Source of the DNA: Siniperca chuatsi
Taxonomy: Eukaryota; Chordata; Actinopteri; Centrarchiformes; Sinipercidae
NCBI RefSeq assembly: GCF_020085105.1
Contig: NC_058056.1
Location: 13,958,929 to 14,022,928 of the forward strand
DNA: 64,000 bases
Direction of reading: 5' to 3'
Shown: piece after piece, positions 1 through 64,000 of the stretch
How positions within the stretch are numbered: the stretch's first letter is position 1
How the letters are laid out: each line of letters starts with the position of its first letter
Made by a program: the position numbers and the translations under genes
The notes under the pieces: generated by a model
Database searches by the model: none
What the model saw: only the letters and a program-made list of their open reading frames with translations
Told to the model about the DNA's origin: nothing

Positions 1-83
1 GACACACAAGGAGAAGTGCGATGGAGTAAGAAGGGTCTTCAAACACAATTATCATAGAGATAAAAATCCAATACTAGCCATAC

Positions 84-3000
84 CTGCTCACTGGGCAGAG
101 GCACATTGGGCAGAAGTCTGTGCAGAACATCTCGACACTCGGCCTGAGACACTGCCAGTGCTGTCTGGTTCTCCTACAAGGCAATGGAAGGGGGGAAAAG
201 AACAGAGAGAGAGGAGAGGAGGTTGAGCACCGACTGTTCAAATAATTCAGTCATTTCGAAGACAAGGCCCAGTGGTCATCAGAGCAGATATGACCACCAT
301 CTTTCCTTCTTCCTCATTCGACTCTCCATTATCTTGTTTTAAACCAGTCAGCATCAAGTCATCCATCGAGCCGCCCCAATCAATGTCACAGGGATTATTC
401 ATTTAACATGATCTTAAATTATCATTTTAGAGCATTAGGATAAATGCTGTCTCGCTCCTACTTCCAATTACCCTGAGAAAACATCTTTCAACAGGCCACA
501 CCTACACCATATGTCAGCAACCTCAGATTCAGAGCACATCACATTCTTCAGTCCTCCTGCCAACCACAAATACATCAATCTGCTTTCATGAAATTGTACA
601 AAGTACCTTGAAACTCTTCAATAAATAAAAAAGGTAGCTATCAGTTCTCCCACAATAGGCTAGCATCATGCACTGTCACTCTGAGGCCTGAAGGGAGAAC
701 GTATGCCAAGCACTAGCCAGCTGGCACTCTAACCACTATTCACATTAACACACTGTGTCACAAGGCAGCTCTGAGATGAGTGTTGAGTTGAATACAACCA
801 GCATGCACTGACAGTACACAACAGCTGCCGAGGAACTCCCTGGCTCAGCTGAGAAGGTGCTTTCTACTGTACTCAGATGGCAGGAGCGCAGCTGCTGTGC
901 CGATGGTTCAGCATGTACATTTCCCTAATGTAGGAGGAGGACGGCAAAAATACACACGTCACTGCAACTGTTAATAGACCAGTTATCTGGTAGCCCACTC
1001 TATGTCTACACCAAGAGACCTGCAGCTACAAGAAATACACTGTAGATTTTGCTTTACATTTAGCTACATTTAGCTTCTCCTGATGGAGAATATTGTATAT
1101 TCATTAAAAGTTTTAAATGATCACACTTCCTTTAAAAATAATAAACTGCATTAAAATCGAAGTGAATTAAACAGATTTTCATTGACTGATTAACTGGTGA
1201 TATTGACAGTATGGATGTCACAAAGCAGAATGGGGTAAACATGCTAGAAATGAGTCACATGACAGAAAGAAAGGAAGCTGCAAAATGATTGCCATGAATC
1301 TCAATCTAATGACATCTAGTGAAATAACTTCTGGGTCACTGCACACTCATTTCCAAGCATCAGCCTGAGCTTTGGGCAGGGAGAAATCTTTTATATTTCA
1401 GAGCTTAAAGCAAAAATATATTCGCTAAAGTTAAAGTCTGAGATTCCCGAGGGTAGTAGTAATAATAATAGTAATAGTTCAACAGCTCAACCCACAGCCA
1501 ATTGAAAACTTGAGGCCAAAACAACAGAGAGGAGTGGCGAGAGTGAGGTTAATGAGTATGCAGCTTTGTTATGGAAGATGGTGGAAAATAAATCTCACTG
1601 GGTCAATTATGGCAACAAAACAAACAAACAAACAAACAACAGCATTTTGGGGGGGGGTGGATGCATCAGATTGGAACTAGAGTGAAGCAGACTGAGGTGG
1701 GGTGTCGAACCTTGACAGCTTTGCTGAGTTTCCCTTGAAGCATGGACTCGGTGGCTGACAGAGCTTCCATTGCACTCCAGTTTTTCTCCCGAAGCTCCTG
1801 TTTTGGTCATTTCCAGAGAGATACTACTTTCAGTTCAGCCTCAGGGAAAATGCATTCAGTGACCCTCAAATAAAGACTGATAGAGTAACAGAACAAACTG
1901 AACGCATTTCTCATTTTAAAATTACTACACTCTGCTTTTCACCCATGCTCCAACCGCTAAAAATAAGTATGAACAAATAGCCTGGAGAGTCCCAGTCTCG
2001 CACCTCACGTTAAAGCAACTCACACAGTACGCAAGATGTATAGTAACAATGTTCTGTGAGTGCTTTCTATTCAAATTAAAATGGTAATAATGTCTAGAGA
2101 CTTTTTCAGTAGATACAAAAATGAAAAACAAAGTCCACATAAACATATCAAATCAAATATGCCTCTCTCGAAAATAAAAAGGTAGGCGAGTTTCTAATGC
2201 TCTGAATCACCCACAAGCACAGACAAGCTAGCTGAAACAGTCATGCCCAACGGCGAGCATAACAAGAGTAGGCTGGAAGCCCTGTTATGCAACACTCAGC
2301 TTAAGCAATCCAAATCAAAATAGACATCTGTACTGATGTGTATGATCATGTTGAGAACACAACCTTAGCTAAAGAAAGCTTTCTATCTGGTTTAAAAACT
2401 GTTTAAAAAGAACAAAAAGCAAAACAACTGAGACTAAGTGGCAGTAGACAACAGGAAGTATGGATGTATGCAGTGTGCAACTCCAGTGTGAGGGGAGTGT
2501 GTTGGGATACCACACAAGGGGGGTGGGGGGTGGGGGGCGCAGAGCAGTTACTGGTGTTACATAGTTCAGGTCGTCGCTGTAGGAAACCTACGTTGTTCTT
2601 CTTTCTATGAAGCTCCAGGGAGTCTCTCAGCTCAGCCAGCTCACCCTGCAGATCTGAGACCTGCTTGTCCTTCTCTGACAACCTGATAAACAACAACATA
2701 ACCACTCATTATGAACATTATGTAATTAATAGGGGTGTAACGGTACACAAAATTCACCGTTCGGTATGTACCTCAGTTTTGGGATCATGGTTCGGTACAG
2801 CAGGGAAAACAAAACAAAAAATATAGAGAATAGTATTTTTGTTATTTATTTTGAAAATGTAAACATTAAACATGGGCTTATTGGCCATAATTCTTACTCT
2901 AACAGTAACAGGCACTCAAACACTAGCATATTGTTAATAAGAAAAAATAAAAAATAACAAATAAATAATACTCCATTGTAAGACTCTGACCTGTTGATAA

Positions 3001-6000
3001 TTCCCGAACAGCTGCAGCTTGCGCTCATTTATACAGGGGAGGCACAACGGACTGAATAACATGCACACATCAAGGTGCATTGTAGTAAGGGCTCAAGCAC
3101 TTTGATCATATGCTCAAATTCTGTATTCTCTGTGACTGAGTATAGTTGCATATCTGCTGCTATAAATACTCCTATAGCATTGTTATTGCTTTGGCACGGT
3201 CCGAATCTGCAGTGAGGCTGTCTGAACGCTGTGGGGAGAAACTCGCCTTCCAGTCTGTTGCCTTATTCCGCTAATCCACACATTCTGGTGATGCTGTTGT
3301 AAATGACGAATGACGAAATTAAGTGCATCAACAGACATACCCGACTTGAGTTAAACAATTCGGCATACAGTCTGACACTAATCGTTGTACATTTCATTTT
3401 CCATTTCCTGTAACTAACCAGGAAACCGTAATGCTCCCACGCAGTGGATCTAAATGTCAAGGGGGGGTCCTCAAGTTCTGGTGTCTTATTTGTGTTTGCA
3501 ATACAGAGGCAGCAACACTACATGAGCTTGACTAACCTGGCTAACCAGACTAAGCAGACTAGCATGCTACAGCTGGTGCACTGCTAAAACGTTCCGGGTA
3601 CAACTCACACTCTAGAATTTCTGTTCCGCACGTGCAAGTAGTCGACAAAAATAGGCTATTTTGACAGTAATTGTTTGGGTCACAGGGCTTACCGAACTGA
3701 GGAAGTCGCATACCGAACCGAACGTCCTATACCCAACGGTTTGGGATGAATACACGTACTGTTACACCCCTAGTTAAGGGTCCTTTAAAATGAAAATGTG
3801 TGTGAAAAATATGTATTATTATGTTATGTTATCAAATGGCATGCAACTTTACTCACGCTGTAAGAAGCTCTGGGCTTGGCACTGCTGTGTGGGACTGCTA
3901 TTTGAAGAGGGGTAAAAGACTCAATTAAAAAACAGAGACTCATAACAAAGACAGAGAGATCAAACTTTAACAACAATTCAAACATGAACAGCTTTGTCTG
4001 TTCTGAATAACATATACCAAGTAAAAAGAACCCCTTCCTCAAGCTTAATTTTTTCTTTTATGCTTAGTTGGTAATGTCTTTTATAGCTGGACAAATCTTC
4101 CTGATTCAAACCATAAAACATGTCACAATTGCACTTTGTAGTGAGCAATTTTTTTAAAGACTGTTCCTCACCTGTTGATGTATCTGCTCCATCTTCTCAC
4201 TAAGCTCATTATTCCTTGCCTCCAGCTCAGCCTGCAGCATCTGGATCTCCTGGTCCTTAGCCACTAGCCTGCGGGTCAGATGTGCTCATCATTAGTCTGA
4301 TTTGTAATGCTGTGTTCAGACTACCGGCGACAAGGCTACAAAACGGCCAAGCATGGCTAGCTACATTGCCGTTGAGTCGCCATGATGTGTTGCTCAAGCG
4401 CGCCTTTAACGTAATTAAGTTTTTCTTCCATTTTTTAGACGGAACAGAACAGGAATTGCGGGGAAAGAGATGGGGACTAGAAATGGTGAAACAAAAACAT
4501 ATGATTGGAGGTTAACTTACTGAGCCTGGAGTTCTTGGAGCTGGGCACCAGAACTGGTCAGTTCTTCTGGCGTCTCCTTCTGTCTCAGCTGCTCCATCTC
4601 TGCCTGCAGGGCGGCCAACTGCTGCTCCAGAGCCTGCAAGACAAAAACTGCTTCAAACAAGAGCTCAAACTAGGACAATACAACATGAACAATAGAAGGA
4701 GTAGCATTTGAAATATCCAAACCCAGTATTTCATTGATACAGTAAAGCCCACACCTCAACAGTCTTCTCTCTGACTGAGCCGCTGTCTTGTGCTGCCTGT
4801 AGACTCTTCTCCATTGATTTTAGCGTCACATCCTTCTCTTGGATCCTATTAAGCAAAATGAAACAAGGGTTCATCATACAGAACAGTTTGAAGTCACACA
4901 GAATCTGCTGACATTTACATACATAATGATATCCACTACAAGAGGACATTTAACAATAGCAAGCGGAAATCAGATGTTAAAAGACCTACTATCATGGGTC
5001 TGTCTAGGGAGTTGCCTGGAGTGCCAGGTGGAATCAGTTTTGATATGCTTACAGTAAAGTAAGTAGTAGCCTTTGGTTTCATAACATGTAATCATGACTA
5101 CTCATCTGAGCTAGTTGGTAAAGCTGCTGCAACTGACTGACGAGTGTTACTGGAACTAAAGTTAGATATTTTTATCTGTGTGTCTTTGTGTGTTGTGGAC
5201 GGGGGTGGGTAAACATAAGACTTTGTACTGTCACATTGTCATGATCCCTAAATACCAAAGACAACTTGACTGATCTTACATGCTCTGGAGTTCTTCCACT
5301 GTTGACTCTGATGATGCCTGTGATTAGGGGAAGAGACGATTTAAAACAAATTAATACAGAATAAGGTGGAAAAAACACAGCAACTCCTTTTTAATAAAGA
5401 TTTTAGACAACTCACCTGTTCTGCTGTCTTTCTCTTAACAGCCTCTATTTCTTGTTTTAGTGCTTTGTTCTCTTTTCTTACAGCCTGCATCAGGGAAAGA
5501 CATTGCTTAAAGATTTTTTACCCATTAGGGATTGTGATTACGAGGCAAGCAGCGAAATGCAGAATCACTTAAAGTATGCTGATGGCAGTCAAATGTGGGT
5601 ATGTGTGTGAGGCAGCATATTTTCAGTTGTTTCTTGAAGCTTTGCTACCTGTGGCCGTCCCTTTCTAAACAAGAGAAAAACAGTCACCTGGAGCTCTTCC
5701 TCTTTGTTAGCCACCTCAATCAGCCCCTTCTCCAGCAGGCCCTCTACGGTTTTCATGGTCTCCTCCTTCTCCCGGACACTGGGTAGGAAGTAATGTTTTA
5801 TAAGGTAACTCAGTTAATGATTATGGCTTATTTGTTTTTGTTTCATGGACAGAGCAACACGCCTAACCAGCTGAAGTATTTAAAATATGTTCCAGTTTTC
5901 ACACACACCTCATCTGAAACTGGTCCAAAGCCAGTTGGGAGGCAGTCTGCATGGGGAGAGTCAAAGGCAAATAGAAAGAGAGGGTGTGTAAAACAGAAGA

Positions 6001-9000
6001 ACGCATTAACACGTAGGGATGTTTTAAATTTGGAAAAACAGTCAAGGTACGTAGCTGACCTGATCGGAAATCTGTGCCTGCAGATTCTGAATCTCTGCCT
6101 TCAGTGACATATTCTCATTGTGCAAGGCCTGCAGAGGAAAAGACAAGAGACAGGAAAGAGATGACAACACTTATTATGCCAAGACAATACAGGTTCTGAC
6201 AGACTGTGCAATAGTTTGAACAATGACATAGCGCTCATAATTATTCTGTCTTAGGTTTAGGATCTGAACCCAAAATATCTGAAAATGAGAACCAACATGC
6301 CCTCTTTCTGGCAGGGTTAGGGTTAGGTCTTCAATCCATATTCCCTCACAACACAATGAGAGGCCTAGAACATGTTTATCAAATTCCTGCAGACTAATGA
6401 ACCAATGCTTGTTAATATAAGAATCTGTAAATTAATATACCTGCATGTTAGTCTCTCTACTGGCCCCGCTGCTCCTCTCAGCATTTAGAGAATCCTCCAG
6501 ACTCTTCCTCTGCAACTCCTTTTCAGCCAATCTGAACAGAACAGGGGAAGAGTTGGGAGAGCAAAAAATGGCTCAACAGTATCACTTTTAATGCAATCAG
6601 TACGTCTGAAAAGGTAAAAAAACAAAACAAAACAACAAAAACATTTTCTTACAGCTTCTGTATCTCTTCAATGTGGGAGACATGGGTGGCCTAAATGAGA
6701 AGAAAATAAATCTTATTACCCTACATACATTCACTGTTATGCAGGTGAGCATCTTATTCTGACTAAACATAGGTAAATGAGGCTGACAAATATACCTGTG
6801 AAGAGATCTGGGCCTGCATGCTCTCATTCTGGACCTGAAGACCTTTGTTTTCATTCATAAGCTCCTGTTAAACACAGATTGTATTAGTGTATACAAAAAG
6901 TGTGTGTTACTCTGCTTCACAGAGAAATTCACTCTGCATCACAATGTGGAATCAACATTTCAGAGTACTAAAATGCATTTTAAGAATCCATAAATGTAAT
7001 ACAATATGACAGCTCAATTTGATAAACTTCCATATAATCTGATCCAATATAGTGAATCAAGCAAAGATGTACTATAAAAGGGGATTTGGTGTATGTGATG
7101 TTGTGGTGACTCACCTGAACTCGGGCCTGCAATGAGTCATCAGGCATACTGTGCTCGGACACCTCTATCACTCTTTGCTCCAGCCGCTCATTTGAGACCA
7201 TGGCTTCAGTCAGGCTGCCGCGAAGGGTCTGGATCTCCTTGTTCTTGTTGTTCATCTCCGTCTCCACTGCCAGCAGCTGGCTGTGGAGCTCTGCGCCCAC
7301 ACATACACGGACATTCAGTTGCTGAATATAACCTGACAATTCACTTTGACGTAGCAGAAGCAACAAGTTAAAAGGATCGCATTTTTTGTGTGACTTTATA
7401 TTTCATCACCTTGCTTTGAGGCCTGAAGTTTCTCTCTCTCAGTGTTTACAGTGTGGAGGAAATTCTGCAGTTCTTCCCAACGTCGCTTAGCATCCTGCAG
7501 TTGGGCCTGGGGATGGAGACATGTATCACTTGTGTTACACTTTTCTCCCACACATTATACTAGAAAACAAGCACTTATAAAATTTTGGCAGGGGTGTGAG
7601 TGGGAATCAAGATGCTTGGGAGTGTACAGCTACACTACACCGGGTAAGATAACAAATTACATCCATCCATCTTCTTTCCTCTCACAGTCAAGATCATTAC
7701 TGTAAGGTCAATGACAGATTAATTTGCATGAAAGGCCACCTGAATTTCTACAAGCCTGTGATCCTCCGGTCTGTTTTTCAAATACAGCTCTGGATCTGTC
7801 AAACTAAGTTAATGGATAGTCCAAATTACAAAACATCTTGTAGACCTTGTTTTATTGATTTTTCTAGTTTGTGCCAGGAATAAAAACATGTTTTATGTCA
7901 TGAAAATCTCAGGAAAGGTTGATGGGCTGGGTGTCTAACAGGAAAGTGTTGTTTATACACAGCACAAAGCCTCAAACATTCCAGCTTCCAAAGCCAACAC
8001 AATCCTCCCAACCCAGGTTCTATTTCCCACACCCCTCCCCAGGACTTCCACTACAACCTCCTCCCATTTCCCCCGGTAATGATACCACACCCGCAAACCA
8101 GATTTGAAGCTGTGCGGCATTGCCCGGGTTTTGTACAACTCAGTTAATTTTTGTCTCGACTGGGGGAAACTGAAGTACAGGCTAAATAAACACATTGTGC
8201 ATCTGGATTAGTGTACCTCCAGCTGGGACACGTTCTGCTTGTAGTTGACCTCCAGTGACTTTCTCTGGTGCTCCTCCTGCTGCAGCTTGCCGTTGTTTTC
8301 TGCCAGCTCTTTCATCAGGCCAGCATACTCAGAACGCAGCTTGTTCAGCTCTGCTGAATTTCTATCAAGCAACATACACACACAAAAGCACAATTGCAAA
8401 TGTGAAAAAGGTTGATGGGCATTAATGTGGATGTTGTTGATGAATCAAACTACAAATAGCCTGTAAGGGGCATTTCACATTATGTAACTGTGCATGTAGA
8501 TAGATCTCTGCCTTAATGTGAGCAGCAAATGCAGAAGAAATGTTGAGATAGGAAGTCTGAGCTAAAATGCAAAGACAATGAGTTGAAATTCTAATATGAA
8601 TTGGATAACTACAAGTGAGCAGATGACATGTATGAAGCTCTAGAGAGCGCAACCAGTAGGGTCTTTTCTATTGTAGTGTAATACTGACTTGCTCTCCATC
8701 TGGTTGGTGGCAGAGCTGACTGCGTCCCTCAGGATGCCGTTCTCTTGCTGCAGTCGAGAGATCTGGCTTTCCAGCTGCTCCCTCACCTGCTGGAACTACA
8801 CATAAACAATAGGATTCAGTCTCCCTGCAGCCTTGAGAAGAATACCAAGAAGGTCTGGGTTCCTTCACATTTTTCAAATTCCAGATTTTTTCCACAGTAT
8901 TGATGATAAAATGTAAAGTGTAATATAATATCTGTTCAGATAACAAAATTGGAAACGAGTTAATTAATATCCATATTTCTGCAAGAAACCAAAGCCCTCA

Positions 9001-10575
9001 CCTTTATCTGCATGGTCTGGAGCTCCTGGTAGCTGCCCTGTGCTTTGCCCTGCATGCTCCCCAGTTCTTTCTCCATGGCTGCACGTTGCTCTCTCATCAA
9101 GGCCTCCACCCGGCCCGTCTTTTGCTTCTCAACCTGAAGCTCCTAAAGCACAGAGGGAAGAGGGCATATAAAGCAATTCACTGAAACAAATGGAATTATT
9201 CCCAGCAATACGCAGAATAAGTTGGGAATAGATCATTAATCATATCATGTAATTCATTAAGCAGAACATGAGAATCTAGACCTGGCTGAGCTGTTTCACT
9301 TTGTCCTTGGCAATGGAGGCCTCCTCCTGCAGTGTTGTGAGAAGTCTCTCTCGTTCCTGTGCAGCTGGGTCAGGCCTAGCTGCAGACTGGTGGTGAGACA
9401 AATAACGTTAAAAAAGCAGGCATAGCAAGTCCAACTCCACATAGCAGGTCTCCTGCCAAAAGCAAATAGTGTGAAATTGCACTTGTCAAGACCACCTAAA
9501 TCAAATGTATCACTTATTAATCTCTCACTTTGTGCCAGGCATCCAAGGCACTGGGGCTCTTCTCTCGGAGCAGAGCCATCACACTGACAGCCTCAGCTTC
9601 TGACAGAGCCAGGCTGGACAGACCAGACAGCAACTCCTTCAGCTTCACCTCCGTGTTCTCTGTTTAAATACACAAGATAGGGGATGCAATTTAGCACATT
9701 ATTATATGGTTGGACAGTGGATGTGGGATAGCAAAAATAACCAAATACTGGATCAGACTTGTTTTTGCCTCCTACCTTTGTCAGTCTCATTCTTCTGTTT
9801 CTTGCCACTCCCTTTGGATGGTACGTCATCGTTATGGGCTGCCTGGTGGTTGGCAGAAGCTGCTGAGTCAGCCAGAACATGGGCTTCATCTACTGGATTT
9901 GGAAGAAAACTAATTGATTACAAGGCAACAAGTTCAGGCTTCGGTTTGAGCACATGTCCAGATATTTTTAAGAAACTGAGATATAACTTAGCATGTGGGA
10001 CCATTGAATCATCATTACCATGCTCTGTCTTCTGTTTCTTGGCAGAGTTCTTCTTCTTGCCACTGGGAGCACTTGAGGCTGCACCATCCAGAACTTTGGT
10101 TTCAGCCACAATGGGAGCTTCCTTCTTGACTGGAGTTGGACCCTGCTCTGCCTTAACCTCTGGCTGCTGGTCATCCACTGGAAAGGGACAGGTAAGGGAA
10201 TAATACTGTCAGTTTCAGCCAGTCTGCCTCGAGGCTGACAATAGAGGATATTCAATTATCATTACAGGTATTGAAGATGTGACAACCATGGCTAACTTTT
10301 CCAAGAGAATCTAAGTGACACACCCACTTGTAACTGAACTCTTAGCTACTCACCAGGTTCTGCTTTTTGTTTCTTCTTCTCCTTCTTCTTCCCAGAGATC
10401 TGGGGAGGTGTCTGAGCCTGAACAGGAGCCTGAGCGGCTTGTACCTGAACCTGGACCTCAAGCTGGGGAGAGGGAGGGCTGGACTGTTTGCTCGCAGCCA
10501 GAGGTGGCTCTGTCTTGCGGCTGACCAGCTTTGAGCCATTCACTTCTGGCTCCTCAGAAGAGGGGGCTGTAGCTG

Positions 10576-10626
<51 letters not shown>

Positions 10627-11074
10627 TGGCAGCCTTTTTCTCCTTCTTCTTTCTCTCCCTCAGACCAACAGGAGCCTCTGGTGAAACTGAAACAGGCACA
10701 TAGGGAGTAGGTGTTGGTGGGGCAGGATCTGGTGTAGCCACTGGTGCAGGTTCCTCCTCTACCTCCAGTGTGGAGCTGTTGGCACCATCAGCCACGTCAA
10801 AATCCCGAAGATCCTCTTCTGAATCTCCTCCACCTCCGCCACCTCCGCCAACTCCTCCGCTGGTACTCTCCTTCTTCTTGCTCTTCTTCTTTTCATTCTT
10901 CTTACGAGTGTCTGGTTTGGATGATGGTACCTTGAGGTCACGTTTCTGCTTGGCCAGCACCTCATCATAGGAGGTTTCCTTCATGAAGAGCCAGAAGAAG
11001 AGGAACATGAGGGCAATGACCAGGGAAGGGGCCAGGATGAGCAGGTACTGAGAGTCATAGATATCCACCGCCAT
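84..11074 (-). CDS. ktn1: kinectin, coiled-coil ER membrane protein; 25 coding exons, 3' end off window
   Basis: Spliced minus-strand reading gives 1004 codons in frame with GT-AG introns throughout. Exons: 10354-11074, 10019-10177, 9776-9892, 9529-9659, 9282-9386, 9002-9142, 8689-8795, 8217-8361, 7410-7506, 7115-7290, 6796-6864, 6653-6690, 6441-6531, 6060-6128, 5909-5946, 5688-5778, 5416-5484, 5280-5317, 4755-4845, 4521-4633, 4172-4268, 3857-3897, 2592-2682, 1711-1797, 84-173. The protein opens with a membrane segment (about residues 8-30, ending FFWLFMKET), then a Lys-rich region, a Gly run and a polyalanine tract in exon 1, then continuous coiled coil. AELNKLRSEYAGLMKEL and ELHRKKNN match human kinectin as I remember it. 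Kinectin is an ER membrane protein that binds kinesin and elongation-factor subunits and shapes ER sheets. Human KTN1 has about 1357 residues, so roughly a quarter is missing at the left edge. The close relative RRBP1 is less likely: no decapeptide repeats are present. Confidence 0.95.
1798..2591 (-). other. ktn1 intron
   Basis: Spliced out between the 2592-2682 and 1711-1797 exons. Apart from the G-rich tract I see no repeat or RNA gene. A similar featureless 1.5 kb intron lies at 174-1710. Confidence 0.7.
2518..2537 (+). repeat. three G6 runs separated by single T (G-quadruplex candidate)
   Basis: Three runs of six G spaced by one T lie about 55 bases beyond the donor of the 2592-2682 ktn1 exon. 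The G-rich strand is the plus strand, which is the template for ktn1, so the pre-mRNA itself would be C-rich. Confidence 0.6.
2731..3772. mobile_element. non-autonomous DNA transposon with terminal inverted repeats (hAT-like)
   Basis: The left end reads AGGGGTGTAACGGTACAC and the right end is its approximate inverse (GTACTGTTACACCCCT). Inside both ends lie further matching subterminal words (CGGTTCGGTA type). About 1.04 kb, in the large ktn1 intron between the exons at 3857-3897 and 2592-2682. Such ends are common in teleost hAT-type elements that I remember, but the flanks do not show a clean 8-base duplication, and a TA duplication is equally readable. No transposase is recognisable inside. 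Confidence 0.7.
10578..10622. repeat. (CAG)15 / polyalanine repeat inside ktn1 exon 1
   Basis: Fifteen uninterrupted GCA/CAG units on the plus strand. On the coding minus strand they read as GCT codons, giving most of a long alanine run between a Lys-rich segment (RERKKKEKK) and SATAPSSEE. Human kinectin has a charged KKEKK segment here but no such alanine run, from memory. Pure triplets suggest recent slippage and length variation. Confidence 0.9.
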
Positions 11075-14000
11075 TCTGAGGAGAAGGAGAAACGATGTTT
11101 AGTTTAGGCCGCTTTGTCACACCAGCAGTTAAAAAGCAGACCTGCTCCATTCCGCATCACAATATGCATCTACCAATACTTTGACAGTGCTGAGAGGGTG
11201 CAACTGAGAGGACTCTCACTGACACACTGTCCTCTTAGTGATATGATCCAATTAGATAACACTACCCCAGCTACACAGCTTAACATCCTCCCTACAAGTT
11301 CATAGAGAATAAGGCATATCTACTTTAAACATGGTTTGGTAATAGCTAGATAGAATTTTTTTATTAGAGAATAAAAGCCATCAACTTCACTCACACTGGC
11401 TTAAAACGGAACAAAATAGGTCAAGAACATCAGATAGACAACTAGGCTAAAAAGAAGATGGCTCACTGTCTCATTTAGTCACTTCCCTGTTTCAGCCCCC
11501 ACAAGGACGACACAGTGATATTCTAAACTCATATCAGGATGGATTTGCAAGAGGCAAAAATACACCCACATTCAAGTGTCACCCGCTGAGGTCTGCTGCA
11601 GCTGCAGTTTGGCCCCTGCCTGCTTCAAGTCATTGCAGGCAAAGTTTACAGAGTCAAGAGGTCCTGAGACTTCATTTTAGCTTCTGCCAAAGATATTCTT
11701 AGGAACATGTGTTGTCTCCTCAAGGCTACGCAGTGACAATAAAACTGGGGTGGAATCAATAAAGATAAAGCAGTAATAATTTAAAACCCAACGCACTATT
11801 AATACTAGAAGCAAATAAAACCAAACCAGTTATAAGCATTACTGTCATTTATTAGCATACATGACAGAGTACATGTTTGCAAGATGACTTTTAAGATAAG
11901 TTACTCAGGTATTTTACACATATGAATATCAATTAATGCAGTTTCTCAGCCAATGAATCTGATTAGTTAAAGAAATGTTCCAACACTGCCAAACATTTAC
12001 TATTAAACAATACAATATAAAATATTATCAAAAATATATCAAATGTCTTTGCCAGCTGTTAAGGCAGGCAGGGAGCTTAGCATTTTCCCTGATTTTCCTC
12101 TTATTTCTATCTTTTTTTTTATTAAATACTTTTTCTTGCAGCACATATTTTTTCTGTTTTATCAATCTGACTACACCCTAGATGGCATGTAACATGTATG
12201 ATGTGACAATCACTGAGGTAGTTCTGCAATTTTGTAAGAGGTTAATAGTAATGCAATTCTGATAACATAAATAGAACTCTTTTCAAACATTGGAGAGTAT
12301 GTCTCTGAAACCAACACACAGCAATGCCTTGTGCAAACTTACGTACTTATTACAAAATAAAACCACCGTTTTGAAAACGGGGACAAGTTAAGCTCTGGGT
12401 GACGACAGCAACATTGTGTTGTCAACAATACAGAGAGGCACCAACAGTGAGTGACCTGACGTGGTGCAGCACAATCCCATACTATACCCAAGATCTGTGG
12501 CAGCAATATAGCGTAGGAGTCAGCGTCATAGAGCAGACCTCTTTAGTAATTTGGATTAAGCAGATTACCCATGATAATACATTTAAGAATAACTTTCCAC
12601 TGCAGGGCTTCCTGAGGACTGGCAGGCTTAGTCCTATAGTGTAATGTTGACCCTGTTTCACTACCACCTCGAAAACCTCTCATTACATATTTCACAATAC
12701 ACACAAAAATGTACCAGGCCTGTTATAATGACTAATATTTTACTTCTCTTATTCCGAAAAATTATTTTGCCTTTTAAGCACCAAACTTTTCCTCTGAGCA
12801 TAAACTAAACAGCTTCTTATATAACATTTTTGAAACTATTTTTTAACAGTTTTCATTATATAACATTTTTTGAAGAGCTTTGACTGTGACAAACACATCC
12901 GATTGGCTGGGCTGACTAGTTGATTAGGAATGTTTGCCTTACACATTCAACACCTATCCACTATCCATTCACTCTGATGTGTTTGTATGGCGTTTGTGTC
13001 AAACAGCATGCATTCCTCCACACTCGATAGGCTATGGCTGGGAGCAAACTCGTTAAAAATATGAGGTTGAAATAGCAGTTGGTTTTAGAGAGCACTGTGC
13101 ATGAACTACCTAGACCACTTTGCAAGTTTGGGTGAACTGGGAAACAAGGTTTTAACTACTAACTTTAAGAGTCTACCAAATCAGGAAATTCTTTTTTATG
13201 CCACATTCACTGTATGTTCATGGGAACTCCCATATCAGAGAAAATGAAACTGTGATATAACTCTTAAAGCAACATTGCTTCTTGGCATTTTAAGTATGGG
13301 TGGAGTAAATGCTGGAAAAGTTTGAAGCCTGCTTGCTTTCTTTCAATCCCAGACCTCAGAGTGGAAGGTGCATAAGTTTCCTTGCACATCCTGAGCCTTG
13401 TCCCAGCATCAAAATGAGCCCAGGGGACAAAGCCCTCTCGGGCTGTTGGCTCCCCGGAATCTAGCCACTTGGCAGGCCAGGCCTCCTGATTTGGCAGGCC
13501 TGGACAGAGAGGCAACTCCTGATAACTATCAGACCCAAAAAGCAGCGCAGACAGTACTTGAAAACCAGGCCATGCAGCACTCTACACTTAACATCTTTAA
13601 GATGGCAACAATTTACTAAAAAGCACATCAATGGTCCAGGGAAGCAAAGAAACTTGGAGCTATTGAAGCGAATCATTTCTTTAGTATAAATTACACACAG
13701 ACCACAAGTGTAATTTACAACATGAAAATCAAATGTAACCACTGTTTTCCTGGCTCAGAATTAGACTAAGATGTGCTTGGCAAAATGGCTGAAAACGTTA
13801 TGATAATATGTGTTAATAACTAACAGTATAAGTTCTGGAAGTGTAAGTGTCACTAAATCTGCAGTTTGTCTAACAGCTGTGTAACAACTGGATTTTAGGC
13901 ACATAATTACACACACAAATTAAGAAAAATAAAAGCTATTAAAGCTAAACTGGCAGTCACTCTATCCCCTTGTAATAATACCAGAACCACTTTTAGATTA

Positions 14001-14084
14001 TGGAACTACTTTTACTCTCCAATGACAGTACCTTTTACCCAGAAAGTTTCAGTGATTGCAGGTAATTAAAACTAATCTAGTTTA

Positions 14085-14134
<50 letters not shown>

Positions 14135-15476
14135 GGTAGGACAACTGGAAGATGGTTCTGTCTGAATAGTTAAGCTGGAGGACACCCACCCAACGTCTCA
14201 TTCACCATTATCAGTATTCTGGTAATAAACTCATCAGAAAGTAGCAAAGTACACAGCAGGGAATCTGGTTATGGTGGAAAACATTAACCAATAGGTAACG
14301 TTATTGGTCAACCAGGCAAAGACACCAACAAGTCAGAACTGACACCATGCCACAAGAGAGAGAAGCTCAGGAATACTTTTATGGACTCTAAGCCAAAGTT
14401 TCTCAAATTGTGGCCCTTCCAATGATCCAATGATTAGTACTTTGGGTCACTTTAAAGTAAGTTTAACAAACTAAACTAGATAGATCTAGAAGTCATCAGG
14501 ACACAGTTTATCACCTTATTGCAGATGAAGTAGGGTTGCCAACACAAGTCTCGTACATTTGAAATACCAGAAATACGTTACAACACCTCGACTTGTCTTT
14601 GAGGTAGGGTGATGTCCAGCAAGCCACCTCACCATTCAACAAGGACAGTTCACTATGGTCGAGTACCAAATGTGCCAGCATGCTAGATCATGTCTAATTG
14701 TCAGCCTTGCGCAGACCGCTGAACCAAGACACGTAATGGCAGCTGTTCTTACACCAAAGAATAGGCTGCTTGTGGATGTGGCCATTAATCACAGAAAAAG
14801 CAGAACTGATACAGCTTTAATCGTTCTTGCTAAGTTAGCCCAGCTAGCTCTTAAGTCTCACGTTATAATCAAATGAACCATTAAAGATAAAGAGGAGGCA
14901 CACATGTCGACGACCAGCTCACTTCACCAACATGGCTAGCAAATATTTATTTTAACAGTGGAGGCTCAATAGTGGCCTGGGCATGGCTACAAGTAGTTGC
15001 TATAATAGTTATATCCATACAGGAAAGGCTTGTCGCCACTCAAGTTCGTCTCATTGAGTGGCTAGAGCCCAGCACTATGAATGAGCTAACTAGCTAACTT
15101 AAACGCAAGCTAACTAACGAACGCACAGAGCCAGGGACTAATGTTAACCGGCCAATCCAATTATTAGTATAGAGGGACTCATATAAAACTGACCAGCTAA
15201 AATGTTAATAGGAACACCCAAGTTTGTTTCTCTTTCACGAACACTTAGCCCGTCTGGAGGCGTGGACATCTGCCCCCACGGGCCTCGTCTTGCTGGTGAC
15301 CCATCCTCCCTTTCTCCTGAAATCTCTGACCCGGTCTGATGCTTCATTCTTCCGTTCAAGTCCTGAGGGCCGTTCCCAGGCCTGGGTAAAGAGCTTAGCT
15401 GCGCTAAGACCAGGATGTGCGGCCTTTTGACAAGTAATAAACATAATATTGCCTACAACCGCCGCTCACAACATAC
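11075..15476 (-). other. ktn1 first intron, non-coding
   Basis: The acceptor is CTTCTCCTCAG immediately before A-ATG of the first coding exon; the donor is CGG/GTATGT at 15476. The 4.4 kb between holds a long (TAA)n tract and, near the 5' end, GCTAAC/TAGCTA-rich DNA. A GC-richer block at about 13260-13560 has no recognised coding content. Confidence 0.7.
14085..14134. repeat. (TAA)n microsatellite
   Basis: About fifty bases of uninterrupted TAA/AAT triplets within the first intron of ktn1. Confidence 0.95.
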
Positions 15477-15690
15477 CCGTAGCTTCAGTTTGCTGTTCCT
15501 TTAGCAAGTGGTGAAATGGCGTTGTTCTGCGTAGACTCTAGCAGACTCCTGACTTCCCGGGACAGCTCCAGCCTGGATTTTTTTCTGCGCTATCCGTCAG
15601 ACTATCTCCCGTTTCTGGTTCGCGGGGGCGGGTCATAGGCAGGATGCTGGGGATCGCTTGTTTTGTGACTCGGGGCATACCGTCCGGAGC
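15477..15690 (-). promoter_or_regulatory. ktn1 non-coding first exon and GC-rich promoter
   Basis: On the minus strand a strong donor (GAAGCTACGG/GTATGT) ends at 15477. It is the only good leader exon upstream of the ktn1 start codon. The DNA behind it is CpG-containing, with a GC box (GGGGGCGGG, 15624-15632, plus-strand reading) and no TATA box, as expected of a broadly expressed gene. The transcription start is not defined by sequence alone; I place it around 15.55-15.65 kb. The msh4 stop codon is only about 0.5 kb further right. Confidence 0.6.
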
Positions 15691-15875
15691 CGTTATTGCA
15701 TGAGGCTAAACAAGAGATAGCCCCGCCTTTTCAAGACAGCCATGGCTCATATATCTTGCGAGCGACAAAAGCAAAAGAGGGGAGTGGTCATTGCACTTCC
15801 CCCGTAAGACACATGGGTACAAAAAGTACTTTAATATTTATACGGGGACTTCCAGTACATCTGTGGTATCTAGTG

Positions 15876-16142
15876 ATCGAACCACACTTTTTATTTTTAT
15901 TTTTTAATGGTATCAGGACAGTGTTTCTTTAGATATTTAACACATTTTGCTACATTTTACATGACACTTCCAAAATTAACATGTTATTATATTGCTTTTA
16001 ATAGTATGATCAAAAAGAAACCCATGAACACTGGAGTTCAAATAAATCAGTTTAACATTAAACAAGCCAATCTATAAACACGATATGCCCAGTAATGATC
16101 ACTGATCTTTAATTTTTCTAAGTGTATCACTGCCCCTCCCCA
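15876..16142 (-). other. msh4 3' untranslated region (probable)
   Basis: Follows the msh4 stop codon. A minus-strand AATAAA (plus-strand TTTATT, 15890-15895) lies about 250 bases downstream and is the best visible polyadenylation signal. This would leave only about 0.2-0.3 kb between the msh4 transcript end and the ktn1 promoter. Confidence 0.45.
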
Positions 16143-19100
16143 CTATACGGCTGAGTCAGTCATTCCTCCTGTGCCAGTGGATGCCTGCTGCCCTGCTGTC
16201 TGCAGCTCTGCCTCATACTGCTTCTTCAGGCCCTTTAGATACATACGCAAGCTGTCTGGGTCCAGTCTGGAATTCCTGGCAGTCTGCAGGAGGCGGGTGG
16301 CCAGGTGGTACACAGCTCTCTGCCTCTGTGTTTCCGGATCACTGTGATGTTTGGCCTAGAATAATAATAAACCACACCATGGGTATTGTCTCTTTATCCA
16401 GCACTTCTGATATAAACCAGGATGGGACACAACAATATTTGTGCTATCTGTCATGAGAGGCACAGCATTTGACTCTCTCAGGGTCTAATATTGGTTTCTT
16501 GTAAATGAAAGCTTGCTTTACTGTTGCACACAATGTGGGACATGCTGTGAAAGCACCAACTAAAATGTTCTGTAAATAAAAGGTACTCCGGTACACCAAA
16601 GACAGTAGGACAAAAAAGCAAAATCTTCAAAATGCGTGAACCATACCAAAAGCTGCTTCCTAACTTTGGAGGCAATTGTCTTTGCCTCTTGGATTATGTT
16701 TGAAGGAAGTGCAGTCATTTCTGCTGCTCTCAGACCTAGAAGAGCAAAAACAAGCTCTGTAACCAATTTTCATGACCGATTTCAAGAGTTGTACTTCGAT
16801 TACACTGACTCCATACCATAGTGTCTTTCTTCAGAGCATCCACGATTCAGCAAGTATGTATACACCACACTCTCAGCACCAGTGTCACCAGTGCGTGTGT
16901 GCTGAACCTCCATGTGCTGGTTCTCCACGTTGGGATAAAGAGACTCTAGCTGGCACAGCTCAAGAAAGTGTGTGGCAAACAGGGTAAACGCCTGTAAACA
17001 GCAGGGAAACAGCACACACACCTTAAAGATTAAGCTACTCCTGTATTTATTTTACTACTTTACTGTTGACCTAAGAGGTGTACCACAACAGACAATGAAA
17101 GTTAAATAACTAAAAGAAAGCATAGGAATCTGATTTATCTCATTTGTGCAGGGCTGTATTGGAGCATACTCTACCTTGAGGCTAAGGAGGAACTCACAAA
17201 CTGAGTGACAGATGCCGATGCCCTCCTCAGCACTGGTACCGCGCCCCAACTCGTCTATGATGATCAGGGACCTGTCACTTACATTGTGGATTATGTAAGA
17301 GATCTTTGGGGAGGAAATATACAGTCAATGATAATTTAATGATTTTCCCCCTCATAAATGTAGTTAAAGAACAAGAACAGCACTGATGTAAAAAAAAAAA
17401 CAACAACAACATACCTCCTTCATTTCCAACATGAAGGTGGAAGAGTTAGTTTCAAAATCGTCATCTACACCAATTCTGGTGAAAATCTGGTCAGCAACAC
17501 GAAAAGACGCATACTCAGCAGGGACAAAAGAGCCTGGAATAACAATGCAAGGGCTTCACTTAAAAATCAAGTCAAATCAAGCAGCATTGCTTCATTTGAG
17601 GCTAAAAGGTTGGCAGCTGACCAATCTGAGCCATGATCTGACACAGCGCCACCTGTTTGAGGTAGGTGGATTTGCCGCTCATGTTGGGTCCAGTGATGAT
17701 GACAAAGTTGCTGCCCTCAGAGATGTAGCTATTGTTCGATACAGGCTGCTGTCCAGCCATTCGCTCCAGAATGGGGTGACGACCCTGCTTGATGGCCAGT
17801 GTGTCTGTGAACTCTGGACGCACTGGCAGACACAGCAGGAAAAAAAGCAAAACGATCAAAAATACCTTGATTTGTTGGCATTTTGTTTATATAATAACTC
17901 TCATGCATTTCCGTGGGATGATCAAAATGCATGAAAATACAGCTACATTGTATGAGTTAGTATTTGGCAATTTTGTTACAAATCTTGTAATTGTGTTGTG
18001 TTGCATTGTGTTGTTGTTTCACATCAAAAGAAAGGTATATGATTTCATCTATATCATTAAATTCTTACATAATTAATTGTTGGTTGGTTAACTTAGAGGT
18101 GTATCACAATATAATGAAAAACAGATTTCTGAGAGAGGTGTGTGCAGTGGTTACAGCCAGCTAGCTCCTCTGCTAGGGAGATTTGTCTCGGGGAATACAA
18201 CACACCAGTGCACACTTATGTAACAAGGGTAATCTGAGTACAGGCTGGCTGGGGTAGAAGGGGGCAGGCACATGTCTGTGGAGATATGCTTTCAGACAGC
18301 TGAGAGCCAGCGCTCACCACCCACATGGCTGACCCCCACAAAAAACAACAGAGGCCAGCAGAGCTGCCAGCTCAGTGGAGCAGTTTCTGGCTGTCATGTG
18401 TGACATTGGCTGGGTGCAACCTTATGTGCATACAGCACTCCCTAAGACAACAGATCAAACTTCTTCAAGGTTAATTTGACAGATTGGAAGTCAACAGTGA
18501 TTCATACTTACCATAGTCTGAGATGGTGCATGCATTGGCTAGGGACAGCAACATGTCCAGCATGGATACAGCATCAGAGAGCTTGTAGAGGCAGTGAATG
18601 TGCTCGTGGATAGTGCTCAGCAGTTGACATATCACCCTGTATGGAGACAGGTTAGGTGCTGCAGAGGCCAAGCACTGGAGGAAAATATTAAACACACAGC
18701 ACCCTCTAGTGGACACAAAGTAGTAAAAAATATATTGATCTAGATCAGCCATTAATGAGATGAAAACTTGCTTCATAGAGAAATGCACAAACTTGCAGTG
18801 CCCCCTTTTAATGAATGAGTTGACTGATTGGTTTTTAGTGTTAGCTAAGAATTATTTTGTGGCCTTTTATCAGTGGATTAAGTCAGTCATTACAGTAAAA
18901 TAATAGTCACATCTCTGGCATCAACAATATTTAAAGATAAGCTTTGAAATTAGGCACACGTCTGCATAATCATATTCATCTGTGGAACGAAAACAATTCC
19001 AGAGAAACAATTTGACAGATTAAATCAACTAATTACTCAAAGAAATCCTATGATTACTCAGCTAAATAATTTGTAAGTTGAGGACACCCCTTGTACGAAG

Positions 19101-22100
19101 CAATCTTTCTTTCTTTCAATATTCAGTACAGTGTAATTAAGGGCATACAATACATGAGCTCCTCACACATATGACATGTGAAAGATCTCCCTCAGGGCCT
19201 CATCACAGCGGTCATTCATCTTCATCAGGTCCGCAGTAGTGAAGCCATAGTTGTTCTTGTGCTTGGTTACCTGAGGTGGCAGATGTTGAAACACAGCTTT
19301 TATGTTCATTCAATGATTCAAACTTTATTGTCCCCATGGGGGAGATTTAGCTTCCTTCATTCACAGCTGATGTTGAGTTATCCTTTTTTCTGTTCTTAAT
19401 TAGTCTGTTAGCTCTCGGTGTTCTCACTATCCCTGCCTCGAGTGGACTATACCTTGATAAATTCTGGGGGGAGTTTCCCTTCAGGCAAGACAACTCCTTC
19501 AAGCTTCATCTGGATGAAGAAACCTCGAACTGTGCTGAAGCTGGTACGCATTGGCAAACCATATTTCCCCCCCATCTGGTTCACTAGCCCTGTGCAACAC
19601 AATGCCATTCAATAAGCTTTGTGGTATAAACACAGTTATACAAAAAAAAAAGATATTAACCAAACAGCCAGAAAAAACACCAGCAATGTCGTCCACTATC
19701 TCAGTGTAAGCTCTGCGAGCAATGTCAAGGAACTCATTGATGTTGGGGCGGACAGCATAACACTTCTGGGTGCGCATGTTCAGGCTCCCCTTCAGGTAGG
19801 TAGTGTCATCATTAATCACTGTCTTGATCTGCTCTAGGATCATGTCAAACCTGGGGTGGACACACATATACACAGTGGAAGTAGTCTGTAGAGAGTATGT
19901 AATAGTACATTTACATCTGACACAGGCACAAGGCTTAGTACCTGTTGTCTTCCAGTGAGGTGCTGTATGCCTTAAGCAGAGCTGTGTTGCAGTTCTTCAA
20001 CACCATCTGTTCATAAAGTATAATGCTTAAAGGATTCACTATTTGAGTTGTAACTAAATAACAATTAGTGCAATGCTTTTCCTGGAATAAAAAAAGCTTT
20101 TTTCTCGTTCTATCTATGGCTGTAGGATGATTTTAAACAAATTTCATGCATACGAACAGACACAGACCCTTAACCGTGGCACCAGATCCAATGTGTGTTT
20201 CAGCTGAATGACATGTGTAATTTTTGCTTCAGCAACCTGAACCTGTAGAAATATAGTTATAGTAGTGAGAAGTGCACAAGAGAAAGACAGATTAATATTT
20301 CACATGTGCGCAATGTTTGGCATTTAGTTAGTTGAACATTTTAAAATACACACACATGAATTTACTTCATGACAAGACCTTCCATTGCAATGAAATCTTC
20401 AAATACAATCATGGGTCATGAAAGTACTGTACGTACTGTTTCCTGCTTTGGGATTTGGACAAGAACAGAGAGCAGCTGGTCAATGTCAAGGAAATGACCT
20501 ATGGCTAAGGAATGCAAAAGAACAGATATTCAAATACTGTGTCATGCTCTCATCTTCAGTATGCACAATATTTAATGTGTGATCAAAACTGTTTGTTTGC
20601 GCTTGTTCCTGACCATTCTTCAAGCCATAGAAGAGCTCCTCATCCTGCAGAAGCTCTTGTATGGTGTCCAAGCGTATGTTGATGGTGTCCACATCAACCA
20701 GAGGCTCCAGAATATTGGAGCGCAACCTTCTAGCACCACCAGGTGTTTTAGTGCGGTTAAGTACCCCTAAAAGACTATGTTCGCTCCTATACACACATAA
20801 GCAGAGATAGACAGACTGAACACTTATGAACTACACATACAAAAATAACACTGTCATAGTCTTGCACTCTTACCTGTGGACTCTATTATTGACCACTAAC
20901 TCCAAGTTAGAGGCAGATGCTGAGTCAATCATTGCCGTCTGTTCACTCCCTTTAAAGCTCACTTTGAGAGACTTGGCAGCGTAGACAGAGTTCTGGATGA
21001 ACTCTAAATATTTCAGCAAAGCAGCTGCTGCTGCCAGGCAATAATACCTGAACAAATCATGACATTTGGTAATAAAATATATCTATATAAATAAAGTGTA
21101 ACAGTATATCTATTTCTCTACATTATTGTACTCAGTGGCGTACTTAGCTTGCACTTCCATGAGGACGGTGCCAAATTCTGGAGCACACAGCTGCTGAATG
21201 TACTCCAGCCCTTTCCTCTCATTAAAATACTTCCTTTGGATAGCAGTGAAAGCTACTCCCTGTCAAAAAACATAATAAAATGCACATGACCTCACACTAA
21301 CCTCAACAGTTAACAAGAACACAACATGTCAATAGGTGGGATGCACCATACACAGTTCACAGTAGCACTAACCTAGAGTAAATGAGTAAATGAGTGAGTG
21401 AATGAATGAGCACGAATGAGCTACTTTTTGCTTTAAAAGTGGGTATCTGTTTGAATGAATTGTGTGTTTTACTCATAACACCGATTCTGCATTGGTACCG
21501 GGAAGTTCTCTGTGATGAGGCTGAACAGCTTTGTCCCTTTCCCCTTCTCGCTGGCTGTGTCTGGCATCAGTATTTCCAGTGGCACCAAGATGTGAATCTT
21601 GGTTATGACCTTCACAAGAGGAATATATGACTGAGACAGGAGTTCCTGCTGAGTGTAGCTATGATTAACAGTCAATCAAGCATGTAGTTTGTAGCTTTAG
21701 ACAATGCATGGGTTACCTTGGCATACGTCCCAGTGTCTGCAAACTGAGAGAGAACTAGCTCTGGACATTTCAAGTTGAGACTGGCCATGCCAATCTCTCC
21801 CCTGGCCAAACCGCGCCCTTCAACCACTACCACAATCACTGAGGCACCAGAGGTTGTGGTCGCAGAGGAGCAACTTGTTGCTGCAAAAACAGAGAAATCG
21901 GAATTATAAACACAGCTTCAGCCATGTTGACACCCACTTGAAACATTATCTAGGGCTGAAGTACCGGTGGGATCAGTCAGTGGTGTCCGTGCAGGGTGTG
22001 ACCCCAGGGTCCTCCTGAGACTCGGTGTTCCTCTATGGCCGCGGAGGGGGGAGCTGTCCGAGGTAGATGCAAGGAGTGATGAATTTGTCCTGCCTAACCT

Positions 22101-22527
22101 GAAGCTGTGATGGAACTGACCTATGTCAGGACAAAATATGAGTCATGTTATTACTGCAGTGCACTGCCCAAAGACAAAGTTTTTAGTCTTACAAATGTGG
22201 CCCCGTTGTCCTTTTATGATCCACTATCAAAACAAATAGAGATTTGAGAATTTAATATCGGAAATGTCATTGTTATGATGCTAACAGTTAATGTTAGCTT
22301 AAACTGCTCTGGCTATCCATAAGATCACCTGTCGTTCCTGGGCTATGGCTGGAGCTGGTACTGCCTTTATCTAAACTTTGGTGGGATGAACCGGAGGAAG
22401 CTGATGCGGGACCGTACGAGGTAGTTTCATTCAGTCCGCTTCTGTCCATTGGGGACACCCCCCAGGTTTGTCCACATTCTGAGGTGTCACTGCCGGTTGT
22501 TACCTCCTCGGTGCTGCTGCGAAACAT
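16143..22527 (-). CDS. msh4: MutS homologue 4, meiotic crossover protein
   Basis: Twenty exons splice into 920 codons ending TAG; human MSH4 has 936 residues and, from memory, 20 exons. Exons: 22329-22527, 21965-22120, 21717-21880, 21499-21609, 21144-21259, 20874-21047, 20614-20786, 20437-20504, 20168-20242, 19942-20006, 19681-19850, 19453-19589, 19167-19270, 18512-18636, 17622-17822, 17415-17533, 17175-17303, 16817-16991, 16647-16735, 16143-16355. The N-terminus (about 110 residues) is Ser/Thr-rich and poorly conserved; [15 protein letters not shown] opens the conserved region. Walker A GPNMSGKS is near residues 657-664, Walker [10 protein letters not shown] near 733-740, and the ATPase histidine motif FATHFLEL near 767-774. 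There is no MutS mismatch-recognition domain I, as in all MSH4 proteins. MSH4 pairs with MSH5 as a sliding clamp that stabilises meiotic recombination intermediates in germ-cell nuclei. The start is the first ATG in frame, at 22525-22527. Sites needed for ATPase activity all look intact. Confidence 0.97.
17823..18511 (-). other. msh4 intron with a GC-richer block
   Basis: Spliced out between the 18512-18636 and 17622-17822 exons. About 18120-18430 is richer in G+C than the AT-rich flank and contains no ORF or repeat that I recognise. Confidence 0.5.
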
Positions 22528-25329
<2,802 letters not shown>

Positions 25330-25665
25330 AAGTTGTGCGTACAATAATCAGTGCTCCACCCTACTACATGAAAATCTGGTTGTGAAATTGAAAATTTGAA
25401 GTCTGTACTGGCATGTGTGGAATAGTCAATGTGTCTTCATTCTTGCACTCTTTTAAACATTTTTTTTAAGAAATATATTTTCTGATATATCACTAAACAC
25501 TGTCCTGATGCAATTTTTTTCATACACTATAAACTAAGTTTAGATAATATCAGCAGTTTCATTGGTCTGTGTAATTGAAGGGCTGTGAAGGTAGATGGCA
25601 GACGTGTGCAAGCACAGGCATGACAGACTGTGCCTATCTTTAATAAATTAGTTGTTTAACCTAGA
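25330..25665 (+). other. vcpkmt 3' untranslated region (probable)
   Basis: Runs from the stop codon to just past AATAAA at 25642-25647, the first good polyadenylation signal. No ORF of interest. Confidence 0.5.
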
Positions 25666-28600
25666 GGGGTCACAAACAGAGACAAGGAAAGGAACAATGG
25701 TTTCTTGGTGTTCATTTGGATGTTTGAGGTTGAGGATTAGTTTTGCAAATGTTTGTGCTTCTTTTATTTTTATGCAAAATGCAGTGAAAGTGAGTTTACA
25801 GCCCAGTAAACTGCAAGAAACTACAAACATGAGACTTGCTGTGCTTTTGCTCTCTAGCACTGCCCTTTTTTCTGCTGTGCATGATTAAACATAGAGCGTA
25901 GTGGGTTATTATATTAGGATAATACGCACAATCACATTTTTATAGATTGAAATTGTTGAGCACATTTATCTCCTGAGACATTCCCCCAGAAATGAGCACT
26001 TGCTCATAGCCATAAATTGCTGTCAGAGAGGTTTTCACTGTAACTTATAGGATTTCTTCTAATCGTGAACGAGGTATGTAAATTCAGTCATTGCCCGTTT
26101 GGAGCACTAGGGGGCAATAGTTGCTTAAGATAAAAAATAAAAAGTATTTAACTGTGTAAATGTTTAGTAGTTGGATCAGATTAATAATCTGAGGGCCTAG
26201 CTGGTTATCTCAGAATTAAATATTAACTTAAATTGTGAAGACAATGTTGTTCCATTATAAGAATTTACTACACAGAGAGGTGGGAAAATAAATTATGACT
26301 AAAATTCTCAATCCATGTGTTTATCTTTATGTAGCTTACCCAGTTTTTAAAACTAAGGCCAACATAGTGTATACCAGATCTCCTGAAAGCTTCTGTCCTC
26401 CATGTGAGGGGAATTCCACTCCAAGCCCCAGATAAGCTGGAAGATTACAGTTCTTTTTCAAGCATAAACCATGAAGTACGCCCCATACTCCCACAGGCAT
26501 GCAGGGGCCCCTCACAGCCTTTCATGCTGCTCTCTGTTTACATGGTGGAGCTGTAGTGTAATGAACAGGGTGGCCTCCAACGCTCAGACCAAATAAAAAT
26601 GTTAATACTGATGTTGAGGGGGTGGGATTAACACAGAAGTCCCCATTAAATAAGCAAATCACTTGACAGAAGAATGCAATGGGAACCAAATTTGTTTATG
26701 CTCCTTGTGCTCATCCTAATATTTCTCTATTGGGATCCAGGAGTGTAAAGCTAACCTATTTACCTGAAATCTGCTGATTCTGTATGGCAGGAACATCTGT
26801 GACGGCACAGTGCCTTAGACCCATGAATATTCCTGAATTTAACTGTTAGATGTTGTTGTTTTTTTAACAGAAACAAGTATCTCTTCATAATCCTATTTTT
26901 AGCAGATACTTAGCTTTGTGTATGGAGTCGATGAACAGTAAATCATTGTTTAAATACAACATTATCAACTGTTTGATCATCTAAAAACACACATGTAAAA
27001 ACACAACCCTTCCTGTCCCAACTAATAGATTAATTATTAACCGATATGAAATGTGATTTGAAATGTATATGATGGAGGAAGACAGAGGTGTGGTTGGGTT
27101 GAATCATAGTTTAACAATCTGACCCCTGAATCCCTGTAGGCCTTGGCTGATGATATGGCCTATCACAAGAGGATAGGCAATTGCTTCTTCTTTTTTTTCT
27201 TTTCTTTTTTTACAGTTACTAAAATAACTACAGTGGATCTTTTAAAACAATCACTCCCCGTGGCCCTCCTCTGCCCTCTCACTTCTGCATGGGCAGCTGA
27301 ACGGCTACAGTCAGAATCAGCCTACCACTGAGTGCTCCTTTGGCTTTGACCAGGATGTGTTCAGCTAATTAATTTGACTCACAGCTGGTATTAAGTCCAT
27401 GTCCCCGAGTGTGACGGGGACGGGACCCGGAGGGGTTATTGGGAAGATTAAAAGGGTAGAGGGAAGCTCCACTATTCTGTGTCAACATTTCATCCCCCTG
27501 CCCACCCATAGCTCACTCAGTCAAATCATTTAGAATCTATTTTCCAGTCTCTCTGGTGTTCTCTCCTCCTTAAATGTTAACAAAAAATAATTAAAGTAAT
27601 GTTGTTATAGTCTTCTAGTGGTTGGCTAATTAGGCTAGCACTATAGGGGAATACAAACTCACAGTAAATGAGGACAGCCCACAGTGAAGCAGTGGTGTCT
27701 CTAATCTGTTATCATATACACACTACAGTTGATTCTGGTGACCGTAAACATTCATTACTGAATATGTGGCATAAATGCTGCATGAACCCAGACAGAATGG
27801 GGGCGTTTTCTGCCAACAGATGGTGCTATTAGTAGAAATAACTCTTACCTGTGTGGAAAACCTGCAGTATAAACAGCACAGTCCTGATAAATAGCTAAAT
27901 AGGCCACATAGTGCTTTGCTTTAACAGTCAGTTTATTAATTATGGCATTATGATGAAATTCGTTGTGGCTGTTTTGTCTTTGTGAGATTCATGCACAATT
28001 CAACCGCAGGCCAGTCTGTACTTTCTACACATTAAAACACACTGAAAAACATCTGCACGGACTCCGTAATCCACACGCATCCTCCCTGGTTGTTTTAAAA
28101 CGAGAAAACATGAGGGAGCAGTGCAGCGCCCCTCCAAACCAGATGGGCGGAGGAGAGTCTGACTCCCATGCAGCCTGTGTGGTGTGCTCCACTCTGCTGC
28201 ATCACAGCCAAGTGACACAGAAGATCCTTTGTGTCACCATCATCACGCTGCCTGGAGCCAAGAGACACTGTTCCAGAAAGGAAGACTCATTTTCTCACTA
28301 ACTATTAGGGAGTGGCTCAAGAATAGACATCAAACTGGGCTGATTAAAAATAGAGGAAGGCTGCAAAATGTGTTACTCCTCTGATCCTGCAAATGTGCCC
28401 CCCCACACACACGTACACACAGAGCACCCTTCTCTCTTTCACATGACAAACTGAGCCTACTGAACTTTATGCTGCACAAAGAGACAACAGGCCAGAGCTC
28501 CATTCCAAAATAGAGCATGTGATTAGTGTTGTTTTGCAGCGCTCTGTCCCCATCTCGAATAATGAGGCACAACAATGCTAATAATTTGTGGCACTCTTGT

Positions 28601-31600
28601 TCAGTGGATCTAAAAGCAAGAGGTGGTACGGTGCCAGGGAAGCAGAGCCTGACAGGGCAACTAGCTTATAGAAACACAATGCTGACTCCACCCACCCACC
28701 CTGCAGGGGAACAGGAGGAGGGCGGGGGTGCTGTTAAGACAGCTGTGCTGCAGTTGAGAGAGGACACAAATCCAGTACAGTGAGAATGTTGTGTGCACTT
28801 GCCCCCTTCTTCCATTCCTGTTAAGTATTATTAGCACATGCCAGTGATTGTCTACATTGAAAGTTAGAAAAAGAATCTTCACTTTCGTTTCGAATTTGAG
28901 TAATAACATTTGACGATAAAACAACAAAAATATTTATAACTCCTATAAGTCTTTGTAGGTGTTAGGTTTAAAACTGTTATAATAAACTTTGTGTATAGTG
29001 TTAGTGATATATATACAGTTTAAGTCCAGCGTGCCAGTCAATGAAGGACTGACTCCAACGCGGTATCAGTAAAAATGTAATAGTGCATTGATCCTTTGCT
29101 TGAAATACCACAGGTTTCTTGACTTGACTGCCTGTGACTGCTGTACGGCATTCTAGTGCAATGATGTATTTGTCATTATTAGGATGTGTGGCGGCCCAGC
29201 ACCGAGGGGAGAACTGCAGAGGGGATGGAAGCAGCATGTGTGTGTGTGTGTGTGTGTGTGTGTAGCGTTTCCCTGAGTCATTACCTCTCAGTAGTCTGAA
29301 TCTGGACTGTGTGTGTGAACGGCAGCGCCTGACTTGCCAACCATCTGAGTTTTCCTCCAAAGCCGAAACTGTTGTCTAATCCAGACGCACTTTCACTCCA
29401 AACACTGACTCCTCTGTAATTACAGCGATCTTGTCGGATATACAGATGTAGTCAGTCATGGAGTGTGACAGTGTGGTGGCGAGCTGCTCAAGAAAGCCTT
29501 TGAGGTTGCTTTGTATGGATCTTCATCACTCTGTCAGTCAGTGTGTAGAGGCTGTGAGTGAATACATGTGGCTGGTGGATACTGCTGCTGGGTGAATGAC
29601 TCCTGTCTATGTTACTGTACACTTAAAATCACCCTTCAGTGTTTCTGTGAGTGTTGAGGAGATTATGTAAAACCAAATTACAGACGGCACATGGCAGAGA
29701 TCAGTGCTGGGTACTGTATGAATAAGCCTTGGACAATCTCAAAAACCAATTGATTTCATTTTGTTTCAGAAACAGATTCACTCAGATTTCCGTTCCTTGC
29801 AGCCAAGAGACTGCAGCACTATCTATAATGTCTGCCCCTCCGTTTCCTATACTGTAGCATTGCTTACATCTGAAGGCAAGACGGTTAACACTCAGCTATG
29901 ATCCTCTTTACACTCCATGTGTTACAGCTGGAAAAACACAGCGTACGAGTCCAGGGACAAACCGGTCCACACTCTCTCACAGCTGTGTTAAACATCCTGT
30001 AATTCTCAAGAGGAACCATGTGGACAAATTTCAGGTTTTTTACATAATGGAATATAAATAGAAGCCCCAAGGCTTAAAAAATGTAATGGGACTTAGATTG
30101 GATGGTTTTTAAAGTGGAACAACAAACATGATTACAGGCCAGTGAAACTACCAACAAAACTGTTTGGTTAGTGGCTTAAATTTTGTAGTTAATGCTTGTA
30201 TGAGCACTTTATCTATGCATTAAAAAACAAATTGGTTATGTCATGTGGACTTCCAACACTTCATAATAATTTTCTGGTTCTCTGAATTTGTAATTTCACC
30301 ACAGCAAGTAACCTTCAGTTGCAGATATGAATGGAATGTATTTTGGACCAATGCCCAGAGTGCACCTTGGACTTCACAGCCTCATTTTCAATCTTATTTA
30401 GCTGGCCTATACCACAGCATAGCCCCTATTCAAATCATAACATTTATAAGTTATACATACACTACAACACCTGCAGTCAAAACAAACTCAAGTCACACCT
30501 ACAATATAGACAGAAAAGAGAGCACGTGTGTGAAAGCGACCAAGGGTTTGCATTTAGCATGGCATTCAAGAACGTTAACCTCAGCAGGAAACCTGAAACA
30601 ACAACCAGCCACTTCCGGACCTGTTTTCTGAGCTCTGTGTGAGTTCATTATTCAACAGCTCACTCGAAGAGGCTACCAAAGGTGCAGAGGACTTAACCAG
30701 TGGACAGGGAGAGACAAGTTTCATAACCACAGAGGCTGTTTTACTGCCCTTGAGGATATGCAGCCATTGAACCAAGCTGTGTGAACTGTGGCTTAGAGTA
30801 GGTGTTCCCTCCTACCATTTGGCAGATAAATAAACCGCTTTAATGATGGTGTTCATCTTTGTGCACAAGAATATCTGTCTGCGTGCAACACAAATCCTAC
30901 AGTGATTATCCAGCTGGGTGTGGCTGTTGAACTGAAGGCCAACATTAAGCCAGCGATGACTGTATTCACAACCCAGGCCCAGAAATGATTATATCGTATC
31001 ATATTAGTGCTACCTGCGCAAATGTTACTCTGCAGCTGGAGTTAAGAGGAAGTGAAGACAAGTGAAGAAGACAGACCACACCCCTGAAAAACCACAAACA
31101 TAATTCAGGCTAGGTTTGTCAGGAGTGCAGCTGTAATACCAATCACCAGTTATTCCTGAGCTGTTTTAAATCTTTGTCAAGTTGACTGATGAAGGATGAG
31201 CTATTGGTGTGACAAAAGGGAAAAAAGGTGTGTGTTCCAATATTGCAGAACTTTACTCATAGAGAGTGGGGTCTCTTTCGATTTCTTCCCACTCTTCCTC
31301 TTTCCATGTAGAATAGAGGAACTGGCTGGAAACTGGCAGCACAGTCAGCCACCTATGTGATACCAAAACCACCGGGCCACACTAGCAGAGATCCCATCAG
31401 GCCGTTGTCAAAGCAACTGCCCCAACAAACAGGCATTCTGGCTGCGTAAGACAAATCTGTCATACAAAATTCTTGTGCAAACCAGTGAAAGTCATCCGCC
31501 CTTCTTATTTTGTGAATTATGACACCAGTGTGTTATGAATCACTCTTGTCCGTTTCATTTGTGAGATGCTAAAAGAACCTGTTGCTGTGCTGTAGTGAAC

Positions 31601-33780
31601 ACAATCATATTCAACCCCCACCTTTGCAAAAGCTTACCAGTCTAACACTTAATAAGCACGAGGAATGAGACCAATTACACAAAGCGCATACTAATGAGCT
31701 TCCTTCTATGACCTGAAACCCATTCCTAACTTTTCCTCTCAGGAAGTGTAAGGAATTCCAGCCGAGCACAGAGGGAGTTGACAGAAGGGCCAGGAGGTCT
31801 CTTCTTTACAGAGGAGAGGTCATAAAACCTTGCTTACAGTCTCTGTCCTTGCCCCAGGGGCCCCAGTGTTACCAAAAAAGCTGTGAGGATCATATGGTTG
31901 TAATGAAGTGGTGGGAACGAAAGTAGCCATTACAGCCCAATTAAACTGCCATCAGCGTCTAATGGAGGCCCTTGACCAAGCCCTTACTGAAAGCAAGTAT
32001 TTACGAACACCCTCAGACGCTTGGATACTCTCTCGACTTGCAATGTTTGTGAATGATAATTTCAATGATTTTTTAATGGAGCATTTAAATCACAACTGGA
32101 AGAGGTGTGTGGGTTGTGCGAAACATCTTCTGTAGCAGCGGAGTCATATCTGTCTGTGTCACCTGACCTGTCTGACGGAAACCTCTGTGGTGCTAAAGCA
32201 AACATCCTGAGGCCTCTACAGCAACTTGCTAAGCACCAGATTTTCCACACAGTGAATGTCACCGTGTTTATGCAGCCAGACGTCTGTGGATGCAGGCACA
32301 TGTACACCCAAGGATAGTGTCTGATTGTCAGTGAATGCTGCAAATACTTTACTTGTATCCTTGAGAGACAGTATGCACCTATTCCTGTAAATGCTAAAAG
32401 AAAAAAAAGCAAACTCAGTGCTTTTTGAACAGCATACATAGTGCCAGTTTTTATGTGGATGTGTAAAACATTGGCAAAGACACAGTGCCCTTCAGTATGC
32501 TGAGTGGAAAAATCCTTCAAAACCTGCGGAATAATACTAAGTAATCTGTTGTAGCCCTAAACACAGTAGTCAGACCATTTGTCACCATCAATCCTGTCTT
32601 TGTCAGGAGTGAAAACACTCTTGTTAATCAGCTTTAATGGTGAACATTCCTCCACAGTGGTGTCAGACTTACTAGTAAACAGTTGAACTGACAAATTAAT
32701 TTCTACTTTTAAAGGAATATTATTTTAAAATACCTCAACTTTCTTTTTTTCAATGAAAATGTGATGTAGTTGTACACACTCAAACTAGGATGACTATTCA
32801 GCAGCAGCAAGAATTAAATGAGGTCAGTATTTTAGCAGTAGAAAGGGGGAATAATGCAGACACCAAAGGATATGGGCCTCTTCTTCCCACTCCATAGGTT
32901 GGATGGATATCACACTCATTTTTGAGAGATTAAATATATACACACAGACTATGGTTGTAGTGTTATCGTTATTACACACACATTATGCTCATGATTATGT
33001 GGGAAGAGTACGACACATGGTTGTGAGTGGCTCCTTGTTTAGAAAAGCGCCACAAATGGTCTCATTAGCAGCTGGGATCTCTTCACAGGTTATTCATCTA
33101 CCCTGCTGGTAAAATGTCAGGCCACTCAGGAAATCATAGAATAGCATTACTCACATGAGGATTTTTTTTTTAAAACCTATATACATTTCCTTCTAATTCC
33201 TCAACACCATCCCTGCATTAGTCAACTTGAATAGTCATCATTCTCACTGAATAGAACAACTGAGACTTGCTTTTTAATAGCAGTCCCAACCAAAAGCAAA
33301 CTCAGGAAGCTACAGCTGACAGCTCAGCATCAACTCCACTATGGCTCACAACCAAAACGCAACATTCAAAAAGAATTCACAGTTCAGCTGTATATCTCCG
33401 CTGTCCCTCCAACTCTCATGCAAACTATCATGTGGCTCTGTTGTTGTTCCAAAAAGACCAGCAGTTGGACTTCCTGTTTTGTACATTTTCCCATTTACTG
33501 GCAAGGGAACTGAGGCCAGCAACTTAGTCTGAGGGTGGACATAAACCATTTATGAAGAATCTACCCAATAGCACTAAAACCCAGGAGAATTTTAAGACTG
33601 CAGACTTCTACTTTGAACTATAAAAATTATTGAAACGTTCCAGTTTTTTTAAAATCACTTCATAGAATAAGCTCTGCAACTCACAAATAAATAAATTGAT
33701 TGCTCGCATGACTAATCACACAAACTGCCTTTAATCCTCTATTAAAAAAATAAATAAAAAAACCCCCAGGCATAACAGAT
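25666..33780. other. vcpkmt-arf6 intergenic region
   Basis: About 8 kb with no convincing gene on either strand. ORFs reach 152 codons but lack family resemblance, codon bias or splice context. Blocks of balanced composition with few simple repeats, which are candidates for conserved non-coding elements, lie at roughly 26370-26760, 27230-27530 and 28040-28790. A (TG)n tract is at 29237-29263. The part nearest arf6 (33.8-34.8 kb) is probably its 3' untranslated region, which is long in other vertebrates. Confidence 0.5.
29237..29263. repeat. (TG)n microsatellite
   Basis: Uninterrupted TG dinucleotides in the vcpkmt-arf6 intergenic region. Confidence 0.95.
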
Positions 33781-34811
33781 TTAAAATCACTTTTTTAATA
33801 AGACATTACAATGACATTGTTCTGTACATGGTTCCCCCAGTCAAAATAGGAGTAAGAGCTGCACCACAGGGTGTCTTCAACATTTCACTGTTAAACAGCT
33901 CCCTCTGACTGCACGACAGATGGATTCTGATGTAGGGTTACTGTACTTTCGTACTCATGCTACAGATATAGGCTATCATATAATGTCCCGATACTGAGAC
34001 TAATCAACTGTGGTATCAGATTGAGAGAGCTCAGAGCTGAATGTCATTCCTTTGGAAAGATTGAGTCGACTGACTACATGTTACCCAAAATTAAAAATGC
34101 ATCCCGACAAGCATGTTTAAGAGTTACTGGAGGCCTATTTGTTGAATATTCAGCACAATTAGGTATCAAGACTTGACACAAAAGGTCAATCAGTAAACTA
34201 TATAGCCCACATAAGGGGATTTGGAGGGGCAACAAAACATGTCTGAAGTAATCTTTTTCTCTCATGGCATTAAAATGTAAGCCACGGTGAAACTTTTTGG
34301 TCAATACCATTGAGAAGAAATACTTTTCATCACAGTACTTTAAGACAAATGTCAAAGTCCTTCATGTAGGCTACATGAAATTAAAGATCCCACCTTAGAA
34401 GAAGAAAAAAAATAGAAGATCCAAGTTCAATGCAACAGAGACTGATGCACCTTGAAACAAGCTTTAGTCCAAGAATGAAGATAAAAACTTCAGCTTCATT
34501 AGAAAAATTATACAAAACAGGGAAAAGAATAGGCAAAGATGGTGTTCTCTGTGGCTTTAACATTAGGACCAATTAATTCAATATTCATCAAGCAAGCCCC
34601 AAAATAATGAATGTGATATAGGCCTGCTACAGAGTACAAGCAAACTTTAAGCCAGCAAACCCAGTTAAAGATAAATTAGTTGTGGGGAAAACGTAGTATT
34701 AAAAATAAATGGGAGATAATCAACTTTTTCTTAACCATACTCATTTTGAGAAGTTATTTGTTACTTGCAACTTTATTATAGTTTTGACCTAAAACAGTCT
34801 GCACTCAATCA

Positions 34812-35369
<558 letters not shown>

Positions 35370-35906
35370 CTAGCGAGAAAAAGGTCTGATACCGTGCTGA
35401 TGATTATTCACTTTGACTACAGCTTCAGTTTATGGGCTTACTTGTGAAAACATGACTCAGTGAAGAGCATATGTGGGTGAAAAAAAGTCAAAAAAGCACA
35501 CTCATGTTAAAACCTATCAAACAGTACTTTTTACTTGAGAGTCTGTGCGTCCTGTGAAGTGCTGGGACATTTATGTTCAGAGTATCACAATGTTTGCAGG
35601 GCCTGTACACAACATGGCACGGTTACACTAAGAACTTGGCAGCGGCTGTTGCAGGACGTTCATTTTGTTGCCCAAATCAACATTAAGCTGCGTGACAAAG
35701 ACAGGACGTGGCTATTAAAAACTGCAGAGAGCAGACACGGTGTGTATATAAGGCCCCGAAAACGCCGCGGTACTTGTGAATTCCTTCTGGTGTCTGTGTC
35801 TGGCGGTCCTCCTCATCGGGTGCGCCCTTGTTCTCTTCACGGTTACCGGAGGAGAAAAGCAGCTTTCTGTAGCTAGTCCATCAAGCGTCGCGCCGGTTAA
35901 CTTCAC

Positions 35907-35992
35907 CTTGCTGGAAGGGACGTCTTTGAAAAACAATCCTCGGTGACTCAGCAACACATGTATCCACTCATGAAACTCCTCTTCTTGTCCCC
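35907..35992 (-). other. possible optional arf6 leader exon
   Basis: On the minus strand, CTGTTTTCAG precedes 35992 and CAG-CAAG/GTGAAG follows 35907, bounding an 86-base exon-like block between the promoter and the coding exon. It contains a short upstream ATG. Splice signals are good, but there is no other support. Confidence 0.3.
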
Positions 35993-36242
35993 CTGAAAAC
36001 AGATTTAGGAGGACGGTCAGACATGCCAAATTAGCAACCTACCGCTCATGGCTGCTAAAGAAGGCTAGCGAGCTAACATTAGCTAGCTTGTTGCCTAGCA
36101 AGCTAGCATTAAGCTAACTAGATAACGGTTGTTAGCTGTTGCAAACTAATCATATCTGGATATAGAATACATGCAATAGTAACAAAATGTTTGGCTCCCA
36201 TCTTTCTGAGTTGAACACTTGATTAAAATATAAGTGATTTAC

Positions 36243-36440
36243 CTCCTATCTCCCCCTCCTGTCTCGATAAATACACCCTGCTCTCGTCTTTCTCCTTTAA
36301 GTCGAGCTGGTCGCAGTGCTGCTACACCGGAAAGGTGTGGAGCTGCATTAACCGCCACTTCCTCCCGTCTATTTCATTCAGCTGCTGCTGCCTAGTACAG
36401 CTCTCACTGTCTGGGGCATCCACGACTCATAGGATAAACA
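36243..36440 (-). promoter_or_regulatory. arf6 first leader exon and promoter region
   Basis: A minus-strand donor (GATAGGAG/GTAAAT) ends at 36243. The preceding DNA is purine-rich and relatively GC-rich, with no TATA box. The intron that follows carries a dense cluster of GCTAGC/GCTAAC words (36054-36140). Confidence 0.45.
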
Positions 36441-39400
36441 ATGAAATACCCAAACTGACATGAAATAAAATGTAACGTTACTACTTCTTTGTACACCATG
36501 TATCTAGTAGTTAGTTGACGTTAGGCTATACTTAACTGCAATTCACGCTCATGGTTGTAACGGTATGCTTTATTCTAAACTGTGCCCGTCAACGACGTTA
36601 GTGTTTTCTTTTAGGTTTCTTTGGAATGACAACATTAAATATGAAAACGGTTTTATTTACATATTGATGGAATACATGACATGCATATTTTCAGTATTTA
36701 ATATTTTCATCTGATTAGGCTGTTAACTCTATGTATGTAAAAGGTAACATCACCCCCTTGTGGCAGTTATAGGTCACCTAAAGTCAGTCAGACCCATGTA
36801 CAGTGTGATTGCCATTTCATTTCATTTTGTGTATTTTCTTTTGTCTGCCTTGACAATCCTCTTTTGTGACGACGGAAGACAATCAGGTCTTTTGTTAAAC
36901 TCATATTTAACAAACCATTGCCCTGCCAGTTTTGTTGCCAGCATATACGAATGTGGATAAAAGCAAGCTCTGGTATTCAATGTCTATGTTTTTAATACGC
37001 AAACACTAATGAACTATAACAGTTATCCACAGTGCCCTCTTGGCGTTTTTATTAGTAAAGTTTACTTCCAGTTAAAATATCAAATGTGTCAAATTTGGTC
37101 ATGTACTTTTCACTGTTAAATGTTTAATAATCTGTAATCAGCATTTTTTGTTTTCTAACTTGTTTAGGTCGAACCATTTCTAACTAGATATAACAATGAG
37201 TTTCATTTTAACAAAAGGTATAGTAGCCTAGCCTACAATAGGCCTATTTCCCCGTGAAAAGTAGAAGAGTTAAAGGCATAGAGCCTCCCAAAATTAAACT
37301 AATCAAGGCTGTTATTTTCACGTTTCATTCATGTATTTAACTGCTAAAATATAATTTATATGTAAATGTTATCATATATTTAACTGCAGCGTATGTCTCA
37401 TAGTTTCCCACACATCCGAGATACTGACATCAAAAATGGGACAAATAAGAAGAATTTTAGTAATACGGTCTGAGTTGAATGTTTATTGGGTGGTTCTTAT
37501 CAGTAGTAGTACCTTATACACACCACCTTTTCAGTTGATGAAACCCCTACGGCCATTTGATGCCACATGACAGGTGTCTTCCACTTGCAACCTGTGATTT
37601 GAAACGTGCCGCGCCAAGGCGCAGTGCCATTACGCACGATAATCCCGTGTGGTGTATACAACAAACCGGTCGATCATAGGCAGCGTTGGTATTGTCCCGG
37701 TTTTTGCGTGATATCATGACAGCCCCAGTGAAAAGTGATTAGATGATTTATACATCGCACATTTTTATCTTGTTCGCACCGACTCGTCCCCTTTCCCACC
37801 TTCGGTCTCCCTTTCTTCCTCCCATCTTTAAAAAACAGTTATGCTGTCTTTTTATATTGTCTGGGTGTAGCCACTTAGACTTATTACACTTAACTACTAC
37901 AATTGCATTATTTACAATATCTCACTTTTATTTCTTCTACAGAGTCACATTTTCAGTAATAATAAACCAAGTGAAACTGTCTATAACAGCCAACTAATCA
38001 ACTCTAATGAATTACGCGTGTCATTATCATGTCAGACACATCCATCAGCATGAATCACTTACAGAAAAGGTTAATGGTCATATCAGATGTGTCAGCTATC
38101 CTTAAACTACAAAATATCATTACTTTAGTCAAACTCTTAGCCTCTCCCTAAACTACTATGCCCTATACCCACCCAAGCAGCGCATGAACCTCTTGCAGGT
38201 CAAGATGTCAATATGGAAACTGGCTTGGCTTTTAAAAAAATAGGGGTTTCTTAATATCTGTTTCAACTTTGTTTTTTTAGAGAGCAAGTTTAACACAAGT
38301 GTCAGATGCAACCTTATAAATATCACCTGGTAGCAATCTACAATCAGTGACATCATCACTGGGCTTAAAATATTGTTGTTTGTATTTAATCTTATGTCAT
38401 TATATTATTCTATTGTTCAGCCAGAGGCCTAATATATATTTCTTGTAATAACTATGAATGCAGGCATATTTGTCCATTTCTTTGTAGCCTTTACCTTTAA
38501 AATGGCTTTTTTTAAAGTTGAGTTATTGAGATATGAACATTTTTGGGGACATACTCTAGGAGCTTAAGTTTTTATTTTATGTCAGTGCCACTGTAAAAAC
38601 ACAAATGTACATTCTTTGGCATAATTGAGGATCACAAGTTCTTAGAACTCATAAATATAAATTACAAGAACAACAAACAAAGCTAATTTCTTGCTTTGGC
38701 ACAAGTGAGAGCGTTGTTTCAAAGTGAGAAAGCTCTGTTAACTTCTGTTTCGTTATTGTGGAATGCAGGAAGACCATCTTTCAGATATCACTCCATATTT
38801 AATTTATACCAGACTCCTTTACAATGTAAAATCTCATAATCAATGTTATTAAATCAGCTCATCTTTAAGGTTTGGTAGTTTCAAATCAGGTCTAATTAAA
38901 TTAGTTATCACGTTCAAAACTAATAATCATAAAATCAAGTTTTTTCAGAAACATTGTTTGCTTGTTAGCATACTTCCCAGCATGCATTGTATTTCGGGCT
39001 CTTTTTTTCAAATTTTAAGACACTTGAATGATGGAGGCTGTTATGCGTCTATTTATACATGTCTCAGATGAGTTTCAGAATCTTCTCTCTGATAAAAATC
39101 TAAACAATGTGGGGCGCCCTAGTGGCCTAAACAGTAGATCAGTGAATAAATAGAGCCATAGACTCCACTGCACAGTTCCCCCGATCTGTCATATCCTATA
39201 GCTACCTCAGTTACTGTCTCTTTATTTCTACTGTATTTGGCAGTCTGATACATTTAGCCTTGTTTCTGTTTGACTCATGTAGGAGTTGCCAAACCACAGT
39301 TTTCTTTTCCAGAAACTTAAAAATAACTTTCCCGTCTTCTTTTAGTCTCATGCCTACGCAACCTAAACATCACATTTGTGTGATGTTCAAACAGATACGT

Positions 39401-41204
39401 TTTAAACATTCACCATATCCACTTATTTTTGCAATCTCACTAATTTTCACAGAATCGCAGTTCATTATTAATTGACTAAATCAGTTTTTTTTTACTACTG
39501 TTACTAATCATACTGTAGCTCATGTCAGACACACACAAACATCATTTACAGAAATGATGATTATTAAGCCACTGGTCAAATCAGATATGTGTCAGATGTG
39601 TTTAACCATTATATAATACATCAGTACTTTTTTCTTTCTCTGGATCCTGGAGGCCAAACATACCTTGTTAAGGTGAAGAAATACAATCTGGTAGAAGAAG
39701 GTAGACTTGATTCAGTGGCAAACATTTTCAACCAATTTGAAATACTGACAGTGTAACTTTGCATTTAAACTTGTATAATGTATATGACTCAAGGTTACAA
39801 CAGCTGAAGTTATGCTCAGAGGGACAGTGGTTCAAGCATTCCTTAAATGGGATTAGAAATTCGAGATTTATACTTATACCTCCAATACTTGCATAAAAAT
39901 ACCAACATACTGCAATGTGAATGTGGCATTTATATTATGCTATTGTTGTGCTGTTATGTTTTATGATCATGCTACAAATATCATTTTTAATGACATAGAG
40001 ACGCTGCAAAAGGAGATCTGGCATACCAATCAAAAGAGCTATTTAAACCAGTTCTTCTTGATTCACAGTTTCCCCCCCGTGTTTCAGTGTTTTATCACAT
40101 TTGTTTAATTGGTGATTTGATTATTTAAATGTTCTGTTCACTTGGATCACTTGGATCATGTTACTGTATAGGTTGTTACAAATTTGAAGCTTCTGCTCCA
40201 TTTAAAGACTTGATTTGCTTTTGTGTGGCTTCAAATGAAGGACACACATGTAAATGTACTCTGTAGGTAAAAACCCTAAAGTTTTCAGATATAAAAGTGA
40301 CCCCATGCTTCACCATCAGCTCTTATCCTGTAGCATGTACATGTAAATGCAATAAAAAAAACTGTAGGAGTTAAGAGATGCACAAACATACAGAAGTAAT
40401 TGCTATATGTATTTATTAGCACTTATTTCACATGCAGTTTGATTTGATGAATTTCTGTTTTAAAATTTAACATGTGATCGTGCATATACCATATGGTATT
40501 AATAGCCTATAAAAAATGTATGTCCTGACAAATACTTTAACTTTTGATAAATACGTACATTTTGCTGATAAAACTTTTGTAAACTTTTAATTAAGTAGAT
40601 TTTTAATGCAGTGAATCTGTACTGGAGTTTTTTACATTGTGGTATTGTTGTAGCCTTGGATTATTGATGTGTTGTGTTCTCCAGTCACTTTGGGATGTAG
40701 TTTCTTTTGGAATAATCATCAAGCTTAATTCTCTCAGGTTAATTACATCAGAACTTTCCCCTTTAAAACAACAGCAGGCACTAACAATTACTGGTAGGGG
40801 GGCATGAACTTAAATTTCACACATGCAATAATAAGTACAATACTGTAAATTACAATGAAATAATAACTATTGGAGTAATAATAATAATAATAAAACATAA
40901 CTCAGCAACAGTCTAAAATTACATTGTGGACTTGAAACCAAATTTAAAATAAATAATGTATATCAGAGTGTATGGTACAGCTTAATTACACAACATAAAT
41001 GAGTACGCTAAATGTAAGTAATTAATATAAAGCATGTGAAAGCAAGATATGATAGGTATAGTGAGGTTACACTACTTTACTTACTACTTTCCCAATGCTG
41101 TTATTTATTTACCCCTGAAGCTGTTGGGTGCAAATCTACTGTATTTATGTTTGTATGTATTTATGTAGTAAATATGATTCAAATATAATATTATTTAACT
41201 CTGA
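36441..41204. other. arf6-aspg intergenic region
   Basis: About 4.8 kb of AT-rich DNA with no gene that I can support; all ORFs are short and unlike known proteins. A GC-richer patch is at about 37560-37680. A phrase at 39110-39135 (GGGGCGCCCTAGTGGCC) resembles the start of some tRNA-like SINEs but has no body or tail. Confidence 0.5.
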
Positions 41205-42370
41205 AAAATAGTGCAGAGGATTTTTGCTGTGACACTGTCCATCAAGTTTGTTGCACTGGAGCAATTAGAATGTTTAGAAGAAGTGAGTATTAACAAGGAT
41301 GTGTGTCCTAATGAAAAAGAAGAAATTCCAGATTTACAGCCACTAGGAAGGAGGGCAGTGTCAGTTGAATTTCAAATGCAGAAAAGTAATCGATCAGAAG
41401 CATTAACTATTATGTGCTCATTAAATGAGCTACAGGTACAGGTGTTTTACAAAATACATCAATTGTGAAGTACCCATTTAATTTCATTTCTGGAGGAGAA
41501 GGCGCAGGAAAGTCTCATTTAATAAAAGTAAACACAACAGCTTTGCAATTGGTAATAATGCGTCATTGCCATATCAACATCTAAGGGAGAAAAAAGTAAA
41601 GTAAAGTACATTAAGAGCCAAATCAATCTACAAATACTGGTAGTAGATGAAATTCCCATGGTTAATCAGAAACTTTGGGCCTATATCCATGGCAGACTAT
41701 GACAAACTAAACAATGTGCTGACTTTTCTCCCTTTGGCAATGTTTCTGTTATAGCTGTTGGAGATTTTTATCAGCTGCCACCAGTTAAAGGAAGGCCTCT
41801 TTACACAGAGCAATTAGGGACCAACTTATGGACAAATACTTTCAGTCACACAGAGTTGACAGAAATAGTGCGGCAAATAGACCAAGAGTTTGCCCTGGCA
41901 CTAAATCAACTCAGGAAACATACCAAAGAGGAAAAACTAGTAGAGCTAGAGGATGAAGTGTTATTAAAACAATGTGAGAAAGGCATGGGCGAAGACACAG
42001 AGGACCTTCACATTTTTGCAACAAACAGTGAAGTGCAAACACATAATTTCAATATGTTGCACAAGGTATGTTCAGATATTGTGCAAATTCAAGCTCAAGA
42101 TTTTGATAAAAACCCTCAAATGGGGCGATTTGCACATAAGAATACCAAAGATAAAAAAACATATTTGGATAGATTGCTTAGTGTTAGTACAAAGGCTTGT
42201 GTTATGCTTATCAAAAATATAGATGTTACGGATGGTCTGTTAATGGAGTGTTTGGCACTGTTTGTACTGTGAAATTTGATGGAAATGAGAAAAACAATTT
42301 ATGTCAATTTTGATGATAGAAAGATTGGCAGAAAACTTAAGGTTAAATTTCAATTAGACAAAGCAGTGGT
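41205..42370 (+). mobile_element. decayed Helitron-type PIF1-like helicase fragment
   Basis: Readable pieces match the helicase domain of fish Helitron-type rolling-circle transposons, as I remember them: a stretch before the Walker A region, then VGDFYQLPPVKGRPLY (helicase motif II/III region, 41754-41810), LTEIVRQIDQEFALALNQLRKHTKEE in two successive phrases (41850-41940), ATNSEVQTHN, and KNIDVTDGL (42205-42235). The frame is interrupted several times and the Rep/HUH nuclease half is absent, so it is a dead copy. The longest open piece is 41856-42272. No Helitron 5' TC or 3' CTRR end could be placed with confidence. A cellular PIF1 gene is excluded by the decay and the transposon-type wording. 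Confidence 0.8.
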
Positions 42371-42549
42371 GTCATAAAAAATATTTCTCAGCTGGCTAAG
42401 CACATGTAGCCTTAAGTCAAGTGACATCGAGTGTCATTCAAGATTTTAAAGCCACTGCCTGCTGCTTGTTCCATGCCTTAGATTACTCATTCTATTTATT
42501 TTTATTTTTGCCACAATTTATGCTGATTGGACTTGCAATCTAAGATTAG

Positions 42550-43550
42550 TTAAAAAAAAGTAGGTTTCGCATATGTCATGATTTTGGAACAACATTTTTT
42601 GCAGTATCAAAATTCTTTTAATAGAATCACGGGGGTCCATAGATACTATGTGCAAAGATCAGATTCACCGCTTAGCAGGAGTTAGCAGGAGTTGACGGAC
42701 TTCTTAATTGACCTTAGCTTGCAGTGAGTCAAACTTGCCACACACCAGTGGATGTGCTGAACAAATTTCAGCCCTGTAGGACGTACGTGTGATTTTCTGT
42801 GATTTTTTCTGAAGTTTGGAATGGAATTTGTTGTAATAAACCACGCCCACTTTTATAATTACCAAATTTTATGCATCAACTGAGTCTTGACCCATGATCG
42901 TGTATACCGAATTTCGTACGAATCTATGCAGCCGCTTACGAGATATAAACGTTTGCATTTGTAGCGCCACCTAGTGGCCGATTGGCGCCAAATTTTTCCT
43001 GAGCCTTGTTGGAGCACGAGAAAGTACTGGCCCAAGTTTCGTGTTAATCGGACAAACCTATGTGGAGATGTGACATAATTTCCTGTTTCACTGCAACCTA
43101 CAGGAAGTTTACAACTTCCTGACCTTTACAACTTGCACATTTTTTGGAGTATCAAAATTATTTTAATATCATTTGATCATGAGGGTCCATAGATTCCACG
43201 TGCAGAATTTCGTGTAGATCGGACTCATGGCATAGGAGGAGTTCGAAAAAGTAGGTGTTTGCATATTTCCCGATTTTGCGGAGAAATATAGGCGGGAATG
43301 GGCGTGGCCTATATTACAGGCTGCAGCTCAATTCAGGAAACGCGTGCATGTAAGGTTTGCGGCGTCCTCTGTGGGAGTTACTGGCCAGAACGCGTTTACC
43401 TTGATTATAGCGCCACCTGCTGGTTGACATGTGTCATTTTTGGTGTGTGAGGCGTGTGCACGGTTCTATACCACCCCTGTGAATTTCACTTGCATAGCTC
43501 TTACGGTGTAGGCTGCAGTACCACTTTTACCAACGGACAAAAATAAAAAC
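42550..43550. repeat. two diverged units of an interspersed teleost repeat
   Basis: The phrase GGGTCCATAGATNCNAYGTGCA occurs near 42632 and again near 43184, each preceded by a related TATCAAAATT...TTTTAAT block. GCGCCACCTAGTGG (42964) and GCGCCACCTGCTGG (43411) also recur, as do AGTAGGT...GCATAT...GATTTT blocks near 42560 and 43241. The units are not exact tandem copies; the first seems to have lost about 130 bases. I remember similar phrases as frequent in percomorph genomes but cannot name the family. Confidence 0.65.
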
Positions 43551-43685
43551 AATAAATAAAATTCTGAGCGATTCCAATAGAGTTCAGTACAAGTCAAGTA
43601 CTGTAGTCTACGTGAAACTATACTTAAAACCATGGTCCCACTCTGTTTACTACATCACGTGGTTACAGTGGACGCTGCTTTTCTG

Positions 43686-43693
43686 TATATAAG
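43686..43693 (+). promoter_or_regulatory. TATA box of aspg
   Basis: TATATAAG lies 108 bases upstream of the aspg ATG, placing the start site near 43716. A YY1-like CATCATGGCGGAC overlaps the start codon (43788-43802). The repeat block ends only about 130 bases upstream. Confidence 0.6.
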
Positions 43694-43793
43694 GCAGAAG
43701 AAACGGTACCTACAGCAGCTAAAGCGAGCCGTGGTTTGAACACTTGAAACAAGCGCTTTTAAAGGGGCAGCAGCGGCTCACTTGTACGTCATC

Positions 43794-46700
43794 ATGGCGG
43801 ACTCCAGCTTCAACAACATGAAATCCCTTGCCCGGGCATTGTCACAACCAAAACTGGATCTGATAGAAATGGCTGATGTTTGTCCTCCGCGAAGTATTCA
43901 GCTTCATCCCTGCCGAAGGAGAAAGTTGACGAGCTGCAACTCGATTGAGTCCCTAGAGACGGCGACTTCGCCTTCCGTCGCCGAGGCGCGAGTCCTGGTT
44001 ATCAACACTGGAGGAACGATCGGGATGACGCTTCATGATAACGGTAGCTATGGCTAACTTAACTCATTTTATCTCTTTTTCTGTCCAATGCCCATCGGCA
44101 ACTCTAGCGTGGCAGCTTCGCCAGCACAACAGGTAGCTTGTTGCTAGCGGGTTTGGCACATGTTGCTCTCATGTTACTGTGAGCATGAGATATGGTGTAA
44201 GCCCTGCGTGACAACAACATGCAACTGCATCCTAAAATAGTCCCGCTAACCGCTTAACTACACAGCCGAAGCTAGCTAATAACCGTTAGCAAGCTAAATG
44301 AAACTGCATTGGTGTACACATCAGCATGAATTGAAGTTTGTGAATCTCTGAGGGAGGCAATGCTAAAGAGACTGTACAAGCTGCCCCCTCATGATGTAGT
44401 TGGAGCAACATCACAGATTCTCTCAATGAATAACCAGATGTTGACATGAGGACAACATCTGCAGCACGTGGAGTCAAAATAACATTCAAAGGTCCTACCA
44501 GGTAAAAGCTGGAACAAGACTTCTCCATCAATGTTTCACTTCCTATATTAAAAGACATTCTGTTATTTACTTTGTAGTATTTACTCACCCCATAATGCAG
44601 CATTGTTTTGATAAATGCTATATAATGTTTGTGTATATATATTGTAGGCTAGTTTCTAAATCTGATTAAATGGCCTGGAGCTGACACTTTTCACTGAGTA
44701 TGCTTAAATGTGGATATGTAGGTCCATTAGTCTACATGCACACACAACATGGTGTCTCTCACATTTGTTATGTTTAAAGACACTGGGATCATCCATTTTT
44801 AGCCAGGGATGGCGGAAATATCTTGACAAATGCTTGTCCTGGAATTTGGAAATTACACGACCAAACCTATGCTATGTCCCAGTTACTGAAACATGAGTTG
44901 AGTCTACTTTGGACCTCTGATATGTTTACTTTGTGTTCTCTAGGGTTATGATTGCATGGCCATTTCCCCCTTTACTGTTAATAAAGTATACCTATCTTTC
45001 TGTCTTGATTTTATGAAGGAAGCTTTCTTGATGTCGTCAGGCCTCATGCTCATGTGGCTGTCTGTCGCCACGTGTCATCTCATTTTGTTGTGAAGTATTT
45101 CTGCTGGCGTTCATTCAGATTGCACAGAGCCACAGCTCCTCTACAGCGGCAGTGGTGCTGTGCCCACTGTATTCACAGTTCTTCACTTTTTTATTATAGA
45201 TTTTATAAATGTACCTAGTTCAGTAGCCTAAAAACTATTAACTCAGTGTATGTAAGAATCATAACATAAATGGATTTTTCATCTTGTGCAACAATGACAT
45301 TTCTTACATTCACCACTAGGGTTCAGTATGAGACTGTTGTGTGGTGTTGACATGGTTGTAAATCCCCTGTAAAATTCTCCTACATTGTTACTGATTAACA
45401 GTAATCCCACAGGAAGCAAGCTATGAAATATCACAATAACCAGTTTTTTCTGTTTCTGTAACCCACAGTGCTTGCCCCAAAAGCCAATGCTTTTGTGATG
45501 AGCCTGCGCAAGTTGCCCATCCTACACGATGAGATGTATGCCCAGCAGACCAGCCTATATGACTACTATGACTACTCTGAGAACACGCTGGTCCTGCCGT
45601 AAGTGCACTCAGAATTGCTCCCTGCTCAGTCAGCATATAGCTATAACTTTATTCAGTTAAAATTACAATAACCTATGCACTCAAATCAATTAGTTTTTCC
45701 TCTACTTGTATTATTGCACAATACTGTATAACATAATGGAAAAAATGAGAATGAAATCATATATATGCTTGTTAGACATTAGTATATATTAGACTACAGT
45801 TGGTATTATGGTCTTACAGTGCAAGATACATTACATATCAGAAAAAGCAGAGGCTGGATGGAGGCTCACTCTCCTAAGAACAGAATAGTAATAGTTTTAC
45901 TGATTCTAAACTGCTTTTTGTTGCTTTAACAGAAAGCCAACGCCCCATTCTGACCATCTATTTCACAGGTGCTGTAGTACTGGTAGCATTGTGTGTGCCT
46001 GCACCGAGCTTCAGAGTGGGTTGATGTCCTCGCTGTCCCTTAGACTGAATGTTAGGGTGTGCTTGCCTGACAGGAAATGCATGCCGACGTGGCCTTTGGC
46101 AATAGGAGAAAATACCAGGCAGGACACAGGAGCACGGAGCTGTGTATTGCTAGAAGTATTTTTGTGTCTCTTACTCTGCAGCTGCTAATGCCAACTCTGT
46201 CACCAACAAGCCAGCTGCTTTAATGTGTGGCAGAGGAGTAGCCCAGCTGAGATAAATGAATGTTTCTTGGAGGTTTAGTTTGTGAAAAGCTGCTGATGTC
46301 TGTCTGGTGCATGTGCTGTGGAGCAGTGAGAGTGGAGCTTGTGACGGGGGCCTCTACCACAAATGTAAACTTACTCATTCATTTCACTACCCCCCTTCAT
46401 GTTGACTACCACTGTGAAAGTCTGCTGAGTGGCAGGGTGGAGTGGGACGTATGGTAAAGATAAGGTATCCACACATCAGGCGGTGGTGGTTAAGCCTTGA
46501 GGTTGAGGGTATGTGAGCAGTTTGTGATCCGTTTGTTAGGCTGTTCAGTTTTACTGTCTTCAACCTCACACCATTTCCACACCTTCAGCAACTATACAAG
46601 AGCTCCCTGTTTGTTAATTAGCTGCTTTGTAAATGTTTTAAGTGCTAGCAATCAGTTTGTTTGGACTAATATTAAACCTTTGCTAACATAATATTAATAT

Positions 46701-46998
46701 TTACTTGAATATGTGAGCATGTTTTTATTACATTTCCTACTTTCTTTAGGTGTTCAGCATGATTTACATTTTAATATTTGCTCATCCTTGAGTTGGAATA
46801 GTGTTAATATTAACTGAAGTAGGCTCATATGCAAGTCTAATGGGCATATTGTTGATAGTATGCTCAGCCTATGTTGAAAGAGGGAATTAGTTTATTGATT
46901 TATTGAAAAGCTTTATTCATGTGATGTTGAGAAGCAGCACCACAAGGCCATTTGCCCCCCACCTCCAACCTTCTTCTTCCACTTCTCAAGTCCCCCAT

Positions 46999-47030
<32 letters not shown>

Positions 47031-50000
47031 TTCATTATTCTTAAGCTCTGAGGCAACTTAGCACAGGTATGCTGCTTTGCTTAGCTTTGCTACACCTTAG
47101 GGTACACTGCCAGATAATGAATGAATAACTGGTGATTTGAATAGTGTTTTCTTGTGGCACTTTGGCTTCAACATTATCAACAACATATGTTCTAGGGTCA
47201 TGTGTGGACTTAAGGCTAATTGGAAGAGTGTCTGTAGGACCCCTGTTTGGGTGGACTGGGGCTTGCTTACTCTTCCCCCTGCTGTTCCATTCAGCTCCTG
47301 TCTCCATGCTGTAAGGCTGCCCTATGGTAATGTAGGGGGGTGTCCCACCCGGTTCCTGTAAAGGGGAGATTAAAAAGAAAATCTTTCCATGGCTGTTTAG
47401 TCAGTCACGCTGCCTTATACGGAATATCGCAGGTGGGGCCGTGGGACGCCTGAGTTAAACTCCACTTCGAGGCGACATAAATATGTATATGTGCAGGCTC
47501 CCTCCCTTGTAATTGGAATGAAAAAGAAACAGGCTTTTGCTCTAACCTGAAATGACTCACCAAATAACCCTCAAGATATGTCAAATCAGCCTCCTTATGT
47601 CCCTCAGCTTTGCCTGAATTTACAAAACACAGTGGTAAAGCTCCACAGAACATTAGGACTTTACTGTGGAAAGGACAAAATGGCAAATTGCTGCTCTCGC
47701 TAACAGTATGCCTACCATGCCCCTCCCTTTTACACTTCCAGAATTCTCTCTTCGTGTCTGAAACAGGTTTTGGCATCCTGCTGCTGAGACAGAAGGCCCA
47801 ACTAAATAGACTTTGTCTCGCTTCATAAAGTCAGCTTGGTTTTTAGCATTCCCCTGTCCTTCTTTAAACTCACTTCTCACATTTAACCAGAACTTGATCC
47901 AACATTGTTAAATGAGCACAAGGAAGACAAACAATCATTTGTCACAGTGAAGATAATAATCATTTGTTTTAACCATGTGTCCTTTTTATTTGTTTTGGAG
48001 TGAACGTGTGCACAAACTAAGACTGAAACCACTGATTCATTTTGGGCTGTTTGTCCTGTTTTGGTTTTTGTGTGTATGATAATTAAATTTGTGTATATAA
48101 TGACAGAAACTCATACATACTTCTCTCTCTCTCCAGGCTGAGTAAAGACAATAAGAGGATAATCTACACAATTTTAGAGTACAGCCCTTTGCTGGACTCC
48201 TCCAATATGACTACAGATGACTGGGGTAGAATTGGAAAGGACATTGAGGTACTTGCTGCTGGATCTATTTCATTGTTGGATTTTGATTGACTTCATTCCT
48301 AAATAAACATCACATGATTTTATGCTTTTAAAAGCTAGGCATCAATTAATAATATAATGTTTATATTGCTCATAAAATACAGCATATAATATGGTGTTAT
48401 AATTGTGTTTATGTTGCCATCTACAATTATCCACATTATGTGGTCTTTTTTTCTTGTCTGACTTCAGAAAAACTACGAAAACTTTGATGGTTTTGTGATC
48501 CTTCATGGCACAGACACTATGGCTTACACAGCCTCTGCTCTGTCCTTCATGTGTGAACATTTGGGCAAACCAATCATTCTCACCGGCTCACAGGTAAGAG
48601 CTGCTGTCCTCTAACAAACAAAAAAACAAAATGTGTCTGGAGCATTTTATAGCATTTACTGCCTTTTTTAAGATAAGACACGTTCTGTCTTCAGGTGCCT
48701 ATCTATGAGATGAGGAATGATGGCAGAGACAACCTGCTGGGGGCGCTGCTGATTGCTGGCCAGTTTGTCATTCCTGAGGTGAGGAAATGGAGATGGGACA
48801 TAAATGCTACTCACCCACATGATATTAGATTCTCAGACATTTAGCAGCCTCAAATAAGCAAAGTCAGGAATTGCTGTATTTGTGAATGTGAGACAGAAAC
48901 AGAAAATATGAGACTCTAGATGATCACCGGTAGTGACTTTCTTTTGTGAGCTTTCCTTTTATTACTTCAACTTCAACTTAAACTTTAACTTTATTGTCCC
49001 TGAAAACATAGAACACACAGAGAATTAGGCCCACGGACTGAGTTTCATAAAACATGAATACATCAAGTGACAACAAGAAATCTGGAGTATGTTTAGCCAT
49101 CACCAAAAACATCATCAGCCCTCAGTAGTTAAATGAAATTAATTATCAGCTGAGTCCTCATTATCAACATTTAATGTGGGGTTGATAAATGATAAATTAA
49201 ATTAATTCTAAATGTACTGATAAATGAAAAGAATTATATTAAAAATATTATAAATCTATATATTTGTTAATGTGTTGACAGGTGTCAACACTAACAAAAG
49301 GTCTCCTGAACGACTTGTCTGATGAGAATAAACGATGGTGTTTCGCAATACTATAAAACAATTACCAGAACAGGAAGAACACTGAAAAGTGTTATCTACC
49401 GTCTAGATATCTATGTTGATATGGTGATATGTTTTCATTGACAGGCATTTTGTAATGAGTTGTGATCAAACAATTCCATCTTTAGATGTGTATACGCAGG
49501 TTTCCATGTATATGTTAAATCCTGTGGCGTTAAAATGGATTTTATCTCAGTAGAGGAACAAATGTTGTGCATTAAATATATCTTTGTCTCCATTCAGGTG
49601 TGCCTGTATTTCTACAACAAACTCTACAGAGGTAACCGTGTGACCAAGGTGGATGCTGGGAGTTTCAATGCGTTCTCCTCTCCTAACTTGGCTCCTCTGG
49701 CTACTGCTGAAGTGGATATTACAAGTAAGCCAGTGTTGTAATCTGTCACTTTTCTTCAGATGTCCAGAAGAGTCTCTTTTTAAATTTAAAAAAAAAATGT
49801 ATATGTATCTGTTTTCCCCCATCTTTCCTTTAGTCAACTGGGATACAGTGTGGAGGGCAAACACCACAGCAAAGTTTCAAGTCAGCACTGAGCTGAACAG
49901 GAACGTAGGCCTGCTCAGGCTGTTCCCAGGAATCACATCTGCTACTGTAAGTGGCTCAGCCCCTGAACTGCACCGGAGATGTTTATTCTGTCTCTGTCAT

Positions 50001-53000
50001 AGTCACCTAATGTCCAGAGGTTACTTGTTGTCCTTGGTTGTTGTGACACACAACAGAATAATTAATAGGTGTTTTTTTTTTTTTTTTCTCTTTGGGGAAT
50101 TGTTCTGCAGCTCACAGTGTGATGTATTGCCTCTTGCACAGACTTGACTGATATGTCCAGACTGCTTGGTGGTACAATCCAGACAAAGGAATCACATTAC
50201 TGATCACTCGTTACCTGCTTTAAATATAATTATTTGCATAATCATAAGGTTAACTTTATCTCCCAAGTATACTCTAATGTCATTCCATTATTTATAGGTA
50301 ATTACACAGTTTCAAATCAACACAAATTATATTTAGTCAAATGATGAAAAACTTAATCAGCATGGTGTAAATATTCAAGCCAAGAATGTATCCCTTCTTA
50401 GTGCATTAATATGTAATTAAAGATATGTTCTTCAAAGGTAACTGCTCACAACAGTTGTTTTGTCTAACTGCAGTAAAATATAGTTAACTTTAATTTAATT
50501 GTGCTATTACCCGTCTTCCGCTACCTTCCCGGTCATGTAAACTGCCGTCAAAGCTCAGCCCAGAGAAAGATGAGAAGGAGTTATGGGCCATGACCAATCA
50601 CCCTGTAAAGAGGGAGGACTGGCATAGATACTCTAACATTTAGCTGCACCTCCCCCTGCAGAGGCTGCTGGGAGAGTGACTTTACTGTCTCAATCTGCTC
50701 CCACTGCCCAGCTCGGCTATCAAGACTTCCTTACAGCATTTAACTGCCTTTATGAGGCGCCGTTTTGATTAGGCACCAGGCTCTCGTGTGCCCACTGCCT
50801 CTGCTGTATGAGAGCTTGATTGGTAATCTGCGTCAAACATTTCTAGTCAAACTGCTTATCACATCAGAAAAATAGTGACTGAACTTGGCACTTTTAGTGT
50901 CACCTTCTTCTTACATTTTATGGTAACTGCCCTGGTCTTGCCAAGTGACTTTATGCTTGCTAACACCTTCAGATTAATTGCTCTCCTTTCTGCCATTTCA
51001 GTCATCTGCCTTTCTAGTCATATGCCATGGCTAATGATGTGGTATGGGGCCTCCTGGTGCCAGCCAACCAGTGACTGAGATACTGGTTGCATAGACGGCA
51101 CCAGATGGGCTTTTAGGAGAGTGGATGGACTCATGCATTTGAGTGAAAGATGCTGCGGGACAAATAACATGGAATACTAATTCTTCAATTTGATTCTACA
51201 CAGTTGAGCAGCCAGTTCAGTTGGCCATAAATTTTGGGAGTTTGTCATGTGAATCCTTGGTATATGTGTCCAGGTGAGGGCTTTCCTGCAACCGCCCATG
51301 CAGGGTGTTGTCCTGGAGACCTATGGCAGTGGAAATGCCCCCGATAACCGTCCTGACCTGTTAGAGGAGCTGAAGAAGGCCACTGACTCTGGTGTCATCA
51401 TCATCAACTGCACCCAGTGTCTGAGGGGCACTGTGTCTGCATCTTACGCCACTGGCAAAGTACGTCCAATCCTGACCCACCTTTACTACATTTTGTCACA
51501 TTTTTGAGACTTGAGAATCAATCAAATGACACATTCCTATGACTTCTCAGGTGCTGATGGATGCAGGGCTGATAGCTGGTGGTGACATGACTCCAGAGGC
51601 TGCCCTGTCAAAGCTGTCCTATGTATTGGCCAAGAAAGAGCTTGATCTAACTGCCAAGAAAAAGGTTGGTGTCTACCAGTAACAGGACCTCCACATAGAT
51701 AATAATAATATAAGAAGAAAATAGTGAACAGGTGTGGTGTGTGTGTGTGTGTGTGACACTGTCCAGATGATGAGTCAGAACCTGCGAGGTGAGATGAGTG
51801 CTGACTTAGCAGGAGCCAAGCTGTGTCTGAGCGACAGCCGTTTCATCCAGGTCATCGCCAAGTCTCTGAGCATCAGCTGCAAGGAGGTGAGGGCACCACC
51901 TATACCCAGACTTAAACAGTGCGACCACCTATCGTTTCACCAAACAAACCGTTAATTAGGATTTCCAACAAACCACTTCTTTTCATTTTGCCTTATTTGA
52001 CGACAAAGCCAATTTCTATAAAGGTCATGATTAGACAATTTTGAAAGACTATTCCAAAACTTGTTTAGAAGGTGAAGTTCATTAATTTAAAAAACAATGA
52101 GGTTCAGTCATTACACATTCTGACAAGTAGCAGTTTTCTGATTAAAGTCTGTGGTGTATGCAGGAGCTGGAAGCCATCCGTGATGCCCTGACTCCCCCAC
52201 TGGCATGTGCTGCTGCTAAGATCGGAGACATAGAGGTCTTAGAAGCCCTAAAGGATATGGTAAGCAACCCTACAATCTCTACCACACATATGTGCAGTTG
52301 CTAATCATGACCTGTTTTTGATTGTTAGTCAAGAATATAATAACCCTTTCATACACACACCCTGGGAGTATTGCGGTTTGTTTCTAGGAGTGTTGTACAG
52401 GGAAATGTTCTATGGGCTTATCTTTGTCATACGTGGTCAACGCACACAGGTGAACCTTTCACTCTCGTGATTCACCGACAGATTTCCAGGGTCACTCTTC
52501 CACTATTTGGGGGGGGGGGGTATGGGAAACACACAAAGCCAAACAAAACATGGGGCCAGACCGCTAATACAGGCCTAGAGTTGCCCCAGTGGTCACATGT
52601 ACATGTTTGAATGTGGCTTGACTGGTGTGCTGTCGCTGCTTGGATTACCCTACAGTTTCTAAGGACAAATTAAAAGTACTATCTTTATATTGTTACACTT
52701 TGATAAAAGCTTGACAATTAAATGAAGCCCAGTGGTTGTTTAATACATTTTCCCTCCTTGTGATGAACTTTTGTTTCAGTTTAATTTTCATTTATCCCCC
52801 TACTCCTCATTTATTTGGCTGTAGCCTCTGTTCTGCAAGTGCTGCCGAACAGTAATAAAGAAAGTTACAGAAATTGCTTTTATTGTCAACACATCCCATT
52901 AGGGAAAACTAAAAATAAGTCTGTCTCACAATACTTTCCAACTTCCCTAAACTGTCTGTGGCACTCAGCCCTATTTCCATTTCTTCCCACTGAAAACATA

Positions 53001-56000
53001 AATCTTTGAAGACCGATAACAAACATAGATTAATTTTAAAAGCCTTAGTAATTTCCTTAAACAGCTGGGTACTGTAGCTTCTCAAACAAGGAGAAACAAC
53101 GTCTTTGGTGGGGACTATTTTCAGCTGCAGATTTGGTACACTAGTGAGTATTTACGGCAGCAGGTCAGTGAATGTGGGATGGAAGAATTGTGAACAGTGC
53201 CCAGGCTCATTGTAATGAAGTAATGTCATGTTTTTTTATAGTTTTTGGACAATAATGGAGGTCTATGGCACAGAGGAGAAAGCTATATCAGGCTTTGGCC
53301 TCACAGATAATACTTCAATCAATTTATTGTTGGTTTTGGTCTTTTAAGTTTATTTCAGATTTGTTGACAATAAGAAAAATATAGAATATCACCAGACTTA
53401 TCCTGAAACCACCAGGTGAAGTACACTGATGTTTTCCTTTGGCACAGGGCAGCAGCTTGTGTCTGGGTGACTATGATGGACGTACACCCCTACATATTGC
53501 TGCATGTGAGGGCCACCTCGAACTGGTGAAGTACCTACTGAGTCATGGAGCTACAGTCTATGGTAAAGATCGCTATGGGGACACACCCCTGTGCAATGCT
53601 GTACGCTTCAGGTAAGACTTATCTCATTTTAAACAATAAGGGCTGATGTGTTTGTTTTTATCTATCTGTTGAAGTAATACTGTCATTTATGAAGCCGCAA
53701 ACACAACATTTAAAATTCCCCTTTTGGCCATTAGCAACCATTGAGTGTTCCCTGAAAATACGTTGTTAATAGCTGCTATAGAGGGGACTTCATTAAATGA
53801 GCTGCTGCAAGGTAGGGAATCTGGCTCTGCTTAAATGACAGGAATAGAGCCGCGACTGTGAGAGGGGGGGTTGAAACCAGGGGAGCAACTCTTAATGGAG
53901 TTTAGAGGCCAGGCAATAATTATAAACTAATTAGGCTAATTGTCATCTGACAGTTTAGACAGTGTTTATTTTTTACCAAAGCTGTTTTTTAATTTTTGTC
54001 ATTCATTGACATTGCTGTAAATGTCTATCAGGGAAAATCCACGCTTAATGTTTCAGTTTTAGTGCTATGTTGAGCCTCAGGGTGAAAACGTTGTATGTGT
54101 TGACACTGTGCCAAATGTGTGTTGTCCTATTTTAACGGTTGGCACTGCAAGTATGGACTTGTTTCCTTTGTGATAGAAGAGGGATACATTGGAGCGCTAA
54201 ACACCTGTTGTTACACTTCCTATGCTACACACCTCTGCTTGCTTTGCCCTTCCTAAATGTATTTAATGAAATGACACTAAGTAATAAAACTGGACTTTTG
54301 AGTACCTGTCAGGATATTAGCATGTCTGACCCACTTTGAATGTCTCTGACATTTCACAGTGCACTACAGCCTGATGCCCATATAAGGAGTGGCAGAGAGT
54401 TTAGAAAAAGAAGGGTTAAAGAACAAATATGGGGAGTGTCCACTGAACCAGTCCTACCAACCTGCTCCCAGTTTCACAGATGAGAGATACTGGCTTCTTC
54501 ACGCTTTACAGGAAGTCTTTCTTTGGCTATACCTCTACATCTAAACAATTAAGCGTCAAATTGAACTGTTGGGTAACTTACCTTTATTACATAGCACGCT
54601 CAGCTCTTATTAATAAACTCAGCTGCTCAGTGGTGAACAATTTTAGGCCTTTTGTTTTATTGTTAATTTCATGTCACCGCCAATGTCACTGCAGACAAAT
54701 CCTGCGTGGGCTGTTCATCGCCTGCGACTAGGAACTTGTTCTTACATGCCAAACTACAATCACTGCCACACTGACTCTCTCTATGAAAGTCCAAATTTAA
54801 AAGTTTATAAGTGACGGCATCAAATTAAAATGTTTAAAAACATTATATCTAAATTATGCTTCTTAACAGGATTTATCAGGTGATGATTTCAGTATCAGCT
54901 GATTGTGATATGCTAGTAGTATTTATATATTACATATACAGTAATAAATATATAGCTCTATTGCATGTCCTCTAACTGATTTAGGCACAAGAAGGTTGTG
55001 CAGCTGCTGAGAAAGACTGGAGCCCACTTCTCCAGAGACAAGTTGGAGGAAGCAGGAACAGAACTGTGCAAGTGAGACACACAACAAGCATGTCTTCAAA
55101 CAACTGCCCACATGTACAGTCACAAACGTCTCAGTTGCTAAGCCATCCACAGTGACCCATCCTACATATTTGACACAGGAACAACCAGTTGTCCCACTGT
55201 TACACAAACTGTAGGAATGCCCCCCGGCAGCATAGCTTTGAATCTGTTCTGCATCTCAAGTGTCAGCAAGTATATGACACACTGGCTGGCCCCTGTTTAT
55301 ATATCTACCTGAGACACTCGACAGGTTTTGTCAAGACAGTTCCAATTTACAGTTTCAGAAACACGCCTTTTGTGAGGCACGATGAGTATGGCTTGTGTTG
55401 CTATTAAGATAAAACGAAAACATATGTGAGTCATGAAGCCCAGCATTATTGATTTTGTTCCCTTTGATGTGCTTTCCCAGTTTCGGACAAGCCTCTTTAC
55501 ACAACAACTTGTTGTTCACCCAGTGTCTATTTGATTGTGTTAATAATACTGATTTTGGGGAAATTGAGCCTTTTGCCGTAATAACTCATAACATTTCCTG
55601 TGTGTCAGCCTGGCAGCCAGTGGAGACCTGGAGGGCCTGGAAATCTGGAGCCTTGCCGGAGCGGATCTGAATAAACCAGGCTATGACGGACAGACAGCAA
55701 TTCAAGTGGTGGGTTCTAGGGACACATATTCCATGTTAATAACACTTAAAAAAAAAAAAAATCAAAGTAAAACCCCTTCTCTCTCATTCTTACCTGTCAC
55801 AGGCCAAGACTGTTGGCAAAAAGGAAGTGGTGGCATTTTTAGTCCAACTCATGAGCAATAAATCCAAGGTAACTGCTATTCTCCATTCTAGCTGCTTTAT
55901 ATCTCTATTTCTTTCATGCCAAACACCCACAGCTTTAACTTAATATGCATGCTAGTGCAACACTCAGATTGGTATAATTCTCTGTCTATAATTCTCTCAA

Positions 56001-57967
56001 TTACATGTTTGTCTTGTTTAATTTCAGATAGTATTTGGGGAATATAATGAGGATGATGATGATGATGATGATGAGGTAAATGAGATGTAGAGAACGTGTG
56101 TGTTTCCCAATATGCACATTTCCTATATTAAACATGAGATCCCCCTTTGCATGGCTGCTTTGGCACCCCTTCATCTTTGAGTACATCACCTTGTGATTTA
56201 TCAATCCATCCAGCCATTTTATAAACTCCCTATCCTGCTGTGGGTTGTGTATTCCAGCATGCATTGTACAAGAGGCAGGTTACACCCCCTGGATAGGACA
56301 GTCTATCAAAGGACTAAAACACACACAACAAACACATTCACACCTACAGGCAAGTTAGAGCTGCCAATTCACCTGGCACCTGGAGGGAACCCCATGCAGA
56401 CAGTGGGAGAACATCTCCACACAGGAAGGGATCAGTTGGCTCTGCTGGGGTTCAAACAAAGGACTTTTTTGCTAGCAACAGTGCTAATCACCAAGTGCCC
56501 AAAGGGCCTTTGTGCATATTATATTTTAAATAACATATATATGATACACAGTAAAATGCAATAAAAGAGATTTAAAAAGATGGAACGAAAGAGTGTAGGA
56601 GAAAAAATGGTATTTGTTATTGAAAAGTACATTCCTAAAAAGAAAAAACCCATAAGCTGTGTTTTTGAGTAGAATTAGTGATTAATCGATTGACTGAAAA
56701 TTAAACAAACCGTTTTGATAATCTTTTAATCCCTTAAGTCAATCAAACATTTACTGGTTCCAGCTTCTCAAATGTGAGGATTTCCTGATGTTCCTCTCTT
56801 TTCTAGTATTGTTAATCAGTTTCTGGGAAATTGTGATTTATGATGTTTATACGATTTAATCTTCTTAGTCTATAAATTGAAAATACAATCAACAGATTAA
56901 TTGATAAGTAATGTCTGTGAATTTTGTCTGTTGTGTAATCATTGGGTCTAAAAGTGATGCTGATAATTGTTTGATGTTACTGACACTGTTGAATTGCGCT
57001 ACCATGCTGTACCGAAAGCAAATTCCACGATAAGGTAATTGTTAGTTGCAGCCCTATTTCTGAGAAGCAACCATTACCTTTTGAATTTAAGATAAGCATG
57101 CCTCAGACCTTTCTGTTTTTCTTTTTCTTTTTTTTATTCTAATTTTTTATTGGAATATACAGAGGTCCATAAAGACAATGTGATCATTGTAACAAGACAT
57201 TGAAGCCTTATCTAGCCAAGCCTTCTGTGAAAACGGTTGTAACCGAAAAACAATAAAGCTGAGTAACAATATATGATACAGAAGCAAATAAGGACCAATA
57301 AAATGAATATAAAATACAGATCTAGAAAATGAAATGCATAACTGAAAACCGAACTTAATAAAAAAGAACCAGAACGTTGGGGTGTACCTTCATGATACTC
57401 ACTTCACTCAAATAAGGAAACAAAATTTAAAAATGGACAGAAATTCACATCAAACAAATGGTGGACACACAGGTGCAATGTACAAAATCGAACTCTCATA
57501 ATTTTCAAAAATGTTTCCCATTGCAGTCTAATAGAAAATGTTATTCTTTCCATCCTAAAAATGTCATAAATAATGTCAATCCAATCATCAATTGTATGTA
57601 TTTATGGTTTTAGCCACTTAGAATACAGAAAGGGTATTTGGTAGAAGAGGTAGCATTTTCTGAAGGCAGGGCGCCCAGATACAGGGTCTCCAGTTTTAAA
57701 TGTAATGTCCACCTGGTGCACTTGTAAAATTTTATGAACCTCCAGACCTTTCTGTTTTTCATCAAGACAATGTCAGATAAAAATCTGATCACCTTTGTGC
57801 CTGCCCACAAATGCCTGTGAATGCTAAACCTGTGCAGCCTGCTTTACACCAGGCTTAACACCTCTCACCTCCCCAGTGCTCCATATTAATCCTGTCTCTT
57901 TTTGTCTCTGTCTCTGTGGCAGAGCGGTGGAGTGATCGAGTTCACCGCCGCCCCCACAGGACTGTGA
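43794..57967 (+). CDS. aspg: L-asparaginase with C-terminal ankyrin repeats (60 kDa lysophospholipase family)
   Basis: Seventeen exons splice to 655 residues: 43794-44043, 45469-45598, 48137-48248, 48468-48593, 48695-48778, 49598-49724, 49834-49946, 51274-51459, 51551-51664, 51767-51886, 52164-52259, 53448-53611, 54985-55071, 55609-55708, 55803-55868, 56028-56075, 57923-57967. It is a type I asparaginase: the catalytic-Thr loop NTGGTIGM is at residues 71-78 and the second-Thr motif LHGTDTMAY near 176-184. [11 protein letters not shown] and [11 protein letters not shown] also match human ASPG. Ankyrin repeats begin near residue 493 ([22 protein letters not shown]). The enzyme hydrolyses L-asparagine to aspartate and ammonia in the cytosol; lysophospholipase and PAF-acetylhydrolase activities are reported for the rat homologue. 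Human ASPG has 573 residues: this one has about 56 extra at the N-terminus and an acidic tail exon. The start is the ATG at 43794, the first after the TATA box. Catalytic residues look intact. Confidence 0.96.
44044..45468 (+). other. aspg intron 1
   Basis: Non-coding, 1.4 kb. The first 260 bases are rich in GCTAGC/GCTAAC words. About 45000-45180 is GC-richer, without a recognisable feature. Confidence 0.6.
45599..48136 (+). other. aspg intron 2
   Basis: 2.5 kb, non-coding. It holds a (CA)n tract at 46998-47026 and a block of balanced composition at about 47400-47880 that may be regulatory. No repeat family recognised. Confidence 0.55.
46998..47026. repeat. (CA)n microsatellite
   Basis: Uninterrupted CA dinucleotides in aspg intron 2. 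Confidence 0.95.
49947..51273 (+). other. aspg intron 7
   Basis: 1.3 kb, non-coding, with a T run of about 17 bases at 50072-50088. Bases 50510-50860 are GC-richer, free of simple repeats and unlike their flank, and are a candidate conserved element. Confidence 0.5.
52260..53447 (+). other. aspg intron 11
   Basis: 1.2 kb between the last asparaginase-side exon and the first ankyrin exon. It contains a run of 12 G near 52509-52520 and no recognisable element. Confidence 0.55.
53612..54984 (+). other. aspg intron 12
   Basis: 1.4 kb, AT-rich, non-coding; nothing recognised. Confidence 0.55.
56049..56075 (+). repeat. (GAT)n coding repeat, poly-aspartate in aspg
   Basis: Consecutive GAT codons give seven Asp after NE and before the final Glu in the 16-codon exon 56028-56075. 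A trinucleotide repeat in a short tail exon is likely to vary in length. Confidence 0.85.
56198..56500. mobile_element. fragment of an abundant teleost interspersed repeat (LINE 3'-end type)
   Basis: CAATCCATCCAGCCATTTTA, GGTTACACCCCCTGGATAGG, ACATTCACACCTACAGGCAA, GGAGGGAACCCCATGCAGAC and GGGAGAACATCTCCACACAG occur in the order of a very common fish repeat. I associate it with the 3' part of RTE/Expander-type LINEs but am not sure of the family. It is diverged and truncated, lying in the last aspg intron. Confidence 0.65.
57122..57742 (-). mobile_element. 5'-truncated L1-like LINE insertion
   Basis: The perfect 18-base direct repeat CAGACCTTTCTGTTTTTC flanks the insert (57104-57121 and 57743-57760) as a target-site duplication. 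The left end is T-rich, so the element lies on the minus strand with its A-rich tail at left. Minus-strand reading near 57590-57500 gives [20 protein letters not shown], resembling the C-terminal end of fish L1 ORF2, followed by an untranslated tail. About 620 bases remain, so it is a dead copy. Confidence 0.8.
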
Positions 57968-59295
57968 GCAGACGCTACCTCAGGCAACAGGAATCGTCCT
58001 CTGCTTACGTCCACTTCCTGCCAAACTGTCCTTTTACACACCGTCCTGTTGAATTTCACAGTCGCTTTCACTTGGAATGTCAGCACAATGCATATATTTG
58101 CATACTTTTTAAAGCCATCACGGCTTACAGTTTTTCCCTCCAAACCCATTGATAGCACAACATTGTGTAACCACTGCTTTGAATGCACAATTCCCAACAA
58201 GGGAAACACTATATGTATGTATGTATGTGTTTGATTGTTGCACAGTAGTATATGCACTATGAAACGTATTATCGTAAATGTTTGAATCAAATGCTTTTAT
58301 TACTAAGTATGAACAACAGACTTGATTATTGTGATGTCCAATCAGGGAATTAAGGGTTGTCTTCACCTGCGCTGTATTAACATAGACAGTGCTGAAACCT
58401 CCCATTACTCCTTCAACAGTGAAGGAGGGTGCTTTAATTTTTGCTTTTATGCCGAAAGAGTTAAAGAACTCTTACAACTACAATGTTACTTTAAAAAGTC
58501 ATGCTGCCTCTTGCTATAGCAATATATGCATGAAACCTGGAACTGCAGGGTGCATTCACAGATTTTATTGTTGTGCTTATTTCTACAGTGATATGCTGGA
58601 AAGTGTCATGTAAACTAATGAAAATAAGGTTGTCTTTTTATTATCTGGGATGTTATCCAACTGTAGCACCTGACCACTTCGGTCTAAATATACCTCTGCA
58701 CCTGAAGCAGAGGGGTTTCATTTCCTTCTGCTCAAACAGACACTACGAAAATCTACATTTACCTTTCAGACTCATCCAGCCTGTTTCATGTGCTGATTGT
58801 TGAGCTGGAAGAGTCACATATCTCCCTTTGAAATGAAAAGGGGAAATTCAGACTATTGTGTGAGCCAGATAAAGACTTAAAACTGCAGGAGTTTCTGTGT
58901 TCCTCATATGTATTTTGAATATCCTGTTATATTTTTTGTGTCCATGATCTCAAACTAATGACTTATTGTACTTATCTTTGTTGTGCACCGATTAAATGAT
59001 GTTAAATATTGCTACTCTTGTTTGACATAAATTACTTTTTAAACCAATCTACGTCAAGGTCTGGGTTTTTGTTTTTTGTTTTTACACTTTAATATTGTCA
59101 CCTGTAAGGGAATCTTCTGTGTTTACATGTGACTTTAAAGTGCAAACGAATTTGAAATGACTTGAAAATGTCTCCTGCTGTTTCCAATGATGTTATTGTC
59201 TCACTTTTGTGTCCAAAAAGTGTGAGAAGGGTGTGTGAGAAAGTATTCTTCTGTGGCGAAAAAAGCAACAGAAATAAATCTCTTGTTTCAAAGCA
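57968..59295 (+). other. aspg 3' untranslated region (probable)
   Basis: Follows the stop codon without a competing gene. AATAAA at 59273-59278 followed by a GT-rich stretch is the best polyadenylation site; ATTAAA near 58990 is an earlier alternative. A GTAT microsatellite is at about 58212-58228. Confidence 0.5.
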
Positions 59296-59842
59296 GTGTC
59301 TCCTGTGATTGCTACTGTGTTGCACCAAACCCTGAAACTCACATGAAACCGTGCATGTGCTGCTCCTGGCTAAAGATTCCGGAGCAATTTCCTATTTGAC
59401 ATGTTTTTCTGTATGAATTAGCGCACCGCTAACCAATTGGTGGAGGTCAGTTCTGTTAGTGTGCAGAGTTCCTTTGTGTTCTCTACAGAAATGTGTTCTG
59501 AATAATAATTGGATTCATTGTGACTGCAGGAGGCCTTTAGGAGGAATACTACATCAAACCCAAACATGGAGCTTGTTTAACACCTTTCTGTGTGAGCTCT
59601 CACTGTCTGACTGAGTTAAATTCACCAGAAATTAGACTAACTCATAAGACAAAGACATGTCATAAAATTCCAAATGTCCATGTGACTTCTCAGCCTGCAG
59701 TGGCTGGTATTTGCTATCTCTATCTTGAGGGCGGCTGCCCCGTCATGCTCCTTGCTGGTGGAACCCAGCTCATCCGGTTGGACCAGCATGGGCCTCATTC
59801 CTCCCTGAATGAGAGGCTTGTATGAACCAAACCCCAAAACAG
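59296..59842 (+). other. region upstream of the miR-203 promoter
   Basis: About 550 bases with no gene. The last 150 bases are GC-richer and probably hold upstream elements for the TATA box at 59843. Confidence 0.4.
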
Positions 59843-59850
59843 TATATAAA
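59843..59850 (+). promoter_or_regulatory. TATA box of the probable pri-miR-203 promoter
   Basis: TATATAAA on the same strand as the miR-203 hairpin and about 300 bases upstream. It predicts a start near 59875. Confidence 0.55.
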
Positions 59851-59874
59851 GAGCTCTTGCAGTCACTGCAGTCA

Positions 59875-59938
59875 CTCAGTCTAGGCAGGGATGACACCAA
59901 GGAAACACCATGGCAAGGACAGAGCTCACCTTCTCCAG
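59875..59938 (+). ncRNA. probable first exon of the miR-203 primary transcript
   Basis: Extends from the start predicted by the TATA box to a donor CTCCAG/GTACGC at 59938. The matching acceptor, after a long pyrimidine run (TTTTTTTTTCTTTCACTAG), is at 60105, so exon 2 begins at 60106 and carries the hairpin. The exon has two ATGs, at 59891 and 59910, the second in near-perfect Kozak context (CACCATGG). Confidence 0.45.
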
Positions 59939-60150
59939 GTACGCATGCTGACACAGAGCTTGTAGTTGGCTGAGGCCCTCTGCTCGTTTTTGTAGATTTA
60001 TCCTGTAACATGTAGGATCTGAAATCTGCTGAAGTGATGCGTTTACTACCAACGGATCACTTCAGGAAACTAATTGTAGTTGCTGTTTTTTTTTTCTTTC
60101 ACTAGTGGAATCAACTGTTTGATGGACGGACTTTGCCCTGAAGAAGTGTG

Positions 60151-60229
60151 TGGTCTCTCTGATTAAGTGGTTCTCAACAGTTCAACAGTTCTTTGAGAAA
60201 ATTGTGAAATGTTTAGGACCACTTGACCA
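60151..60229 (+). ncRNA. mir203: microRNA miR-203 precursor
   Basis: The 3p mature sequence at 60204-60225 (begins GTGAAATGTTTAGGACCACT) is identical, as I remember it, to vertebrate miR-203-3p with the fish-type TTG end. The 5p arm at 60166-60190 begins AGTGGTTCTCAACAGTTCAA. The arms pair around a loop CTTTGAGAAAA, and TGGTC (60151-60155) closes the stem with GACCA (60225-60229). miR-203 is epidermis-enriched and represses p63 during keratinocyte differentiation. Its place just downstream of aspg, same strand, matches human MIR203A after ASPG. The seed TGAAATG is intact. Confidence 0.96.
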
Positions 60230-60259
60230 GTCAGACAAATGCAGTCAGCTTGGGAAAAT

Positions 60260-61100
60260 GCTGCCTTGAATGGATTTTATTATTTATTTTTTTTCAAGCA
60301 AACATCTCTCAAGGCATGACTTTCAATGATTTTAATACAACTGTGATTTCCTCTGCTTTTCTGTTTCCTTAATGTCTCTCTCTGTCTTATGCTCTCATTG
60401 TGCCCCCTTGTGTTACAATACCAACTGCAGTTCAGGAACTGCGGGGGGGGGACGACACTGTAAAAATCATCAGGCTTCAGTAATTTCATTCTGCTGGCAC
60501 ACATGCAAATTTTTAACAGCTCTGCTGCTGCAGTAACACCCGTCTTTTCGCTGCTTTGCTGTTGCAACTATTCAGTACTGATTAAAACAAGTCAATAAAG
60601 AGTCATTTGTCTCTGTTGAGTCCTTGTGGGGTTATGGACTGTGAGTCTACAGGAATGGTCGCTGTCCAAAGTCCTGAAACTTGCTGCTATGGTAAATATA
60701 GAAAAAGCACTGCTTCTGCTGTCGTTTTCCATCTAATATACCAATCTAGAGAAGAATGATGACTATTTTCTGGTCAGTGTAGGTAAATAATTAGACACGG
60801 GTCACCTATTTCTGCTTTTAACTTGATTCACTTGAAATTTCCTGGATTTGTATTCGCTGTTAAACTGATTAAACCACTTTTTAATCCAAACCTGGACTCA
60901 GTTAGACTGTAAATGCCTTAATTAAATTCTAAACACACACGTTTGCATTCCGATCTTTTATTTTCGGGACTAGTTTGATGGGAAAACCTGACCTAGAGAC
61001 TTCAAATCTGCCACAACTCTGGCAAGAAAATCCGAACGCCTTTTCCCCAAGGTATAGGCTACTTTATACTGCATAAATCATTCATGAAAGCACTGTGCAC
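60260..61100. other. intergenic, downstream of mir-203
   Basis: AT-rich, with no gene or repeat that I recognise. AATAAA near 60595 could end the miR-203 primary transcript. Confidence 0.4.
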
Positions 61101-61124
61101 CGATTATTCCCCCTCTCCTTTCAG

Positions 61125-61431
61125 ACAGCCCCCTTCTCCTTTTCCCTTTTGATCTCCTCCCTGCGCCAAGAACTATCAATATTTGCTAAACGTTTCTCAC
61201 AAAGCCTGTCCGTGCACCGGGAGAAGCTGCAGAGGTCTCACAGGCAGGGGATAAGACATAGGAGAGGCCTTAATGAGATGCCCAGAGCGATTTCCCTGTG
61301 CGTGAGCAAGGGCAACAGATGTAGCAGCACACGGAGTCCCAGGGGACCCAGTCCTCGGAATTTCATCAGCGGTCGGGGGGGGAGACCCAACCCAGACCTC
61401 CTCCAGCGAGGAGAGCTGGGTGACGGACATG
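61125..61431 (+). other. candidate exon of an unrecognised gene
   Basis: Bounded by a good acceptor (CCCCTCTCCTTTCAG, ends 61124) and a donor (GACATG/GTAAAT, 61432). One frame stays open across the whole block (102 codons plus one base) and is rich in Arg, Ser and Gly (for example SPRNFISGRGGRPNP). The block is much more GC-rich than its surroundings. It may equally be a leader exon or a CpG-rich control region. The protein resembles nothing I know. Confidence 0.3.
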
Positions 61432-61500
61432 GTAAATCATCTTTACTATGGATTGTAATTATCGGTTTGTAGACAACCCCTGCCTACCCCCATCACAAAA

Positions 61501-61507
<7 letters not shown>

Positions 61508-61531
<24 letters not shown>
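61508..61531. repeat. (TG)n microsatellite
   Basis: Uninterrupted TG dinucleotides just after the GC-rich candidate exon. Confidence 0.95.
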
Positions 61532-61559
61532 ATTCCTATGTGTGCGTGAGAGGAGGGGG

Positions 61560-63180
61560 TGAGTCGCGTGGTTTGCGAGCTGTTTGGGGGATCACAAATA
61601 ATTTATTCATCCCTAGAATATTTATTATTTACCCCCCTCTGCTCAGCCGTCAAAGCATCATTGTTGCATGAGAGTCTAAATCTTGATGTTTAATCATCTC
61701 TGACCTGCTGAAAAATAAAAACTTATAAAAGGCCCCCAAACTTCTTTGAAGTTTAGATTGATCTGATCAGATATGTTACACTCTCTCCTACTGCAATCTT
61801 AAATTAAAGTTTAAATAAAACTTTTTTGACAGATATCTGGACTCAGCCTCTGAACCAACCAAGGCTAAAACAGATATCAAGTATCAAATGATTAAAAGGA
61901 AAATCCACCCTAAATATAATTTCCCTTTTTCACTTATAGTGGCACTTTACAACTGACAACATATGTTTTAACAGAAAGCCTTTCTCACAAACTGATGGCA
62001 TGGAGTTTGAAATATGTGGGCATTTACTAAGCAGGGAAATGCTGTTGCATTATGGGAAATGTAGGATTCTGTGTTTTGGGAGCTTGACCCAAACCAAGGA
62101 CTAAAAATCAGGATATCTCAGCTTTTGCTACTTATATTTGGACCATTTTATAAAATCTGTCTCTTGTGAGTGCAATACTAAACCACAGGAATATCTCTTT
62201 AAATCCAAAAAACACTGAACTAGACACTGATTCATACCGTTTCTGTTTGAGTTGTCACAATTAAAATTGGCCTTATTTGAATGCAGCGTCCAGCTGTGAA
62301 TCAGAAAATATGCCCATATCTCAGTTAAATCACCACGGGTGCTGTCATACTGCCCCACTGTTCACCGTCTGTGGAGCAGCTCCATGTGGATGACATCATC
62401 AGTACAGTCTGTCTCTGTGCTGTTGAGCTTCAGGAGAAACTGTTCAAATTCACACATTAAAACTGAGCTGACAAACTGCTCTGTGAAGTCTGTTTTAGAT
62501 TGAGTTTTCCCATTTAAAGCACAGTCTAAGCAATAGTCACAATTTCTTTAATACTGCACAGTCAGACCTGATTACATGGACCTAATGGCTCCCCTGAACC
62601 ACATGCAACTGGCCTCAACCATTCAATCTGTGGGATCACAATCCTCAGCCTGCCAGAAATGGTGAAGACTATTCATTGTATATCGATCAGCAATCGTGAG
62701 ATCTTACTGAATTTTAGACAACAGATGCATTATTTAGCATCAGTAGCTACAAATACCTTAAATTAGCAAGTTGCTCAGAGGTCACACAAGAGTTTTAGTC
62801 AGTGTTAGTTGATTATGTCAAAGCAAATGATTGATTAGATTTTGATGTAGCCTGCAATAAAGTAGCCTATATTAAAATCAATATCAATATAATCAAAATC
62901 AAATCAGTTTTAATTTAATTTGAAAAAACCTATCCCTACAGTTGAGCTTCATCATCTTAGCCAGTAAGAAATCAAGTGTCTCCTATTTGATATTCCCTTG
63001 TGAAAGATACAATGAAATTATTCTACAGCAACTCTATAACCATAATATACAGTGCATCCTACAGGAACATCATATAGGAGAAAGAAATGCCATAAAGTAA
63101 GCTGATGATGAGGTCATTACTGCGTGCCACAGACACACTGTAACTCCCTACATGAATATTATAGGAATATTACAGGGGGG
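61560..63180. other. intergenic or intronic DNA
   Basis: AT-rich, without an ORF or repeat that I can support. If 61125-61431 and 63725-63859 belong to one gene, this is its intron. Confidence 0.4.
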
Positions 63181-63599
63181 TCTGTAGTTAGGGGTTATGG
63201 CCAGGATTGTCATTGTGTTTTACATCTTCGTGTGGGGGCTGACAACGACGCACCAGCAAATAGGGTGGAAGAGCAGGTCATCATTGTCTGACAAGGGGGA
63301 CTGAGAGAGACAGAGGATGACTGAGTGAGTGACTGAAAGAGAGGGAGGGGGCGGTAAGGGGGGAGCGAGAGAGAGAGGCTGGAGAACTGCAGACGCACAA
63401 GGTGCTCCTCCGCTCTCAGACCTGCAGCGCCCAAAGATCAGGCATGAGCAGCCTTAGGGTGGCTTGAAAAGTATTTCACTGGATGTAAACCTTTTTATGC
63501 ACGCCTGATGGATTGTACTGCTTTATTGTGTTCTCGGACTACTGGAAATCTGAGAGGTTATTTTACGCACACGTGCCAGCGCTCACCGTGAGTCACTGA

Positions 63600-63785
63600 A
63601 TGTCCGGATTAAAAAACCTTGTGGATCTTTTTGGAGGGTACGAGAGAAATGAATTAAATGGAGATACAGATCGAATAGGTGTCCCGAGGAGTGGAATATT
63701 TTCTAGGCTACACTCGCAGCCCACATGGCTTTGCCAAACTCATCGGGGTCTCCAGGAGCTGGGAAGCCCAACCCCAGCGTCATAG
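63600..63785 (+). other. upstream ORF overlapping the next start codon
   Basis: An ATG at 63600 opens 61 codons that run past the ATG at 63725 in a different frame. If the leader is transcribed from the GC-rich DNA at 63.3-63.5 kb, this uORF would limit translation from the main start. Its peptide is unrecognised. Confidence 0.35.
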
Positions 63786-63859
63786 ACCTGGGGACAATCT
63801 TCGTTGACTCCGACATCATATTTGGATTTACAAGTCACCTGCTAAAGAGAAAAACAAAG
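63725..63859 (+). CDS. first coding exon of an unrecognised gene (partial, runs off right edge)
   Basis: ATG at 63725 in fair context (CACATGGCT) opens 45 codons ending at a strong donor AAAG/GTAAGA. The peptide begins MALPNSSGSPGAGK and contains VIDLGTIFVDSDIIFGFTSH followed by LLKRKTK. It has no signal peptide and a short hydrophobic patch that is not clearly a membrane span. It sits 0.3-0.4 kb downstream of GC-rich, purine-rich promoter-like DNA. In human the next gene after MIR203A is KIF26A, from memory, but I cannot match this peptide to kinesin-26A, so I leave it unnamed. Confidence 0.5.
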
Positions 63860-64000
63860 GTAAGAGTATCCGAGGGAAACACAGGTTGTTTTATTTTTTT
63901 AATTAAAAGAATGACCTCATGCTTGCGTTCATGTATAATATAAATGGCAAATAGTGACGAGACAGACAACTGATGTGACTGCTCCTGTCCGGTATTCAGG

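Follow-up and report, generated by a model that had tools for sequence, protein, structure and literature searches.

A likely TATA promoter and a predicted leader intron ahead of the mir-203 hairpin of Siniperca chuatsi

The stretch of Siniperca chuatsi DNA analysed here, 64,000 nucleotides long and called the window throughout, carries a microRNA hairpin near its downstream end. An Rfam search confirmed it as a mir-203 precursor, located at 60153–60232 on the plus strand and matching RF00696 over the full model length with 95.4 bits against a gathering score of 65. The antisense of the hairpin (60157–60236, minus strand) likewise scores above the mir-203 gathering score, at 68.1 bits, which resembles the case of the antisense human MIR203B. 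A search for stray copies with an exact mir-203 pattern returned no matches in the genome-contig collection and none in the viral-contig collection. A review describes miR-203 as a microRNA of epithelia that restrains fin regeneration in zebrafish (PMC4159003). Upstream of the hairpin, an open stretch at 51253–51507 (+) contains an asparaginase C-terminal (ASPG-like) exon, and what is probably the last ASPG coding stretch lies at about 57.9 kb, as read by eye. The mouse miR-203 gene is described as intergenic, with Asp 3.3 kb upstream and Kif26a 15.3 kb downstream, and its primary transcript as polyadenylated (PMC4536367); given the ASPG-like exon, the fish locus therefore has a mouse-like setting on the ASPG side. 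The gene at 63.7 kb, downstream of the hairpin, matched nothing in PDB or Pfam. Elsewhere in the window, an open stretch at 41703–42272 (+) shows weak similarity to PIF1-like helicases (E 8e-5, under the curated cut-off) and is perhaps a Helitron remnant, and an intronless ARF-family GTPase occupies a single open stretch at 34812–35369 (-) (PF00025, E 6e-80).

An earlier note on this DNA had credited mir-203 with its own TATA promoter and a spliced leader, and every coordinate it gave proved correct on direct reading of the sequence. The probable TATA box of the gene, TATATAAA at 59843–59850 (+), is one of two copies of this element on the plus strand of the window, with four more on the minus strand. 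Transcription would begin within 59874–59882 (+), a start region predicted from the TATA spacing and an initiator: the candidate A at 59874 lies 31 nt past the first T of TATATAAA (59843), while TCAGTCT, a full match to the initiator YYANWYY, places its A at 59878, which is 33 nt beyond the TATAAA T at 59845 (the initiator and TATA models are general consensus values). If 59874 is the start, the predicted exon 1, which ends at the donor described below, spans 59874–59938 (+) and measures 65 nt. Placed at a fitting distance from each other and upstream of the hairpin, the two elements look like a core promoter of the TATA type. Such TATA and initiator combinations occur six times on the plus strand and twice, at one overlapping site, on the minus strand of the 64 kb, and seven of these are other than that of mir-203; we judge the combination to be modestly beyond chance. 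Farther upstream, TCCGGTT at 59773–59779 is GRHL-like, about 0.9 such relaxed matches being expected in the 1.4 kb searched. Human MIR203A is bound and regulated by GRHL2 (PMC4757891), and as a control site of miR-203 the fish motif is only a lead.

Human miR-203 is reported to have its own starts and promoter (PMC4319761), as proposed here for the fish gene. The human promoter is GC-rich, at about 70% (PMC4319761), unlike the fish region at 59600–59900, which has 47.5% GC, is CpG-poor (CpG observed/expected 0.18) and bears a TATA box. Canonical TATA boxes are described as uncommon among zebrafish pri-miRNAs, TATAWA being found in 9 in a study that assigned promoters for 152 embryo pre-miRNAs, with starts located upstream at distances between a few hundred bases and tens of kb (PMC4838339). 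On this basis, and considering that 5′RACE gave two products for human pri-miR-203 (PMC4319761), the main start of the fish gene could lie elsewhere, at a distant upstream promoter or by read-through from ASPG, which would make the local TATA a chance occurrence or a minor start. Yet the nearer of the human starts is consistent with earlier work (PMC4319761), and in the window the TATA box, initiator, donor, acceptor, hairpin and poly(A) signal follow one another in that order within about 760 nt, so that we consider a main start elsewhere distinctly improbable.

Between this promoter and the hairpin, a donor, a branch-point-like site, a T-rich tract and an acceptor together predict a 167-nt leader intron at 59939–60105 (+). 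Exon 1 would end at the donor CTCCAG/GTACGC (59938/59939); in the branch-point-like CTAAT the A is base 60073, which leaves 32 nt to the end of the AG; and the acceptor TTTTTTTTTTCTTTCACTAG, which closes with CACTAG after the T-rich tract, ends at 60105, setting the junction at 60105/60106. With donor, branch point and acceptor all upstream of the hairpin, the locus has the layout of an exonic spliced pri-miRNA, judged from the sequence and from the approximate vertebrate frequency matrices with which the splice sites were scored. On that scale, 43 of the 3725 plus-strand GTs equal or exceed the donor (top 1.2%, the site itself counted), and 5 of the 4144 plus-strand AGs equal or exceed the acceptor, which reaches 10.5 bits (top 0.12%, again with the site itself counted). 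For comparison, 14 exon edges were taken from neighbouring genes, their positions being approximate and in part set by eye; all 14 score below the leader acceptor, and 9 of them below the leader donor.

A plainer reading would keep the promoter and dispense with splicing, the splice sites being look-alikes and the leader plain 5′ flank, about 290 nt of it before the hairpin. It gains from the fact that, at looser cut-offs, a donor/acceptor pair is found in 113 of 6370 window stretches; it is weakened by the branch-point-like site at a fitting distance and by the rarity of a pair of this quality, which only 1 of 2000 leader shuffles equalled and which, for sites 70–300 nt apart, occurs twice on the plus strand of the window, that of mir-203 included, and never on the minus strand. 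Among overlapping 312-nt stretches of the window, 12 of 6370 hold an equally good pair, some of them covering the mir-203 site itself. By these sequence measures the quality of the pair exceeds chance, and we regard an unspliced transcript as rather unlikely. The sole other equally good plus-strand pair, at 10192–10395, faces what looks like coding sequence of a ribosome-receptor-like gene on the minus strand and therefore may be chance. Because the TATATAAA/initiator match is joined by so rare a donor/acceptor pair, it is likely that mir-203 has its own TATA promoter and a 167-base leader intron. The promoter and the leader intron proposed in the earlier note thus have the support of the splice and TATA signals and of the intergenic, mammal-like setting, while the intron stays a prediction.

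The predicted intron has a more stable fold than 196 of its 200 shuffles (z −2.36), and an inverted repeat inside it, at 60029–60065, forms a stem of about 14 pairs. We rejected a second microRNA at this place, as a stem of that length is short for a precursor under the minimum-size rule for microRNA precursors and Rfam gave nothing there at E up to 1. A repeat piece was rejected as well: the matches of the leader within the window are confined to itself, its inverted arms and weak short sequences. The hairpin could also be rendered intronic by an acceptor ending at 60298, a possible arrangement, but one whose acceptor scores 5.7 bits against the 10.5 of the leader acceptor. With the leader acceptor in use, the predicted exon 2 would carry the hairpin and extend over 60106–60615 (+), where AATAAA at 60594 is followed by GT-rich sequence; its end is approximate and one that we infer, since AATAAA-type hexamers are common in this region.

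A DNA search of the animal's own genome (718,788,923 bases in 65 contigs, the window lying in C15), with 59750–60400 as the query, matched two places, the window itself and C16:28445390–28445464, a second mir-203 copy that scores 74 bits for RF00696. This copy has TATAAAG 66 nt before its 5p arm, whereas the TATA box in the window stands 323 nt before its own. The C16 box is mildly unexpected, because such boxes are rare per 100 nt (TATAAAG 0.007 and TATAWA 0.10 in the window, TATAWA 0.14 in the C16 flanks). No full initiator is present 26–36 nt after TATAAAG, and the stretch from TATAAAG to the hairpin lacks an ATG and any acceptor scoring more than 3 bits. If TATAAAG is the promoter, the C16 copy would therefore have neither a leader ORF nor a leader intron, which lends some weight to an unspliced transcript in the window too. 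With TATAAAG so close upstream, the C16 copy speaks for a local promoter in the window as well, though not strongly, as a full initiator is missing at 26–36 nt; with no acceptor above that score before the hairpin, it gives the intron no backing. Alternatively, since donor-like CAGGTGAGT and CAGGTGTGT lie upstream of TATAAAG, with good acceptors following 266 and 291 nt after the 5p arm begins, it is possible that the C16 hairpin sits within an intron of a longer transcript.

Outside the hairpin the two copies differ strongly, so that loss of elements in one of them is possible. A promoter block common to both was considered and proved borderline, as equally good alignments came from 49 of 1000 shuffles and from 83 of 1502 window stretches; with the TATA part removed, 158 of 1000 shuffles gave one. 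A CCGGT element is found upstream of the C16 copy as well, and its alignment with the GRHL-like site of the window is borderline. Within about 50 nt upstream of the C16 TATAAAG there are also four CAGGTG motifs, which we take to be E-boxes of the ZEB/SNAI repressors.

Across the predicted junction in the window run two short reading frames. One opens at ATG 59910, in the context AACACCATGG with A at −3 and G at +4, and extends to 60166 (+), comprising 29 codons once 59939–60105 is removed and 13 without splicing; the other opens at ATG 59891 and closes with the TGA at 60139–60141 (+), comprising 27 codons when spliced and 24 when not. The spliced lengths are those that the earlier note had given, but its further claim, that neither frame is comparably open without splicing, fits the first frame and fails for the second, which hardly depends on splicing. 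Its coordinates for the TAA of the 59910 frame (60164–60166) are exact, and this stop ends where the stem of the Rfam model begins (60166, model position 14). The family consensus at this spot is ccA, and by that measure a stop at the hairpin foot is not a mir-203 family feature.

The lengths of the frames are those that chance readily supplies. Among 5000 shuffled spliced leaders, 36% contain an ORF of 29 or more codons, 31% an exon-1 ORF running well past the junction and 2.2% two such frames, while 6% contain a frame at least 29 codons long whose start has A/G at −3 and G at +4; shuffles that keep both ATGs attain both frame lengths together in 7%. Of 20,000 random joins of same-size window stretches, 24% carry a junction-crossing ORF of at least 27 codons, and 1.8% carry two. 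In this comparison, which was picked after the frames had been seen, either frame alone is ordinary and their overlapping occurrence is mildly unusual.

It is from the paired frames and the start context of ATG 59910 that a translated leader, which would control the primary transcript through its peptide or through translation as such, draws its appeal. Small ORFs are reported to alter the levels of human pri-miR-155 and pri-miR-497 and of Drosophila pri-miR-8 (PMC9144653), and translation-linked control is therefore a legitimate idea. The mir-203 leader resembles these miPEP systems in having short ATG frames upstream of the hairpin (PMC9144653) and differs from them in that nothing found here points to translation, conservation or an effect of its frames. 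Neither frame is longer or better kept than chance would make it, and neither leader peptide matches Pfam or finds a significant counterpart at the C16 locus (best E 0.12 and 0.20). As the C16 copy has no ATG between TATAAAG and the hairpin, neither frame is common to it, and a comparison of the two copies indicates that neither frame is needed for a mir-203 gene. Searches of an open-licence literature collection turned up no title or opening of an abstract that concerns a spliced fish pri-miR-203 or a miR-203 peptide. Weighing the chance-like lengths, the 24 codons that the 59891 frame keeps unspliced, the ccA consensus and the want of a counterpart in the second copy, we find a micropeptide from the mir-203 leader unsupported and functional frames very improbable; the earlier note had allowed for chance as well, and that is the best reading of both frames, which we judge incidental. 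Junction-dependent NMD through the leader intron was also considered. Under the usual rule, a stop past the last junction does not trigger it; here the stops begin 33 and 58 nt beyond the only predicted junction, and junction-dependent NMD is therefore not expected.

Taken together, the sequence features suggest that the locus is probably a compact, autonomous Pol II gene for miR-203 with a TATA/initiator start, probably one intron, an exonic hairpin and incidental ORFs. The core promoter (59843 to about 59878) would give rise to a capped RNA polymerase II transcript that probably undergoes a single splicing event (59938 to 60106) and would receive its poly(A) tail near 60615. Drosha, which acts in the nucleus, would excise the hairpin in exon 2 whether or not the transcript has been spliced. 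If the leader intron is used, its most likely role is that of a general co-transcriptional aid to expression or processing, and should spliced molecules arrive in the cytoplasm, any translation of the short frames on them would be a by-product. Of this picture, the analysis shows the identity of the hairpin, the signals with their coordinates, the comparison with chance and the second genomic copy; the start, the splicing, the poly(A) site and the role of the intron are what we infer. A bolder scheme would have a TATA-proximal mir-203 gene of this fish lineage carry a structured 167-nt leader intron and would have those of its spliced transcripts that escape Drosha translated from ATG 59910, with ribosome and Microprocessor mutually exclusive on one RNA and splicing deciding how much miR-203 and how much of a 29-residue peptide the skin makes; were it true, termination of the ATG 59910 frame would fall exactly on the foot of the hairpin, but we find the scheme scarcely credible.

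The compact gene that we favour would be of an already known kind, the autonomous, spliced exonic pri-miRNA. In Rfam family, intergenic position and place downstream of ASPG it resembles mammalian MIR203A and mouse Mir203 (for the mouse, PMC4536367). Exonic spliced pri-miRNAs include BIC/pri-miR-155, pri-miR-146a and pri-miR-22, whose spliced and unspliced forms are both reported to be cleavable and whose spliced forms are partly cytoplasmic (PMC3779153), as well as pri-miR-122 (PMC11347158); for zebrafish pri-miR-9-1/6, 3′RACE products match spliced transcripts (PMC4838339). Like all of these, the mir-203 gene would be a Pol II unit with an exonic hairpin that can be joined to an upstream exon; unlike them, its whole predicted unit is about 740 nt, its intron is 167 nt and its splicing is predicted.

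For studies of microRNA genes more broadly, the locus illustrates that short frames in pri-miRNA leaders need to be weighed against chance before peptides are claimed. A TATA-type, CpG-poor promoter in the fish would offer a contrast to the GC-rich human one, and the compact unit of promoter, intron and hairpin would provide a directly testable gene model for the control of miR-203 in fish skin.
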